From contig NZ_QZWI01000003.1 in NCBI RefSeq assembly GCF_003614975.1, positions 310,001 to 374,000 on the forward strand: a stretch of DNA of 64,000 nucleotides, given 5' to 3'. The stretch's first letter is position 1. Each line of letters opens with the position of its first letter. Source of the DNA: Rahnella bruchi. GTDB lineage: Bacteria > Pseudomonadota > Gammaproteobacteria > Enterobacterales > Enterobacteriaceae. A program made the translations under genes and the position numbers. The notes beneath the pieces were generated by a model, which was given only the letters and a program-made list of their open reading frames with translations, was not told the origin of the DNA and did no database searches. This document shows, one piece after another, positions 1 through 64,000 of the stretch.

Positions 1-1
1 C

Positions 2-1288
2 TGGAAAGTCGGGATCATTGCGGGAATGCTGTGCGAAACGCTGACCATGGTGCTGATTTTGCTGATGGCGCGGCCATTTTCGCTCGGGCTGGACATCGTT
101 ATGAATATCGCCGCGCCGCTGATCCTCGGAGCCAGTTCCATCGGACTGATTGTTTTACTGGTGCAAAGCGTCGAAGATGAAAAAGAGGTCATCGCCGCCC
201 GACAGGCGCGTCTGGCGCTGGATATTGCCAATAAAACCCTTCCTTACTTTCGAGATATTAATGCCGATTCGCTGGCCAGCATCTGCCGCATTATCCGCGA
301 AGATATTGATGCTGACGCCGTGGCGATCACCGATACGCGCAATATTCTGGCGTACGTCGGCGTCGGCGCGGATGAATATAATATCGGCCACGAATCCCTG
401 AGTGAGATGACAAAAGCTTCGCTGGAAAGCGGCGAAATCACAGTCAGAAACAATGATGAAATGGACCGCACGCCGCAGATCCATTCTCTGATTATTATTC
501 CGCTTTGGGAAAAAGGCGAAGTAACCGGCTCGCTGAAAATCTATTATTGCGACCCGCACCGCATCACTTATTCGCTGAAAGTGATGGCCATCGGGCTGTC
601 GCAAATTATGTCCACACAAATGGAAGTCTCGCGTACCGAACAGCTGCGCGAGATGGCCAACAAAGCCGAAATGCGGGCATTGCAGAGCAAGATAAACCCG
701 CATTTTCTGTTTAACGCGCTGAACGCAATTTCGTCGTCGATCCGCGCCCGGCCAGACGTGGCGCGTCAGCTGATCATCAATCTCTCCCGTTATCTGCGCT
801 ACAACCTGGAACTGAACGACGAACTGATCGACCTGCGTAAAGAGCTGCATCAGGTGCAGGATTATATCGCCATCGAGCAGGCACGGTTTGGCAGCAAACT
901 GACGGTGATTTATGACATTGATGACGATATTTCGGTGAAAATTCCCAGTCTGCTGATCCAGCCGCTGGTGGAAAACGCCATCGTACACGGCATCCAGAAG
1001 TGCAGTGGGAAAGGTGTGGTAGTGATTTCCGTCAAGCATCAGGCCGGGGGAATTAAGGTTTCAGTCAAAGACACCGGCCATGGGATTAATCAGGAGACCA
1101 TTGACCGGGTTGAGCGTAATGAGATGCCCGGCAATAAAATCGGACTGCTGAATGTGCATCACCGTGTTTCGTTGTTATACGGCCAGGGCCTGACCATCCG
1201 GCGTCTGGAGCCGGGAACCGATATTTCATTTGTGATTACACACGCGCCTGCGAAAGTCACGGCGGCCGTACAGAGCCAGACAGCCTGA
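2..1288 (+). CDS. ypdA: LytS-family sensor histidine kinase YpdA/PyrS (5'-truncated by window)
   Basis: This is the C-terminal part of a membrane histidine kinase. The frame is open to the window edge, so the true start lies upstream; the internal ATG at 26 sits inside a hydrophobic helix and is not the start. From N to C the visible part has the last membrane helices of a 5TM-LytS sensor, a GAF-like domain (about residues 70-200), then a His_kinase domain with the phospho-acceptor motif PHFLFN near 232 and the N-box LVENAIVHG. In E. coli, YpdA with YpdB senses external pyruvate and drives transporter expression. The response regulator gene follows after a 66-base gap and glk lies next, as in the E. 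coli ypdAB-glk region. The orthologue call is strong; the ligand is inferred from the family. Confidence 0.9.
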
Positions 1289-1354
1289 TCCGCAGAAACG
1301 TTTTTTCGTTTTACCCGCCCACATTTCGGGCCATCGTACCGGGGAGATAATTCA

Positions 1355-2125
1355 GTGAAAGCAATTATCGTCGAAGATGAAGTACCGGCTCAGGAAGAGC
1401 TGAGTTATCTGATTAATACGCACAGCAGCATTCAGGTCGAAGCGATTTTTGACGACGGCCTGGACGTGCTCAAATACCTGCAATCCCATGAAGTGGATGC
1501 GATTTTTCTCGATATCAGTATCCCGTCGCTCGACGGTGTTTTACTGGCGCAAAATATCAGTAAATTTGCCCATAAACCCTATATCGTGTTCATCACTGCC
1601 TACAAAGAACACGCCGCCGAAGCCTTTGAAATCGAAGCGTTTGACTACATTCTCAAGCCTTATCATGAGTCGCGTATTGTCACCATGCTACAAAAGCTGG
1701 AGTCGCATTTTCGTCGTGATAAAGAACTGGCGGGTAAAGCGTCTGGAGAGAAACAGGAAGGATTTCAGCCGGGAACGGGCAACGCGCAGCGGGTCAGTCA
1801 CAGCATTAATCTGATCAAAGACGAGCGGATTATCGTCACTGATATAAACGATATTTATTACGCCGCCGCGCAGGAAAAAGTGACGCAGGTGTACACCCGC
1901 AAGGAAGAATTCACCATGCCGATGAACATCACGGAATTATGCAACCGCCTGCCGGAGGAGCATTTTTTCCGCTGCCATCGCTCATATTGCGTGAATCTGT
2001 CGAAAATCCGCGAAATCGTGCCGTGGTTTAATAACACCTATATTTTGCGTCTCAGCGATCTGGATTTCGAAGTGCCGGTTAGCCGCAGCAAGGTGAAGGA
2101 ATTCAGACAGTTAATGCGTTTTTGA
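1355..2125 (+). CDS. ypdB: LytTR response regulator YpdB/PyrR
   Basis: A cytoplasmic DNA-binding response regulator, partner of the preceding kinase. Residues 1-120 form a CheY-like receiver with acidic residues E7-D8, the phospho-acceptor D53 and the conserved K101. Residues about 150-250 form a LytTR DNA-binding domain (IYYAAAQEKVTQVYT, then HRSYCVNL). Translation starts at GTG 1355, with ggggag at 1341-1346 as ribosome binding site. At 256 residues it is slightly longer than E. coli YpdB (244), through a linker of about 25 residues between the domains. In E. coli the regulator activates yhjX after pyruvate sensing; the target here is unknown. Confidence 0.92.
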   Translation: MKAIIVEDEVPAQEELSYLINTHSSIQVEAIFDDGLDVLKYLQSHEVDAIFLDISIPSLDGVLLAQNISKFAHKPYIVFITAYKEHAAEAFEIEAFDYILKPYHESRIVTMLQKLESHFRRDKELAGKASGEKQEGFQPGTGNAQRVSHSINLIKDERIIVTDINDIYYAAAQEKVTQVYTRKEEFTMPMNITELCNRLPEEHFFRCHRSYCVNLSKIREIVPWFNNTYILRLSDLDFEVPVSRSKVKEFRQLMRF

Positions 2126-2129
2126 TGTA

Positions 2130-2153
2130 GGGCTCTTTAAAAATAAAAAGCCC
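2130..2153 (+). terminator. possible weak terminator after ypdB
   Basis: A GGGCT/AGCCC hairpin with an A/T-rich loop begins right after the ypdB stop. It lacks a proper U tract, so it is only a possible end of the ypdAB transcript. Confidence 0.3.
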
Positions 2154-2171
2154 GATACTTCCGCTAAGTCA

Positions 2172-2276
2172 TTGGAGTTGCAGTAAGGCGGCAAGGGAGA
2201 AGAACCCGATGAGCTGACTGATGTCAGTGATTCGGTTCTTCGAACGCAGCCAACGCCGCCGCAACTTTAAGGACGA
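2172..2276. repeat. structured palindromic intergenic element
   Basis: The gap between ypdB and glk holds a long imperfect palindrome. Outer arms are agttgc (2175-2180) with gcaact (2261-2266), then ggcggc with gccgcc. Inside are agaacc (2201-2206) with ggttct (2234-2239), and ctgac (2214-2218) with gtcag (2223-2227) around a four-base loop. It would fold on either strand. The size and layout resemble the small non-coding repeats of enterobacteria (ERIC/REP-like). I cannot prove it is repeated in the genome from this window; a degenerate look-alike may lie near 12110-12185. Confidence 0.5.
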
Positions 2277-2283
2277 AGGGGAA

Positions 2284-3249
2284 TTAGAGGGTCATACCGA
2301 TCGACTGACGTAAGTACGCCCCTGCGCCTAACAAGCCTGGTTGATCGTGTGTGATCAGGAACACCGGAATATCCATCAGATAATCTTTGAAGCGGCCTTT
2401 GTCTTCAAACGCGGCGCGAAAACCAGACGCTTTGAAGAATTCGAGGAAGCGCGGAACGATGCCGCCGGCAATGTATACGCCGCCGAATGTCCCCATGTTC
2501 AGCGCCAGGTTGCCGCCGAAACGGCCCATGATCACGCAAAACAGTGAAAGTGCACGGCGACAATCGACGTTTTCATCCGACAGCGCCAGCTCGGTCACGT
2601 CTTTCGGTTTAAAGTTTTCCGGCACACGCTTATCTGATTTCACGATGGCGCGGTAAAGATTCACCAGCCCAGGACCGGACAGAATACGCTCGGCGGAAAC
2701 GTGTCCCATTTCTGTACGCAACTGCTCAAGAATGATGTCTTCTTCTTCGCTGTTCGGTGCGAAATCCACATGACCGCCCTCGCCCGGCAGGCTCAGCCAC
2801 TGCTTGTTGGCGTGGATCAGATGCGCGACACCCAGCCCGGTACCTGCGCCATAAATTACTGCCGGTTTTCCGTCCTGTGCTTTTTTCCCGCCAAACTGCA
2901 ATAAATCCTGTTCTTTCAGCATCGGGATCGCCATTGAGACGGCGGTGAAATCGTTGATCACTTCCAGATGTTGCAGGCCCAAACTTTTCTTCATTTCTGC
3001 AATGGAGAATGCCCAGGTGTGGTTAGTCATTGCCACCCAGTCGCCGGTGATAGGACAGGCAATGGCGATGCAGGCATCTTCAATCTCCTGGTTTTGCTCA
3101 GAGAGATACTCACGGACTGTGGCTTCGAGGCTGTCGTATTCCAGCCCTGAAAAGGTCTTCGCCTGCGAAATCTCGCCGCTGTCCAAAGCGCAAAGCGCCA
3201 GGCGGCAGTTGGTGCCCCCGACATCGCCCACCAGGGAGTATTTGGTCAT
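2284..3249 (-). CDS. glk: glucokinase
   Basis: Phosphorylates free cytosolic glucose to glucose 6-phosphate with ATP, the non-PTS entry into glycolysis. The 321-residue protein has the same length as E. coli Glk. It opens with the ATP-binding motif [10 protein letters not shown] (residues 8-17) and carries the sugar-binding/catalytic stretch INDFTAV near residue 100 and GAGTGLGVA, which places it in the bacterial Glk family rather than ROK kinases. The start has a GGAG ribosome binding site. It is convergent with ypdB, and its neighbours ypdAB and yfeO match E. coli. Confidence 0.96.
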
Positions 3250-3573
3250 GTTATTCTCCGCAAAAGTAAATTCGTTATACTGCGCACCCGCGTCATAAAA
3301 GCTGTGCTAAAAAGTACGCTGCCAGACACGCTGATGTAAGCTGTCATCATCAATTAAAGTGACTGGCGAAACCCCGCCCATAGGCAAAGTTTACAGTTTC
3401 GTGTGGGCAAAATAGCGGTAATTGCTATACGCTGCAACGCAGTTTTGAACCCGCGCACATTTATGCGGCATGTCACACAAAATAATGTCGACAACCAGCA
3501 AACAGACTTTGCCAGGATTCATCTAAGCTATTAGGGCAAACAAAGCGATAACTATAAATAAGGAAATTCTTGC
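3250..3573. other. divergent glk/yfeO intergenic region
   Basis: This gap must hold the promoters for glk (leftward) and yfeO (rightward). I see no coding potential and no operator I would name with confidence. Confidence 0.4.
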
Positions 3574-4836
3574 ATGTTTCATCCCCGCGCCAGAATTATG
3601 CTGGCTTTCGCCCTGCCCGCAGTCATTATCGGGGTGCTTTCCAGCCTGATTCTGGTCTTTGTCATGATGATTGCCGGTGCATTGCAAAACCTGCTGTGGG
3701 AACACATTCCCGCCGTTTTACAGGTGAATACAGAATCCGCCAGCTGGACGTTATTTATGCTGACGCTGACCGGTGTCGGAGTGGGCGCGGTGATTAAGTA
3801 TATGCCAGGGCACGCGGGACCGGATCCCGCCACTGAATCGCTGATTGGCGCGCCAGTGACGGTGAACGCATTGCCGGGCCTGGCACTGGCGCTGATGCTC
3901 GGGCTGGCGGGTGGCGTCAGTCTGGGACCAGAGCATCCGATCACGGTGATTAATATTGCGCTGGTCGCCTGGTTAGGCACGCGACTGATGCCTAAAGTGC
4001 CGACAACCGACTGGGTGATCCTGGCGGCAGCCGGTACCATTGGTGCACTGTTTGGCACGCCGGTCGCCGCAGCGCTGATTTTCTCGCAAACGCTTGGCAA
4101 TAATAAAGATGTGCAGTTGTGGGATCGCCTGTTTGCGCCTTTGCTTGCCGCGGGCGCCGGTGCGCTGACGACCGATCAGTTCTTCCAGCCAGATTTTTCT
4201 CTCAGCATTCCGTCTTATGATTCGTCCAGCCTGGCTGACATTTTCAGCGGTTCTGTCGTGGTGCTTATTGCTATCGCACTGGGGATGATCGCCGTGTGGC
4301 TGTTCCCGCATATGCACCGGCTGTTCAATAAGATTCAGGATCCTATATTGCGCCTCGGACTTGGCGGTTTTGTGCTGGGTTTACTGGCACTGATCGGTGG
4401 AGAAATCACGCTGTTCAAAGGCCTCGATGAAATGAAAGAGCTGGCACATTCCAACCAGCTGTTTGAGATGGGACCGCTGCTGGCGATTACACTGACCAAG
4501 CTTGCAGCATTAGTGGTCGCAGCTGCCTGTGGTTTCCGTGGCGGGCGAATTTTCCCGGCGGTCTTTGTCGGTGTGTCGCTCGGCCTGATGCTGCATCAGT
4601 ATGCACCGGACGTGCCTGCGGCAGTGACGGTTTCCTGTGCGGTGATGGGAATGGTGCTGGTGGTGACACGCGATGGCTGGCTGAGTCTGTTTATGGCCGC
4701 TGCCGTGGTACCGGGGCTCAAATTGCTGCCGTTGTTATGCATTGTGATGCTGCCGGCCTGGCTGATGCTGGCAGGTAAGCCGCTGATGCAGGTAGCAAAA
4801 CAGCGGCTGAACCGTCAAACTTTGGAAGAAGATTAA
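3574..4836 (+). CDS. yfeO: ClC-family ion channel/transporter YfeO
   Basis: A multi-spanning inner-membrane protein of the voltage-gated chloride channel (ClC) superfamily. It is 420 residues, close to the 418 of E. coli YfeO, with about ten hydrophobic segments. The ClC signature region reads [10 protein letters not shown] near residue 110, where classic ClC antiporters have GREGP, and [14 protein letters not shown] near 315 matches the second anion-path motif. The transported ion is not established for this branch. It is divergent from glk as in E. coli, and its stop overlaps the end of the convergent racemase gene by four bases. Confidence 0.9.
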
Positions 4837-5531
4837 TCCTGCCCTAAAGCAAACTCCGCCGCCGCCAGCGCATGAATGGCGGTGGTGTCAAAGACCGGCA
4901 CACTTGCGTCTTGCGCACCGACCAGCAGGGTAATTTCGGTACAGCCGAGAATAATGCCTTCCACACCCTGCTGTTCTAATTTGCCTATAATCCGGCGATA
5001 TTCCTCACGGGAATCGTCTTTAATCATGCCCAGACACAGCTCTTCGTAAATGATGCGGTGAACAATCGCCCGGTCAGCTTCATCCGGCGTCACCACGTCA
5101 ATCTGGTGCTTTTCCTGCAAACGTCCGCGATAGAAATCCTGTTCCATGGTGAAACGCGTGCCAAGCAGGCCGATTTTATGCAGCCCCTGTCCTTTGATTT
5201 TTTCTGCCGTCGCATCGGCGATGTGCAACAGCGGCAGGCCGCCGATACGTTCGATATCGTCCGCCACTTTGTGCATGGTGTTGGTACATACGACGATAAC
5301 ATCCGCGCCTGCACGCGCCAGCGAATCCGCGGCGTTACCGAGCATTTCTCCCGCCTGCTGCCAGTCACCGGCCATTTGCAGTTTTTCTATTTCATAGAAA
5401 TCGACGCTGTAGAGAAACAGTTTGGCCGAATGCAATCCGCCCAGTTGCTGTTTCACATGCTCATTGATCATTCGGTAATACGGCACGGTGGATTCCCAGC
5501 TCATGCCGCCTATCAGTCCTAACGTTTTCAT
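4833..5531 (-). CDS. ygeA: aspartate/glutamate-family amino acid racemase (YgeA-like)
   Basis: A cofactor-independent racemase of the Asp/Glu/hydantoin racemase family, 232 residues, very like E. coli YgeA (230), which has broad amino acid specificity. It starts [15 protein letters not shown] and carries the two catalytic cysteine motifs, CTNTMH near residue 83 and GCTEI near 197. The reading frame is open 41 codons further upstream, but that part is not family-like; ATG 5531 gives the standard N-terminus. In E. coli ygeA is elsewhere (beside araE), so its position beside yfeO is lineage-specific. D-amino acid production for the cell wall or metabolism is inferred. Confidence 0.88.
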
Positions 5532-5573
5532 CTTTGCGCCCTGTATTTTCCGGATGCCAAAACCATAACCGAC

Positions 5574-5613
5574 AAAAAGCCCGCGGACAAAGAAAATGTC
5601 GGCGGGCTTTTTT
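5574..5613 (-). terminator. Rho-independent terminator of the PACE gene
   Basis: A stem aaaaagcccgc/gcgggcttttt lies between the stop of the PACE gene and the racemase start. The A and T runs on both sides let it work in either direction, but only the leftward transcript reaches it from a nearby gene. Confidence 0.75.
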
Positions 5614-5635
5614 AGGCGGCTTGCGGCGTGGCGAA

Positions 5636-6109
5636 TTAATGTTTCGCCGGGCAATCCTCTGCGGCCAGACGACGGTTCATCCAGCGCTGACGCAGCGTGT
5701 CGTAAACCCAGTTATACGCCACGGTATACGGCAGGAAGAACAGGAAGAACCCGATTTCCAGCATAAATGCGTCCAGCAGGCTGATACCCAGCCACAACGC
5801 GGCAATTGGCAAACCAATCAGGATGAATCCGCCTTCAAAGCCCAACGCGTGCGCCACGCGGATTTTAAATGTCCGCACCACGCGGGAAACCGGCCAGAAC
5901 TTATCGAACAGGCTGTTATAAACGATGTTCCAGACCATCGCTGTCGTCGATAACATGATGGCCAGTGCGCCCATTTCCCAGACCGGTTTGTTCAGCGCCC
6001 AGGCTGCGGCGGGGGCTGAAATCAGTACAGCGAGAGTTTCAAAACCTACCGCATGAAAGATGCGTTCGCCGAACGTTTTCTGAGAGATATTCCGTGTTTG
6101 CTTAGACAT
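5636..6109 (-). CDS. PACE-family multidrug efflux transporter
   Basis: A small inner-membrane protein of 157 residues made of two tandem bacterial transmembrane pair (BTP) domains, giving four helices. This is the hallmark of the PACE family (AceI type), proton-coupled exporters of chlorhexidine, acriflavine and short diamines. The repeats are visible as ERIFHAVGFETLAV (residues about 15-28) and the parallel RVAHALGFEGGFIL (about 84-97), each with the conserved Glu in the first helix of the pair. It is divergent from a LysR regulator, the usual PACE layout. The substrate is unknown. Confidence 0.88.
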   Translation of the reverse strand: MSKQTRNISQKTFGERIFHAVGFETLAVLISAPAAAWALNKPVWEMGALAIMLSTTAMVWNIVYNSLFDKFWPVSRVVRTFKIRVAHALGFEGGFILIGLPIAALWLGISLLDAFMLEIGFFLFFLPYTVAYNWVYDTLRQRWMNRRLAAEDCPAKH

Positions 6110-6251
6110 AAAAACCTGCCTGATTCCTGATTGTTGTTACGTTAACTGCTACGTGACGGCTGTCACAGGCGGTCATTATCATCATTAAATGAGATAGGTA
6201 AAAGATAGGAAGTATCGATAAAATAGATGGATTGAAATCACAGGAAACCTT

Positions 6252-7139
6252 ATGCGCTACTCCCCCGAAGCCCTGATAGCGTTTGTCGAAGCCGCCGATG
6301 CCGGATCGTTTTCGGCGGCGGCGCGAAAGCTGCGCAAGAGTCAGTCCACCGTCAGCACGGCAATTGCCAATCTGGAAGTGGATTTAGGCGTCACATTGTT
6401 TGACCGCCAGAGCCGCCATCCGGTGCTGACGCCTGCCGGACAGCGCGTGCTGAGCCACGTTCAGGCGATTCTGGCCGCCAGTGAACGGCTCGACGAACTG
6501 GCGGTACGGTTATCAACGCAGGTAGAAACCCGCCTGACGTTTGTGCTTTCCGATACCTATCAGCCGACCCATCACGAAGCGCTGCTGCGCCGCTTTGAGC
6601 GCCGGTATCCGGATATCGAATTTGAGTGTCAGATTGCTGAAGATCAGGACGTAATTGACCTGTTGCAGTCTGGTCGCGCGCATATCGGCATGGTGGAAGT
6701 ACAGGCGAGTTATCCGCCGGATATCGGCGTGGCGCGCCTGCCGGAACAAACCGATATGTCGATTTTTTGCAGCCGCGAGCATCCGCTGGCAAAAATGACC
6801 GAGTTACAACCGGAGCAATTGCACACGTTCCGTCAGCTCTGTCTGCAACCTTACAGCCGCCGGGAGATGCCCCAGGCGCAGGGGCAAATCTGGTCAGCGC
6901 CCAGTTATCTGATGCTGCTGGAAATGGCGGAACAGGGTTTTGGCTGGGCGACGCTGCCGCACTGGCTGGTGAAGCAGTTTGGGCACGACAAACTGGTCAG
7001 CCTGCCGATGCGTGGCTGGCCGAAGCAGATTTCAGTGGATGCGGTGTGGAGTAAAAACAATCAGCCCGGTCCGGCGGGTTGCTGGTTCATCGACCAGCTG
7101 ATTGAACCGCCGTCACCGGAAACTGATTTACTGCCCTGA
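6252..7139 (+). CDS. LysR-type regulator next to PACE gene
   Basis: A 295-residue LysR-family transcription factor. An N-terminal winged helix-turn-helix lies in residues about 3-62 (GSFSAAARKLRKSQSTVSTAIANLE, broken here: SFSAAARKLRKSQSTVST is the helix-turn-helix core), followed by a periplasmic-binding-like effector domain from about 90 on. LysR genes next to PACE pumps usually control them, and the shared 142-base promoter region with its GATAGG/GATA-rich motifs (about 6190-6230) is the likely operator. Its last 12 bases overlap the end of the convergent ipdC gene. The effector is unknown. Confidence 0.87.
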   Translation: MRYSPEALIAFVEAADAGSFSAAARKLRKSQSTVSTAIANLEVDLGVTLFDRQSRHPVLTPAGQRVLSHVQAILAASERLDELAVRLSTQVETRLTFVLSDTYQPTHHEALLRRFERRYPDIEFECQIAEDQDVIDLLQSGRAHIGMVEVQASYPPDIGVARLPEQTDMSIFCSREHPLAKMTELQPEQLHTFRQLCLQPYSRREMPQAQGQIWSAPSYLMLLEMAEQGFGWATLPHWLVKQFGHDKLVSLPMRGWPKQISVDAVWSKNNQPGPAGCWFIDQLIEPPSPETDLLP

Positions 7140-8786
7140 GTTACGCTTTGCCAGTGATTTAGTCACTGAATTTAGCAGCTCGGGAATATCCATTTTCGGC
7201 AAAATCACTTCTATCCAGGCCATCTGCCGCCGGGCAGTGGCCTTTTCTATCGCATCTTTCAGCGCCTGCGGCGAATCTGCCCGCGCGCTGAACACTTCTT
7301 TTCCGCCAAACGCCGCCGGGAACTGCGTCCAGTTCCACTGCGCGATATCGTTGTAGCGCTGGGTTTCGCCGTGGATCGCCCGTTCGACGGTGTAGCCGTC
7401 ATTATTAATCACAAAAATAATTGGCGGCAGCCCGTAACGGATGGCGGCACCTAATCCCTGGAGCGTCAGCTGGGCGGATCCGTCGCCGATCAGCAGCACC
7501 ACGCGGCGATCCGGTACGGCAATCTGCACTCCAAACGCCGCAGGCAGCGTAAAGCCAATCGACCCCCATAAAGGTTGGACGACGAACTGGCAATCTTGCG
7601 GCAAATTCAGCGCCGCTGCGCCAAAACAGGCAGTGCCCTGCTCGGCAACCAGCACGTCGCCCGGTTGCAGGAAATCCTGAATCTGCTGCCAGAAAGCATA
7701 TTGTCCGAGACTGGTGTCGTGCGACAAAGGCAAGGCGTTGCGTTTAACCGTGTAAGGCGATGAGCCACAGCCCAGTTCGGCGGTGAGGCGGTGCATCACA
7801 CTGACCGTTTTTTCGAGCGGAAGCTGATGGAAAATCTGGTCGCCCACGCGGGCAAAAAAGGGCTGAAGGTCGATGCATTTTCCACACGGAAGCTGCTGGG
7901 TAAAACCGGCGGTGATCGTATCGGTGAATTTCACGCCGACCGTGATCACCACATCGGCTCCTTCAATCGCTTCTTTGGTGGAAGGCGCACTGGCAGCACC
8001 CGAGTAAGTCCCGGCGAAATTCGCCTGCTGCTCGTTGAATAAACCCTTGCCCATCAGCAACGTTGAATGCGCCAGCGGCACTTCTTCCATCCATTGTTCC
8101 AGCGCCTTTTTGACTTTGAAACGGTCTGCCAGAAAATCAGCCAGCAACGAAACGCGGTTTGCTCCGCGCAGCTGTTTTTCAGCGGCAACAACAAATGCTT
8201 CAAGAGAAGAAGGTGAAAAAGGCGGCTGTCTGGCGGGTAACGGATGCGCGCGAGTGCTGACCGGCAGCGCGGCGACGTCGCTTGGCAGTAACAGATAACC
8301 CGGACGCGAGGTGTACATCACCTCTTCTATAACACGGTCGATTTCAGCCAGCGCATTTTCCGGCGTCAGGGAAGCCTGCGCTACGCTGACCGGTCCTGAC
8401 ATCCGCATAAAATGACAAAATTCGCCATCCCCCAGCGTGTGATGCAGTAATTCGCCCTTGCGCTGCGACGCCAGCGCGGGCGCGCCCACAATATGCACCA
8501 CCGGCACATATTCGGCATAACTCCCGGCAATGCCATTCAGCGCGCTCAGCTCGCCGACGCCAAAGGTGGTGAGCAACGCCGCAATTCCTTTGGTGCGCGC
8601 ATAGCCGTCAGCACCATAGGCTGCATTTAATTCATTGGTGCAGCCAATCCAGGTGATTTGCTGGTGATTAATAACGCTGTCGAGAAATTTCAGGTTGTAA
8701 TCACCCGGCACGCCAAACAGTTCGGAGATCCCGCTAAATGACAAGCGATCCAAGAGATAGTCACCTACTGTGTATACATTTTCCAT
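7128..8786 (-). CDS. ipdC: indolepyruvate decarboxylase
   Basis: A thiamin-diphosphate enzyme of the pyruvate decarboxylase family (552 residues). It converts indole-3-pyruvate to indole-3-acetaldehyde, the key step in making the plant hormone indole-3-acetic acid from tryptophan. The residues known from Enterobacter IPDC are in register: D29 (GVPGDYN), E52 (GCTNELNA), H115-H116 (LLHHTLGDG). The cofactor motif runs from GDGSAQLTLQ to NNDGYTVE near 435-465. A ribosome binding site AGAGGAT precedes ATG 8786. A phenylpyruvate or pyruvate preference cannot be ruled out from sequence alone, but similarity is to IPDC/PPDC enzymes of plant-associated enterobacteria. Confidence 0.9.
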   Translation of the reverse strand: MENVYTVGDYLLDRLSFSGISELFGVPGDYNLKFLDSVINHQQITWIGCTNELNAAYGADGYARTKGIAALLTTFGVGELSALNGIAGSYAEYVPVVHIVGAPALASQRKGELLHHTLGDGEFCHFMRMSGPVSVAQASLTPENALAEIDRVIEEVMYTSRPGYLLLPSDVAALPVSTRAHPLPARQPPFSPSSLEAFVVAAEKQLRGANRVSLLADFLADRFKVKKALEQWMEEVPLAHSTLLMGKGLFNEQQANFAGTYSGAASAPSTKEAIEGADVVITVGVKFTDTITAGFTQQLPCGKCIDLQPFFARVGDQIFHQLPLEKTVSVMHRLTAELGCGSSPYTVKRNALPLSHDTSLGQYAFWQQIQDFLQPGDVLVAEQGTACFGAAALNLPQDCQFVVQPLWGSIGFTLPAAFGVQIAVPDRRVVLLIGDGSAQLTLQGLGAAIRYGLPPIIFVINNDGYTVERAIHGETQRYNDIAQWNWTQFPAAFGGKEVFSARADSPQALKDAIEKATARRQMAWIEVILPKMDIPELLNSVTKSLAKRNSGQ

Positions 8787-9114
8787 GACGATCCTCTGTT
8801 AATAATCGGACAAACAGTTAATCCCACTAACTGAAGTATTACTCCAAACCTGAAAAGAGGATATTTTTTATTCAAAATAAGACGTGGAAACGCAGAGTTA
8901 CAGCCCTGCACCGGATTAACGCAGGCCGTTTTATTCAGCAGTTACGGTAATACGCAGAAAGAATTGTCACGGTAATCAACTGCTATGAACTTAAGGATTG
9001 TTCCGGATGTGATCTGAATAGCTGGAAATGCTTGTGAAAGCGCATACACTAAAACCGCTTTTCTATGACATTTATAACCTTCTGTTCACTCCTGAATTTA
9101 TTATAAGGACTCAC
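8787..9114. promoter_or_regulatory. ipdC / aldo-keto reductase divergent promoter region
   Basis: A 328-base gap between divergent genes. About 30 bases upstream of ipdC is an inverted repeat, cagtta-atcccac-taactg (8815-8833), a possible operator. I looked for a TyrR box, which controls ipdC in Enterobacter, and did not find a convincing one. No small gene is visible. Confidence 0.4.
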
Positions 9115-10104
9115 ATGGTGTATCAAGCCAGTCCAAATCGTTACGAAAATATGGAATACCGTCGCTGCGGCCAGAGCGGTTTAAAACTGCCGGTTGTATC
9201 ACTCGGCCTGTGGCATAACTTCGGCGATAACGCCCATTTTGAGAATGGCCGGAAACTGATCCGCCATGCTTTCGACCACGGGATCACCCATTTCGACCTC
9301 GCCAATAACTACGGCCCGCCTCCGGGTTCTGCGGAACAACATTTTGGCCGCATCCTGCAGGAAGATTTGCTGCCTTATCGCGATGAGCTGATCATCTCTT
9401 CCAAAGCCGGTTACACCATGTGGGACGGGCCTTATGGTGACTGGGGTTCAAAAAAATATCTGGTCGCCAGCCTGAACCAGAGCCTGAAACGTATGGGGCT
9501 GGAATATGTGGATATTTTCTACCACCACCGCCCTGATCCGGACACACCGCTGGAAGAAACCATGGCCGCACTGGATTTAATCGTGCGCCAGGGCAAGGCG
9601 CTGTACGTCGGGCTGTCAAATTATCCGGCGGATCGCGCCAAAAAAGCGTTCGAAATTCTGAAAGATCTCGGCACGCCATGCCTCATCCATCAGCCGAAAT
9701 ATTCCATGTTTGAGCGCTGGGTTGAGGCGGATCTGCTGGATACGCTTGCGGATAACGGCGTCGGCTCCATCGCCTTCTCGCCACTGGCGGGCGGTGTGCT
9801 GACGGACCGTTATCTGGCGGGTATTCCGCAAGATTCACGTGCCGCCAGTGACAGTAAATTCCTGACTACCGATCAGCTGACCGAAGAAAAGCTGGAAAAG
9901 GTGCGTAAGCTCAATGAGATTGCGCAGGCGCGCGGTCAGAAGCTTTCGCAGATGGCGCTGGCCTGGGTTCTGCGCGGAGACCGCGTGACCTCAGTGCTGA
10001 TTGGTGCCAGTAAAACCAGCCAGATTGATGATGCGGTGGGCATGGTTGCCAACCGTCAGTTCAGCGCAGAAGAGCTGGCGGCGATCGAAGGTATTTTAGT
10101 GTAA
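9115..10104 (+). CDS. aldo/keto reductase, YghZ-like (L-glyceraldehyde 3-phosphate reductase family)
   Basis: A soluble NADPH-dependent aldo/keto reductase (TIM barrel), 329 residues. It matches E. coli YghZ from the first residues (MVYQASPNRY, then YRRCGQSGLKLP) and holds the catalytic tetrad positions D61, Y66, K97 and a His in YHHRPDP. The C-terminal NADPH motif is VLIGASKTSQI. It lacks about 17 C-terminal residues found in YghZ. The reading frame extends 29 codons further upstream, but ATG 9115, after aagga, is the family start. The physiological role may be methylglyoxal or aldehyde detoxification; the substrate is not shown by sequence. Confidence 0.85.
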   Translation: MVYQASPNRYENMEYRRCGQSGLKLPVVSLGLWHNFGDNAHFENGRKLIRHAFDHGITHFDLANNYGPPPGSAEQHFGRILQEDLLPYRDELIISSKAGYTMWDGPYGDWGSKKYLVASLNQSLKRMGLEYVDIFYHHRPDPDTPLEETMAALDLIVRQGKALYVGLSNYPADRAKKAFEILKDLGTPCLIHQPKYSMFERWVEADLLDTLADNGVGSIAFSPLAGGVLTDRYLAGIPQDSRAASDSKFLTTDQLTEEKLEKVRKLNEIAQARGQKLSQMALAWVLRGDRVTSVLIGASKTSQIDDAVGMVANRQFSAEELAAIEGILV

Positions 10105-10127
10105 ACGCTTACCTGATTGAGTGAAAA

Positions 10128-10171
10128 ACGCGCCTTTATGGAGGAAACGTAAGGTATCCGTTAAGGCGCGT
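10128..10171 (+). terminator. hairpin after the aldo/keto reductase gene
   Basis: A nine-base perfect stem acgcgcctt/aaggcgcgt with a 26-base loop lies 24 bases after the stop codon. There is no U run, so it may be a transcript-end structure rather than an intrinsic terminator. Confidence 0.4.
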
Positions 10172-10220
10172 AAATCATTCAAAACAGGATTGTAAGCAAT
10201 AGAATGACGCCCCTCTTCCG

Positions 10221-10257
10221 CTTATAACTGTCAGCATAATTTATAAGAAGTTATAAG
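10221..10257. promoter_or_regulatory. phased TTATAAG repeats upstream of ypeC
   Basis: Three copies of one heptamer lie just before ypeC: cttataa (inverted) at 10221, ttataag at 10241 and ttataag at 10251. The two direct copies are 10 bases apart and the inverted one is 20 bases from the first, all on one helical face. The outer copies form a perfect nine-base inverted repeat. This looks like a binding site for a dimeric regulator, for example an OmpR-type response regulator. Confidence 0.5.
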
Positions 10258-10274
10258 AGGCTCAGGAGGCACTT

Positions 10275-10703
10275 ATGCTAAAGCCAATATTACTGGGAAC
10301 GTTGTTGTTCGCCCTGCTCCCCGCCGCGGCACCTGCCGTGCAGGCCAGCAGCTTCAGCCTGAATACTCCGGGTCTTTCTATCAATATCGGTGACCGCGAC
10401 CGTCGTGGTAATTACTGGGATGGATATGACTGGCGTGATCCTGGCTGGTGGAATAGCTATCGCGGTCACCATTATGGATATCGTGGCCCACGTGGACATT
10501 ACTGGGACGGTTATCGCTGGCGCGATCAGGGCTGGTGGGATCAACGTCATCCGCCGCGTCGTCCGATGCCACCGCCGCCACGTTACTATCATGGCGATCA
10601 CGGGCGTCCGCATTATGACCACGGACGCGATCACGGACATGACCGGGGGCACGGTCGCGGGCACGATGATCATCATGGCGGGCATGGCGATCATCGCCAC
10701 TGA
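10275..10703 (+). CDS. ypeC: periplasmic His/Trp-rich DUF2502 protein, YpeC-like
   Basis: A small exported protein (142 residues). Residues 1-24 are a Sec signal peptide ending in VQAS. The mature part has two copies of a YWDGYxWRDxGWW motif (near 48 and 76), as in E. coli YpeC (DUF2502), then a Pro-rich bridge and a tail of more than 40 residues rich in His, Asp, Gly and Arg. The tail is longer and more His-rich than in E. coli. Ribosome binding site aggagg precedes the ATG, and the gene sits beside mntH as in E. coli. Metal binding by the tail is inferred; no function is proven for the family. Confidence 0.82.
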   Translation: MLKPILLGTLLFALLPAAAPAVQASSFSLNTPGLSINIGDRDRRGNYWDGYDWRDPGWWNSYRGHHYGYRGPRGHYWDGYRWRDQGWWDQRHPPRRPMPPPPRYYHGDHGRPHYDHGRDHGHDRGHGRGHDDHHGGHGDHRH

Positions 10704-10726
10704 ATACCGGAATAACACCAACGAAA

Positions 10727-10757
10727 ACGGGACAGCGCAAACTGTCCCGTTTTTTTT
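10727..10757 (+). terminator. strong intrinsic terminator of ypeC
   Basis: A perfect nine-base stem acgggacag/ctgtcccgt with a six-base loop is followed by seven T residues. It lies between the convergent ypeC and mntH genes. Confidence 0.9.
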
Positions 10758-10777
10758 CCATCCACATTAACTCTGCG

Positions 10778-12007
10778 TTATTTGAGCATGCCGATCAGCA
10801 GATAGAGATTCAGACTGACGACAATCAGTACAATCAGCCGCCCCGCCCACTGTACCGTTTTGGTGTTGACCATATCGCCCATCAGGCTGCGGTTGCCGGT
10901 AAAGGCCAGCAGTGGTAAAAGCGCCAGCGCAATCCCGAAGCTCAGCAATACCTGACTCATCACCAGAATGCGCGTCGCATCTAATCCCATCAGAATCACA
11001 ATAAATGACGGCATCATAGTCACGGTACGGCGCACCCACAGCGGTATATAGAATTTCACAAAACCCTGCATGACGACCTGTCCGGCCAGCGTGCCGACAA
11101 CGGTCGAAGATAAACCGGCAGCCACCAGGCTCAGACCGAAAGTGGTAGCAGCAGCGTGACCGAGCAAGGGTTGCAGAGTGAGATAGGCTTCGTCGAGTTC
11201 GCTTATCCCACTGTGTCCGCTGAAATGGAACGCTGCGGCAGCTGTCGCCATCATCGCCAGATTCACGAAACCGGCAATAGTCATGGCGATGCCGACATCC
11301 AGCTTGGTGGCAGAATAACGCTGTGCTTTTGACGCTTTACCGCCCCGCTGAGTCAGCGAAGAGTGCAGATAAATGACGTGCGGCATGATGGTCGCACCGA
11401 GCACACCAGCGGCCAGATAGACAGAATCTGCGGTCGGTAACGACGGGATCAGCATCCCTTTACCCAGCGCGACCATGCTTGGCTGCGAGAAAAACAATTC
11501 GACAATATAAGCGGCTGCGACAAACAGCAGCAGACCGGCAATCACCAGTTCCAGAGGTTTTTGCCCGCGTTTTTGCAGCCCGAGAATAATAAAAGTGGCG
11601 ATACCGGTGAGCACCGCACCCTGCAACAGGGAAACTCCGAGCAATAATTTGAAGCCGATCGCTGCACCGATAAATTCAGCGAGATCGGTGGCCATCGCGA
11701 TGATTTCCGCCTGCACCCAGTAAGCCCAGACGGCAGGTCGCGGGAAACGATCGCGGATATGTTCGGCGAGATTTTTGCTGGTGGCGATACCGAGTTTGGC
11801 TGAGAGGAGCTGGATAAGCATCGCCATGATATTGGCCCACACCACCACCCACAACAGCTGGTAGCCATAGGAAGCACCGGCCTGAATGTTCGTCGCAAAG
11901 TTGCCCGGATCGATGTAACCGATGGCGGCAATGAAAGCTGGCCCCATCAGTGAAAGTTTCATCTTTCTGGCGGCGCGGCCTGTGGATTCGGCCCGGCTGT
12001 TGAGCAT
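10778..12007 (-). CDS. mntH: Mn(2+)/H+ symporter MntH (NRAMP)
   Basis: Proton-driven manganese (and iron) importer of the inner membrane, 409 residues, about eleven helices, near the 412 of E. coli MntH. The NRAMP metal-site motifs are present: DPGN at residues 33-36 in helix 1 and MPHVIYLHS in helix 6. Start codon ATG 12007 has aagg upstream. The gene is divergent from nupC as in E. coli. A perfect Fur-type operator lies 49 bases upstream, so iron/Fur control is expected; I could not see the MntR palindrome known from E. coli. Confidence 0.96.
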
Positions 12008-12055
12008 ATTCTGTTAACCCTTACTATTGTTACGCTTACATCAATCATAGCCAAC

Positions 12056-12070
12056 TGATAATGATTATCA
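12056..12070. promoter_or_regulatory. Fur box upstream of mntH
   Basis: The 15 bases tgataat-g-attatca are an exact 7-1-7 inverted repeat and match the Fur core consensus (TGATAATNATTATCA) at every position. It lies 49 bases upstream of the mntH start. Confidence 0.85.
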
Positions 12071-12423
12071 AGTGCATTTAGAAAGATCTGAGTGATGGCT
12101 CTGATAGGCAGTAGCAGTAAGCGGCAAGGTGATAACTGCGAGGTTATTCGCTGGTCAGCTTTTCGAAAGCAAATCGCAGCGCACTTTCCAAAAACAGACA
12201 TTAACTGGCCAGATTTAGAACGCATTACGGCACATTGTAAAATTAGCATAAGAATGCCAATTGTGCTTAGTTTTCTTAACATCTTGATTTTTTGTGTGAT
12301 GGCCGACGATTTGTTGCAATTCGTGTCTGTAATTTCTATATTTGCAATCGACTTCACGTTTTAAATGTACGCGTTACATAAAATGTCCGTCGAAATATAG
12401 CCTGCCTCTAATTTGGAGCACCC
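12071..12423. promoter_or_regulatory. nupC upstream region
   Basis: The first part (about 12110-12185) has short hairpins and weak resemblance to the structured element after ypdB (shared gcagtaag(g)cggcaagg). Closer to nupC, TGCAA-N6-TCACG (12343-12358) is a weak CRP-like half-matched site, and ATGTA-CGCGT-TACAT (12365-12379) is a palindrome that could be an operator, perhaps for a LacI-family protein such as CytR. E. coli nupC is controlled by CRP and CytR. Confidence 0.4.
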
Positions 12424-13611
12424 ATGTCCCGAATATTGCACTTTGTATTAGCGTTGGCCGTTGTCGCTGCACTCGCTTTACTGGTGAGCCGTGACCGGAA
12501 GAATATCCGTTTACGTTTCATTGTTCAGCTTTTGGTCATCGAAGTCTTATTAGCCTATTTCTTCCTGAATTCTTCTATAGGTTTAGGTTTTGTGAAAGGC
12601 TTCTCAGACTTGTTTGAGAAATTATTAGGATTCGCTGCGGAAGGGACCGGCTTCGTATTTGGAGGCATGAGCGATAAAGGATTAGCGTTCTTCTTCTTGA
12701 AAGTCTTGTGTCCGATCGTGTTTATCTCTGCACTGATCGGTATTTTACAGCACATTCGCGTACTGCCTTTCGTCATCCGTATCATCGGTACGGTTCTGTC
12801 GAAAATTAATGGCATGGGAAAACTGGAATCTTTCAACGCCATCAGCTCCCTGATTTTGGGTCAGTCAGAAAACTTTATCGCGTATAAAGATATTCTGAGC
12901 AAAATGTCTGAAAAACGTATGTACACCATGGCAGCCACAGCAATGTCGACGGTGTCTATGTCGATTGTGGGTGCGTACATGACCATGCTGGAACCGCGCT
13001 TCGTTGTTGCTGCGCTGGTGCTCAACATGTTCAGTACCTTCATCGTACTGTCGTTGATCAACCCTTATAAAGTTGATTCAGAAGAAGACCTGCAAATCGG
13101 TAACACACATCAGGGTCAGAGCTTCTTTGAAATGTTGGGTGAATATATCCTGGCCGGTTTCAAAGTGGCTATCATCGTTGCAGCCATGTTAATTGGTTTC
13201 ATCGCACTGATTTCCTGCCTGAATGCGTTGTTCGACGTGGTATTCGGTATCAGCTTCCAGGGCGTGCTGGGTTATGTCTTCTATCCATTCGCATGGATGA
13301 TGGGCGTACCAAGCCACGAAGCCTTGCAAGTCGGCAGCATCATGGCAACCAAACTGGTTTCCAATGAATTCGTTGCCATGCTGGATCTGCAAAAAGTCGC
13401 GACCGAACTGTCACCACGCGGCGTGGGCATCTTGTCCGTGTTCCTGGTGTCTTTCGCAAACTTCTCTTCTATCGGTATCGTTGCCGGCGCTATCAAAGGC
13501 CTGAACGAACACCAGGGCAACGTGGTTTCGCGCTTCGGCCTGAAACTGCTGTACGGCTCAACGCTGGTCAGCGTGTTGTCTGCTTCTATCGCGGGTCTGG
13601 TACTGGCGTAA
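12424..13611 (+). CDS. nupC: nucleoside permease NupC
   Basis: Proton-coupled concentrative nucleoside transporter (CNT family) of the inner membrane, 395 residues against 400 in E. coli. The core CNT motifs are present, [11 protein letters not shown] near residue 143 and [13 protein letters not shown] near 178, which hold nucleoside-contacting residues. Start codon ATG 12424 has ggag upstream. It imports pyrimidine and most purine nucleosides. It ends at a strong terminator before the tRNA cluster. Confidence 0.97.
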
Positions 13612-13637
13612 GTAAGCAAACTACAGAACGACTAAGA

Positions 13638-13660
13638 AACCCGCTTCGGCGGGTTTTTTT
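13638..13660 (+). terminator. intrinsic terminator of nupC
   Basis: Stem aacccgc/gcgggtt closed by the stable ttcg loop and followed by a T run. Confidence 0.92.
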
Positions 13661-13711
13661 ATCGCTGTAACACGGGAAGGCGAAAAGATGAAATGACAAA
13701 CCGCAGAAAGC

Positions 13712-13734
13712 AAAAAACCCGCCAAAGCGGGTTT
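13712..13734 (-). terminator. intrinsic terminator of the tRNA-Ala operon
   Basis: Stem aaacccgc/gcgggttt with caaa loop lies 11 bases past the CCA end of the last tRNA-Ala. The A run at 13712-13717 gives the U tract on the minus strand. Confidence 0.85.
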
Positions 13735-13744
13735 CTTTAATATT

Positions 13745-13820
<76 letters not shown>

Positions 13821-13894
13821 ACACGAGGTCGTACACATTTTACTTTTTTGTTTCCCTTGGGAAGGAAACAGCCAACTTACTCTGGAAAGGAAGT

Positions 13895-13970
<76 letters not shown>

Positions 13971-14044
13971 ACACGAGGTCGTACACATTTTACTTTTTTG
14001 TTTCCCTTGGGAAGGAAACAGCCAACTTACTCTGGAAAGGAAGT

Positions 14045-14120
<76 letters not shown>

Positions 14121-14154
14121 AATTCATGCCCGTAAAAACGGGTGAACGGGGCGC

Positions 14155-14183
14155 ATAATATGAAACGTCGCTACCCCTGTCAA
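14155..14183 (-). promoter_or_regulatory. sigma-70 promoter of the tRNA-Ala operon
   Basis: On the minus strand, TTGACA (14178-14183) and TATTAT (14155-14160) are 17 bases apart. They are followed by a GC-rich discriminator (gcgcccc), the stable-RNA pattern sensitive to ppGpp. Confidence 0.85.
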
Positions 14184-14472
14184 CGGCTAAATCCGTTTCT
14201 CAATTCAAGCGCTGAAAAAGCCGCCAAATACCCCATTTTGCAGGGAAAAAACCTCTGCCCTGACGGAAATTTTTGGTGGGATGCATTGTTTTACAATTTG
14301 ACCTCCAGCCCGCATTTTTCCTAGCTTTTTGATCTCGCTACGCATTTCCTTAACATCTATGTCTGAATGATTAATGGAATGTTAGCAGACTATGAAATTC
14401 GTCTTGTTTTGAGATAATTCTCAGAATAGACTGCTCGCGCAATAATCATAACTTACTACTTCGAGCAATCTC
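14184..14472. other. upstream region of the FNT gene
   Basis: This part of the 352-base gap between tRNA-Ala and the FNT gene is A/T-rich near the gene. It holds an inverted repeat TGAGA-taat-TCTCA (14410-14423), about 50 bases before the start. I considered an FNR site, but the half-sites and spacing do not fit. No other element is clear. Confidence 0.4.
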
Positions 14473-15264
14473 ATGTCCTTGTATTCACCTAAAGAAATCG
14501 CATCCATCGCTGTCACGGCGGGCGTTAATAAAAGCCATGCTTCCGTGTTGAATTTGTTAATTTTGGGGTTCCTGGCTGGCGCGTTTATCGCCACCGGTTT
14601 CCTGCTCGATTTGCACGTAATAGGGACGTTACCTGCATCCTGGGGATCATTTAGCAACTTACTGGGTGCGGCTGTCTTCCCGGTAGGTATTATTCTGACC
14701 GTGTTAGCAGGGGGAGAACTGCTGACCGGTAACATGATGACTTTACCCATCGCCTGGTTCGCGCGTCAGATAAGCCTTTACGCCGTTTTGCGTAACTGGT
14801 TCTGGGTGACCATCGCTAACCTGTTGGGCAGCCTGGCAGTGGCCTATTTCTTTGGCCACGTTCTGGGTCTGACCGAAGGTGCCTTCCTGAGCAAAACCGT
14901 GGCAACCGCCACCGCGAAAGTGAACGCTGATTTCATGCACGCGTTTATTTCCGGTATCGGCTGTAACTGGCTGGTGTGTCTGGCAATCTGGCTGGCCTTC
15001 GCCAGTAAAGAAGTCGGCGGCAAGGTGATCGGTATGTGGTTCCCGGTCATGGCGTTCGTGGCAATCGGCTTCCAGCACGTAGTGGCGAATATGTTCATCG
15101 TGCCTGCGGCTATCTTTGCTGGTGCGCTGAGCTGGTCTCAGTATTTCCCGAACTTCGTGGCTGTATTCCTCGGTAACGCCGTGGGCGGCGCTGGTTTCGT
15201 GGGGCTGATGTACTTCCTCGCCTATCGCCCGACTGTTGAAACGCCTGCGACTGAACAACGTTAA
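14473..15264 (+). CDS. formate/nitrite transporter family (FNT) channel
   Basis: A pentameric inner-membrane anion channel of the FocA/NirC family, 263 residues with six helices. FNT signatures are visible: LGAAVFPVGIILTVLAGGELLTGN in two blocks near residue 55-80 (AGGELLTGNMM is the family motif), the central-gate His in GFQHVVANMF near 200, and a Lys in the TATAKVN region near 160. The size and weak N-terminus fit NirC or a FocA paralogue, carrying nitrite or formate. There is no pfl or nir gene beside it, so the ion is undecided. It lies where E. coli has no such gene, between the Ala tRNAs and gltX. Confidence 0.85.
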   Translation: MSLYSPKEIASIAVTAGVNKSHASVLNLLILGFLAGAFIATGFLLDLHVIGTLPASWGSFSNLLGAAVFPVGIILTVLAGGELLTGNMMTLPIAWFARQISLYAVLRNWFWVTIANLLGSLAVAYFFGHVLGLTEGAFLSKTVATATAKVNADFMHAFISGIGCNWLVCLAIWLAFASKEVGGKVIGMWFPVMAFVAIGFQHVVANMFIVPAAIFAGALSWSQYFPNFVAVFLGNAVGGAGFVGLMYFLAYRPTVETPATEQR

Positions 15265-15312
15265 TTAAGACGTTTTTCACGCTTACGTTGACGAAAAGCG
15301 TTTTTCTGAAAG

Positions 15313-15348
15313 TAAAAAAGCCAGCCGGTTTCCCGAGCTGGCTTTTTT
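15313..15348. terminator. bidirectional terminator between FNT gene and gltX
   Basis: A stem aaaaaagccagc/gctggctttttt has A and T runs on both sides and separates two convergent genes. Confidence 0.9.
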
Positions 15349-15366
15349 ATCGCTGTTTAACGGCGA

Positions 15367-16785
15367 TTATTGCGCTTGTGTTTCACGCTCAGCGATAAAG
15401 GCTAACGCCATATCGATACGCGCCAGTACGCGGCTCTGGCCGATAGCATGAACGGTGACGTCCACGCCCGGAGACTGGCCTGCACCCGTTACCGCAACGC
15501 GCAGTGGCATACCGACTTTACCCATACCGACTTCCAGCTCATCCGCCGTGCCCTGAATGGCATGGTGAATGTTTTCTGCTGTCCAGTCAGTGATGGCTGC
15601 GAGTTTAGTGCGCACCAGTTCCAGTGGCTGACGCGCAACCGGACGTAAGTGTTTCTTCGCCGCATCGGCATCAAACTCTGCAAAATCTTCGAAGAAGTAA
15701 CGGCAGGATTCCGCCATTTCTTTCAGCGTTTTGCAGCGCTCGCCCAGCAGTGTGACGATTTCAAACAGCTGCGGACCGTTACGGGTTTCGATACCCGCCT
15801 GCTCAACATGCCACAACAGATGCGTCGCTACATACTGCGGATCCATTGTATTGATGTAGTGGTGGTTCAGCCATTGCAGTTTTTCAGTATTGAACGCACT
15901 GGCAGATTTGCTGACGTTCTCCAGTGAGAACAGTGCTTTCATCTCGTCACGGCTGAAAATTTCCTGATCGCCATGAGACCAGCCCAGACGCACCAGATAG
16001 TTCAGCAGCGCTTCCGGCAGATAACCGTCATCACGGTATTGCATTACGCCGACCGCACCATGACGTTTAGACAGTTTTTTACCGTCATCACCCAGAATCA
16101 TGGATACGTGTGCGTAAACCGGTACCGGCGCGCCCAGGGCTTTCAGGATGTTGATCTGACGCGGAGTGTTGTTGATGTGGTCTTCACCACGGATCACATG
16201 AGAGATTTCCATATCCCAGTCATCGACAACTACACAGAAGTTATAGGTCGGGGAACCGTCGGTACGGCGGATGATCAGATCATCGAGTTCGTCATTGCTG
16301 AATTCGATAGGACCGCGGATCTGGTCGTCAAAGATAACAGAACCTTCCTGCGGGTTACGAAAACGCACCACACACGGCTCATCCGCAGCATGATGTTCGT
16401 GGCTGTCGCGGCAGCGGCCGTCATAACGAGGCTTCTCGTTATTTGCCATTTGTTCTTCACGCAGTGCTTCCAGACGTTCTTTAGAGCAATAGCATTTATA
16501 CGCGGTGCCGTTTTCCAGCATCTCATCAATAACTGCATTGTAGCGGTCAAAACGTTTGGTCTGGAAATACGGGCCTTCATCCCAGTCCAGATTCAGCCAG
16601 TTCATGCCATCCATAATCGCGTCGATTGCTTCCTGAGTGGAACGCTCGAGATCGGTATCTTCGATACGCAGCACAAACTCGCCGCCAAGGTTGCGGGCAA
16701 AGAGCCAGGAATAAAGCGCGGTACGGGCGCCACCGACGTGCAGATAGCCGGTCGGGCTTGGGGCAAAACGGGTTTTGATTTTCAT
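15367..16785 (-). CDS. gltX: glutamyl-tRNA synthetase
   Basis: Class I aminoacyl-tRNA synthetase that charges tRNA-Glu (472 residues, E. coli 471). The HIGH-type motif is [11 protein letters not shown] (residues 10-19) and the KMSKS-type motif is KLSKR (237-241). The zinc-site cysteines C98, C100 and C125 of the E. coli enzyme are present. The next tRNA cluster lies upstream on the other strand, as in E. coli (gltX-valUXY-lysV). Confidence 0.98.
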
Positions 16786-17002
16786 CTGGGTGCAACCTTA
16801 ATAACGCAACGCCGGAAAACGTCGCTATCAATTAACAAAAAGTGGCTGACATTCTACCACTCTGCCCTGATTCCTCAACGCTGATACAGAGGCAGTCGCG
16901 TTGTTTAAGGCCATGAATGCGTAAAGAATCGACTTCGTGGGCGAGAAACGCGTCATGTTGTCTAAAAATAAGCCGAACGATCATTTTTGTTTTTAAAAAG
17001 CG

Positions 17003-17030
17003 TTGACGTAATTTCAAGTATCCCTATAAT
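17003..17030 (+). promoter_or_regulatory. promoter of the Val/Lys tRNA operon
   Basis: TTGACG (17003-17008) and TATAAT (17025-17030) are 16 bases apart. The discriminator gcgactcc is GC-rich, and an A/T-rich stretch (16980-17000) may act as an UP element. Confidence 0.88.
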
Positions 17031-17048
17031 GCGACTCCATCACGACGG

Positions 17049-17124
17049 GGGCGATTAGCTCAGTTGGTAGAGCATCTCCTTTACACGGAGGGGGTCGGCG
17101 GTTCGAGCCCGTCATCGCCCACCA
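17049..17124 (+). tRNA. valU: tRNA-Val(UAC), copy 1
   Basis: 76-base tRNA with encoded CCA. The anticodon loop TTTACAC gives UAC. Acceptor stem GGGCGAT pairs with ATCGCCC. Confidence 0.95.
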
Positions 17125-17170
17125 CTCCTTAAGAGTGCCGCGTTGTGATAAGTAAGAAGAATTGAGAAAT

Positions 17171-17246
17171 GGGCGATTAGCTCAGTTGGTAGAGCATCTC
17201 CTTTACACGGAGGGGGTCGGCGGTTCGAGCCCGTCATCGCCCACCA
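17171..17246 (+). tRNA. valX: tRNA-Val(UAC), copy 2
   Basis: Identical to copy 1, 122 bases downstream. The 46-base spacers are also identical. Confidence 0.95.
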
Positions 17247-17292
17247 CTCCTTAAGAGTGCCGCGTTGTGATAAGTAAGAAGAATTGAGAAAT

Positions 17293-17368
17293 GGGCGATT
17301 AGCTCAGTTGGTAGAGCATCTCCTTTACACGGAGGGGGTCGGCGGTTCGAGCCCGTCATCGCCCACCA
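17293..17368 (+). tRNA. valY: tRNA-Val(UAC), copy 3
   Basis: Identical to copies 1 and 2, with the same 122-base period. Confidence 0.95.
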
Positions 17369-17414
17369 CTCCTTAAGAGTGCCGCGTTGTGATAAGTAAG
17401 AAGAATTGAGAAAT

Positions 17415-17490
17415 GGGCGATTAGCTCAGTTGGTAGAGCATCTCCTTTACACGGAGGGGGTCGGCGGTTCGAGCCCGTCATCGCCCACCA
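17415..17490 (+). tRNA. tRNA-Val(UAC), copy 4
   Basis: Fourth identical copy. E. coli carries three at this locus. Its 3' spacer changes to a short seven-base link before tRNA-Lys. Confidence 0.95.
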
Positions 17491-17497
17491 CTTCTGC

Positions 17498-17573
17498 GGG
17501 CCGTTAGCTCAGTTGGTAGAGCAGTTGACTTTTAATCAATTGGTCGCTGGTTCGAATCCAGCACGGCCCACCA
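17498..17573 (+). tRNA. lysV: tRNA-Lys(UUU)
   Basis: 76 bases with encoded CCA. The anticodon loop CTTTTAA gives UUU. It ends the Val/Lys operon, as lysV does in E. coli. Confidence 0.95.
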
Positions 17574-17584
17574 ATTCAGAGAAA

Positions 17585-17606
17585 AGCGCCTTTAGGCGCT
17601 TTTTTC
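17585..17606 (+). terminator. intrinsic terminator of the Val/Lys tRNA operon
   Basis: Stem agcgcc/ggcgct with a ttta loop, then six T residues. It also faces the end of eutC. Confidence 0.9.
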
Positions 17607-17638
17607 GCATCTGTACTCCGGTAATTCTTCTCTCTCCC

Positions 17639-18448
17639 CTACTCCAGCTTAAACATTGGCACGACTTTATTGTGCAACGCCGGGTTATCGCTCTCATCCT
17701 TCAGATTTACCCCCGACAATTTCTTCTGGAACGATTGTTCGAGTAACCACGCCAGTTTAAAAGCCGCCTGCGGATAGTTCAGCCCTTCAGGGCGCACATT
17801 GGAAATACAATTTCGTTCTGATTCCAGCCTCTTAGTGTGTGGTCCCCAGGTCATATAAATTCCTAAACTGTCGGGCGATGACAATCCTGGCCGTTCGCCA
17901 ATCAGAATTGCTACGGCTCTGGCTTTCATCGCCTGTGCAATATCATCGCCCAGCGCCACCCTCGACTGATGCGCCAGCACCACCGGCCCTAATTTCAGCT
18001 CCAGCGTGCGCAGATACGGCAATAACGCGGCAATCAGCGGCACGGCCTGCCGGTGTACGGCTTTTGATGACAGACCATCGGCAATCACCAGCACCACATC
18101 GGCGGGTTCCACTGTCAGCCCCTGCAAGGCCTTACGGCTGTTTTCGGACAGTTTGCGTCCGAGATCTGGCCGGCACAGATAAGTCGCCCTGTCCGGTGCT
18201 GCGCTGGAGACGGTGAGGGTTTCCAGCCCGAGCGCGAAAAGTTCCGTTTCTAGCGACTGACTGTCAAAAGGCTGATGTACGGCATCACGCGCCTGCGCAT
18301 GTGCTAAACCGAAGCGCAACAACTCATCTGTTGGCAAACTCGACCCGGTGCGACCGAGCGCGATACGCGCGGCGGTAAACTGACGCAGCGTCTCCCACGG
18401 ATTGTTATGCACCAGCGGCGATAATCCCTGCTCTTCTTTTTTGTTCAT
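17639..18448 (-). CDS. eutC: ethanolamine ammonia-lyase, small subunit
   Basis: Light chain of the adenosylcobalamin-dependent enzyme that splits ethanolamine into acetaldehyde and ammonia. The 269 residues contain family blocks such as GLAHAQARDAV (46-56) and VIADGLSSKAVHRQ near 125. It is about 25 residues shorter than E. coli EutC (295), mainly at the N-terminus, where the microcompartment targeting segment lies in that protein. This fits the absence of shell genes here. It starts 12 bases after the eutB stop. Confidence 0.93.
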   Translation of the reverse strand: MNKKEEQGLSPLVHNNPWETLRQFTAARIALGRTGSSLPTDELLRFGLAHAQARDAVHQPFDSQSLETELFALGLETLTVSSAAPDRATYLCRPDLGRKLSENSRKALQGLTVEPADVVLVIADGLSSKAVHRQAVPLIAALLPYLRTLELKLGPVVLAHQSRVALGDDIAQAMKARAVAILIGERPGLSSPDSLGIYMTWGPHTKRLESERNCISNVRPEGLNYPQAAFKLAWLLEQSFQKKLSGVNLKDESDNPALHNKVVPMFKLE

Positions 18449-18459
18449 CAGCGCAGACC

Positions 18460-19842
18460 TCAGCTCAGTTGCGGCAACTGACGCAGTAACGGATGGGATG
18501 CACGGGTATCCTGCAAGGCACCCTGCGGATCGATGATTTTCATTTTCTCCAGCCAGACGGCAAACTCCGGTGCATGTTTCAGCCCGAGTAATTCGCGGAC
18601 GTACAATGCGTCATGGAAAGAGGTGCTCTGATAATTGAGCATGATGTCATCCGCCCCCGGCACGCCAATCAGGAAGGTCAGTCCGGCGGTGCCCAGCAGC
18701 GTCAGCAAAGTGTCCATATCATCCTGATCGGCTTCGGCGTGGTTGGTGTAACAAACGTCGCAACCCAGCGGCAGGCCCAAAAGTTTGCCGCAAAAATGAT
18801 CTTCCAGCCCGGCGCGGATGATTTGTTTACCGTCATACAAATATTCCGGCCCGATAAAGCCCACCACGGTATTAATCAGCAACGGCGAAAAATGCCGGGC
18901 GATAGCGTAAGCGCGCGCCTCGCAGGTTTGCTGATCCACCCCGAAATGCGCGTTGGCAGATAAACAGCTGCCCTGCCCGGTTTCGAAATACATCACGTTG
19001 TCACCCAGCGTGCCGCGTTTAAGGCTGTGCGCCGCCTGCTGAGCTTCCGCCAGCAGCGCCAGATTGATACCAAAACCGCTGTTCGCCGCTTCTGTTCCCG
19101 CAATCGACTGAAACACCAGATCCACCGGCGCACCACGCTCCACCAGCTTGATGGTGTTGGTGACATGCGTCAGCACGCAGGACTGCGTGGGGATCTCAAA
19201 ACGCGAGATAACATCATCGAGCATGTAATTGAGATTTTCCAGCAGCGGTAAACTGTCGCTGGCCGGATTAATGCCGATTACCGCATCGCCGGAGCCATAC
19301 AGCAAACCATCAAGCATACTGGCGGCAATCCCCTGTAAATTATCGGTGGGATGGTTCGGTTGCAGACGCACGCTCATATGACCCGGCAGCCCGATGGTAT
19401 TGCGGAATTTAGTGATCACCCGGCATTTTTTCGCCACCAGGATCAAGTCCTGATTACGCATCAGTTTGCTGACTGCTGCCGCCATTTCCGGCGTGATCCC
19501 ACGGGCGACCGCCGCCAGTACGTGACTGTCGGTTTTTTCACTCAACAGCCAGTCACGAAAATCCCCGACGGTAAGATGGGAAATCGCGGCAAATGCCGCG
19601 ACATGATGAGTATCAACAATCAGCCGCGTGACTTCATCGTCTTCATAGGGCACCAGCAATTGCTGCAAGAAGGTCTTGAGCGGCACATCAGCCAGCGCCA
19701 TTTTCGCTGCCATACGTTCTTCAGCACTGGCAGCAGCCACTTCCGCCAGATAGTCACCCGACCGCGCGGGCGACGCCTTTGCCATCAGTTCACGTAAATC
19801 CGCAAACTGATAACTACGGTGACGTAATGTCGTCTGAAACAT
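18460..19842 (-). CDS. eutB: ethanolamine ammonia-lyase, large subunit
   Basis: Catalytic heavy chain of ethanolamine ammonia-lyase (460 residues, E. coli 453). It holds the substrate and cobalamin-binding TIM barrel, with family blocks GLPGHMSVRLQPNHPTDN (near 152-169), FQSIAGTEAANSGFG (near 250) and YFETGQGSCLSANAHFG (near 283). The ribosome binding site AAGGAG before ATG 19842 is strong. The order eat-eutB-eutC on one strand forms a compact operon, with a 21-base gap after eat. Confidence 0.96.
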   Translation of the reverse strand: MFQTTLRHRSYQFADLRELMAKASPARSGDYLAEVAAASAEERMAAKMALADVPLKTFLQQLLVPYEDDEVTRLIVDTHHVAAFAAISHLTVGDFRDWLLSEKTDSHVLAAVARGITPEMAAAVSKLMRNQDLILVAKKCRVITKFRNTIGLPGHMSVRLQPNHPTDNLQGIAASMLDGLLYGSGDAVIGINPASDSLPLLENLNYMLDDVISRFEIPTQSCVLTHVTNTIKLVERGAPVDLVFQSIAGTEAANSGFGINLALLAEAQQAAHSLKRGTLGDNVMYFETGQGSCLSANAHFGVDQQTCEARAYAIARHFSPLLINTVVGFIGPEYLYDGKQIIRAGLEDHFCGKLLGLPLGCDVCYTNHAEADQDDMDTLLTLLGTAGLTFLIGVPGADDIMLNYQSTSFHDALYVRELLGLKHAPEFAVWLEKMKIIDPQGALQDTRASHPLLRQLPQLS

Positions 19843-19863
19843 AACTCTCCTTAGCTCACCGGA

Positions 19864-21273
19864 TTATTTACCACTTTTTGCAGGCACCGGTCGCAGGCCG
19901 CGTAATTGCGGATCTTCCGCCGCATCCGTCCGTGCCTGATGGGTGATGCGATACCACGCATAAGCCAGCAACATCATGGCGGCGAAGATCAGAAACAGTA
20001 AGGTGTTGTAGTAAATCATAGCTATCAGGCAGACGACCGCCAGAACCAGCGCCAGCGCAGGAGCAAAAGGATAGAGTGGCGCACGGAAAGGCCGGATCAG
20101 ATTAGGTTCGCTGCGACGCAGTTTGAACAGCGCCGCCATCGAAATGATGTACATCACTATCGCGCCAAACACCGACATAGTAACGATATTCGCCGTCAAC
20201 GGTTGCCCGCCGATCACGATCAGTGAATCCGAGAAAATCGCCGCGATCCCTACCACGCCACCGGCGATGATGCCCAGATGCGGTGTCTGAAAACGGGCGT
20301 TGACGCCCGCCAGCCGCTTGGGTAAATATCCGGCACGCGCCAGCGCAAAAATCTGGCGCGAATAGCCCATGATAATACCGTGGAATGACGCAATAAGGCC
20401 GAACAGCCCCAGCCAGACCAGCATGTGCAGCCAGCCGCTGTTGCTGCCGACAATCAGTTTCATCGCCTGCGGTAACGGGTCATTGATGTTCGAGAGTTTA
20501 GTCCAGTCGCCCACGCCACCGGCAAACAGCATTACGCCGAGCGCTAGTACCGTCAGGGTCAGAATGCCGCCGATAAACGCTTTCGGAATGGTACGCTGCG
20601 GATCTTTCGCCTCTTCAGCCGCCATTGACGCGCCTTCAATTGCCAGGAAAAACCAGATGGCAAACGGGATCGCCGCAAAAATGCCGGAAAACGCCGCCGG
20701 ACTGAAGGTATCGCTCCCCGCCCAACCGCCGTGAACAAAGTTCGACATTTCAAAGCCCGGTGCCACTACCCCCATAAAGACCAGCAGTTCGAATATCGCC
20801 AGCAATGTGACCAGCAGTTCAAACGTCGCGGCAATACTGACGCCCAGAATATTGAGCACCATAAAGACCACATAGGCGCCTACCGCCACCCATTTCGGTT
20901 CAATCGACGGAAACTGGACGTTGAGATACGCGCCGATCGCCATGGCAATCGCCGGTGGCGCGAAGACAAACTCCACCAGCGTGGCGAATCCGGCAACAAA
21001 TCCGCCGGTTGGCCCGAACGCGCGGTAGGCGTAGGCGAAAGGCCCGCCCGCATGAGGAATAGAAGTGGTGAGTTCAGTGAAACTGAAAATAAATGCGCAA
21101 TACATTGCGGCGATCACCAGTGCGGTGATCAGAAAGCCGAGTGTGCCCGCCTGCGCCCAGCCGTAGCTCCAGCCAAAATACTCGCCGGAAATAACCAGCC
21201 CGACGGCAATACCCCAAAGTTTAAAACTGCCCAGCGTACGTTTTAAAACGGGTGTGACTTTTGTGGTTTGCAT
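19864..21273 (-). CDS. eat: ethanolamine permease (APC family)
   Basis: Inner-membrane importer of the amino acid-polyamine-organocation superfamily (469 residues, about 12 helices). The GEYFGWSYGWAQAGT stretch near residue 26 and HAGGPFAYAYRAFGP near 76 are typical of the Eat/ethanolamine permease branch. As first gene of an eat-eutB-eutC operon its substrate is clear from context. GGGGAT precedes the ATG, and a sigma-54-like promoter lies about 50 bases upstream. Confidence 0.93.
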   Translation of the reverse strand: MQTTKVTPVLKRTLGSFKLWGIAVGLVISGEYFGWSYGWAQAGTLGFLITALVIAAMYCAFIFSFTELTTSIPHAGGPFAYAYRAFGPTGGFVAGFATLVEFVFAPPAIAMAIGAYLNVQFPSIEPKWVAVGAYVVFMVLNILGVSIAATFELLVTLLAIFELLVFMGVVAPGFEMSNFVHGGWAGSDTFSPAAFSGIFAAIPFAIWFFLAIEGASMAAEEAKDPQRTIPKAFIGGILTLTVLALGVMLFAGGVGDWTKLSNINDPLPQAMKLIVGSNSGWLHMLVWLGLFGLIASFHGIIMGYSRQIFALARAGYLPKRLAGVNARFQTPHLGIIAGGVVGIAAIFSDSLIVIGGQPLTANIVTMSVFGAIVMYIISMAALFKLRRSEPNLIRPFRAPLYPFAPALALVLAVVCLIAMIYYNTLLFLIFAAMMLLAYAWYRITHQARTDAAEDPQLRGLRPVPAKSGK

Positions 21274-21320
21274 AAATGATCCCCTGCCCGGTGATAATGC
21301 AATATTGTCAGGCAGGCTGT

Positions 21321-21336
21321 TGCAAAGGCTGTACCA
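21321..21336 (-). promoter_or_regulatory. sigma-54-like promoter of eat-eutBC
   Basis: Read on the minus strand, TGGTACA-gcct-TTGCA matches the -24/-12 consensus (TGGCACG-N4-TTGCW) at 10 of 12 fixed positions, with both GG and GC present ten bases apart. A CGCAA-ttt-TTGCG palindrome (21367-21379) lies upstream. Sigma-54 control of an eat-eutBC operon is known in Pseudomonas. Confidence 0.6.
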
Positions 21337-21493
21337 CTTAATAAACCCTGAGCCGCTGCGGTCTGGCGCAATTTTTGCGGGTGATTTGCTTCATTTTGGC
21401 GCGTGCCGTACCAGACTCGCGCCCGAAACGGTGCGTTGTCAAAACTTCACAAAATGACGCTACAATCCGGGCATCAAAAAAGGAGAACTGCAC

Positions 21494-22072
21494 GTGATCA
21501 ATCGGGAACAGCAAATCATCACCTGGCTCAGGGAAGAACCGTTGCACCTGCGGGCACTGATGCAGGCCAGCGAACTGAGGCTGAATGACGCCTGGCTGGC
21601 CGCAGGATTCGTCCGCAATCTGGTCTGGGACCGTCTGCACGGGTATGAAAATGCCACGCCGCTTAACGATATCGACGTGGTGTATTTCGATCCTGAAGAT
21701 TGTTCCGTGGAAGCGGATGAGCGCTACGAGCAACTTCTGCGGGAGAAATCCCCTGATTTACCCTGGTCGGTCAAAAATCAGGCGCGTATGCATGAGCGCC
21801 ACGGGCACGCACCCTATGTGTCCAGCGCTGAGGCGATAAGTCATTGGGTCGAAGTGGAAACCGCCATCGGTGCAAGGATAAATGCCACCGGACAGATTGA
21901 ACTGAATGCGCCCCTCGGGCTGGAATCGCTTTTTACTTTCACTGTCACACCCAATCCGCGCCATGCGATCGCCAGCGTCTTTGCAGAGCGAGTCAGCAGT
22001 AAAGGCTGGCTGGAATGCTGGCCAAAGCTACAGGTGCAGGCTTTTTTCGAAAGAAAATCGTTAAATCTGTAA
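21494..22072 (+). CDS. nucleotidyltransferase-fold protein (DUF925-type)
   Basis: A 192-residue cytoplasmic protein of the nucleotidyltransferase-like family. The core motif GFVRNLVWDRLHG (residues 38-50) followed by LNDIDVVYFD (57-66) gives the paired aspartates of a polymerase-beta-type nucleotidyltransferase. WVEVETAIGAR (near 118) and the C-terminal WPKLQVQAF are also family-like. The start is GTG 21494 with aggag eight bases before. Its substrate is unknown and the context gives no clear clue. Confidence 0.72.
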   Translation: MINREQQIITWLREEPLHLRALMQASELRLNDAWLAAGFVRNLVWDRLHGYENATPLNDIDVVYFDPEDCSVEADERYEQLLREKSPDLPWSVKNQARMHERHGHAPYVSSAEAISHWVEVETAIGARINATGQIELNAPLGLESLFTFTVTPNPRHAIASVFAERVSSKGWLECWPKLQVQAFFERKSLNL

Positions 22073-22089
22073 GGAATATGAAAAGCAGG

Positions 22090-22116
22090 TAAAGCCTCAC
22101 AGCGCGCCGCCGATAC
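22090..22116 (+). promoter_or_regulatory. sigma-28 (FliA) promoter of the flxA-like gene
   Basis: TAAAGCCT (22090-22097), 11 bases, then GCCGATAC (22109-22116). This agrees with the flagellar consensus TAAAGTTT-N11-GCCGATAA except for three bases, with exact spacing. Confidence 0.85.
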
Positions 22117-22168
22117 CAGTTAAGCACCCTTACGTGCAAAATTTTGATTCCCACAAAGTGAGGCTTAT

Positions 22169-22510
22169 ATGACGACTATCAGCGCCACCAGCAGTTCGGT
22201 GAGCACGGCGTCCACCGGTGACTCCGGCAGTGCCAGCCAGATTGCTCAGCTGACTAAACAGATTGCCAAACTGACTGAGCAGGTGAAAAACCTGAGCAGC
22301 TCAGGCGGCAGCTCTGAAGACGTTCAGCAGCAACAGGAACTTCTGCAACAGCAAATCGAAATGCTGCAACAGCAGATTGCACAAATCGAACAGCAGCAGG
22401 CTCAGAAGGCACTTCAGCAGCAACAACAACAGCAGGCCGCTGCCGAAGCGAAAAAAGAAGCAGGTGTTAATAAACCTTCGGACACCAACGCCATCGACAT
22501 TTACGTGTAA
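22169..22510 (+). CDS. FlxA-like coiled-coil protein
   Basis: A 113-residue protein with a Ser/Thr-rich start and a long Gln-rich heptad coiled coil (about residues 25-95, with runs of QQQ and repeated EMLQQQIAQIE). Composition, size and layout match FlxA of E. coli (110 residues), a late flagellar-regulon gene of unknown role. A clear sigma-28 promoter lies about 50 bases upstream and gtgagg gives the ribosome binding site. There is no flagellar operon in the window, so this is a lone member of the regulon. Low-complexity sequence makes orthology by similarity alone weak; the promoter supports the call. Confidence 0.78.
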   Translation: MTTISATSSSVSTASTGDSGSASQIAQLTKQIAKLTEQVKNLSSSGGSSEDVQQQQELLQQQIEMLQQQIAQIEQQQAQKALQQQQQQQAAAEAKKEAGVNKPSDTNAIDIYV

Positions 22511-22543
22511 TCGCAGTTAGTGCCCGAAACAGCCGGCAAGACG

Positions 22544-23470
22544 TCAGGAACCGTACACGCCCTGCTGGCTGCGCTTTTCACTCAGCTGTTCCGCCTGTTC
22601 TTTCACGACCTGCCAGATAGCCTGCGCGGCGGGAGATAAAGACCGGTTTTTGCGTTTCACCAGCATCAGCACGCGGTTAATTTCCGGCACCAGCGGTTTG
22701 ATAACCAGCCGGCTTCCCTGCGGCATGGGCAGCGCCAGCGCGGGTATTACACTGATCCCAATCCCTGCTTCCACCATCGGGAATAATGTTGCCGGATGGC
22801 CAATTTCCTGCGCGATTTCCGCCTTCACTTTTTGCGCTTTCAGCGCGCCGTCGATCAGCATCCGGCTCCCGGAGGCGTAATCCTGCAGGACCAGTTTACA
22901 GCCGTTTAGCGCCTGCCATTCCACCACGGAGCGGGAGGCAAAGGGATGGTCTTCGCGACACAACAACAGAAAGGGTTCGTGCAAAACCGGCTCGCAATCG
23001 AGATCGGTACTTTCACCGGGGTCGATCACAATCCCGAAATCCACTTCCGCATTTCTCACGCTGTTCAGCACCAGTTGCTGGGCCTGGTCGCGCAGTAACA
23101 CACGGATATCAGGATATTGCAGCGCACCGCTGGCAATACATTGCGGCATGAGCTGCGCGGAAATGGTCTGGCTGGAGGCAATCCGCACGCGGCCATTGTG
23201 CTGCGTGCCGAAACTGCGGGTATCGAGCAACATGGCGTGAAGTTCATCGATCAGCGGCTCGACGCGGTTAGCCAGCCGCAAACCCGCATCCGTAAGTGCG
23301 ACTTCACGCGTAGTTCTGTCCAGCAACCTCACGCCCATTTCGACTTCCAGCTCTTTCATGCTGTGGCTGACCGCCGACTGACTCAGACCAATGGCCTCAC
23401 CAGCCCGGCTGAAATTGCCATGGCGTGAAACCGCCACAAATACGCGAAGTTGCCTGAGAGAATAATTCAT
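22544..23470 (-). CDS. yfeR: LysR-type regulator YfeR
   Basis: A 308-residue LysR-family regulator with its helix-turn-helix at residues about 18-38 ([20 protein letters not shown]) and a C-terminal effector domain. It is divergent from yfeH with a gap of under 100 bases, just like E. coli yfeR-yfeH, where YfeR represses yfeH in response to osmolarity in Salmonella. The A/T-rich gap (attaaataaatcaatt region, 23485-23510) is the probable binding site. Confidence 0.88.
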
Positions 23471-23567
23471 GAATTTTCTGCATCAATGGATTAAATAAAT
23501 CAATTTTTTAATTGTACTGCAAAGGCAGAGAATAGCCGCATTGAGAAACAACTATTCGAGAATTGTT

Positions 23568-24557
23568 ATGCGCTTCTTACCCGATCGCTTCACCCTGACA
23601 CTCATCGCCGTCGTTCTGCTGGCCACCTTCTTTCCGGCCAGCGGCATGTTCGTGGCTTTCTTCAATAACCTGACTATTTTCGCCATCGGCCTGCTGTTTT
23701 TCATGCACGGTGCCAAGCTTTCCCGCGAGGCGATTTTTCAGGGCAGTAATAACTGGCGGCTGCATTTATGGGTGATGTTCAGCACATTCATTCTGTTCCC
23801 GATCCTCGGCCTGCTGTTCCAGTGGTGGCATCCGGTGGATGTCAGCCCGCAAATTTATAGCGGCTTTGTCTATCTGTGTATTCTGCCAGCTACCGTGCAG
23901 TCAGCAATTGCATTTACCTCACTGGCGGGCGGCAATGTGGCGGCAGCGGTGTGCAGCGCGTCGGCGTCCAGTCTGCTGGGGATATTTGTATCACCGCTTC
24001 TGGTCAGTTTGCTGATGCACGTTCAGGGCGAAACCGGTAATGGTCTGGCGCAGGTCGGGCATATCGTGCTGCAACTGCTGGTACCGTTTATCGCCGGACA
24101 TTTGCTACGTCCGGTGATCGGTGGTTTTGTAGAGCGTCATCGCAAAATGATTGGCAAAACCGACCAGACATCAATTCTGTTGGTGGTCTATTCCGCTTTC
24201 AGCGAAGCGGTCACGCAAGGGATCTGGCATCAGGTGGGCATCGGTTCACTGCTGTTTATCGTGGTGTTCAGTCTGGTGCTGCTGGCCTTTATTCTGGTAA
24301 TTAATACATACATGGCGCGCTGGATGGGCTTTAGCAAACCGGACGAAATCACCATTGTGTTCTGCGGCTCGAAGAAAAGTCTGGCGAACGGCATCCCGAT
24401 GGCCAACATTCTGTTCCCGGTCAGCGCGATTGGCATGATGGTGCTGCCACTGATGATTTTCCATCAGGTTCAGCTGATGACCTGCGCGGTTTTGGCGAAA
24501 CGTTACCAGAAAAAACAGCAGGAAGCGGCGCTGAAACCAGCGGCAGTAACTGAATAA
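23568..24557 (+). CDS. yfeH: bile acid:Na+ symporter family protein YfeH
   Basis: A ten-helix inner-membrane transporter of the SBF-like family (329 residues). The stretches PATVQSAIAFTSLAGGNVAAAVCSASAS and ITIVFCGSKKSLANGIPMAN are near-invariant in YfeH (the first spans about residues 105-132, the second about 262-281); the crossing-helix prolines and asparagines are present. Its true substrate is not known. ATG 23568 gives the family start; a TTG at 23541 in the same frame is possible but less likely. Confidence 0.86.
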   Translation: MRFLPDRFTLTLIAVVLLATFFPASGMFVAFFNNLTIFAIGLLFFMHGAKLSREAIFQGSNNWRLHLWVMFSTFILFPILGLLFQWWHPVDVSPQIYSGFVYLCILPATVQSAIAFTSLAGGNVAAAVCSASASSLLGIFVSPLLVSLLMHVQGETGNGLAQVGHIVLQLLVPFIAGHLLRPVIGGFVERHRKMIGKTDQTSILLVVYSAFSEAVTQGIWHQVGIGSLLFIVVFSLVLLAFILVINTYMARWMGFSKPDEITIVFCGSKKSLANGIPMANILFPVSAIGMMVLPLMIFHQVQLMTCAVLAKRYQKKQQEAALKPAAVTE

Positions 24558-24580
24558 GATTGTCAGAAAAACCAAAAGAA

Positions 24581-24610
24581 AAAGGCGCTGATATCAGCGC
24601 CTTTGTTTTA
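24581..24610. terminator. terminator between yfeH and ypeB
   Basis: A perfect 12-base palindrome aaaggcgctgat/atcagcgccttt is followed by gtttt. It serves convergent yfeH and ypeB. Confidence 0.85.
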
Positions 24611-24624
24611 TTCAGGGATAACGT

Positions 24625-24867
24625 TTACTCATCGCTGCCACCCAGTCCCGGACCATTACGGCGCAGCGGATTGATCAGACTCTGTAGCCCTTCGCTTTTA
24701 ATCGCCAGCGTCAGCTGCATCAGTTCACCCAGCTTTCCCTGCGGAAATTCATCCTTACGGGCAAACCACAGCAAACATTCTTCCGGCAAGTCGATCAGTA
24801 CACGTCCGGCATATTTACCGAACGGCATCACCATATTGGCAATCTGGATCAGATCTTCTTTTTCCAT
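24625..24867 (-). CDS. ypeB: DUF3820 protein YpeB
   Basis: An 80-residue cytoplasmic protein of the DUF3820 (putative quorum-sensing-regulated virulence factor) family. The family core MPFGKYAGRVLIDLPEECL (residues 14-32) and LLWFARKDEFPQGKLG are present. It starts three bases after the ligA stop, so it is translated with ligA, as in E. coli. No molecular function is known. Confidence 0.9.
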   Translation of the reverse strand: MEKEDLIQIANMVMPFGKYAGRVLIDLPEECLLWFARKDEFPQGKLGELMQLTLAIKSEGLQSLINPLRRNGPGLGGSDE

Positions 24868-24870
24868 TGT

Positions 24871-26895
<2,025 letters not shown>

Positions 26896-26908
26896 TCACC
26901 GTGGAGAT

Positions 26909-26933
26909 AAAAAACCCCCGGCAAGCGGGGGTT
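26909..26933 (-). terminator. terminator/attenuator between zipA and ligA
   Basis: Stem aaccccc/gggggtt with a gcaag-type loop. The run of A on the plus strand is a U tract for leftward transcription. ligA probably has its own promoter or partial readthrough. Confidence 0.7.
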
Positions 26934-26963
26934 AGGGGAAAGGGTATTTCACGAACGCCGTTA

Positions 26964-27962
26964 TCAGGCAGTCGCCTCGAGGACCTCACGGATCCGCGCT
27001 TTGTACGTTTCGAGCTTCTGCGGCGTAATCATACGACGCTCATCGTCAAGCACCATCGCACCGACATCATCGGCAATACGCTGGGCAGACTGTAACAGCA
27101 GTTTGAAGTTCTGATGCGCGTCACCGAAGCAAGGCACCATCATAAACAACGTCACACCTGGCGTGGAAAAGTCGGACATATTGTCAGGGTCAAAAGAACC
27201 CGGTTTGACCATATTCGCCAGACTGAACAACACCGGACCGCTGCCCGCAGGGCTAACATGACGATGGAAAATATTCATAGCGCCAAACTGGAAGCCGGAC
27301 TGAAGCACGCTGTTTAACAGCACTTCACCACCGATAACGCCACCCTGATGCGCGGCAACATGCAGCACCAGAACCGTTTCTTTCAGTTTCGCTTTCTCAG
27401 CCGGTGCTTCTTCCGCCGGAGCAAAAGGTGCAGCCTGAGGTTCGGCTTTCGCAGCAGGTGCCGCGTCCGCATGAATTTCCTGAGGCGGTACGGGAGCGTG
27501 CGCTTTGGCTTCAGGCGTATAGTCCTGAGACGCAAAATCAGCAACAGGTTCGCGACGCGGTGCAGGTGCTGATTCAGCGGCTGAATAACCACTCAGCAAC
27601 GGATCGTCCTGAACAGCATGCTGCTGCAGCTGAGCCGGTTGTTGAGGACGAGCAGCAGGTGCAGGCGCTGGCTGCGCAGGTTGACCCTGCGGCTGACGTG
27701 GCGGTGCAGTCTGTTCTGGCTCATCGTACTGACCAAAAGTCGGTTCATCCTGAGGATAAGCAGGACGCACGCGCACTTCCCCCACTCCATCGACGAAATC
27801 GTCAGGCGGAGATTGTTCCCGTTCTTTTTTCACACGTTTAGCTGGACGATCGCGAAACAGCGAAGAGCGTTCTTTACGGCTGGTCCACAAACCGTGTAAC
27901 AACAACGCTATTATGGCGATCGCGCCAACAACGATTAATATCAGACGCAAATCCTGCATCAT
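26964..27962 (-). CDS. zipA: cell division protein ZipA
   Basis: Membrane anchor of the FtsZ ring (332 residues, E. coli 328). A single N-terminal helix (residues about 6-25, [20 protein letters not shown]) is followed by a charged segment, a long Pro/Gln/Ala-rich linker (about 85-185), and the C-terminal FtsZ-binding domain (about 190-328) with [18 protein letters not shown]. It is divergent from cysZ as in E. coli. The linker is unusually rich in Gln and Pro but of normal length. Confidence 0.96.
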
Positions 27963-28185
27963 TGCTATCTCTGTTGTTCTAATTCATTGCCACCACGGCA
28001 AACATTCACAATATTAACTCTATTTGCCCACGTAGATAAGTGCAAGTCTCGACTCTACTTTCTGCTAATAAATAGGGCAGTTGCACCTTTTTTTGCTGTT
28101 TTTTCAGCCAATCCACTGGTAGCCAGTGGAAAATCATACCGATATGATAGCCCATGTCATTCAACTCAGAGAGAAAATTTCGTTT

Positions 28186-28971
28186 ATGACTTCATCGCAA
28201 AGCGCCAGACATGAAAACGGCGTGCATTACTTCAAACAGGGCTGGACGCTCATTTCCTTACCAGGGATACGACGTTTTGTGATTTTACCGCTGGCCGTGA
28301 ATGTATTACTGATGGGCGGCGCCTTTTGGTGGCTGTTTACCAAGCTGGGAGAATGGATCCCCGCCATGATGAGCAAGGTGCCGTCATGGCTCAGCTGGCT
28401 GGATTATCTGATATGGCCGGTGGCCGTACTTTCCGTGGTGCTGGTGTTTAGCTATCTCTTCAGCACCATCGCCAACTGGATTGCCGCACCGTTCAGTGGA
28501 TTGCTCGCCGAACAGCTTGAAGCCCGTCTGACCGGTAAACCGCTGCCTGATACCGGCATCTGGGGCATCATGAAAGATCTGCCGCGCATCATGAAACGCG
28601 AATGGCAAAAACTGGCGTATTACCTGCCGCGCGCCCTGCTGCTATTCGCGCTGTACTTTATTCCGGTGATCGGCCAGACCATCGCGCCGGTGCTGTGGTT
28701 TTTCTTCAGCGCCTGGATGGTGGTGATTCAGTATTGTGACTATCCGTTCGATAATCATAAGGTGAGTTTTGCGGATATGCGCCGCTCGCTTGGCAGCAAC
28801 AAAATCGACAATATGCAGTTTGGTTCGCTGGTCAGCCTGTTTACGATGATCCCGGTGCTTAATCTGGTGATCCTGCCGGTCGCGGTATGCGGTGCCACCG
28901 CCATGTGGTGCGACCGCTATCGCCATGTTTACGTTAAAAACAATACCGACGTGAATCCCATCCGGGAATAA
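28186..28971 (+). CDS. cysZ: sulfate transporter CysZ
   Basis: Inner-membrane sulfate permease feeding cysteine synthesis (261 residues, E. coli 253). Strong family blocks are [20 protein letters not shown] (in two parts from about residue 25), [16 protein letters not shown] near 105 and [15 protein letters not shown] near 185. The frame is open from 28126, but ATG 28186 gives the known N-terminus. It lies just upstream of cysK, both for sulfur assimilation. Confidence 0.94.
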
Positions 28972-29180
28972 CATTTTACCTCACAGCCGCCAGCGGGCGG
29001 CTGCCTGCTATGCTTGACTTTTCTCCCTCAAACTTATTTCTTAATAACGTATCGATATACCAAATACCAAAACCTTACTTCACTGGGAAAGCGGTTCGCG
29101 TATGCTTTCCTGATTCCCACTAATTTCATAGTGTTGAAAGCTTCACACCGTGAATATTTCATACAGTTAAAGGACGGGTT

Positions 29181-30146
29181 ATGAGCAAGATCTATGAAGA
29201 CAATTCATTAACAATTGGCCATACGCCACTGGTTCGTCTGAACCGTATCGGTAATGGTCGGATTCTGGCTAAGGTCGAGTCACGTAACCCGAGCTTCAGC
29301 GTGAAATGCCGTATCGGTGCAAACATGATCTGGGACGCTGAAAAGAAAGGCATCCTGACCAAAGATATCGAACTGGTTGAACCTACCAGCGGCAACACCG
29401 GTATTGCACTCGCTTACGTCGCTGCCGCGCGCGGTTATAAACTGACGCTGACCATGCCGGAAACCATGAGCGTTGAGCGTCGTAAACTGCTTAAAGCTCT
29501 CGGTGCCAATCTGGTGCTGACTGAAGGCGCGAAAGGCATGAAAGGCGCAATTGCGAAAGCCGAAGAAATTCAGGCCAGCGATCCTTCCCGTTATCTTATC
29601 CTTCAGCAGTTCAGCAACCCGGCCAACCCGGCTATCCATGAACAAACCACCGGCCCGGAAATCTGGGAAGACACCGATGGCGCAGTCGATGTACTGATTG
29701 CAGGCGTGGGCACCGGCGGTACCATCACCGGTACTGGTCGTTATCTGAAAAGCAAAAAAAGCAGCGTGAAGCTGGTAGCCGTTGAACCTACGGATTCGCC
29801 GGTTATTACCCAGACGCTGAACGGCGAAGAAGTCAAACCGGGCCCGCACAAAATTCAGGGCATCGGCGCAGGCTTCATTCCAGGTAACCTGGATTTGGAA
29901 CTGCTGGATCGAGTCACGCTGATCACTAACGATGAATCCATCCAGATGGCACGCCGTCTGATGGAAGAAGAAGGTATTCTGGCGGGAATTTCTTCCGGTG
30001 CCGCGGTTGAGGCTGCGGTAAAATTATCTCTGGAACCCGAGTTTGCGGATAAAACCATCGTGGTTATCCTGCCATCATCCGGCGAACGCTATCTGAGTAC
30101 CGCATTATTTGCAGATTTGTTTACGGAAAAAGAATTGCAACAATAA
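29181..30146 (+). CDS. cysK: cysteine synthase A (O-acetylserine sulfhydrylase)
   Basis: Pyridoxal-phosphate enzyme that makes cysteine from O-acetylserine and sulfide (321 residues). The Schiff-base lysine is K42 in FSVKCRIG, the substrate loop is TSGNTG near 69-74, and the phosphate-binding loop is GVGTGGT near 177. ISSGAAVEA near 270 is also conserved. E. coli CysK forms a complex with CysE and is used by CdiA toxins. It has its own 209-base upstream region and a terminator before the pts operon. Confidence 0.97.
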
Positions 30147-30170
30147 TGCCACATCCCTAAAAGCGTATAA

Positions 30171-30196
30171 AAAAGCACCTTCCGGGGTGCTTTTTT
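30171..30196 (+). terminator. intrinsic terminator of cysK
   Basis: Stem aaaagcacc/ggtgctttt followed by T residues, 25 bases after the stop. Confidence 0.92.
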
Positions 30197-30546
30197 GTGG
30201 GCTACATCAAAGTTTGTACCACTCTGTGATTGATTTTACCCTCCAGGTTTAGTATTTAACCGGACAATTATTTCGATGCGCGAAATTAATAGCCTCCATG
30301 AAACCGCCCGCTGAATCGATTTACCGATTTGTTACAAGAGGGAAAATCACGGCATAATGGAGAAATAACAGGAAAGCCTAGATCTAGGGCAAAGAGTTTT
30401 ATCGCTGAGTGCGTTATTTTCTCTTTTCTGTTGCATCTGAACCTGCCCCTGACCATAGTCAGGCGCTAATCTCTACAGGCTAAAGTAAAGCGCATAAGCT
30501 AAACTTTAGCTCCACAACATTACTTTAATAAGTTGGGGAAACAACA
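30197..30546 (+). promoter_or_regulatory. ptsHI-crr promoter region
   Basis: The 350 bases before ptsH hold a CRP-like site TGTGA-ttgatt-TTACC (30225-30240), an Mlc-type operator (30268-30290), and a CATAAT -10 element at 30353-30358 with a poor -35. E. coli ptsH has several promoters controlled by CRP and Mlc, and this layout matches that plan. Confidence 0.55.
30268..30290. promoter_or_regulatory. Mlc/NagC-type operator upstream of ptsH
   Basis: Perfect inverted repeat ATTTCG-atgcg-CGAAAT (30270-30286) in an A/T-rich frame (TTATTTCG...CGAAATTAAT), the pattern bound by Mlc and NagC. Confidence 0.72.
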
Positions 30547-30804
30547 ATGTTCCAGCAAGAAGTTACAATCACCGCTCCTAATGGTCTGCACACCCGCCCT
30601 GCTGCACAGTTCGTGAAAGAAGCTAAAGGTTTCGCTTCTGACATCACTGTGACTTCAAACGGCAAAAGCGCCAGTGCTAAAAGCCTGTTTAAACTGCAAA
30701 CTCTGGGCCTGACCCAAGGTACCGTTGTGACCCTCTCAGCTGAAGGTGAAGACGAGCAGAAAGCCGTTGAACACTTGGTAAAACTGATGGCAGAGCTCGA
30801 GTAA
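30547..30804 (+). CDS. ptsH: phosphocarrier protein HPr
   Basis: Small PTS carrier protein (85 residues, as in E. coli). It takes phosphate from enzyme I on H15 (GLHTRPA) and passes it to sugar-specific EIIA domains. S46 is also present. Start codon ATG follows ggggaaacaaca. First gene of ptsHI-crr. Confidence 0.98.
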
Positions 30805-30854
30805 CACTCAGCCGCTCTTATATCGTTTAAACCAGTCAAGAGAAAGGTAGGGTT

Positions 30855-32582
30855 ATGATTTCAGGCATTTTAGTATCTCCCGGTATCGCTTTCGGCAAAG
30901 CACTTCTGTTGAAAGAAGATGAAATTGTCATCAACCGGAAAAAAATCTCTCCTGATCACGTTGATCAGGAAATTGAACGTTTCCTCGCTGGCCGTGCAAA
31001 AGCCTCAGCTCAGCTGGAAGTGATCAAGACCAAAGCCGGTGAGACCTTCGGTGAAGAGAAAGAAGCCATCTTCGAAGGCCACATCATGTTGTTGGAGGAC
31101 GAAGAGCTTGAACAGGAAATCATAGCCCTTATCAAAGACGAGCATGCTTCTGCTGACGCTGCTGCTTTCTCTGTCATTGAAGGCCAGGCAAAAGCCCTGG
31201 AAGAGCTTGATGATGAATACCTGAAAGAACGTGCGGCTGACGTACGTGACATCGGTAAGCGTCTCCTGCGCAACATTCTCGACATGGCCATCGTTGATCT
31301 GAGCTCCATCCAGGACGAAGTTATCCTGGTTGCGACCGATCTGACGCCATCCGAAACTGCTCAGCTGAACCTGAACAAGGTTCTGGGCTTCATTACTGAT
31401 TTGGGTGGTCGTACTTCTCACACCTCAATCATGGCTCGTTCACTGGAATTACCTGCAATTGTAGGGACCAGCGACGTGACCAAACAAGTCAAAAATGATG
31501 ACTATCTGATCCTCGATGCTGTTAACAATAAAATCTATGTCAACCCGACAGCAGACGTTATTGACGAGCTGAAAGCCGTTCAGAACCAGTACATCTCTGA
31601 AAAAGACGAACTGACTAAACTGAAAGATTTGCCAGCAATCACGCTGGATGGTCATCAGGTTGAAGTTTGTGCCAACATCGGTACCGTGCGCGACGTCGCT
31701 GGTGCAGAGCGCAATGGCGCTGAAGGTGTCGGCCTGTATCGTACAGAATTCCTGTTCATGGACCGTGACAGCCTGCCTACCGAAGAAGAGCAATTCCAGG
31801 CATATAAAGCCGTTGCTGAAGCGATGGGCTCACAGGCAGTTATCGTGCGTACTATGGACATTGGCGGTGACAAAGACCTGCCGTACATGAATCTGCCAAA
31901 AGAAGAAAACCCGTTCCTGGGCTGGCGTGCAATCCGTATCTGTCTGGACCGTAAAGAAATTCTTCACGACCAGCTGAAAGGTATCCTGCGTGCTTCTGCG
32001 TTCGGCAAACTGCGCATCATGTTCCCGATGATCATTTCTGTTGAAGAAGTGCGTGAACTGAAAGCAGAGCTCGAACTGCTGAAAGTTCAGTTGCGCGAAA
32101 AAGGTCAGGCATTCGATGAAACTATCGAAGTCGGCGTGATGGTTGAAACTCCGGCTGCTGCGGTGATTGCTCATCATCTGGCAAAAGAAGTCGATTTCTT
32201 CAGTATTGGTACAAACGATCTTACCCAGTATACTTTGGCTGTGGATCGCGGTAACGAACTGATTTCTCATCTGTACAACCCGATGTCTCCGTCAGTACTT
32301 GGTTTAATCAAGCAAGTTATTGACGCATCTCATGCTGCCGGTAAATGGACAGGGATGTGCGGCGAGCTAGCCGGTGACGAACGTGCTACACTTCTTCTAT
32401 TGGGCATGGGGTTAGATGAGTTCAGCATGAGTGCTATCTCTATCCCACGCATCAAGAAAATTATTCGCAATACAAACTTCGAAGATGTGAAAGCGCTGGC
32501 AGATCAGGCCCTGGCCCAACCTACGGCGCAAGAGTTGATGAACCTGGTTAACAAGTTCATTGAAGAAAAAACACTCTGCTAA
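30855..32582 (+). CDS. ptsI: PTS enzyme I
   Basis: Phosphoenolpyruvate-protein phosphotransferase (575 residues). It autophosphorylates from PEP on H189 ([12 protein letters not shown]) and charges HPr. The PEP-binding C-terminal barrel holds [10 protein letters not shown] near 298 and the catalytic Cys region [13 protein letters not shown] near 497-509. It lies 50 bases after ptsH with aaaggtaggg as ribosome binding site. Confidence 0.98.
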
Positions 32583-32630
32583 TTGCGCGATGCTGGTAAA
32601 GCTGCCCAAATTAATGCTTAGGAGAAGATC

Positions 32631-33140
32631 ATGGGTTTGTTCGATAAACTGAAATCATTGGTTTCTGATGATAAAAAAGACGTTGGCACTATTGAAATCG
32701 TAGCGCCAATCTCTGGTGAGATTGTCAACATTGAAGATGTGCCAGACGTTGTTTTCGCTGAGAAAATCGTTGGTGACGGTATTGCTATCAAACCATCTGG
32801 CAACAAAATGGTTGCTCCGGTTGACGGCACTATTGGTAAAATCTTCGAAACTAACCATGCTTTCTCAATCGAATCCGACAGCGGCATTGAGTTGTTCGTG
32901 CACTTCGGTATCGACACCGTTGAACTGAAAGGCGAAGGCTTCAAACGCATCGCTGAAGAAGGCCAACGTGTTAAGAAAGGCGATTTGGTTATCGAGTTTG
33001 ATCTGGCTCTGCTGGAAGAGAAAGCGAAGTCTACCCTGACTCCGGTTGTCATCTCTAACATGGACGAGATCAAAGAGCTGATTAAACTGACTGGTAGCGT
33101 GACTGTGGGCGAAACCCCAATCATCCGCATCAAGAAGTAA
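32631..33140 (+). CDS. crr: PTS EIIA-Glc (Crr)
   Basis: Glucose-specific EIIA component and central carbon regulator (169 residues). H91 (H90 in the mature numbering; FVHFGID) takes phosphate from HPr, with H76 nearby in the active site. In its two forms it activates adenylate cyclase or blocks non-PTS transporters. Strong ribosome binding site aggag. It ends the pts operon, followed by a terminator. Confidence 0.98.
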
Positions 33141-33170
33141 TTCGCTCAGCGAGTAGTAAAGCAAGAAGTT

Positions 33171-33202
33171 AAAAAAACGGCGCCTAATCAGCGCCGTTTT
33201 TT
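33171..33202. terminator. terminator of ptsHI-crr
   Basis: Stem aacggcgc/gcgccgtt with A and T runs on both sides. It can also stop the convergent kinase gene. Confidence 0.92.
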
Positions 33203-33235
33203 ATTGCCTGTTATTTACTGATTCTTCGACTCGAA

Positions 33236-34609
33236 TTATGACGCGGATTTCCAGTGCGGGACCTGAAGGCTGATGATGAGTCCATGCGGCTGCGCGTTAC
33301 GGGCATCCACTTTCCCTTCATGCGCCAGCATCACCTTACGGGTGATCGCGAGCCCCAGGCCGTAGCCTTTACCTGACAGCGGCGATTTAACACGCACGAA
33401 CGGGTCGAAAATACTTGAGAGCTTATCTTCCTCCACACCCGGCCCCTGATCGGCAACTTCAATCTGCAAATACTCTTCAACCTGTGCCAGTGAAACAGTG
33501 ATCGTTTGCCCGCCGGCGGAAAAACGCAGCGCATTACGCACTACGTTATCAATAGCGCGTCGCATCAGCTCAGCGTTGCCTTTCACGGTGTAATCCAGGT
33601 CATCGGGTGATTCCGGATAGAGCGCGATTTCCACGCCCGGCAACTGCGCCTCATAGCGTGCGTCGTTAACCACCGCTTCCACCAGCCCGTACAAATCGAA
33701 ATACTCTTCATCCGGGATTTCACTGCTTTCCGTTCGGGAAAGTGCCAGCAACTCTCCGATCATCTTATCGAGACGCCCGGCCTCATGTTCTATACGGCTT
33801 AAAGAGGTTTCCACGTTCGAAGGATTCTGTCTCGCCAGACCGATTGCCAGTTGCAAACGCGCCAGCGGAGAACGCAGCTCGTGCGAAACGTCATGCAGCA
33901 GCTCTTCACGCGCCTTCACCAGAACCTGCAAACGTTCAGCCATTGAGTCGAAATCGCGTGCTACTTCCGACAATTCATCGTGCCGCTTACCCATGCTGGT
34001 AAACAAGCGGACCGATAAATCGCCCTGCGCCACGCGCCCGAAGGCTTTACGCATTTGCAGCATAGGACGGGTCAGGTTCCATGCCAGCATCGCACTGAAC
34101 AGTAATCCGCCCAGTCCCCCCAGCCATAACAGCGGCGGAGGCATATTCAGCCAGTCCCTGTGACGCCTCGGACGATACTCATGCATCAGCCCGTCGACAT
34201 CATATTTCAACCGGTAGCCCTGCCCGTCCGGCCCCTGTACAAACTGCACGACTTCATGTGGGATTTTACCGGGTTCCAGATCCTTAATCGTATTGCCTTT
34301 CGCGGGCAGCAACGAAGGGGTGACCGAGAAAAATTTCCTGTCATCATCCGGCCAGTCAGCCATCATCGCGTTCAGCGCCGGCATACCACCGTTGTGCAAC
34401 GTTGAAACCGCCGAGGTAATTTGAAGTTTCACAAAACGCCGGGCAATGCCGCTTTCCGGCGGTTCATGCGGATTATAAAAAGCAAAAACAACCCAAAGTC
34501 CCTGAGTGATCGCCACGAACGTGAACCAGAATCCCAGCAGGATTTTCCAGAACAGTTTTCCGCGCAGTCGTTTAGCGTATGCGATAGCCAATACTGCGCA
34601 CCGTTTCAA
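33236..34609 (-). CDS. CpxA-like sensor histidine kinase
   Basis: Two-pass inner-membrane kinase, about 457 residues. A first helix (near 20-44) is followed by a periplasmic domain (about 45-155), a second helix (about 158-178), a HAMP segment, the phospho-acceptor H243 in DVSHELRSPLA and an ATPase domain with VVRNALRFS and GYGLGLAI. The VSHELRSPLARLQ motif is the CpxA type. It is not likely to be the CpxA orthologue, because the periplasmic region and flanks differ and pdxK occupies this place in E. coli. The start is unclear: the frame opens at TTG 34609, 38 bases inside the regulator gene, with no nearby ATG or GTG. Confidence 0.82.
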   Translation of the reverse strand: MKRCAVLAIAYAKRLRGKLFWKILLGFWFTFVAITQGLWVVFAFYNPHEPPESGIARRFVKLQITSAVSTLHNGGMPALNAMMADWPDDDRKFFSVTPSLLPAKGNTIKDLEPGKIPHEVVQFVQGPDGQGYRLKYDVDGLMHEYRPRRHRDWLNMPPPLLWLGGLGGLLFSAMLAWNLTRPMLQMRKAFGRVAQGDLSVRLFTSMGKRHDELSEVARDFDSMAERLQVLVKAREELLHDVSHELRSPLARLQLAIGLARQNPSNVETSLSRIEHEAGRLDKMIGELLALSRTESSEIPDEEYFDLYGLVEAVVNDARYEAQLPGVEIALYPESPDDLDYTVKGNAELMRRAIDNVVRNALRFSAGGQTITVSLAQVEEYLQIEVADQGPGVEEDKLSSIFDPFVRVKSPLSGKGYGLGLAITRKVMLAHEGKVDARNAQPHGLIISLQVPHWKSAS

Positions 34610-35255
34610 TAGTCAGGATATCGCCACCTTCCAGTGACCCCAGTTTCTGGCGGATATTACTGATGTGAACATCAATACTGCGGTCATAGGCTTCACGCGG
34701 TCGGCCCAGGCCTTTTTCTGACAGCTCATCTTTTGAAACCACACGTTCAGGAGAACGCAGCAACAGTTCCAGCAGATTGAATTCAGACGCCGTCAGGTCA
34801 AAAGGAACCCCACGCCATTCGCTGCTGCGCGTGGCAGGATTGAGCGTCAGGTCGCCGTAGTTAACTGATGAAGAATCAGTGTGCGATTCCTGCTGCTCTT
34901 CCACACGACGCAATACCGCACGCAGACGCGCAACCAGTTCACGCGGGTAACACGGTTTTGGCATGTAATCATCGGCGCCCATTTCCAGGCCGATAACGCG
35001 GTCGATGTTGTCACCTTTGGCGGTCAGCATGATGATCGGCAGGCGGCTGTTTTTGCGCACCTGACGCAGGACATCAATTCCGCTCATATCCGGCAGCATG
35101 ATGTCGAGGATCATCGCGGTATATTCGCCGGACATCGCCCCTTCCACGCCCGCTTTGCCGGTCAGCACCAGAGAGGCATCAAAACCTTCTGCAATCAGAT
35201 ATTCGCTGAGCATGGTCCCTAATTCGAGATCGTCATCGACTAATAAAATTTTCAT
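34572..35255 (-). CDS. CpxR-like OmpR-family response regulator
   Basis: A 227-residue response regulator, partner of the overlapping kinase. The receiver has D7-D9 acidic cluster, phospho-acceptor D51 (ILDIMLPD) and a conserved Lys in DDYMPKP near 101. The C-terminal winged helix (about 130-227) has LTASEFNLLELLLRSPERVVS and ends SIDVHISNIRQKLG...RSIGYRIR. Nearest to CpxR by eye but clearly diverged. A direct repeat resembling a CpxR box lies about 66 bases upstream and suggests autoregulation. The signal is unknown; envelope or metal stress is a guess from the family. Confidence 0.85.
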   Translation of the reverse strand: MKILLVDDDLELGTMLSEYLIAEGFDASLVLTGKAGVEGAMSGEYTAMILDIMLPDMSGIDVLRQVRKNSRLPIIMLTAKGDNIDRVIGLEMGADDYMPKPCYPRELVARLRAVLRRVEEQQESHTDSSSVNYGDLTLNPATRSSEWRGVPFDLTASEFNLLELLLRSPERVVSKDELSEKGLGRPREAYDRSIDVHISNIRQKLGSLEGGDILTIETVRSIGYRIR

Positions 35256-35320
35256 TCTTTATTTCCGCCTGGCTAAAATTTTGGTCATTTTTACCACTAA
35301 CCCTGCATTACGCAGCCGCT

Positions 35321-35336
35321 TTTACTCTTTTTTTAC
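35321..35336 (-). promoter_or_regulatory. CpxR-like direct repeat upstream of the regulator gene
   Basis: On the minus strand, GTAAA-aaaaga-GTAAA, an 11-base direct repeat. The E. coli CpxR consensus is GTAAA-N5-GTAAA, so the spacing is one base longer. Confidence 0.45.
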
Positions 35337-35455
35337 ACAGTCTCTGACAGAATTTCATATCGCTGAAAGCGCAGTGTAAGGAACAAAGTTGTCGTGTAAA
35401 ATACTATTCCTATTATAGAAGATTAAAATCAATCTGTTAGCGTCGCTCAAAAAGC

Positions 35456-35478
35456 AAAAAGCAGGCGCTAAGGCCTGC
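35456..35478 (-). terminator. terminator of cysM
   Basis: Stem gcaggc/gcctgc with A residues on the plus-strand left side, lying 36 bases past the cysM stop. Confidence 0.75.
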
Positions 35479-35513
35479 CTTTGTAATGTGACCGCGTTTA
35501 TCGCTATGAGTTC

Positions 35514-36398
35514 TTAATCAGAAAACACGCCGGTCGAAAGATAGCGGTCACCGCGATCGCAGACAATCGCTACAATCACACTGCCGGGATGGCTTCTTGC
35601 GACACGCAATGCGCCCGCTACAGCACCGCCGGAACTCACTCCACAAAAGAGTCCTTCTTCCCGTGCCAGAGCGCGCATGGTGTCTTCCGCTTCGTTCTGT
35701 CCCATGTCCATCACTTCATCGACCAGCTCCGGTCTGAAAATGCCCGGCAAATACTCTTTCGGCCAGCGGCGTATGCCCGGAATACTGCTGCCTTCAGAAG
35801 GCTGCAATCCGACAATCTTCACCCCCGCGTGCTGACTGCGCAGAAAGCGGCTGACGCCGGTGATGGTACCGGTAGTCCCCATGCTCGACACAAAATGCGT
35901 AATACGACCGTGCGTTTGCTGCCAGATTTCCGGCCCGGTAGTGGTAAAGTGCGCCAGCGGATTATCCGGATTATTGAACTGATCCAGCACCTTCCCCAGC
36001 CCTTGCTGTTCCATTTCCAGAGCCAGATCCCGCGCACCTTCCATTCCCTGCGCACGGCTGACCAGCAATAATTCAGCACCGTAAGCGCGCATGGATGCCT
36101 GACGCTCAAGGCTCATGTTTTCCGGCATCAGTAATTTCAGCTTATAGCCTTTCAGTGCCGCTATCATCGCCAGCGCGATACCGGTATTGCCGCTGGTGGC
36201 TTCAATCAGCGTATCACCGGGATGAATTTCACCGCGCTTTTCCGCCTGCTCAATCATGAACAGTGCCGCACGGTCTTTCACTGAGCCCGCGGGATTATTG
36301 CCTTCCAGCTTGACCCAGATTTCGCTGTCGAGCCCCGCGGTCAGGCGCTGTAATCTCACCAGAGGCGTATTACCGATGTAGTGTTCGAGCGTACTCAA
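35514..36398 (-). CDS. cysM: cysteine synthase B
   Basis: Pyridoxal-phosphate O-acetylserine sulfhydrylase B (294 residues), which can use thiosulfate to form S-sulfocysteine. The Schiff-base lysine is K41 (GSVKDRA) and the loop is TSGNTGIAL near 69-77. Translation begins at a rare TTG (36396-36398), which gives the standard N-terminus MSTLE; AAGG lies upstream. In E. coli cysM follows cysA directly in the cysPUWAM cluster, but here a prepilin peptidase gene and a terminator lie between them. Confidence 0.94.
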   Translation of the reverse strand: MSTLEHYIGNTPLVRLQRLTAGLDSEIWVKLEGNNPAGSVKDRAALFMIEQAEKRGEIHPGDTLIEATSGNTGIALAMIAALKGYKLKLLMPENMSLERQASMRAYGAELLLVSRAQGMEGARDLALEMEQQGLGKVLDQFNNPDNPLAHFTTTGPEIWQQTHGRITHFVSSMGTTGTITGVSRFLRSQHAGVKIVGLQPSEGSSIPGIRRWPKEYLPGIFRPELVDEVMDMGQNEAEDTMRALAREEGLFCGVSSGGAVAGALRVARSHPGSVIVAIVCDRGDRYLSTGVFSD

Positions 36399-36424
36399 AG
36401 TGCTTGCCTTATATTTCGAATATG

Positions 36425-36447
36425 AAAAAAAGCGGTCAGTGACCGCT
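36425..36447 (-). terminator. terminator between the prepilin peptidase gene and cysM
   Basis: Palindrome agcggtca-g-tgaccgct with a run of A on the plus-strand left side, giving a U tract for leftward transcripts. cysM therefore needs its own promoter within the next 27 bases or readthrough. Confidence 0.7.
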
Positions 36448-36635
36448 CTTTAAATCTGCAATAGAAGAAAATTAACAGCAGGGGGAATGATTGGCAATCA
36501 GTTGTCGCGGGGAAGTCAGTGCGAAAGCCATTTATCTGTCCGGATACAAAGCGGTGAACACCCTGAGCTGACTTTTTCGGTCAACAGCGACGCATCGTTT
36601 ATGGCTAAGTTTCGCAGCGTGGCCTCACCTGAAAC

Positions 36636-37475
36636 TCAAAAGACCACAATATTCGCATGGAAAAAAATTAAGGCAGCCAGAGCGATAGCAGGGCCAAAAG
36701 GAATGGCCTTATTTTCTGTAATAAATGGATTTTCAGAAACACGAAGTATCGCTGAGTAATACACCCGAACGACCAGATAGAAAACACATCCGATAACAGA
36801 AGAAATTAAAATTAATTGTGGCAATAAATCCAACCCCAGCCAGGCAGAAACTGCACTATAAAGTTTAACGTCGCCATTGCCCAGGCCATCCTGACCGCGG
36901 ATCTTTTTATATAATTCCAGCACACTCAACATTACTACCCAGGAAACAATAACGCCCAAAATAGAGTTCAGAGGTGATACCGGAATAATGTCCATCACCG
37001 ATGCCAGCAAACCGCCCCATAGCAATATATACACCAGGGAGTCTGGCAATATCATGTGTTTAATATCAATCATAGCCAGAGCATATAACACGCTGAAAAA
37101 GCCCATGCTAAAAATGAATTCAGTGACCGTAATGTGCGGCAGCATATACCAGGCCATCAGGGAAAACCAGAGACCAACGGTCACCTCACAAATCAGATAA
37201 CCTGAAGGAACACCCGTGCGGCAATGGCGGCACTTGCCTTTTAAAACCAGCCAGCTAAAGACAGGAATGTTATCGCGTTTCAGCAACAACTTTTCGCAAA
37301 CAGGACAATGCGACGGTGGCCAGCAGAGATTAAATGAGCGCGTGTGATTTCCTTCAAATTGCGAGAACAGCATTTTTGGCAATCGGTAAATAACAACATT
37401 CAGAAAACTCCCCACCATTAGCCCTGCAATTAAGGAAAATATTAAGAAAAAATAATTTACGAACAACCCGTCCAT
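36636..37475 (-). CDS. type IV prepilin peptidase (A24 family)
   Basis: A bifunctional leader peptidase/N-methyltransferase of the PilD/GspO type (279 residues, seven to eight helices). The zinc-binding cysteine pairs are C57-x2-C60 and C82-x2-C85. The catalytic aspartates fall in AMIDIKHMILPD (near 150) and GLGNGDVKLYSA (near 207). ATG 37475 has a good AGGGAG ribosome binding site; the open frame further upstream is not family-like. It is A/T-richer than its neighbours. No pilin or secretion gene is close, so it must serve a system elsewhere. It splits the cys cluster. Confidence 0.9.
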   Translation of the reverse strand: MDGLFVNYFFLIFSLIAGLMVGSFLNVVIYRLPKMLFSQFEGNHTRSFNLCWPPSHCPVCEKLLLKRDNIPVFSWLVLKGKCRHCRTGVPSGYLICEVTVGLWFSLMAWYMLPHITVTEFIFSMGFFSVLYALAMIDIKHMILPDSLVYILLWGGLLASVMDIIPVSPLNSILGVIVSWVVMLSVLELYKKIRGQDGLGNGDVKLYSAVSAWLGLDLLPQLILISSVIGCVFYLVVRVYYSAILRVSENPFITENKAIPFGPAIALAALIFFHANIVVF

Positions 37476-37776
37476 ACGACTCCCTAATATAAAATATAAT
37501 AATCCATAACCTTCCATGATATGCCGTGTAAAACAACAATTGCCATTACATTTAAACCAACAAAAAACACTATGCGAATAGTATATACAGCAAGAACTGT
37601 TCACAATCATTTTAAATATAGATTTTATTTATCAGGAAGAGATATGAATATAAAAATCAGATAATTAAAAAGCAGCCGGAGGAAAAAACAAATAAGGTGG
37701 TGTGATGAGAAGTAAAGAGAGTATGGGCATACATTCAAAGCAGCTTACTGCTGCTTTGAATGTAAGGATCCTTTAT
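37476..37776. other. A/T-rich gap between prepilin peptidase gene and cysA
   Basis: A 301-base stretch, strongly A/T-rich at 37480-37690 and unlike the flanking genes, typical of transferred DNA and of H-NS targets. No gene is visible. A long hairpin lies next to cysA. Confidence 0.5.
37731..37763 (-). terminator. long hairpin downstream of cysA
   Basis: A perfect 14-base stem (acattcaaagcagc with its complement) and five-base loop lies 14 bases after the cysA stop. There is no U run, so it may protect the cys mRNA 3' end or act with Rho. Confidence 0.6.
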
Positions 37777-38871
37777 TCAGGCCGTTTTTGCCAGCTCAAC
37801 AGGCTGTAACTGCTGATCACCGGCATACAAGCGGCCATTCAGCCCGCCGACGTAAAAGCGATCGCCGCGCTGAGGGGCGGTATTTCCGTGGGTGTCAGAA
37901 AGTACCACTGCCAGCGGTTCATCGTGCCAGCCGTCAGCTTGTACAATGAGCTGCCAGAAATGGCCACGCGGGCTGACTTCCAGTACTTTTACCGGCAACG
38001 GGCAGCGTGGTGTGGTGTGCGCCGTAATTTCCATTTCCCACGGACGCAGGAATAAATCTACCTTACCCTGATGCAGCGGTGGGTTCTCCAGCGGCCAGTG
38101 ATGTGCACCGACATACAACTGAGAGCCGCGAATTTCTCCGCCGATTTTATTCACTTCACCCATGAATTCGAGCACGAAACGGGTTGCCGGTTCACGCCAG
38201 ATTTCTTCCGGCGCACCAACCTGTTCAATATTGCCCTGACTCATGACGACCACGCGGTCTGCGACTTCCATCGCCTCCTCCTGATCGTGTGTTACAAACA
38301 CGCTGGTGAATTTTAGCTCTTCATGCAACTGACGCAGCCAGCGACGCAGCTCTTTTCGCACCTGCGCATCCAGCGCACCGAAAGGCTCATCGAGCAACAG
38401 AATTTGAGGTTCAACCGCCAGCGCACGGGCCAGCGCCACACGTTGTTTCTGACCGCCAGAAAGCTGTGCCGGATAACGATTTGCCAGATGGGCTAATTGC
38501 ACCATCTCCAGCAATTTAATGACTTTCTGTTTAATCGCTTCGGCGTTCGGACGTTCGCGGCGTGGCAGAACCGTCAGACCAAAGGCGATGTTGTCAAATA
38601 CCGTCATATGGCGGAACAACGCGTAATGCTGGAACACGAAACCGACCTGACGATCGCGGGCATGCAGGCGTGTCACGTCTTTACCGTGAAAACTCAGATG
38701 TCCGGCGCTCTGGTTTTCCAGCCCGGCAATAATGCGCAGCAGCGTGGTTTTACCCGAACCGGAAGGCCCGAGCAGTGCAACCATCTCTCCGGAAGCAATA
38801 TCGAGCGAGATATCATTGAGCACTTTCGTGCGGCCAAAATATTTGTTGATACCGTTAATTTCAATGCTCAT
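37777..38871 (-). CDS. cysA: sulfate/thiosulfate ABC transporter ATPase CysA
   Basis: Cytoplasmic ATPase of the CysPUWA importer (364 residues, E. coli 365). Walker A is GPSGSGKTT (K41), the ABC signature [15 protein letters not shown] is near 133, Walker B is [13 protein letters not shown] near 154, and the H-loop is [11 protein letters not shown] near 190. The C-terminal part is a regulatory TOBE domain. ATG 38871 with aggaaag gives the right N-terminus; it overlaps the end of cysW by 11 bases. Confidence 0.97.
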
Positions 38872-39736
38872 GACTTTCCTCCCGTTCAAGACGGTCGTTA
38901 TGGCGTTTCAGACGCCATTGCAGGCCGCTTTTCAGAAACAGTGTGACAATTGCCATCAGGGTCAACAGTGCGGCGGCAGTAAACGCGCCAGCTGTGTTGT
39001 AGTCCTGATGCAGTAACTCAACTTGTAATGGCAGCGTGTAAGTTTCGCCGCGGATAGACCCGGAAACCACAGATACTGCGCCGAATTCGCCAATCGCACG
39101 GGCATTGGTCAGTACCACGCCGTACAGTAAAGCCCAGCGGATATTCGGTAACGTTACGCGACGGAACATCTGCCAGCCGGACGCACCGAGTAATACCGCA
39201 GCTTCATCTTCGTGGCTGCCCTGGCTCAACATCACCGGCACCAGCTCACGGATAACAAACGGACAGGTGACAAATACCGTCACCATCACCATGCCTGGCC
39301 AGGCGAACATGAACTGAATATTATGCGCATCCAGCCAGCCGCCAATCGGGCCGTTAGTGCCATAAAACAGCAGATACAAAAGGCCTGCCACAACCGGCGA
39401 AACCGCGAACGGGATATCGATAAGCGTCAGTAACAGCTGACGTCCCGGGAAATTGAAACGCGCCACCAGCCAGGCCAGCAGCGTGCCAAAAATCAGGTTC
39501 ACCGGCACGGTAATCAGCGCCATCAGCACCGTCAGCCAGATGGAATGCAACATGTCGGAATCAGACAGGTTCTTCCACACCGCCGCAATACCGTCGGAAA
39601 AGGCCAGTACAAAAATGCTGATCATCGGAATAACCAGCAACAGCACACAAATCAGTACACCAGTGCCGATAAGCGACCATTTCACCCAGTCAATACGCTG
39701 GCGTTTTTCCCCTGCAAAAGCCGGAGTATCAGACAT
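38861..39736 (-). CDS. cysW: sulfate/thiosulfate ABC permease CysW
   Basis: Inner-membrane permease subunit (291 residues, six helices). The BPD_transp_1 EAA-type loop is [24 protein letters not shown] near 173-196, which contacts CysA. Its start overlaps the cysU stop by one base, so the two are translationally coupled. Confidence 0.96.
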
Positions 39737-40566
39737 TACTGGCCTCCCAGACGACGGCCATAACGGCTTTGTAAGGTGTTAATCGCAAACAGCAGCAGCA
39801 ACGAGGCGGCGAGAATAACCGATGCAATTGCGCTGGCTGCCGGGTAATCAAACTCCTGCAAGCGGATAAAAATCATCAGCGAGGTGACTTCAGTTTTCCA
39901 GGCAATGTTACCGGCAATGAAAATGACCGCGCCGAATTCGCCCAGGCTGCGGGTGAAGGACAACGCCGTTCCCGCCAGCAGTGAAGGCATCACTTCCGGC
40001 AACACCACGCGGCGAAAACTCTGCCAGCGCGAAGCACCCAGTGTTTCTGCCGCCTCCTCGTATTCCGGACCTAATTCTTCCAGCACCGGCTGCACGGTAC
40101 GCACCACAAAAGGGATACTGGTGAAGGCCATTGCCACTGCAATACCCAGCCAGGTGTAGGCGACTTTAATATCAAAATGCGCCAACCACTGACCGTAAAA
40201 ACCGGTGGTCGAAAACAGACCGGCCAGCGTCAGACCCGCAACCGCCGTCGGTAAAGCAAACGGCAAATCCATCAACCCGTCGATCAGGCTTTTACCCGGA
40301 AATTCATAACGGGTCAGGATCCACGCCATCAGCATGCCGAAGAAGCAGTTGAAAAGACTCGCCACGCCCGCCGCCAGCAGCGTGACTTTATACGCCGCGA
40401 CAACCTGACCGTTGGTGATCACATCCCAGTATTGCGCCAGCGTCATTTGTGACAACTGCATCACCAGTGCGCTCAGCGGCAACAACAGCACGAGACAGAC
40501 GAACAGCAGGCTGCTGCCAAGGCTCAGGGTGAATCCGGGTAATACGCGTTTGCTCGACAACAACAT
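39736..40566 (-). CDS. cysU: sulfate/thiosulfate ABC permease CysU (CysT)
   Basis: Second permease subunit (276 residues, six helices). The EAA-type loop is EYEEAAETLGASRWQSFRRVVLPEV near 167-191. The start overlaps the cysP stop by one base. With CysW it forms the membrane channel of the importer. Confidence 0.96.
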   Translation of the reverse strand: MLLSSKRVLPGFTLSLGSSLLFVCLVLLLPLSALVMQLSQMTLAQYWDVITNGQVVAAYKVTLLAAGVASLFNCFFGMLMAWILTRYEFPGKSLIDGLMDLPFALPTAVAGLTLAGLFSTTGFYGQWLAHFDIKVAYTWLGIAVAMAFTSIPFVVRTVQPVLEELGPEYEEAAETLGASRWQSFRRVVLPEVMPSLLAGTALSFTRSLGEFGAVIFIAGNIAWKTEVTSLMIFIRLQEFDYPAASAIASVILAASLLLLFAINTLQSRYGRRLGGQ

Positions 40567-41588
40567 TACTTGTGACCTTGCTCTAACAGTTTGTCCAGCT
40601 CACCGCCGGTACTGAAATGGGTTTCCATCACTTGTGGCCAGCCACCGTACTGATCTTCAACTTTGAACAATTGGGTATCCGGGAACTGCCCTTTCGCTGC
40701 CGCCATTGCCGTTTTGTCATACACACGGTAGTTAAAACTGGTAATGATTTTCTGCGCCTGCGGGCTCCACAAATAATTCAGGTAATCTTTTGCGGCTTTC
40801 TCTGTGCCATTTTTCTCGACGTTTTTGTCCACCCAAGCCACCGGGAATTCGGCCAGAATGTCCACCTTCGGAACAATCACTTCGTATTGATCGTCACCGT
40901 ACTGTTTGCGAATGTTGTTTACTTCCGATTCGAAGCTAATCAGCACATCACCCAGTCCGCGTTCCACAAAAGTGGTCGTCGCGCCACGGCCGCCGGTATC
41001 AAATACCTGCACGTTTTTCAGGAAACTTGCCATCTTCTCGCGTGTTTTCGTCTGTTTTTTATTGTCTTCCAGATTGAACGCGCCCCAGGCACCGAGGTAG
41101 GTATAACGACCATTGCCGGAGGTTTTTGGATTCGGGAACACCAGGCTTACGCCCGGACGCGCTAAATCGTCCCAGCTGTGAATATTCTTTGGATTGCCCT
41201 TGCGCACCAGAAACGCCATGGTGGAATAGAACGGCGAACTGTTGTTAGGCAGACGACTTTGCCAGTTGGCCGGGATCAGATTGCCGCGATCATGCAAAAT
41301 CTGCACATCGGTCACCTGATTGTAAGTCACCACATCCGCTTTCAGGCCTTGCAAAATCGCCAGCGCCTGCTTGGAAGACCCGGCATGTGACTGTTTGATA
41401 TCCAGTTTGTCGCCGTTGTTTTGATCGGCCCATTGTTTCTGGAATGGCGGATTCAGTGCAGCAAAAAGTTCACGGGACACATCATAAGAGCTATTAAGCA
41501 GTTCAGTCGCCGAAGCCGCTCCGCTGGCCAGCAACAATGCCGCCACGGAACCTTTCAGCACGCTGCCAGTAAATCCGAGTGTTTTCAT
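40566..41588 (-). CDS. cysP: periplasmic thiosulfate/sulfate-binding protein CysP
   Basis: Substrate-binding protein (340 residues) with a signal peptide cut near residue 26 (ASGAASA). The mature protein starts with [20 protein letters not shown], the family's sulfate-pocket start, and has [13 protein letters not shown] near 68 and [15 protein letters not shown] near 155, which contact the ligand. It is first in cysPUWA. CysP and Sbp are similar; position in the operon supports CysP. Confidence 0.94.
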
Positions 41589-41799
41589 GCTTAGCCTTAG
41601 GTGAGTGAACCGATATGCGACGCTGATAAATGCCGCTCAATATTACACAGTGTATTTATAACTGAGGCTCAGGCTGTAACGGTTTTATATACCATTTGGT
41701 GATTTTCAAGCATGAAAAGCTATAAGGCATTAACAACTGAAGGGGGAATTGCAGAAAGGAGAGAGGCAGCGCGTCCGAGAATGAACGCGCTAAAGAAAC

Positions 41800-42699
41800 C
41801 TATAGTGCTAAAAGGCGGGTCAGCGAAGGGGCGAAATAATAGCTGCCGGTCACCGGACGGGTGAAGCGCAGCATGGCATCACGTTTGCCATCAAGATCGC
41901 CAAACATGCTCAGCAGTTGTTTCTCAATGTTCCACAAACGGGCGCAATAGCTGATAAAATATAAACCGTGCTCACCACTGGCTGTGCCATAAGGCAGGCT
42001 CTGGCGCAGAATTTTCAGGCCTTTGCCGTCTTCTTTCAGATCTACGCGGCTGACGTGAGACGTGTCCGGACGGGTTTCTGAATCCAGTTCTTCATCGGTG
42101 TCTTTCGTACGGCCAATGACTTCTTCCTGCTGTTGCACGGAGAAGCGTTCCCATTGCACCAGATTATGTTTCCAGCGCTGAACCATCACGTAACTGCCAC
42201 CGGCATCGACGCTACCTTCAGGAATAATTGCTACCTGAGCACGCGCTTCGGCTTTCGGGTTTTCAGTACCGTCAACGAAACCGCTCAGGTCACGTTCTTC
42301 GATCGCACGGAAACCGTGAGTTTCTTCTTCAACCACAATCGAACTGCCGAACGCTTTCAGAGCCGCCTGTGCCAGCGCAAAATTCACGTCATGACGCAGG
42401 GACTGAATATGCAGCAGCATATCGCGCTGCGTTGCAGGTGCCAGACCTTTGCCCAATGGCTCGAAAGATTTCAGTTCATCCGCGCCCTGATTGCCGGATA
42501 AATCACGCCACACATCATTGCCAAAGGCCACGACCGCACCAAGATGTTCGGTAGGAAATTTTTTCTGCATGTCTTCCAGTACGGCCAAAAATGCACGGCA
42601 GCCCTGCCGGAGCGCATCCAGGTCACCCTGAGCTTTCGCTTCAATGTAAATCGCGAAACGGCAATGTTCGGGCAAAATGCCGCTCTGAACCTGAGTCAT
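41800..42699 (-). CDS. yfeX: Dyp-type peroxidase YfeX
   Basis: Cytoplasmic heme peroxidase of the dye-decolourising family (299 residues, E. coli 299). The distal motif is GFVDGTENP with D143, and the proximal heme ligand is H215 in DTSHVSRVD. YfeX oxidises porphyrinogens and has been proposed to release iron from heme, which is disputed. An aggatgag ribosome binding site precedes the start. It lies next to yfeY as in E. coli. Confidence 0.95.
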
Positions 42700-42750
42700 C
42701 TTCTCATCCTCGTTAATTTGACCGGCGACATCATACCGGATGTCAATAAA

Positions 42751-42776
42751 AATGCCTTGCGCGAAGGCAAGGCATT
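42751..42776 (-). terminator. intrinsic terminator of yfeY
   Basis: Perfect ten-base stem aatgccttgc/gcaaggcatt with gcgaag loop. On the minus strand it is followed by a T-rich tract. Confidence 0.88.
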
Positions 42777-42804
42777 GAGGATTTTGTCAGCAGGAAAGCG
42801 GCTT

Positions 42805-43434
42805 TTATTGAGCGGCTGAAGTCTGAACCGGATTAGCCCGCCAGATAATTTTGCTCACCTTCCAGTCTTTCAGGGCATCATCGGAAGGCATCAGCGATTC
42901 CGGTCCATGCCAGATCCCGCTGAAGACATACGTCACATGAGCACTTTGCGGCGCTTTACACTCAACGTTCTGCGCGTCATCACCCTCGCCTTTCACGCAT
43001 ACATCAAAAGCTTTGCTGTAAAGGCTGCTGAATGGCGTGCCGATTTTGACGCCCCATTGGCTTTCAACTTTAGGATCCACCACATCAACGCGCTGGACGT
43101 TGCCTTTCGGCTCACCGCTGATGGACATTTTCACGTCTTTGCCATCCATCGCCTGGAAGAAGCTCAGCATTTTTCCGTCGCTCATCGACATACCGCTGCG
43201 CAGCGTATAATCGCCGTCCAGTGCATCTTTGATGGCGTCTTCAGTCAGCGGCGTACTGGCCGTGATGCCGCCGACGCCTTTATCGCTGACCGTGACACTG
43301 CTGCCAAACCAGTTAAGCGGATTCATGCTCGACCAGGACACGCTCGGCCACGACATGTGTGACATCGACGAACAGCCAGTCAGGATCAGTGGCAGCACCA
43401 GCAACAGAGGGCGAACCCGCAAGCGAACAGTCAT
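42805..43434 (-). CDS. yfeY: sigma-E-regulated lipoprotein YfeY
   Basis: An envelope lipoprotein of DUF1131 type (209 residues). The lipobox LILTGC places the lipidated cysteine at C21 after a basic start (MTVRLRVRP). The region around 80-150 with VGGITASTPLTEDAIKDALDG is family-specific. ATG 43434 with an AAGGAG ribosome binding site is chosen over an open frame 25 codons longer. E. coli yfeY is an RpoE target, and a matching promoter lies upstream here. Function unknown. Confidence 0.9.
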   Translation of the reverse strand: MTVRLRVRPLLLVLPLILTGCSSMSHMSWPSVSWSSMNPLNWFGSSVTVSDKGVGGITASTPLTEDAIKDALDGDYTLRSGMSMSDGKMLSFFQAMDGKDVKMSISGEPKGNVQRVDVVDPKVESQWGVKIGTPFSSLYSKAFDVCVKGEGDDAQNVECKAPQSAHVTYVFSGIWHGPESLMPSDDALKDWKVSKIIWRANPVQTSAAQ

Positions 43435-43530
43435 TCCGTACTCCTTTTCTGCCCGTTCCCGTTGGCCGGCGCGGCCTGGCGGACAAACCGACAGTGAATT
43501 AATCATCAAAACATTATTGTTAAGCGCCAG

Positions 43531-43559
43531 TTCGAGTGCTTTTCCGGCAAAAAAGTTCA
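43531..43559 (-). promoter_or_regulatory. candidate sigma-E promoter of yfeY
   Basis: On the minus strand TGAACTT, 17 bases, then TCGAA, near the sigma-E consensus GGAACTT-N16/17-TCAAA. It lies about 95 bases before the yfeY start. Confidence 0.5.
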
Positions 43560-43578
43560 GCCCCTGGGGGAATAAGCT

Positions 43579-44022
43579 TCAGGCCAGACGGTGTGAGGCA
43601 TCAAAACAGGCGCGCAAACGGCGGCTGAGCAACCAGTAGGCCAGCGCGGCAGCGTCCAGTAAGGCCAGCACGATATCCACGCCAGAAATCATGTCAGTAC
43701 TTTGCCACAATCCCAATCCCTGCAAAGCAAAAGTGACAAACATCCCGGCAAGCAGCAACCAGTACCCGGCCTGCCAGATGCGCGGCCAGACATGACGACG
43801 ACCACTGAGCAGAAACACCAGCGCTGGCGGCAGCCCCAGCAACATCCCGGACCAGAAACTTTGCTGATCGGGATAAAACAACGTCAGCAAATCACTCCCC
43901 TGCTGGCGGGAGGCACCCGCCATCACAAACAACAGCCAGGTTCGTGCCTGCAAAATTAAAATCGTCCAGAACCACAGCGGCAATCGCAACATACCGTGGT
44001 CGTTATAGTCATCCGGGTTCAT
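43579..44022 (-). CDS. yfeZ: inner-membrane protein YfeZ (DUF2919)
   Basis: A small four-helix membrane protein (147 residues, E. coli 151). The N-terminus MNPDDYNDHGMLRLPLWFW matches the DUF2919 start with D-G-L-P then a first helix. It is upstream of yfeY on the same strand, as in E. coli. ATG 44022 is chosen since the 20 residues before it are not family-like; aggaacg lies upstream. Function unknown. Confidence 0.85.
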   Translation of the reverse strand: MNPDDYNDHGMLRLPLWFWTILILQARTWLLFVMAGASRQQGSDLLTLFYPDQQSFWSGMLLGLPPALVFLLSGRRHVWPRIWQAGYWLLLAGMFVTFALQGLGLWQSTDMISGVDIVLALLDAAALAYWLLSRRLRACFDASHRLA

Positions 44023-44109
44023 AAAAAGAACAACGTTCCTGCAAATAAGGTGAAATTTAACAATCCTTAAGGACATGCCCAAAATAATTTGAAGTATGCC
44101 GGGTATGCG

Positions 44110-44126
44110 CTTAAGAAACTGTTAAG
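44110..44126 (+). promoter_or_regulatory. PmrA/QseB-like direct repeat upstream of the ygiW-like gene
   Basis: CTTAAG (44110-44115) and GTTAAG (44121-44126) are in direct repeat with an 11-base period. This resembles the PmrA (BasR) and QseB half-site pattern. A hairpin gacatc/gatgtc (44160-44177) follows. Confidence 0.55.
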
Positions 44127-44222
44127 AACAGTCTGCTTTAATGGTCTCCAGCACGGCAAGACATCTTAAACGATGTCATAGTTGCCGGTACTCTGGAAAC
44201 GTAATATTAAGGAAGACCTATT

Positions 44223-44624
44223 ATGATGAAGAAGATCACTCTGGCAACCCTCATCGCACTTTGTTCAGCGACAGCCTTTGCCCAACAGACTGGCGGCTTT
44301 AATGGCCCTTCAGCTCAGGAGACGCAAGCCCAGCCGGCAGAACAAGGCGGCTTCACCGGTACCACCGCCCTGAGTACTGTGAAAGATGCGCAGACGATGA
44401 AAGACGATCAATGGATCATGCTGGAAGGCTACCTGGATCAGCGTATCGACCATGATAAATACATTTTCCGCGATAATACCGGCACCCTGAATGTGGAAAT
44501 TGACGGTAAACGCTGGCAGGGGCAGAACGTCTCGCCAAAAGATAAAATCCGCATTGAAGGTAAAGTCGATAAAGACTGGAACTCTGTGGAAGTGGACGTG
44601 AAGAGCGTCAAAATCATCAAGTGA
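44223..44624 (+). CDS. ygiW: periplasmic BOF/OB-fold protein, YgiW-like
   Basis: A secreted protein (133 residues): signal peptide residues 1-21 ending FAQ, a Gly-Phe-rich linker (GGFNGPSAQ, GGFTGTT), then the bacterial OB fold (about 50-133) with DKYIFRDNTGTLNVEIDGKRW (as DKYIF...VEIDGKRW) and VDKDWNSVEVDVK. This closely matches E. coli YgiW, linked to stress tolerance. In E. coli ygiW precedes qseBC; here no such pair follows and it lies between yfeZ and ypeA. A paralogue such as YdeI/OmdA is the alternative. Confidence 0.85.
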   Translation: MMKKITLATLIALCSATAFAQQTGGFNGPSAQETQAQPAEQGGFTGTTALSTVKDAQTMKDDQWIMLEGYLDQRIDHDKYIFRDNTGTLNVEIDGKRWQGQNVSPKDKIRIEGKVDKDWNSVEVDVKSVKIIK

Positions 44625-44632
44625 TCGATGAT

Positions 44633-44672
44633 AAAAAAGCCCCGACAGAAGTGATTCCGCCGGGGCTTTTTA
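44633..44672. terminator. terminator between the ygiW-like gene and ypeA
   Basis: Stem aagccccg/cggggctt with a 16-base loop, A and T runs on both sides. It serves convergent transcripts. Confidence 0.85.
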
Positions 44673-44695
44673 TTCACTGAAAAACAACGGGTATA

Positions 44696-45121
44696 TCAGT
44701 ATTCCTGATCTTCGATCAGACGTTTGCCGAGCAGCAAAGTATCCGATATTTCATAGCCCAGCTTTTCGTACATGCTGACAACCGCGTCATTTTCTGCACG
44801 CACCATTAAATTCATTTTCGGACAACCGCGGGCAATCAGTTTTTTCTCCAGCCGGTTGACCAGCGCGTTTGCGATGCCACGTCCGCGATAATCCGGATGT
44901 ACTCCGAGATAATTCGCTGAGCCGCGATGACCGTCGTAGCCACCCATCAGGGTGCCCACAACTTCGCCACCCACTTCTGCCACCAGAAAAAACTCAGGGC
45001 TGTGATTAGTTTTACGTTCAATATCCAGCTCAGGATCGTTCCACGGACGCAGCAGATCGCAACGCTCCCATAAGGTCAGTACTTCTTCGAAATCTTCTTG
45101 ACGGTATACGCGAATTTCCAT
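44696..45121 (-). CDS. ypeA: GNAT acetyltransferase YpeA
   Basis: A 141-residue GCN5-related N-acetyltransferase. The acetyl-CoA-binding motif is [19 protein letters not shown] near 75-93, after the motif [11 protein letters not shown]. It is very like E. coli YpeA in length and sequence ([20 protein letters not shown]). A GTG just before the chosen ATG is possible. The acetylated substrate is unknown. Divergent from amiA as in E. coli. Confidence 0.93.
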
Positions 45122-45397
45122 CACTGTTCGCCGCTGTTAATAGGGGTTTAATTAATTATCGCGTGATCTGTTTGATACGCAACATCAAAATCACAGATTG
45201 TCTGCTTTATAAACGAATTCAAACCGCAAATACAACGCCTGAAGAAGATATTCCCGCCTTCTCAACGGAGATTTATTCGGCTCTGACTTCATCCGCGACA
45301 CAATATTCATAAAAAGTAATAGTTCTCAGATCGAAACTATAAAAAAGATACTCTATAACATAGAGCATTCTGCCTTTTTTCTGACGGTAACGGACTG

Positions 45398-46282
45398 ATG
45401 TTAAACCCCCTGAACAAATTTCTGCATTTCCAGCCGCTTCCTGCTGCCGCAACACGTCGCCAGTTACTGCTTTCCGGACTCGGTTTAGCGATCGCCGCTT
45501 TTGGTTCGCGCTCTGCCAGTGCGGCACAGCAGGAACACATCACGAAATCAGCCCCGGCCCCAAAGCCACCGGGCGCGAAGAAACTGGTGATGATCGACCC
45601 CGGCCACGGTGGCATTGATTCCGGCGCCGTTGGTCACGAAGGTTCGGAAGAAAAACACGTGGTGCTGGAAATCGCCAACTATGTGCGTGAGATTTTAGGC
45701 GAGCAAAGCCATATTGAAGTCAAACTAACCCGCGACTCCGACCATTTTATTCCGCTCTATCAGCGTGTTGAACTGGCACACCAGCATCAGGCTGACCTGT
45801 TCGTTTCCATTCACGCCGATGGTTACACCAGCCCGACGGCTTCCGGTGCTTCAGTTTTTGCACTATCCAACCGTGGAGCCAGCAGCGCCATGGCGCGTTA
45901 TATGTCGAAAAAAGAAAACGACGCCGATCTGGTCGCTGGGGCGAAATACGCCAAAGAAGACAACAATTATCTGCAACAGGTACTGTTTGATCTGGTGCAG
46001 ACCGACACCATAAAAAACAGCCTGACGCTGGGACATCACGTGCTCGACAGGATCCGCCCTATCCATCATCTGCACAGCCAGCAAACTGAGCAGGCAGCAT
46101 TTGCCGTTCTGAAATCACCGTCAATCCCGTCGATTCTGGTGGAAACCTCCTTTATCACTAATCATCAGGAAGAACAGCTGCTCAGCACCACGGCGTTCCG
46201 TCGTGAAATTGCGCAGGCAATCTCGCAGGGGATTGTGAACTTTTTCAGTTATTTCGACGCCAACGAGCGTAAGCCCCGGTAA
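45398..46282 (+). CDS. amiA: N-acetylmuramoyl-L-alanine amidase AmiA
   Basis: Periplasmic zinc amidase that cuts septal peptidoglycan to separate daughter cells (294 residues, E. coli 289). It is exported folded by Tat: the twin arginines R20-R21 sit in TRRQLLLSG before a hydrophobic stretch ending SASA. Amidase_3 zinc and catalytic motifs are IDPGHGGIDSG near 64-74, an E in GSEEKHVVLE, FVSIHADGY near 135, and SILVETSFITN near 246. The EnvC-regulated helix region is present. Confidence 0.95.
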   Translation: MLNPLNKFLHFQPLPAAATRRQLLLSGLGLAIAAFGSRSASAAQQEHITKSAPAPKPPGAKKLVMIDPGHGGIDSGAVGHEGSEEKHVVLEIANYVREILGEQSHIEVKLTRDSDHFIPLYQRVELAHQHQADLFVSIHADGYTSPTASGASVFALSNRGASSAMARYMSKKENDADLVAGAKYAKEDNNYLQQVLFDLVQTDTIKNSLTLGHHVLDRIRPIHHLHSQQTEQAAFAVLKSPSIPSILVETSFITNHQEEQLLSTTAFRREIAQAISQGIVNFFSYFDANERKPR

Positions 46283-46313
46283 CCTCCTCCCGACACCAAA
46301 AGCAGCCGCCTTT

Positions 46314-46342
46314 GGTGACCCGCAGGCTTTTGGGTATATAAT
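46314..46342 (+). promoter_or_regulatory. hemF promoter
   Basis: A perfect TATAAT (46337-46342) lies 17 bases after a weak -35 (GGTGAC). The predicted RNA starts near 46349, about 68 bases upstream of the hemF start. Confidence 0.55.
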
Positions 46343-46360
46343 ACCGTCCACATTTCTATC

Positions 46361-46385
46361 ATTCAGCGCCCGCAAGGCGCTGAAT
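46361..46385 (+). promoter_or_regulatory. hairpin in the hemF 5' leader
   Basis: A perfect ten-base stem attcagcgcc/ggcgctgaat with five-base cgcaa loop, followed by gtctttt. It lies inside the predicted leader, 31 bases before the start codon, so it could be an attenuator or stabilise the mRNA. Confidence 0.6.
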
Positions 46386-46413
46386 GTCTTTTCAGTCAAC
46401 GTCTGCGAGTTAG

Positions 46414-47366
<953 letters not shown>

Positions 47367-47367
<1 letters not shown>

Positions 47368-47816
47368 TGCAAATCTGGGTTGATGCCGACGCCTGTCCGA
47401 ATGTGATCAAGGAAGTGCTGTTCCGCGCCGCTGAACGCACCGGCATGATGGTGACGCTGGTGGCTAACCAAATCATCCGCACACCGCCGTCGAAATTCCT
47501 GCGTACTTTACGCGTTGAGGCGGGCTTTGACGTCGCGGATAACGAAATCGTAAAACGCACCGAACCGGGCGATCTGGTGATCACCGCTGATATTCCTCTC
47601 GCGGCGGAAGTGATTGAAAAAGGCGGTGTAGCGCTTAACCCTCGCGGCGAGCGTTACACCACTGAAACCATCAAAGAGCGCCTGAATATGCGTGATTTTA
47701 TGGACACCATGCGCGCCAGCGGCGTGCAGACCGGTGGGCCGCCTGCGCTTAATCAGCGTGACCGCCAGCAATTTGCCAATGAACTGGATAAATGGTTACA
47801 GCAGACTAAACGCTAA
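47367..47816 (+). CDS. DUF188 / YaiI-YqxD family protein
   Basis: A 149-residue cytoplasmic protein of the UPF0178 (PIN-like, NYN) family. It starts [18 protein letters not shown], with the conserved acidic residues and Cys, and has [15 protein letters not shown] near 70 and [22 protein letters not shown] near 91, also family hallmarks. The role is unknown; the fold suggests nuclease ancestry. The ATG overlaps the hemF stop by one base, so the pair is coupled. Confidence 0.9.
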
Positions 47817-47870
47817 ATCCAGTCAGGCGGCCAAAACCGAAGTACCACTACATAATTAAAGGAATAAGAA

Positions 47871-48818
47871 ATGGTCAAAAAGATCATCCTTGATTGCGAT
47901 CCGGGGCACGACGATGCTATCGCGATGTTACTGGCTCACGGTAACCCCGAAATCGAGCTGCTGGCCGTCACTACGGTGGTCGGCAATCAGACGCTGGAGA
48001 AAGTCACCCGCAACGCGCTGGCGGTCGCACGCGTGATTAATCTCACCGGTGTGCCGTTTGCCGCAGGAGCAACGCGTCCACTGGTACGTCAGATAGAAGT
48101 CGCTGACGAAATCCATGGTGAATCCGGCCTCGACGGTCCGGTGCTGCCGGAAGCTGCCATCTCACTGGAGCCGGTTCACGCCATCGATCTGATCATTGAT
48201 TTGATCATGTCGCACCCGCCAAAAACCATCACCCTGGTGCCCACCGGCGGGCTGACCAATATTGCGATGGCGGTACGTAAAGAGCCACGCATTGCCGATC
48301 GCGTGAAAGAAGTGGTGCTGATGGGCGGCGGTTATCATGTGGGTAACTGGAGCGCGGTCGCAGAATTCAATATCAAGATAGATCCGGAAGCGGCCCATAT
48401 CGTCTTCAACGAAAAATGGCCTCTGACGATGGTCGGGCTCGATCTTACCCATCAGGCACTTGCCACGCCGGAAGTTGCCGCGCGCATCGCTGCAGTCGGC
48501 ACGCAGCCCGCCAAATTTGTCGGCGAGTTACTCGATTTCTTCGGCCTGAGCTATAAAGATCGCCAGGGCTTTGATGCTCCGCCAGTTCACGATCCGTGCG
48601 CCGTGGCCTATGTTATTGATCCGAAAGTAATGACGGTTCAAAGAGTGCCGGTGGATATTGAGCTGACCGGTACGCTGACACTGGGTATGACGGTCGCCGA
48701 TTTCCGTGCCCCGCCGCCAGCGGATTGCCATACTCAAGTCGCGGTAAAACTCGATCATCAGCGTTTCTGGGATCTGATTGTTGATGCGCTGGAGCGCATC
48801 GGCGAAGTGAAATACTGA
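47871..48818 (+). CDS. nucleoside hydrolase (RihA/RihB-like)
   Basis: Inosine-uridine-preferring nucleoside hydrolase (315 residues) that splits ribonucleosides into base and ribose. The calcium-binding, catalytic motif DCDPGHDDAIAML is at residues 8-20, with AEFNIKIDPEAA near 164-175 and HDPCAVAYVIDP near 240, where the catalytic His lies. It resembles RihA and RihB equally by eye, so the gene name is left open. A terminator follows. Confidence 0.88.
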   Translation: MVKKIILDCDPGHDDAIAMLLAHGNPEIELLAVTTVVGNQTLEKVTRNALAVARVINLTGVPFAAGATRPLVRQIEVADEIHGESGLDGPVLPEAAISLEPVHAIDLIIDLIMSHPPKTITLVPTGGLTNIAMAVRKEPRIADRVKEVVLMGGGYHVGNWSAVAEFNIKIDPEAAHIVFNEKWPLTMVGLDLTHQALATPEVAARIAAVGTQPAKFVGELLDFFGLSYKDRQGFDAPPVHDPCAVAYVIDPKVMTVQRVPVDIELTGTLTLGMTVADFRAPPPADCHTQVAVKLDHQRFWDLIVDALERIGEVKY

Positions 48819-48831
48819 GACGGATATTTAA

Positions 48832-48857
48832 AAAGGGCGCCCGTTGCGGCGCCCTTT
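48832..48857. terminator. terminator between the nucleoside hydrolase gene and maeB
   Basis: Perfect ten-base stem aaagggcgcc/ggcgcccttt with six-base loop, between convergent genes. Confidence 0.88.
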
Positions 48858-48877
48858 CCAGATTTAAAGAAGCAGAT

Positions 48878-51157
48878 TTAAAGAGGCTCGGTTTGCGCCT
48901 CCACTACGGCTAAAGCCACCATATTCACAATCCTGCGCACTGAGGCTATCGGCGTCAGAATATGTACCGGTTTCGATACCCCCATCAGCACCGGCCCGAC
49001 GGTTACGCCTTCGGAGCACGATACGCGCAGCAGGTTGTAACTGATACGCGCCGATTCCATATTTGGCATAATCAGGATATTGGCTGAACCTTTTAACGGA
49101 CTGTCGGGCATGATGTCCTGACGAATGCTTTCCACCAGCGCTGCATCACCATGCATCTCACCGTCAATTTCCAGCTGCGGATCAAGCTCATTGACCAGCT
49201 CCAGCGTTCGCCGCATTTTAAGCGCAGCCGGACTGTCTGAAGTGCCAAAACTCGAATGTGACAGCAACGCCACTTTCGGTTCAATACCGAAACGACGTAC
49301 CGTTTCAGCCGCCATCAGCGTGATTTCTGCCAGCTGCTCCGGCGTCGGGTCGTCATTGACATAAGTGTCTGCAATAAACGTGTTCCCACTTGGCAACAGC
49401 AACGCATTCATGGCACCGGCAACGTGCGCTCCTTCGCGAAACCCAAACACCTTCTCCACAATATCGTAATGCTCATGATAAGTGCCGACCGTACCGCAAA
49501 TCATCGCATCCGCTTCACCGCGCAGCAGCATGATGGCGGAAATCAGCGTCGGATTGCCGATCACTGCCCGCCGGGCCTGCTCCTGCGATACACCGCGCCG
49601 CTTCATCAGCTCATAATATTCTCGCCAGTATTCATTAAAACGCGGATCAGATTCGTTATTCACCACTTCGAAATCCCGGCCAGCTTCCAGCTGCAATCCG
49701 AGTTTTTTGATACGCATGGCGATAACGCTCGGGCGTCCGACCAGAATAGGTTTGGCCAGTCCCAGGGAAATCAGCTCCTGCGTAGCCTGTAATACCCGCT
49801 CCTCTTCACCTTCGGCCATCACTACCCGACGGGGGTCGGTCTTCGCCTGCGAGAAGATAGGCTTCATGAACAGATTGGTTTTGTAGACAAATTCGGCAAG
49901 CTTCTCGACGTAAGCGTCAAAATCTTTAATTGGCCGTGTCGCCACACCGGAATCCATGGCCGCTTTCGCAACGGCCGGCGCAATTTTCACAATCAGGCGC
50001 GGATCAAAAGGTTTAGGAATGATGTAGTCCGGGCCGAAAGACAGCTCTTCTTCCCCGTAGGCAGATGCCACCACGTCACTCTGTTCGGCCATCGCCAGAT
50101 CGGCAATAGCGTGGACACAGGCCAGCTTCATCTCTTCATTAATGGTGGTTGCGCCCACATCCAGCGCGCCACGGAATATGAACGGGAAACACAGCACGTT
50201 ATTGACCTGATTCGGATAATCCGAGCGACCGGTACAGATGATGGCATCAGGACGAACCGCTTTTGCCAGCGGCGGCAAAATTTCCGGTTCTGGATTGGCG
50301 AGCGCAAGGATCAGCGGATCCTTCGCCATGGTTTTTACCATATCCTGCGTCAGAACACCGGGACCGGAACAGCCGAGGAAAATGTCAGCCTCAGGAATGG
50401 CATCACCCAGCGAGCGCTGCCCGTTATCGTCAATAGCGTAGGCCGCTTTGGTTTCGGCCATATTCTCTTCGCGGCCCTTATAAATCACGCCACGGGAATC
50501 ACAGGCCGTAATGTTGTGGCGTTTAAGTCCGAGCGCGACCAGCAGATTCAGACAGGCAATAGCGGAAGCCCCTGCGCCGGACACTACCAGTCGCACATCC
50601 GAAATATTTTTACCGACCACGCGTAAACCGTTCAGCACCGCTGCGGTACAGATAATCGCGGTGCCGTGCTGATCGTCATGAAACACCGGGATCTTCATGC
50701 GTTCACGCAGTTTTTTCTCGATGTAAAAACACTCCGGCGCTTTGATATCCTCAAGGTTGATGCCACCAAATGTCGGCTCCAGCGCCGCAATCACGTCGAT
50801 CAGTTTATCCGGATCGTTTTCATCAACTTCGATATCAAACACATCAATACCGGCGAATTTTTTAAACAGTACGCCCTTCCCTTCCATAACCGGCTTACCG
50901 GCCAGTGCGCCGATATTCCCCAGCCCGAGAACTGCCGTTCCGTTGGAAATCACCGCCACCAGATTGCCACGCGCAGTGTATTTGTAAGCAGCCTGTGGAT
51001 CTTTAGCAATTTCCAGGCAAGGGGCAGCAACGCCGGGAGAATAAGCCAGCGCCAGATCACGCTGTGTGGCAAGGGGTTTGGTGGGCGAGACTTGTATTTT
51101 TCCGGGCACCGGAAACTCATGGAAATCGAGCGCGCTTTGCTTGAGTTGTTCGTCCAT
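48878..51157 (-). CDS. maeB: NADP-dependent malic enzyme MaeB
   Basis: Oxidative decarboxylation of malate to pyruvate with NADPH. The 759-residue protein is the same length as E. coli MaeB. Residues 1-430 are the malic enzyme, with the NADP site [14 protein letters not shown] near 190 and [12 protein letters not shown] near 160. Residues 430-759 are a phosphotransacetylase-like domain that senses acetyl-CoA. The ATG at 51157 gives [20 protein letters not shown]; the 28 extra upstream codons are not family-like. Divergent from talA as in E. coli. Confidence 0.97.
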
Positions 51158-51562
51158 CGTAGGGTCCTTTTCTTGTTTCTTATTTTTGCAGAGATAACCG
51201 GTTTTTTGCACAGACAACAGAATACGGGGAAACATCACCATCAGGTTTTCCCGCTGACCAGTATAGATAACCCTGCCACGACAAAGGGGGAATGGCGAAC
51301 AAAAAATGACCGTTGCATTGTTTGCTTTTCATTCATGGAAGACGTCTCGTAAAAATCAACTAAGCTTAAAGTTTGTCCTTGCGCTTTTCTCGCCAGACGC
51401 CCAATTTGAGCAGCAACAAAGGCCGCCATTGTTGCGACCCATTGCAGTAATCAGAAAAAGCGCATTCAGTTTGTTAACAGAATGATGCAGGGTAGGAGCC
51501 CTACGAAATAGAGTCGGTCGACCTTATTGCTGTATCGTTTTTTCTCGCTAAGGAGCTAAGAG
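51158..51562. other. maeB/talA intergenic region
   Basis: A 405-base divergent gap. Close to talA is a small hairpin GTAGG-agc-CCTAC (51492-51504). The E. coli talA promoter is sigma-S dependent; I cannot point to it here. No gene is visible. Confidence 0.4.
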
Positions 51563-52513
51563 ATGAACCAGTTAGACGCACTAAAAAAAATCACTACCGT
51601 CGTTGCCGACAGCGGTGACATTGAATCTATCCGTCATTTCGAGCCACAGGATGCGACCACCAATCCTTCGCTGATCCTCAAAGCAGCCGACCTGCCGCAG
51701 TACCAAAACCTGATTAAAGACGCGCTGGACTATGCCCGTAAACAAGGCGGCAGCAAAGAGACTCAGGTGGTGAATGCCACAGATAAACTGGCCGTAAATA
51801 TCGGGGTGGAAATCCTGAAAAGCGTGCCGGGCCGTATCTCGACAGAAGTCGATGCCCGCCTGTCATTCAACAGTGAATTATGTATCGAAAAAGCCCGTAA
51901 ACTGATTGGCCTTTATCAGGATCAGGGGATAGATAAATCCCGCATTTTGATCAAACTGGCGTCAACGTGGGAAGGGATTAAAGCCGCAGAGAAGCTGGAA
52001 AAAGAAGGCATTAACTGCAACCTGACCCTGCTGTTCTCGTTTGCTCAGGCACGCGCTTGTGCAGAAGCCGGTGTTTATCTGATATCTCCTTTCGTCGGCC
52101 GCATCTATGACTGGTACAAAGCCAAAGAGCCGAACGCGACTTATGACGTGGAAAAAGATCCGGGTGTGAAATCTGTCCGTGATATCTACGACTATTACAA
52201 ATCCCACGATTACGCGACCGTCATCATGGGTGCCAGTTTCCGTAAAGTGGAACAGATTCTCGCGCTGGCAGGCTGCGACCGCCTGACAATTTCTCCAAAC
52301 CTTCTGGAAGAACTGAAAGCCAGCAACGAGCCGGTTGAACGTAAATTGCAGCCTTCCAGCAAGGGGGGCAAAAAACCAGCACCTCTGACGCAGGCTGAAT
52401 TCCTCTGGGAACACCATCAGGACGCCATGGCCGTAGATAAACTGGCTGAAGGTATCCGCTCATTCGCCGTCGATCAGAAGAAACTCGAAGATATGCTTTC
52501 AGCAGAGCTTTAG
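51563..52513 (+). CDS. talA: transaldolase A
   Basis: Pentose-phosphate pathway enzyme that moves a dihydroxyacetone unit from sedoheptulose 7-phosphate (316 residues). The Schiff-base lysine is K131 in [12 protein letters not shown], and the start [19 protein letters not shown] and DATTNPSLI near 30 are class I transaldolase features. A strong aaggag ribosome binding site precedes it. Pairs with tktB downstream, as in E. coli. Confidence 0.96.
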
Positions 52514-52626
52514 TTTCGGTGCAAAAGAGTTTCAACATTTAATCCTGACTGAGTCAGATTGCAGAGAGGCGGTAACCCCGCACCTCTGTCACCTGGCTCA
52601 TAAGAGTTATTAATCCGGAGAAAAAT

Positions 52627-54621
52627 ATGCCTTCCCGTAGAGAACTAGCGAATGCCATCCGTGCACTGAGCATGGACGCCGTCCAGAAAGCGAATTCCGG
52701 ACACCCCGGCGCCCCAATGGGGATGGCCGACATCGCCGAAGTCCTGTGGCGCGATTATATGAATCACAACCCGACTAACCCGAAATGGGCAGACCGGGAC
52801 CGCTTCCTGATGTCCAACGGCCATGGGTCGATGCTGCAATACAGCCTGCTTCACCTCACAGGTTATGACCTGCCGATGACCGAACTGGAAAACTTCCGCC
52901 AGTTGCATTCCAAAACGCCGGGACACCCTGAATATGGCTATACGCCTGGCGTGGAAACCACCACCGGCCCGCTGGGTCAGGGTGTTGCCAATGCGGTGGG
53001 TTTTGCGATTGCCGAACGCACGCTTGGCGCACAATTTAACCGCGACAATCACGAGATCGTGAACCATCACACCTACGTCTTCTTAGGTGATGGCTGCATG
53101 ATGGAAGGGATTTCCCACGAAGCCTGCTCGCTGGCCGGTACCCTGAAACTCGGCAAACTGACCGCGTTTTATGATGACAACGGTATCTCCATTGACGGTC
53201 ACGTCGAAGGCTGGTTTACCGATGACACCGCCAAACGTTTCGAAGCTTACGGCTGGCACGTCATCCGCGGAATTGACGGACAAAACTCGGACGCCATCAA
53301 AGCGGCAATAGAAGAATCCCATAAAGTCACCGACCGCCCTTCCCTGCTGATGTGCAAAACAGTGATTGGTTTTGGTTCACCGAATAAAGCCGGTAGCCAC
53401 GAAGCGCATGGCGCTGCACTGGGTGCCGATGAAGTCGCAGCGACCCGCAAGGCGCTGGGCTGGAACTATCCTGCCTTTGAAATCCCGCAAGATATCTATG
53501 CTGCGTGGGATGCCAAAGAAGCCGGAAAAGCAAAAGAAAAAGCCTGGAATGACAAGTTTGCTGCTTATGCCAAAGCTTATCCTGAACTGGCAGCAGAATT
53601 TGACCGCCGCGTGAATGGCGAACTGCCAGCTGACTGGGAAACCAAATCACAGGCATTCATTGAAGGATTGCAGGCCAAACCTGCCAATATTGCCAGCCGT
53701 AAAGCCTCGCAAAATACACTGGAAGAGTTCGGCAAAATTTTGCCTGAGTTCCTTGGCGGTTCAGCGGATCTCGCACCAAGCAACCTGACCATGTGGTCTG
53801 GCTCAAAATCGCTGATAGATGACGTCGCGGGTAACTACATCCACTACGGCGTTCGCGAATTCGGCATGACGGCTATCTCCAATGGCCTTGCGCTTCACGG
53901 CGGTTTCCTGCCGTATACTGCGACGTTCCTGATGTTCGTCGAATATGCCCGTAACGCTGTGCGTCTGGCGGCATTGATGAAAATCCGCAACGTCTTCGTG
54001 TACACCCACGATTCTATCGGTCTGGGGGAAGATGGTCCGACGCACCAGCCGGTTGAGCAAATGGCCAGTCTGCGTGTGACGCCAAACATGAGCTTGTGGC
54101 GTCCGGCTGATCAGGTGGAATCTGCTGTAGCATGGAAATATGCCATCGAGCGCAACGACGGGCCGGTCGCGCTTATCTTCTCGCGTCAGAACCTGACCCA
54201 GCAACCCCGCACTGCTGAACAACTGGCAAACGTGGCGCGCGGTGGGTATGTACTGAAAGATTCTGCAGGCACACCGGAAGTGATTCTGATCGCCACCGGG
54301 TCTGAAGTGGGTATTACAGTAGAAGCCGCAGACAAACTTGCCGCAGCGGGCACCAAAGTGCGGGTAGTTTCCCTGCCTTCGACTGACGTGTTCGACAAAC
54401 AGGACGAGGCTTACCGCGAATCTGTTCTGCCGAAAGCTGTGACCGCACGCGTGGCGGTGGAAGCCGGTATCGCTGATTACTGGTACAAATATGTTGGACT
54501 GAACGGTGCGATTGTCGGCATGACCACCTTCGGGGAGTCTGCGCCCGCGGAGCAACTGTTCAAAGAATTCGGCTTTACGGTTGATAATGTCGTCGCGAAA
54601 GCGCAGGCGCTACTGAAGTAA
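52627..54621 (+). CDS. tktB: transketolase 2
   Basis: Thiamin-diphosphate transketolase of the pentose-phosphate pathway (664 residues, E. coli TktB 667). The thiamin motif runs from [13 protein letters not shown] (near 157) to the DNNGISIDG pocket near 184. Substrate residues include H28 (SGHPGAPMG), H66 and the [11 protein letters not shown] block near 425. It lies 113 bases after talA, with an imperfect hairpin between (52561-52590). Confidence 0.96.
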
Positions 54622-54668
54622 AGCAGACACTCATAAAGTAAAAGAAATGAAATAATTCTGCGTACGTT

Positions 54669-54696
54669 ATTCCCTCTTCGTCTCAGGAGAGGGAAT
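54669..54696 (+). terminator. probable terminator of tktB
   Basis: Nine-base stem attccctct/agagggaat with ten-base loop, 48 bases after the stop; the T tract is short and broken. Confidence 0.6.
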
Positions 54697-54779
54697 TCCT
54701 TCTAATTCCGCGCCACTGACTTGATGAATGGCCCTCTCTCCGGTAAAGTCCCGTCCCTTCTTTGGCATGGGGAACAATG

Positions 54780-56132
54780 ATGTTTATTGGATTTGACTAC
54801 GGTACAGCGAATTGCTCAGTTGCAGTGATGCGCGATAATAACGCCCATCTTCTGGCGTTAGAAAATAACGATCCTTATTTACCCTCCATGCTTTGTGCGC
54901 CGACACGTGAAGCGGTCAGCGAATGGCTGAGCCGTCACGGACAGGTTCCGGCAGGCAGTGATGAAAATCTGGCACTGCTGCGCCGCAGCATCAGTTTTAA
55001 CCGCGAAGAAGATATTCCGGTTAATGCCAACAGCGTGCATTTTGGTTTACAGGCGCTTTCAACCTATATGGAAGATCCGGAAGAGGTGTACTTTGTCCGC
55101 TCTCCAAAATCCTTCCTGGGTGTGAACGGTCTGAAACCTCAACAGATTGCTCTGTTTGAAGATCTGGTCTGCGCCATGATGTATCACATCAAGCGTCAGG
55201 CTGAATCCGTCTTGCAGGAAACTATTGAACAGACCGTTATCGGGCGCCCGATTAACTTCCAGGGCATGGGCGGTGAAGAAGCGAATGCTCAGGCGCAGGG
55301 TATTTTACAACGTGCCGCTGAACGCGCCGGTTTCCGCGATATCGCGTTCCAGTTTGAGCCGGTCGCCGCAGGTCTGGATTTCGAAGCGACCCTGACGGAA
55401 GAAAAAACCGTGCTGGTCGTGGATATCGGCGGCGGAACCACTGACTGCTCAGTATTGCTGATGGGCCCGCAGTGGCGTGATAAGGCAGAGCGTCAGAACA
55501 GCCTGCTTGGTCACAGCGGCTGCCGCGTTGGCGGGAACGATCTGGACATCATGACCGCGTTCAAACAGCTCACGCCGCAGTTTGGTATGGGCAGCGAAAC
55601 CCAAAAAGGCATCGCAATTCCGGCACTGCCTTACTGGAATGCTGTAGCGACTAACGATGTTCCGGCGCAGCTGGATTTCTACAGCGTAGCGAATGGCCGT
55701 ATGTTGCGGGATCTGATCCGCGATGCTGCGCAACCGGATCTCATCAAACGCCTGCTGAAAGTCCAGCAGCAGCGTCTGAGCTATCGTCTGGTGCGCGCCG
55801 CTGAAGAAAGTAAAATTGCCCTTTCTGAACGCGAAAGCGTTACGGCTGCGATGGACTTCATTGAATCCGGTCTGGCAGAAACTATCAGCCAGCAGCAACT
55901 GAGCGACGCAATTTCTCAGCCGCTGGAACGCATTCAGGAACAGGTCAGCCTGGCGCTGGCCAGCAGCGAAATTAAACCTGACGTGATTTACCTGACCGGT
56001 GGCAGTGCGCGTTCGCCGTTGCTGCGTGCCGCATTACAGGCACAGTTACCGGGTATTCCGCTGGTCGGTGGCAATGATTTCGGCTCGGTCACCGCCGGTC
56101 TGGCACGCTGGGCGCAAACGCTGTTCCGTTAA
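54780..56132 (+). CDS. yegD: Hsp70-family chaperone-like ATPase YegD
   Basis: A 450-residue protein with the actin/Hsp70 ATPase fold but no substrate-binding lid. Phosphate loops are FIGFDYGTANCSVA (start) and VVDIGGGTTDCSVLLMG near 211-227. The adenosine motif VIYLTGGSARSPLL lies near 407. The match to E. coli YegD covers the full length. Two adjacent ATGs are possible; 54780 gives the standard start. E. coli yegD lies upstream of mdtA. Its client is not known. Confidence 0.92.
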   Translation: MFIGFDYGTANCSVAVMRDNNAHLLALENNDPYLPSMLCAPTREAVSEWLSRHGQVPAGSDENLALLRRSISFNREEDIPVNANSVHFGLQALSTYMEDPEEVYFVRSPKSFLGVNGLKPQQIALFEDLVCAMMYHIKRQAESVLQETIEQTVIGRPINFQGMGGEEANAQAQGILQRAAERAGFRDIAFQFEPVAAGLDFEATLTEEKTVLVVDIGGGTTDCSVLLMGPQWRDKAERQNSLLGHSGCRVGGNDLDIMTAFKQLTPQFGMGSETQKGIAIPALPYWNAVATNDVPAQLDFYSVANGRMLRDLIRDAAQPDLIKRLLKVQQQRLSYRLVRAAEESKIALSERESVTAAMDFIESGLAETISQQQLSDAISQPLERIQEQVSLALASSEIKPDVIYLTGGSARSPLLRAALQAQLPGIPLVGGNDFGSVTAGLARWAQTLFR

Positions 56133-56154
56133 TCTTTAAAAGATGCAGATAAAC

Positions 56155-56190
56155 AAAAACCGCCTGATTTAAATTGAAGGCGGTTTTTTT
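56155..56190. terminator. terminator after yegD
   Basis: Stem aaccgcct/aggcggtt with A and T runs on both sides, between convergent genes. Confidence 0.88.
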
Positions 56191-56208
56191 ATGGTTCAGA
56201 TTAGCTAT

Positions 56209-57162
56209 TTACCAGGCGCTGGCGTCGTTTAATGTCCTGATATCCGCCTCATCCAGTTTGAGTGTTGCGGCCTGCGCCAGTTCAGTCAGCTGTTGCAGAG
56301 ATGTCGCGCTGACAATCGGTGAAGTGATGCCCGGACGGGCAATCTGCCAGGCAAGTGCTACTTGCCCCGGTTGTGCGCCGTGCTTCTCAGCCACCTGATC
56401 CAGCCCCGCCAGCACCTTCAGACCACGTTCATTCAGGCAACGCGCAATCACGCTTTCACCACGTTTACTTTTACCGGCATCAGCTTTGGTGCGGTATTTC
56501 CCGGTCAGGAATCCGGCCGCCAGCCCGTAGAAGTTAATGACCCCCAAACCGTTTTCCATGACGACCTTTTCCAGCGCTTCTTCATAGACTTTACGGTCGT
56601 ACAAATTGTACTGCGGTTGCAGGGTTTCATAACGCGCCAGCCCGTTTTCCTGACTGACTTTCAGCGCTTCGGCCAAACGCGGCGCACTGTAGTTGGATGC
56701 CCCGACGGCACGCACTTTCCCTTCTTTGATCAACGCATCGAATGCTGCCATGGTTTCGGCCAGTGGCGTATCGGCGTCATCATCATGCGACTGATATAAA
56801 TCAATATAATCCGTTTTCAGGCGTTTCAGCGAGGCTTCTACCGCTTCTTTAATATAGCGTGGTGATAAACCCGATTTGCCTTCGCCCATCGGTTTGCCAA
56901 CCTTGGTCGCCAATATAATCTGGTCACGCTTACCGGTTTTCTTCAGCCAGTTGCCGATAATGGTTTCAGATTCGCCCCCTTGGTTGCCCTCGACCCAACT
57001 CGAATATACATCTGCGGTGTCGATAAAATTCAGCTTATGATCCAGTAAGGCATCAAGCAGGTTAAAGGAAGCCGCCTGATCGACCGTCCACCCGAACACA
57101 TTGCCGCCAAAGGTCAGCAACGGTACCTGAATACCTGAACGACCCAGTTCTCTTTTGCTCAT
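56209..57162 (-). CDS. aldo/keto reductase (YajO-like family)
   Basis: A 317-residue NADPH-dependent aldo/keto reductase. The catalytic tetrad positions are D48 and Y53 (FIDTADVYSSW), K87 (ATKVGKP) and a His in YQSHDDD near 124. The C-terminal cofactor loop is SPIVSATSLQQLTEL near 275. It lies between yegD and mdtD, a place held by mdtABC in E. coli. The substrate is unknown; general aldehyde reduction is the family role. Confidence 0.88.
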   Translation of the reverse strand: MSKRELGRSGIQVPLLTFGGNVFGWTVDQAASFNLLDALLDHKLNFIDTADVYSSWVEGNQGGESETIIGNWLKKTGKRDQIILATKVGKPMGEGKSGLSPRYIKEAVEASLKRLKTDYIDLYQSHDDDADTPLAETMAAFDALIKEGKVRAVGASNYSAPRLAEALKVSQENGLARYETLQPQYNLYDRKVYEEALEKVVMENGLGVINFYGLAAGFLTGKYRTKADAGKSKRGESVIARCLNERGLKVLAGLDQVAEKHGAQPGQVALAWQIARPGITSPIVSATSLQQLTELAQAATLKLDEADIRTLNDASAW

Positions 57163-57316
57163 TATTCTCTCCCTTTCTTAAGGTCAGATTTAACTGACTT
57201 TGCATGCGAACGATTCGTGATCAAAGGTCAACGATAGCATTTTGATATAAAATGTCAGGCTGAAAGCTATTCTTTATTGTCAGAAGAATTGTCAAAAAAT
57301 GGGAAAGACTCTCCTT

Positions 57317-57334
57317 ATTTCCTCCATTTTCTGC
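57317..57334 (+). promoter_or_regulatory. candidate BaeR box upstream of mdtD
   Basis: ATTTCC-TCCAT-TTTCTGC aligns with the BaeR consensus TTTTTCTCCATNATTGGC at 12 of 17 fixed positions, including all of the central TCCAT. It lies about 90 bases before mdtD. Confidence 0.45.
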
Positions 57335-57423
57335 TGAAACATTCTGGCTACACTGTAGCCTGGTCTGAAGGTCGATCTCCGTCCTGAAATGCCGCGACAA
57401 TGATTGTGCTGATGCGATAAACC

Positions 57424-58899
57424 ATGAAATCTGAAAACACTGATACCTTACCGCCCTCTGATCCCCTGCCACCTTCGGTGCGCTGGCAACTGTGGATTGT
57501 CGCTTTTGGCTTTTTTATGCAGGCTCTCGACACCACGATCGTGAATACCGCGCTGCCTTCGATGGCACGTAGTCTTGGCGAAAATCCGCTGCACATGCAT
57601 TCTGTCGTCGTCGCCTATGTGTTGACAGTCGCTGTGATGCTGCCCGCCAGTGGCTGGCTGGCGGATAAAGTCGGCGTCAAATGGGTATTCTTTTCTGCCA
57701 TTGTGCTGTTTACGCTTGGCTCTTTGTTATGCGCGCAATCAGAAAGCCTGCGTGAACTGGTCATGTCGCGCATAGTTCAGGGGATCGGCGGTGCGATGAT
57801 GGTGCCTGTCGGGCGGCTGACGGTGCTGAAAATCGTCCCGCGCAGTGAGTATATGGCGGCGATGACGATGGTGACTCTGCCCGGTCAGGTCGGCCCGTTA
57901 CTCGGTCCCGCACTGGGTGGCTTCCTGGTGCAATACGCCAGCTGGCATTGGATCTTCCTGATTAATCTGCCGGTCGGTCTGGCCGGGTGTATCGCCACCT
58001 TAATGATTATGCCCAATTACAAAATGCAGACGCGGCGCTTTGATATCAGCGGGTTTGTGATGCTGGCCGTGTGTATGGCGACGCTGACTCTGGCGCTGGA
58101 AGGCAGCCGCAGTATGAGGCTGAGCGTACTGGAAATTATCCTGTTGGTGGTGGTCGGTGGCGGCGCACTGGGAATTTACTGGATGCACGCGCGCGGCAAT
58201 CTTTCAGCCCTGTTTTCCCTGCGCCTGTTCCATACTCCGACCTTTAAGATTGGCCTGATCGGCAGCCTGTTAGGGCGTATCGGCAGCGGCATGTTGCCGT
58301 TTATGACACCGGTGTTTTTGCAACTAGGCATGGGCTTTACGCCTTTCCACGCCGGACTGATGATGATCCCGATGGTGCTCGGCAGTATGGGGATGAAACG
58401 CGTGGTCGTCCGGCTGGTTAATCAGCTCGGCTACCGGAAGGCACTGGTCAGCGCCACGTTGCTGCTGGCACTGATCACCCTTATCTTCCCGGTGGTGGCG
58501 ATTTATGGCGCCGTGTGGATGATCCCCATTGTGCTGTTCTTCCAGGGCATGGTGAACTCACTGCGTTTTTCTTCAATGAATACGCTGACGCTGAAAGATT
58601 TGCCTCCGCGCCTTGCCAGCAGTGGCAACAGTTTACTGTCGATGATCATGCAGTTATCGATGAGCCTGGGCGTCAGTGTCGCAGGTTTACTGATTGGTTT
58701 GTTCGCCCATCAGCAGGCCATTACACCGGACAGCGCCACCATGCACACCGCATTCCTGTATTGCTATATGTCGATGGCCCTGGTGATCGCCCTGCCAGCC
58801 TGGGTATTCTCGAAAGTGCCGCCTGATACGCAGAAAAATGCCATTATCGACCGTCGTCGCGCTGCGGCCGGCTCCCCTGACCCGATGAGAAAATCATGA
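57424..58899 (+). CDS. mdtD: MFS transporter MdtD
   Basis: A 14-helix DHA2-type major facilitator superfamily protein (491 residues, E. coli 471). Motif A is [13 protein letters not shown] near 75, and [14 protein letters not shown] near 36 is the DHA2 motif. [16 protein letters not shown] near 318 matches E. coli MdtD. It is the last mdt gene before baeSR in E. coli, and here it leads the operon. Its role is debated: a drug pump or, more recently, a citrate/iron exporter (IceT). It overlaps baeS by four bases (ATGA). Confidence 0.93.
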
Positions 58900-60281
58900 A
58901 ACCTGGTATTACCGCCAAGTTGTTTATGGCCATTTTTTGTACCTGCGCACTGGTGCTGATCACCATGAACTGGGGCGTGCGGATGAGCTTCGAGCGGGGC
59001 TTTATCGATTACATCCGCCAGAGTAACGAGCAGCGCGTCCAGTTACTGGCTGACACGTTGCAGGATCAATACAAACAACACGGTAACTGGGAGTTTCTGG
59101 AAACCAATGACCGGCTGATTTATCAGATAATGCGTTCGTTTGAGCAAAACAGCAGCCCGAGAATGCCGCCGCAGGGCTGGCGTACGAAGTTCTGGATCCT
59201 CGACAGTCACGACCGCCGGATCGGAGGCTACGATCAGCCGGTCCCTCCCGATTTACAAGGACCGCGCCGCATAATGACCGTCGATGGCGTGGTGATTGGG
59301 TCAGTGATTTCTACCCCAGCTGAACGCCTCACCCGCGATGCCGACATCAATTTTGAGCGCCAGCAAAGCCGCACCAGCTGGATGATTGTCGCCTTCACCG
59401 CCCTGCTGGCCGCCGCCGTAACCTGGGTGTTGTCGCGGGAAATGCTCGCGCCGGTGAAGCGTCTGGTGAACGGTACGCATCTTCTGGCTTCAGGGGATTT
59501 CAGCACCCGGGTCAAGGTCGACAGTGAAGATGAGCTGGGCAAACTGGCGCAGGATTTTAACCAGCTGGCGATGACGCTGGAGAAAAATGAGCAGATGCGC
59601 CGGGCGTTTATGGCGGATATTTCACATGAGTTGCGCACTCCGCTGGCCGTTCTGCGCGGCGAGCTGGAAGCCATGCAGGATGGCGTGCGTAAAATGAGCG
59701 TCAGTTCGCTGGAATCACTGCAATCTGAAGTCTCGATTCTGACCAAGCTGGTGGACGATTTGCATCAGCTTTCGCTTTCCGATGCCGGTGCGCTGGCATA
59801 CCGGAAAGTGGACACCGACGTCGTACATCTGGTGCAACTGGCAGAAGCCGGTTCACGCGATCGTTTTCATACCAAGCAGTTAACCCTGACCAGCAATCTG
59901 CCGGAAAGCGCGGTCGTGTTTGGTGATCCGCAGCGTCTGTCACAGCTGTTCAACAATCTGCTGGAAAACAGTCTGCGCTATACTGACCCGAATGGCGGTC
60001 TGGAGATTCTGGGCGAAATACGGGACAAATCGCTGTATCTGATGTTCCAGGACAGCGCACCGGGTATCAGCGACGAACAGCTGGGCCGTATTTTTGAACG
60101 TTTTTACCGTACCGAAGGCTCGCGCAATCGCGCCAGCGGCGGTTCGGGTTTAGGTCTGGCTATTTGCCAGAATATCGTCGAAGCGCATGGCGGGCAGATC
60201 AGTGCCAGCCACTCTCCGGCGGGTGGCGTTCGTATTACGATCGTCCTGCCGCTTTCTGTTCCATTAGGCCCGAGAAACTGA
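58896..60281 (+). CDS. baeS: envelope-stress sensor kinase BaeS
   Basis: Two-pass inner-membrane histidine kinase (461 residues, E. coli 467). First helix near residues 8-25, periplasmic domain about 30-160, second helix about 162-180, HAMP, then phospho-acceptor H244 in [13 protein letters not shown] and an ATPase domain with [12 protein letters not shown] and GSGLGLAI. In E. coli it senses envelope toxicants (indole, tannin, metals) and drives mdtABCD, acrD and spy. It is coupled to mdtD and joined directly to baeR. Confidence 0.95.
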
Positions 60282-61001
60282 ATGAACGACTCTGTATTGT
60301 CCGGCCCGGCGCCGTTAAAAATTCTTATTGTGGAAGACGAGCCTAAACTTGCTCAGCTGTTGATCGACTATCTCGAAGCGGCGGGCTATGCCACGCAATG
60401 GCTGCCGGACGGACATGACGTTATTGCGCAGGTTAAAAGCCAGCCACCGGCGCTGATTTTGTTAGATCTGATGCTACCGGGCAGCAGCGGGTTGTCCATC
60501 TGCCGGGATATCCGCCAGTTTTCCGATGTGCCGATCATGATGGTGACGGCAAAAACCGAAGAAATTGATCGCCTGCTCGGGCTGGAAATCGGTGCCGATG
60601 ATTACATCTGCAAACCTTACAGTCCGCGTGAAGTTGTGGCCCGTGTGAAGGTTATTTTGCGCCGCTGCGTGCGTCAGGATGAGAATGCGCCCAAAGATAA
60701 CGGTCTGCATATTGATGAAGCCCGCTTTCAGGCCACGTTCCAGGGGCATGAACTGGAGCTGACACCGGCAGAATTCCGCCTGCTGAAAACTCTGTCAGTG
60801 AAACCAGGCTATGTGTTTACCCGCGAAGTACTGCTCAATAATCTCTATGACGACTACCGTGTCGTCACCGACCGCACCATCGACAGCCATATCAAAAACC
60901 TGCGCCGCAAACTCGAATCTCTGGACGGCGAAAAAGCCTTTATCCGCGCCGTCTATGGCGTGGGCTACCGCTGGGAAGCGGAACCCTGTCATTTGGCCTA
61001 G
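60282..61001 (+). CDS. baeR: response regulator BaeR
   Basis: OmpR-family regulator (239 residues). Receiver domain with E18-D19-E20, phospho-acceptor D62 (LLDLMLPG) and a conserved Lys in [10 protein letters not shown] near 112. The C-terminal winged helix has [13 protein letters not shown] and [23 protein letters not shown] (as [17 protein letters not shown]), near-identical to E. coli BaeR. Its ATG follows the baeS TGA with no gap (TGAATG), so translation is coupled. Confidence 0.96.
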
Positions 61002-61155
61002 CGCATCACTGGCCGGCATTTCAGTTTTGTAAAGTTTCTGAAAGTCTGTCGGCCAGTTCACATTTCATGTCTTAAATCTTCCCTGTCCACGCGAAACAGT
61101 TTCCATTAACTACACTTATCTCTGGAAAATAACCCCTCTGATGGAGATTACCTTT

Positions 61156-61494
61156 ATGGCTAATGGTCACTATGATCTGAAAAAAGCGAAGAATGGACAG
61201 TTTCACTTTAACCTGAAGGCCGGGAACGGAGAGATTATTCTCACCAGTGAAATGTATGCCAGTAAAGCGTCAGCAGAAAACGGGATTTCATCGGTTCAGA
61301 CCAACTCTCCCGATGAAGCACAATACGAAATCAAACCCTCGAAAGACGGCCAGTTTTACTTTGTGCTGAAAGCGAAAAACCATCAGGTGATTGGCGTCAG
61401 CGAAATGTACACCACGGAAAGCGCATCGAAGAAAGGGGTTCAGTCTGTGGTGAAAAACGGCGCAAGTACTGATATCCGCGATCTGACGCAATAG
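61156..61494 (+). CDS. yegP: YegP (two DUF1508 repeats)
   Basis: A 112-residue protein made of two DUF1508 (YegP-like) repeats: residues about 4-53 (GQFHFNLKAGNGEIILTSEMY) and about 55-105 (GQFYFVLKAKNHQVIGVSEMY; each quoted block is about 20 residues). The second starts AQYEIKPSKD. It is the size of E. coli YegP (110) and in the same place after baeR. ATG 61156 is chosen with ggag upstream; an ATG five codons earlier is possible. Function unknown. Confidence 0.9.
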   Translation: MANGHYDLKKAKNGQFHFNLKAGNGEIILTSEMYASKASAENGISSVQTNSPDEAQYEIKPSKDGQFYFVLKAKNHQVIGVSEMYTTESASKKGVQSVVKNGASTDIRDLTQ

Positions 61495-61516
61495 TTCTCA
61501 ATGATTTCTGTTTTAG

Positions 61517-61559
61517 CTATTCAGGAGCGGAGAAGGAAATTGATCTGGCTCCTGAATAG
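61517..61559 (+). terminator. hairpin downstream of yegP
   Basis: Perfect 12-base stem ctattcaggagc/gctcctgaatag with a 19-base loop, 22 bases past the stop. There is no clear U run. Confidence 0.5.
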
Positions 61560-61683
61560 TCTAAATAGCGCAGTAATACCCACACGAAATGGCTGCTTTT
61601 GATCAACTCAGACGTTACAATTCTGACCTTTCGTCGCCCCGCATCCGGGACGGCCCTGACTTGTGATCAGACTGAGATTGACT

Positions 61684-63069
61684 ATGTTTACCCCCGATTC
61701 TTTTGTTCCGGAACTGCTTTCCCCTGCCGGCTCCCTGAAAAACATGCGTTACGCTTTCGCGTATGGTGCTGATGCCGTTTATGCCGGTCAGCCACGTTAC
61801 AGCCTGCGTGTACGTAATAACGAATTTAACCACCAGAATCTGGAGATCGGCATCAACGAAGCCCATGTTCTGGGTAAGAAATTCTACGTGGTGGTGAATA
61901 TCGCGCCGCATAATGCCAAGCTGAAAACGTTCATCCGTGATCTTCAGCCGGTGATCGACATGGGGCCAGATGCCCTGATCATGTCCGATCCGGGCCTTAT
62001 CATGATGGTACGAGAAGCGTTCCCGCAGATGGATATTCATCTTTCGGTGCAGGCTAATGCCGTGAATTGGGCGACGGTGAAATTCTGGAAACAAATGGGG
62101 CTGACTCGTGTGATTTTATCGCGCGAGTTGTCACTGGAAGAAATTGCAGAGATCCGCGCCCAGGTGCCGGATATGGAAATTGAAATTTTCGTTCACGGCG
62201 CGCTGTGCATGGCGTATTCCGGCCGCTGTCTGCTTTCCGGCTACATCAACAAACGTGACCCGAATCAGGGGACCTGTACCAACGCCTGTCGCTGGGAATA
62301 TAAAGTGCAGGAAGGCAAAGAAGACGCCATCGGCAATATCGTGCATCAGTACGAACCGATCCCGGTTCAGCAGGTAGATGCCGCAGAACCGACATTAGGC
62401 ATCGGTCAGCCGACAGATAAAGTGTTTATGCTCGAAGAAGCCCTGCGCCCCGGCGAATACATGAGTGCTTTTGAGGATGAACACGGCACTTATATTATGA
62501 ATTCCAAGGATCTGCGCGCCATTCAGCATGTGGAAACTCTGACAAAAATGGGCGTGCATTCGCTGAAAATCGAAGGCCGTACTAAATCATTCTATTACTG
62601 CGCGCGTACCGCACAGGTGTACCGCCGGGCCATTGATGATGCCGTCGCCGGTAAGCCTTTCGACCCGACGCTGCTTTCCACACTTGAAGGTCTGGCACAT
62701 CGCGGATATACCGAAGGTTTCCTGCGTCGCCATACTCATGACGCACAACAGAACTACGAATATGGTTTCTCCGTCAGCGACCGTCAGCAATTTGTCGGCG
62801 AATTCACCGGAAACCGGATGGATGGCTGGGCCGAAATCGATGTGAAGAACAAATTCAGCGTCGGCGACAGTGTGGAAATGATGACGCCGCAAGGTAACGT
62901 CCAGTTCAAACTGGAAGCGCTGCGCAATAAGAAAGGCCAGCCAACTGACGTCGCACCGGGCAACGGCCACATGGTGTATGTCGCGCTGCCGGAAGACCTC
63001 AATCTGCAATTCGCCATTTTATTGCGTAATCTGGAAGAAACGGATACCCGTAATCCGCATTCGAAATAA
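61684..63069 (+). CDS. trhP: tRNA hydroxylation protein TrhP (YegQ), U32 peptidase family
   Basis: A U32-family Fe-S protein (461 residues, E. coli 453) needed for 5-hydroxyuridine at position 34 of certain tRNAs, with prephenate as a likely hydroxyl source. The barrel starts PELLSPAGSLKNMRYAFAYG, and the cysteine cluster lies near 175-205 (CMAYSGRCLLSGY, then GTCTNACRWEY). IEGRTKSFYYCARTAQVYR near 295 is conserved. ATG 61684 gives the family start; seven extra upstream codons are possible. In E. coli the small RNA CyaR follows yegQ, as here. Confidence 0.93.
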   Translation: MFTPDSFVPELLSPAGSLKNMRYAFAYGADAVYAGQPRYSLRVRNNEFNHQNLEIGINEAHVLGKKFYVVVNIAPHNAKLKTFIRDLQPVIDMGPDALIMSDPGLIMMVREAFPQMDIHLSVQANAVNWATVKFWKQMGLTRVILSRELSLEEIAEIRAQVPDMEIEIFVHGALCMAYSGRCLLSGYINKRDPNQGTCTNACRWEYKVQEGKEDAIGNIVHQYEPIPVQQVDAAEPTLGIGQPTDKVFMLEEALRPGEYMSAFEDEHGTYIMNSKDLRAIQHVETLTKMGVHSLKIEGRTKSFYYCARTAQVYRRAIDDAVAGKPFDPTLLSTLEGLAHRGYTEGFLRRHTHDAQQNYEYGFSVSDRQQFVGEFTGNRMDGWAEIDVKNKFSVGDSVEMMTPQGNVQFKLEALRNKKGQPTDVAPGNGHMVYVALPEDLNLQFAILLRNLEETDTRNPHSK

Positions 63070-63084
63070 GCTTTTGGTCGAAAA

Positions 63085-63100
63085 CAAGAATTCGATCACA
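63085..63100 (+). promoter_or_regulatory. class II CRP site and promoter of cyaR
   Basis: CAAGA-attcga-TCACA has a perfect right half of the CRP site and a weak left half. Its centre is 41.5 bases before the predicted RNA start (63134). A TAATAT -10 element lies at 63122-63127. Spacing is that of a class II CRP promoter; E. coli cyaR is CRP-activated. Confidence 0.6.
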
Positions 63101-63133
63101 TCTATTTCTGACCGGGCTGGCTAATATGCATTC

Positions 63134-63226
63134 GCAATTTACTTCGAATGCAAAATAATGCACCGGACTATACCAGGAACCACCTCCTTGGCCAGCTCAA
63201 TCTCCCTTGAGCTGGCTTTTCTTTTT
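63134..63226 (+). ncRNA. cyaR: small RNA CyaR (RyeE)
   Basis: An Hfq-binding trans-acting RNA of about 90 bases. The conserved core taccaggaaccacctcctt (63165-63190 region) and the block aatctccctt match E. coli CyaR, as recalled, and are followed by a 3' terminator stem gccagctcaa/ttgagctggc (63191-63216) and a T-rich tail. The terminator stem has changed in sequence but kept its pairing, which is good evidence for a conserved RNA. A hairpin GCATTCG/CGAATGC (63128-63151) spans the start. It lies just downstream of trhP/yegQ as in E. coli, where CyaR represses ompX, luxS and nadE. The start is estimated from the -10 element. Confidence 0.88.
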
Positions 63227-63467
63227 CAATTCCTTTAACCCCTTATTTAACTAAACCCGCATGATTCGACTTAAATCTTCGATTACTCTCATTAATAACA
63301 TGACGTCTTATCGTTTTAATAAAATACGTTTCTGAAAAATAAACATCGTTTCTAATTAATCTCACTGCAATTATTTATCTTCAAAGTCAATTTTTAGCTG
63401 AATTATCCGATAGCCAAATACCGCCCCTATCATCTATTGTTGGTGTATATAGATGAAAGGAGCGTAC
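63227..63467. other. A/T-rich gap before yegS
   Basis: About 240 A/T-rich bases between cyaR and yegS, with no visible gene or clear operator. It should contain the yegS promoter. Confidence 0.4.
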
Positions 63468-64000
63468 ATGACCACAGCAATGCTGATTTTAAATGGAAAA
63501 GGCGCAGGCAACGAAGAGCTGCGGATAGCCATCGGCGCGCTACGTAAAGAGGGCGAAAATCTCTATGTGCGCGTCACCTGGGAGTATGGAGACGCCGCAC
63601 GGTATGTGGAAGAAGCCATCGGGCTGGGCTGTGAAACCGTCATTGCCGGTGGTGGAGACGGCACCATTAATGAAGTCGCTGGTGCGCTGGCACAATACCA
63701 GGGCCAGCAGCGGCCCGTGCTCGGCATCGTACCGCTGGGCACCGCGAATGATTTCGCCACGGCCTGCAATATTCCCCTGCAACCGGAACAGGCGTTACAA
63801 CTGGCGGTGAAAGGCCGTGCGGTGGATATCGATCTGGCCAATGTGAACAACCAGCATTTCTTCATCAACATGGCGACCGGCGGTTTCGGCACCCGTATCA
63901 CTACCGAAACGCCGGAAAAACTCAAGGCCGCACTCGGTGGTGTGTCCTATTTTATCCACGGACTTTTGCGTCTGGATACACTGAAAGCTGACCGCTGTGA
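63468..64000 (+). CDS. yegS: lipid kinase YegS (3' end outside the window)
   Basis: N-terminal 177 codons of a diacylglycerol-kinase-family lipid kinase; the gene continues past the window. The nucleotide-binding motif [14 protein letters not shown] is near residues 63-76, [10 protein letters not shown] near 90-99, and [26 protein letters not shown] (as [20 protein letters not shown]) near 128-150, all as in E. coli YegS, which phosphorylates phosphatidylglycerol in vitro. ATG 63468 follows aaaggagcgtac. Confidence 0.93.

Follow-up and report, generated by a model that had tools for sequence, protein, structure and literature searches.

A cyaR small RNA ortholog behind trhP in Rahnella bruchi, with a predicted class II CRP promoter and a terminator carrying compensatory changes

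CyaR is a well-known small RNA that is switched on in enteric bacteria once glucose is gone. The window studied here, i.e., the whole analysed stretch of 64,000 nucleotides of Rahnella bruchi DNA, contains a confident, ordinary ortholog of its gene. This confirms the observation made in the initial annotation and supports its interpretation. In our opinion, it is highly probable that the locus encodes a cAMP-CRP-activated and probably Hfq-dependent small RNA that would block the translation of ompX and probably of nadE, too. Rahnella joins the organisms with a recognisable CyaR, which is a known family and not a new class of biology. Across the sampled enteric genera, the spacing between the CRP site and the promoter, the seed and the structure of the terminator are kept, and the first 35–40 nt vary freely.

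The proposed identity was checked using a search with the Rfam covariance model RF00112 (CyaR/RyeE), which matched positions 63138-63222 of the plus strand with 70.8 bits, 24 bits over the curated cut-off (gathering score 47), and aligned over its full length (model positions 1-85 of 85). The E-values of this match, 1.5e-11 for the window and 3.1e-13 for the whole genome, exclude a chance resemblance, and the window copy is the single RF00112 match in the Rahnella bruchi genome. The conserved seed and terminator-loop sequence of the family are present, and the core strings that had been noticed in the gap 3' of trhP were located at 63172-63189 and 63199-63208. A model comprising the seed plus the terminator (R1) scored 79 bits at this locus, which was the sole place below E 0.1 in its own genome; seven others had values of 0.165-0.67. 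The predicted transcript, about 89 nt long (63134..63222, plus strand), folds with a z-score of -4.90. A blastn search with the 142-nt stretch gave no match in E. coli genomes; identity thus rests on core, structure and synteny.

The upstream synteny marker is trhP (yegQ), a gene of tRNA U34 hydroxylase (61684..63069, plus strand), which matches NCBIfam NF011996 with 842.8 bits at a cut-off of 534. Downstream, a yegS-like lipid kinase gene (63453..64000, plus strand) runs to the window edge; its first ATG is at 63453, and its start may be at 63468, since the NF009602 match covers 63468-63998 on the plus strand (285.2 bits, cut-off 284). The gap between these genes is 383 nt (from the stop at 63069 to the first ATG at 63453), and cyaR lies inside it on the same strand. 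The gene order in the window is baeR, a yegP-like gene, trhP, cyaR and yegS, and the order yegP-trhP-cyaR is the same in E. coli K-12. The yegP-like gene is presumed to be such from its position, NCBIfam giving no match above the cut-off.

The initial annotation had also suggested a class II CRP promoter, and the sequence and spacing bear this out. The putative CRP site, CAAGA-N6-TCACA (63085..63100, plus strand, centre 63092.5), has a perfect right half, TCACA at 63096-63100, and a weak left half, in which CAAGA matches TGTGA at 2 of 5 bases. The distance from the T of TCACA to the -10 box TAATAT (63122..63127, plus strand) is 26 nt. In an alignment of 114 oriented loci (113 from genome searches plus K-12), which are not independent and mostly represent one locus per genus, the right CRP half is perfect in 110 loci and reads TCAC[AG] in 113. 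A TAnnnT motif starts exactly 26 nt after the T of TCAC[AG] in 109/114 loci, compared with 33 of 2712 cases at the other 24 offsets tried (15 to 39 nt). Within Rahnella, both TCACA and TAATAT are constant in 14/14 loci, and the full CRP 16-mer varies at 6/16 columns. The proposed spacing of -41.5 holds with the centre at 63092.5 and the start at 63134, the TAATAT box being placed as described; the exact start is less firm, as is the left half-site. In fact, the distance between the T of TCACA and the annotated start is 39 nt in K-12, which on grounds of homology would allow the Rahnella transcript to begin at 63135 instead, both positions being predictions from promoter geometry. A simple -35/-10 scan did not list the cyaR promoter, as expected where transcription depends on an activator and no -35 box is present.

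The transcript would end in an intrinsic terminator (63190..63226, plus strand) composed of an 11-pair stem, the loop TCTCCC and a U-rich tail, which was also picked out by a terminator scan. The 3' stem, 63191-63200 with 63207-63216, has 10 perfect pairs, and a closing G-U pair is added in the fold. The initial annotation described this stem as unlike that of E. coli and yet perfectly paired, its structure being conserved by covariation, and the family alignment agrees. Among 62 distinct sequences, all 11/11 stem pairs have two-sided changes, with 94.5% of the cells paired and a covariation score of 0.596 vs 0.244 after shuffling and no more than 0.133 after sliding. Pairing is weakest at the closing pair, where 19/58 cells are unpaired. 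Comparison of the K-12 stem with that of Rahnella shows both bases replaced in 4 of the 11 pairs and a single base in one more. Genuine as they are, the compensatory changes characterise the CyaR family in general and are not peculiar to Rahnella.

The seed CCAGGAACCACCTCCTT (63173..63189, plus strand) is retained from E. coli, and its ACCACCT portion is invariant across 32 sequences. Within it, AACCACCTC is perfectly complementary, over 9 bp, to the Shine–Dalgarno (SD) region of Rahnella ompX: the start of this gene carries TTTGAGGTGGTTATG, in which GAGGTGGTT pairs with AACCACCTC. The nine complementary bases are identical in E. coli ompX. At the protein level, Rahnella OmpX is 76% identical and NadE is 79% identical. 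For control, 56 ORF starts were taken mechanically from the window (at least 150 codons, first ATG), among which the longest seed complement was 6; a 9-bp seed complement is reached by 0.034% of the 30-mers of the plus strand of the window. The nadE start can form 10 pairs with the seed around a bulge, the longest unbroken seed match being 6. When duplex energy was restricted to the seed, 1 of the 56 controls was as low, for ompX and for nadE each. Over the whole 5' part, neither gene was outstanding, 18/56 controls being at least as low for each; because of this, targeting is supported by the seed comparison only.

Taken together with published work, these data suggest the following course of events. 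At low glucose, cAMP-CRP would act as a class II activator: bound to the half-site with its centre near -41.5, it would recruit RNA polymerase to the TAATAT promoter, yielding a transcript of about 89 nt that ends in its own terminator. The RNA would then be held by Hfq, for which a U-rich tail and an A-rich 5' part are present in Rahnella CyaR, and its C-rich seed would pair with the SD region of ompX and probably of nadE, blocking the entry of ribosomes and promoting mRNA decay. CRP activation is expected here from studies on E. coli and Yersinia. According to two reports on Y. pseudotuberculosis, the cyaR promoter is bound by CRP (PMC4376681), and CyaR is Hfq-dependent and undetected in a crp mutant (PMC11795201). 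The latter source also states that ACCACC of CyaR protects the ompX SD and that CyaR lowers ribosome binding. In E. coli, nadE mRNA drops when CyaR is over-expressed (PMC7213987). An action of ArcZ on CyaR has been described as well (PMC11331407). By analogy with both organisms, Hfq binding and target repression may be expected in Rahnella, namely blocking of the ompX ribosome site with the participation of Hfq, with nadE as a probable further target.

The locus of E. coli K-12 (b4438) shares with that of Rahnella its place after trhP, the seed CCAGGAACCACCTCCTT, the loop TCTCCC, an intrinsic terminator, a CRP half-site with the 26-nt step to the -10 box and complementarity to the ompX SD. The two differ in their first 35–40 nt, which are not recognisably alike, in the left CRP half (CAAGA in Rahnella, TTAGA in K-12), and in the discriminator together with an inverted repeat that is Rahnella-specific. 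Yersinia CyaR resembles that of Rahnella in having a conserved seed and a variable 5' end, and its dependence on CRP and Hfq and its ompX target correspond to the behaviour expected for Rahnella; variation of the 5' part between Yersinia and E. coli has already been reported (PMC11795201). Unlike in Yersinia, almost no pairing between seed and tail is given by RNAfold for Rahnella CyaR at 10, 25 or 37 C. A thermo-switch may nevertheless exist in Rahnella, because structure probing of Yersinia CyaR differed from the predicted structure (same source).

Two other readings of the locus seem very improbable to us. The hairpin might be merely the terminator of trhP, its resemblance to CyaR being incidental; it does lie about 120 nt 3' of trhP, shares the orientation of that gene and has the form of a good intrinsic terminator. 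However, the seed, the CRP site and the spacing to the -10 box are conserved beyond the needs of a terminator, RF00112 is matched over its full length, and four terminator-like R1 matches standing after another gene (family f21) reach 29.2-34.7 bits, far from the 79 bits obtained here. Just as improbable is a decayed cyaR, namely a sequence that persists in Rahnella with a promoter or seed that has lost its function. Such decay would agree with the weak left CRP half-site and with the position of the Rahnella score among the matches of the family sample, 56 of 87 being above 70.8 bits (best 106.4) and 30 below. Against it, the -10 box is invariant, and the seed and stem vary at 1/17 and 1/27 columns, respectively, among 14 Rahnella genomes (the seed segment of this count was set one base to the right of 63173..63189), whereas the adjacent DNA varies at 14/21 columns of the CRP to -10 spacer and 13/13 columns downstream. 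The CRP 16-mer varies, too, yet its TCACA is constant.

More room, albeit not much, is left for an intact CyaR with control added in Rahnella. An inverted repeat, GCATTCG-N10-CGAATGC (63128..63151), was found by a repeat search across the discriminator and the predicted start. Its 7-bp arms occur at one place per genome in 14/14 Rahnella genomes and are invariant there, 1 of the 24 columns being variable (in the loop); it is absent from the locus of another genus that is closest by eye (L060). The repeat could be a DNA operator spanning the -10/+1 region, or a 5' stem if transcription started about 6 nt upstream. On this unlikely view, the Rahnella cyaR promoter gained an element that is bound by a local regulator vetoing CRP activation. 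The length of the arms speaks in its favour, as does the discriminator, in which 0/6 columns vary among the 14 Rahnella genomes vs 5/6 in genus g144 (31 loci, of 38 matched genomes) and 2/6 in genus g149 (25/25 loci); the CRP to -10 spacer varies at 7/21 columns in each of the latter two. These figures hint at a genus-specific constraint, but the hint is weak, since six columns only are compared, ancestry is shared, length variation inflates the figure for g144 and the arms are without variation. Arms that never vary give no evidence of covariation, and no second copy of the exact dyad exists in any of the 14 Rahnella genomes, so no regulon is visible. As for the 5' stem, a hairpin of the repeat folds well in RNA beginning at 63128 (-30.4 kcal/mol for the whole RNA), but a start directly after the -10 box is infeasible and no other -10 box fits; RNA from 63134 forms another, weaker 5' hairpin. 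The repeat may carry no meaning, and an ordinary CyaR remains our preferred reading. In the same region, the stretch between the start and the seed core varies at 6/46 columns among the 14 genomes. It includes part of a small ORF of 10 codons, ATG to TAA (63126-63158), identical in 13/14 Rahnella loci and one base off in the 14th. This ORF was rejected as a gene because its first base lies within the -10 box, ahead of the predicted transcription start.

Each of the 14/14 Rahnella genomes contains one RF00112 copy above the cut-off. In the family sample, a match (E <= 0.001) was found in 87/149 genomes, 74 of them over the cut-off; 62 genomes gave no match, and among 20 listed ones, 19 are of at most 2.4 Mb and one is of 4.5 Mb. 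In the wider order, 30/394 genomes have a match, 29 belonging to Rahnella's family and 26 being over the cut-off. The locus from outside the GTDB family (L063 of genome G164) scores 46.9 bits with RF00112, just below the cut-off, and 58.7 with R1; it is the sole match outside the family with R1 below E 1e-7 and was also found by Rfam. It is taken as a true cyaR ortholog because trhP (78% identical) stands immediately upstream. Weaker R1 matches outside the family had no trhP within 3.5 kb in 10 of 13 genomes (G465, G409 and G498 being left out) and were rejected as CyaR, as they resemble ordinary terminators or coding sequence.

The gap after trhP had been predicted to be left empty by gene finders. 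This fits the situation in E. coli, where K-12 cyaR (b4438) is annotated and 8 listed places, of 5,375 with cyaR, have nothing annotated where the match lies; it is therefore unsurprising if automatic annotation leaves the gap empty, and routine annotation can miss this small RNA. A literature search on Rahnella small RNAs and Hfq gave no title on CyaR among the matches listed. A search combining CyaR and Rahnella gave one paper, PMC4618604.

Several observations concern individual loci. A cyaR beside trhP in genome G131 (L169) scores 49.4 bits with R1 and is absent from the order-wide RF00112 results. In a genome of genus g144 (G567, L222, ~1758-3067), the seed of cyaR is interrupted by a stretch of about 1.2 kb with two ORFs, and RF00112 matches lie on both sides; we take these ORFs to resemble an IS3-type transposase pair. 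In E. coli O157:H7 TR01 (L128), cyaR is matched only as far as nucleotide 63, with P2-like prophage genes (ogrK, late control D) coming next, and in E. coli K-12 an annotated prophage remnant starts inside cyaR. Prophages seem to insert at the cyaR terminator. Elsewhere in the window, tRNA genes are clustered at two places: the minus strand has three equally scoring tandem copies (13748-14120), and the plus strand has four identical copies, then a different tRNA (17049-17570).
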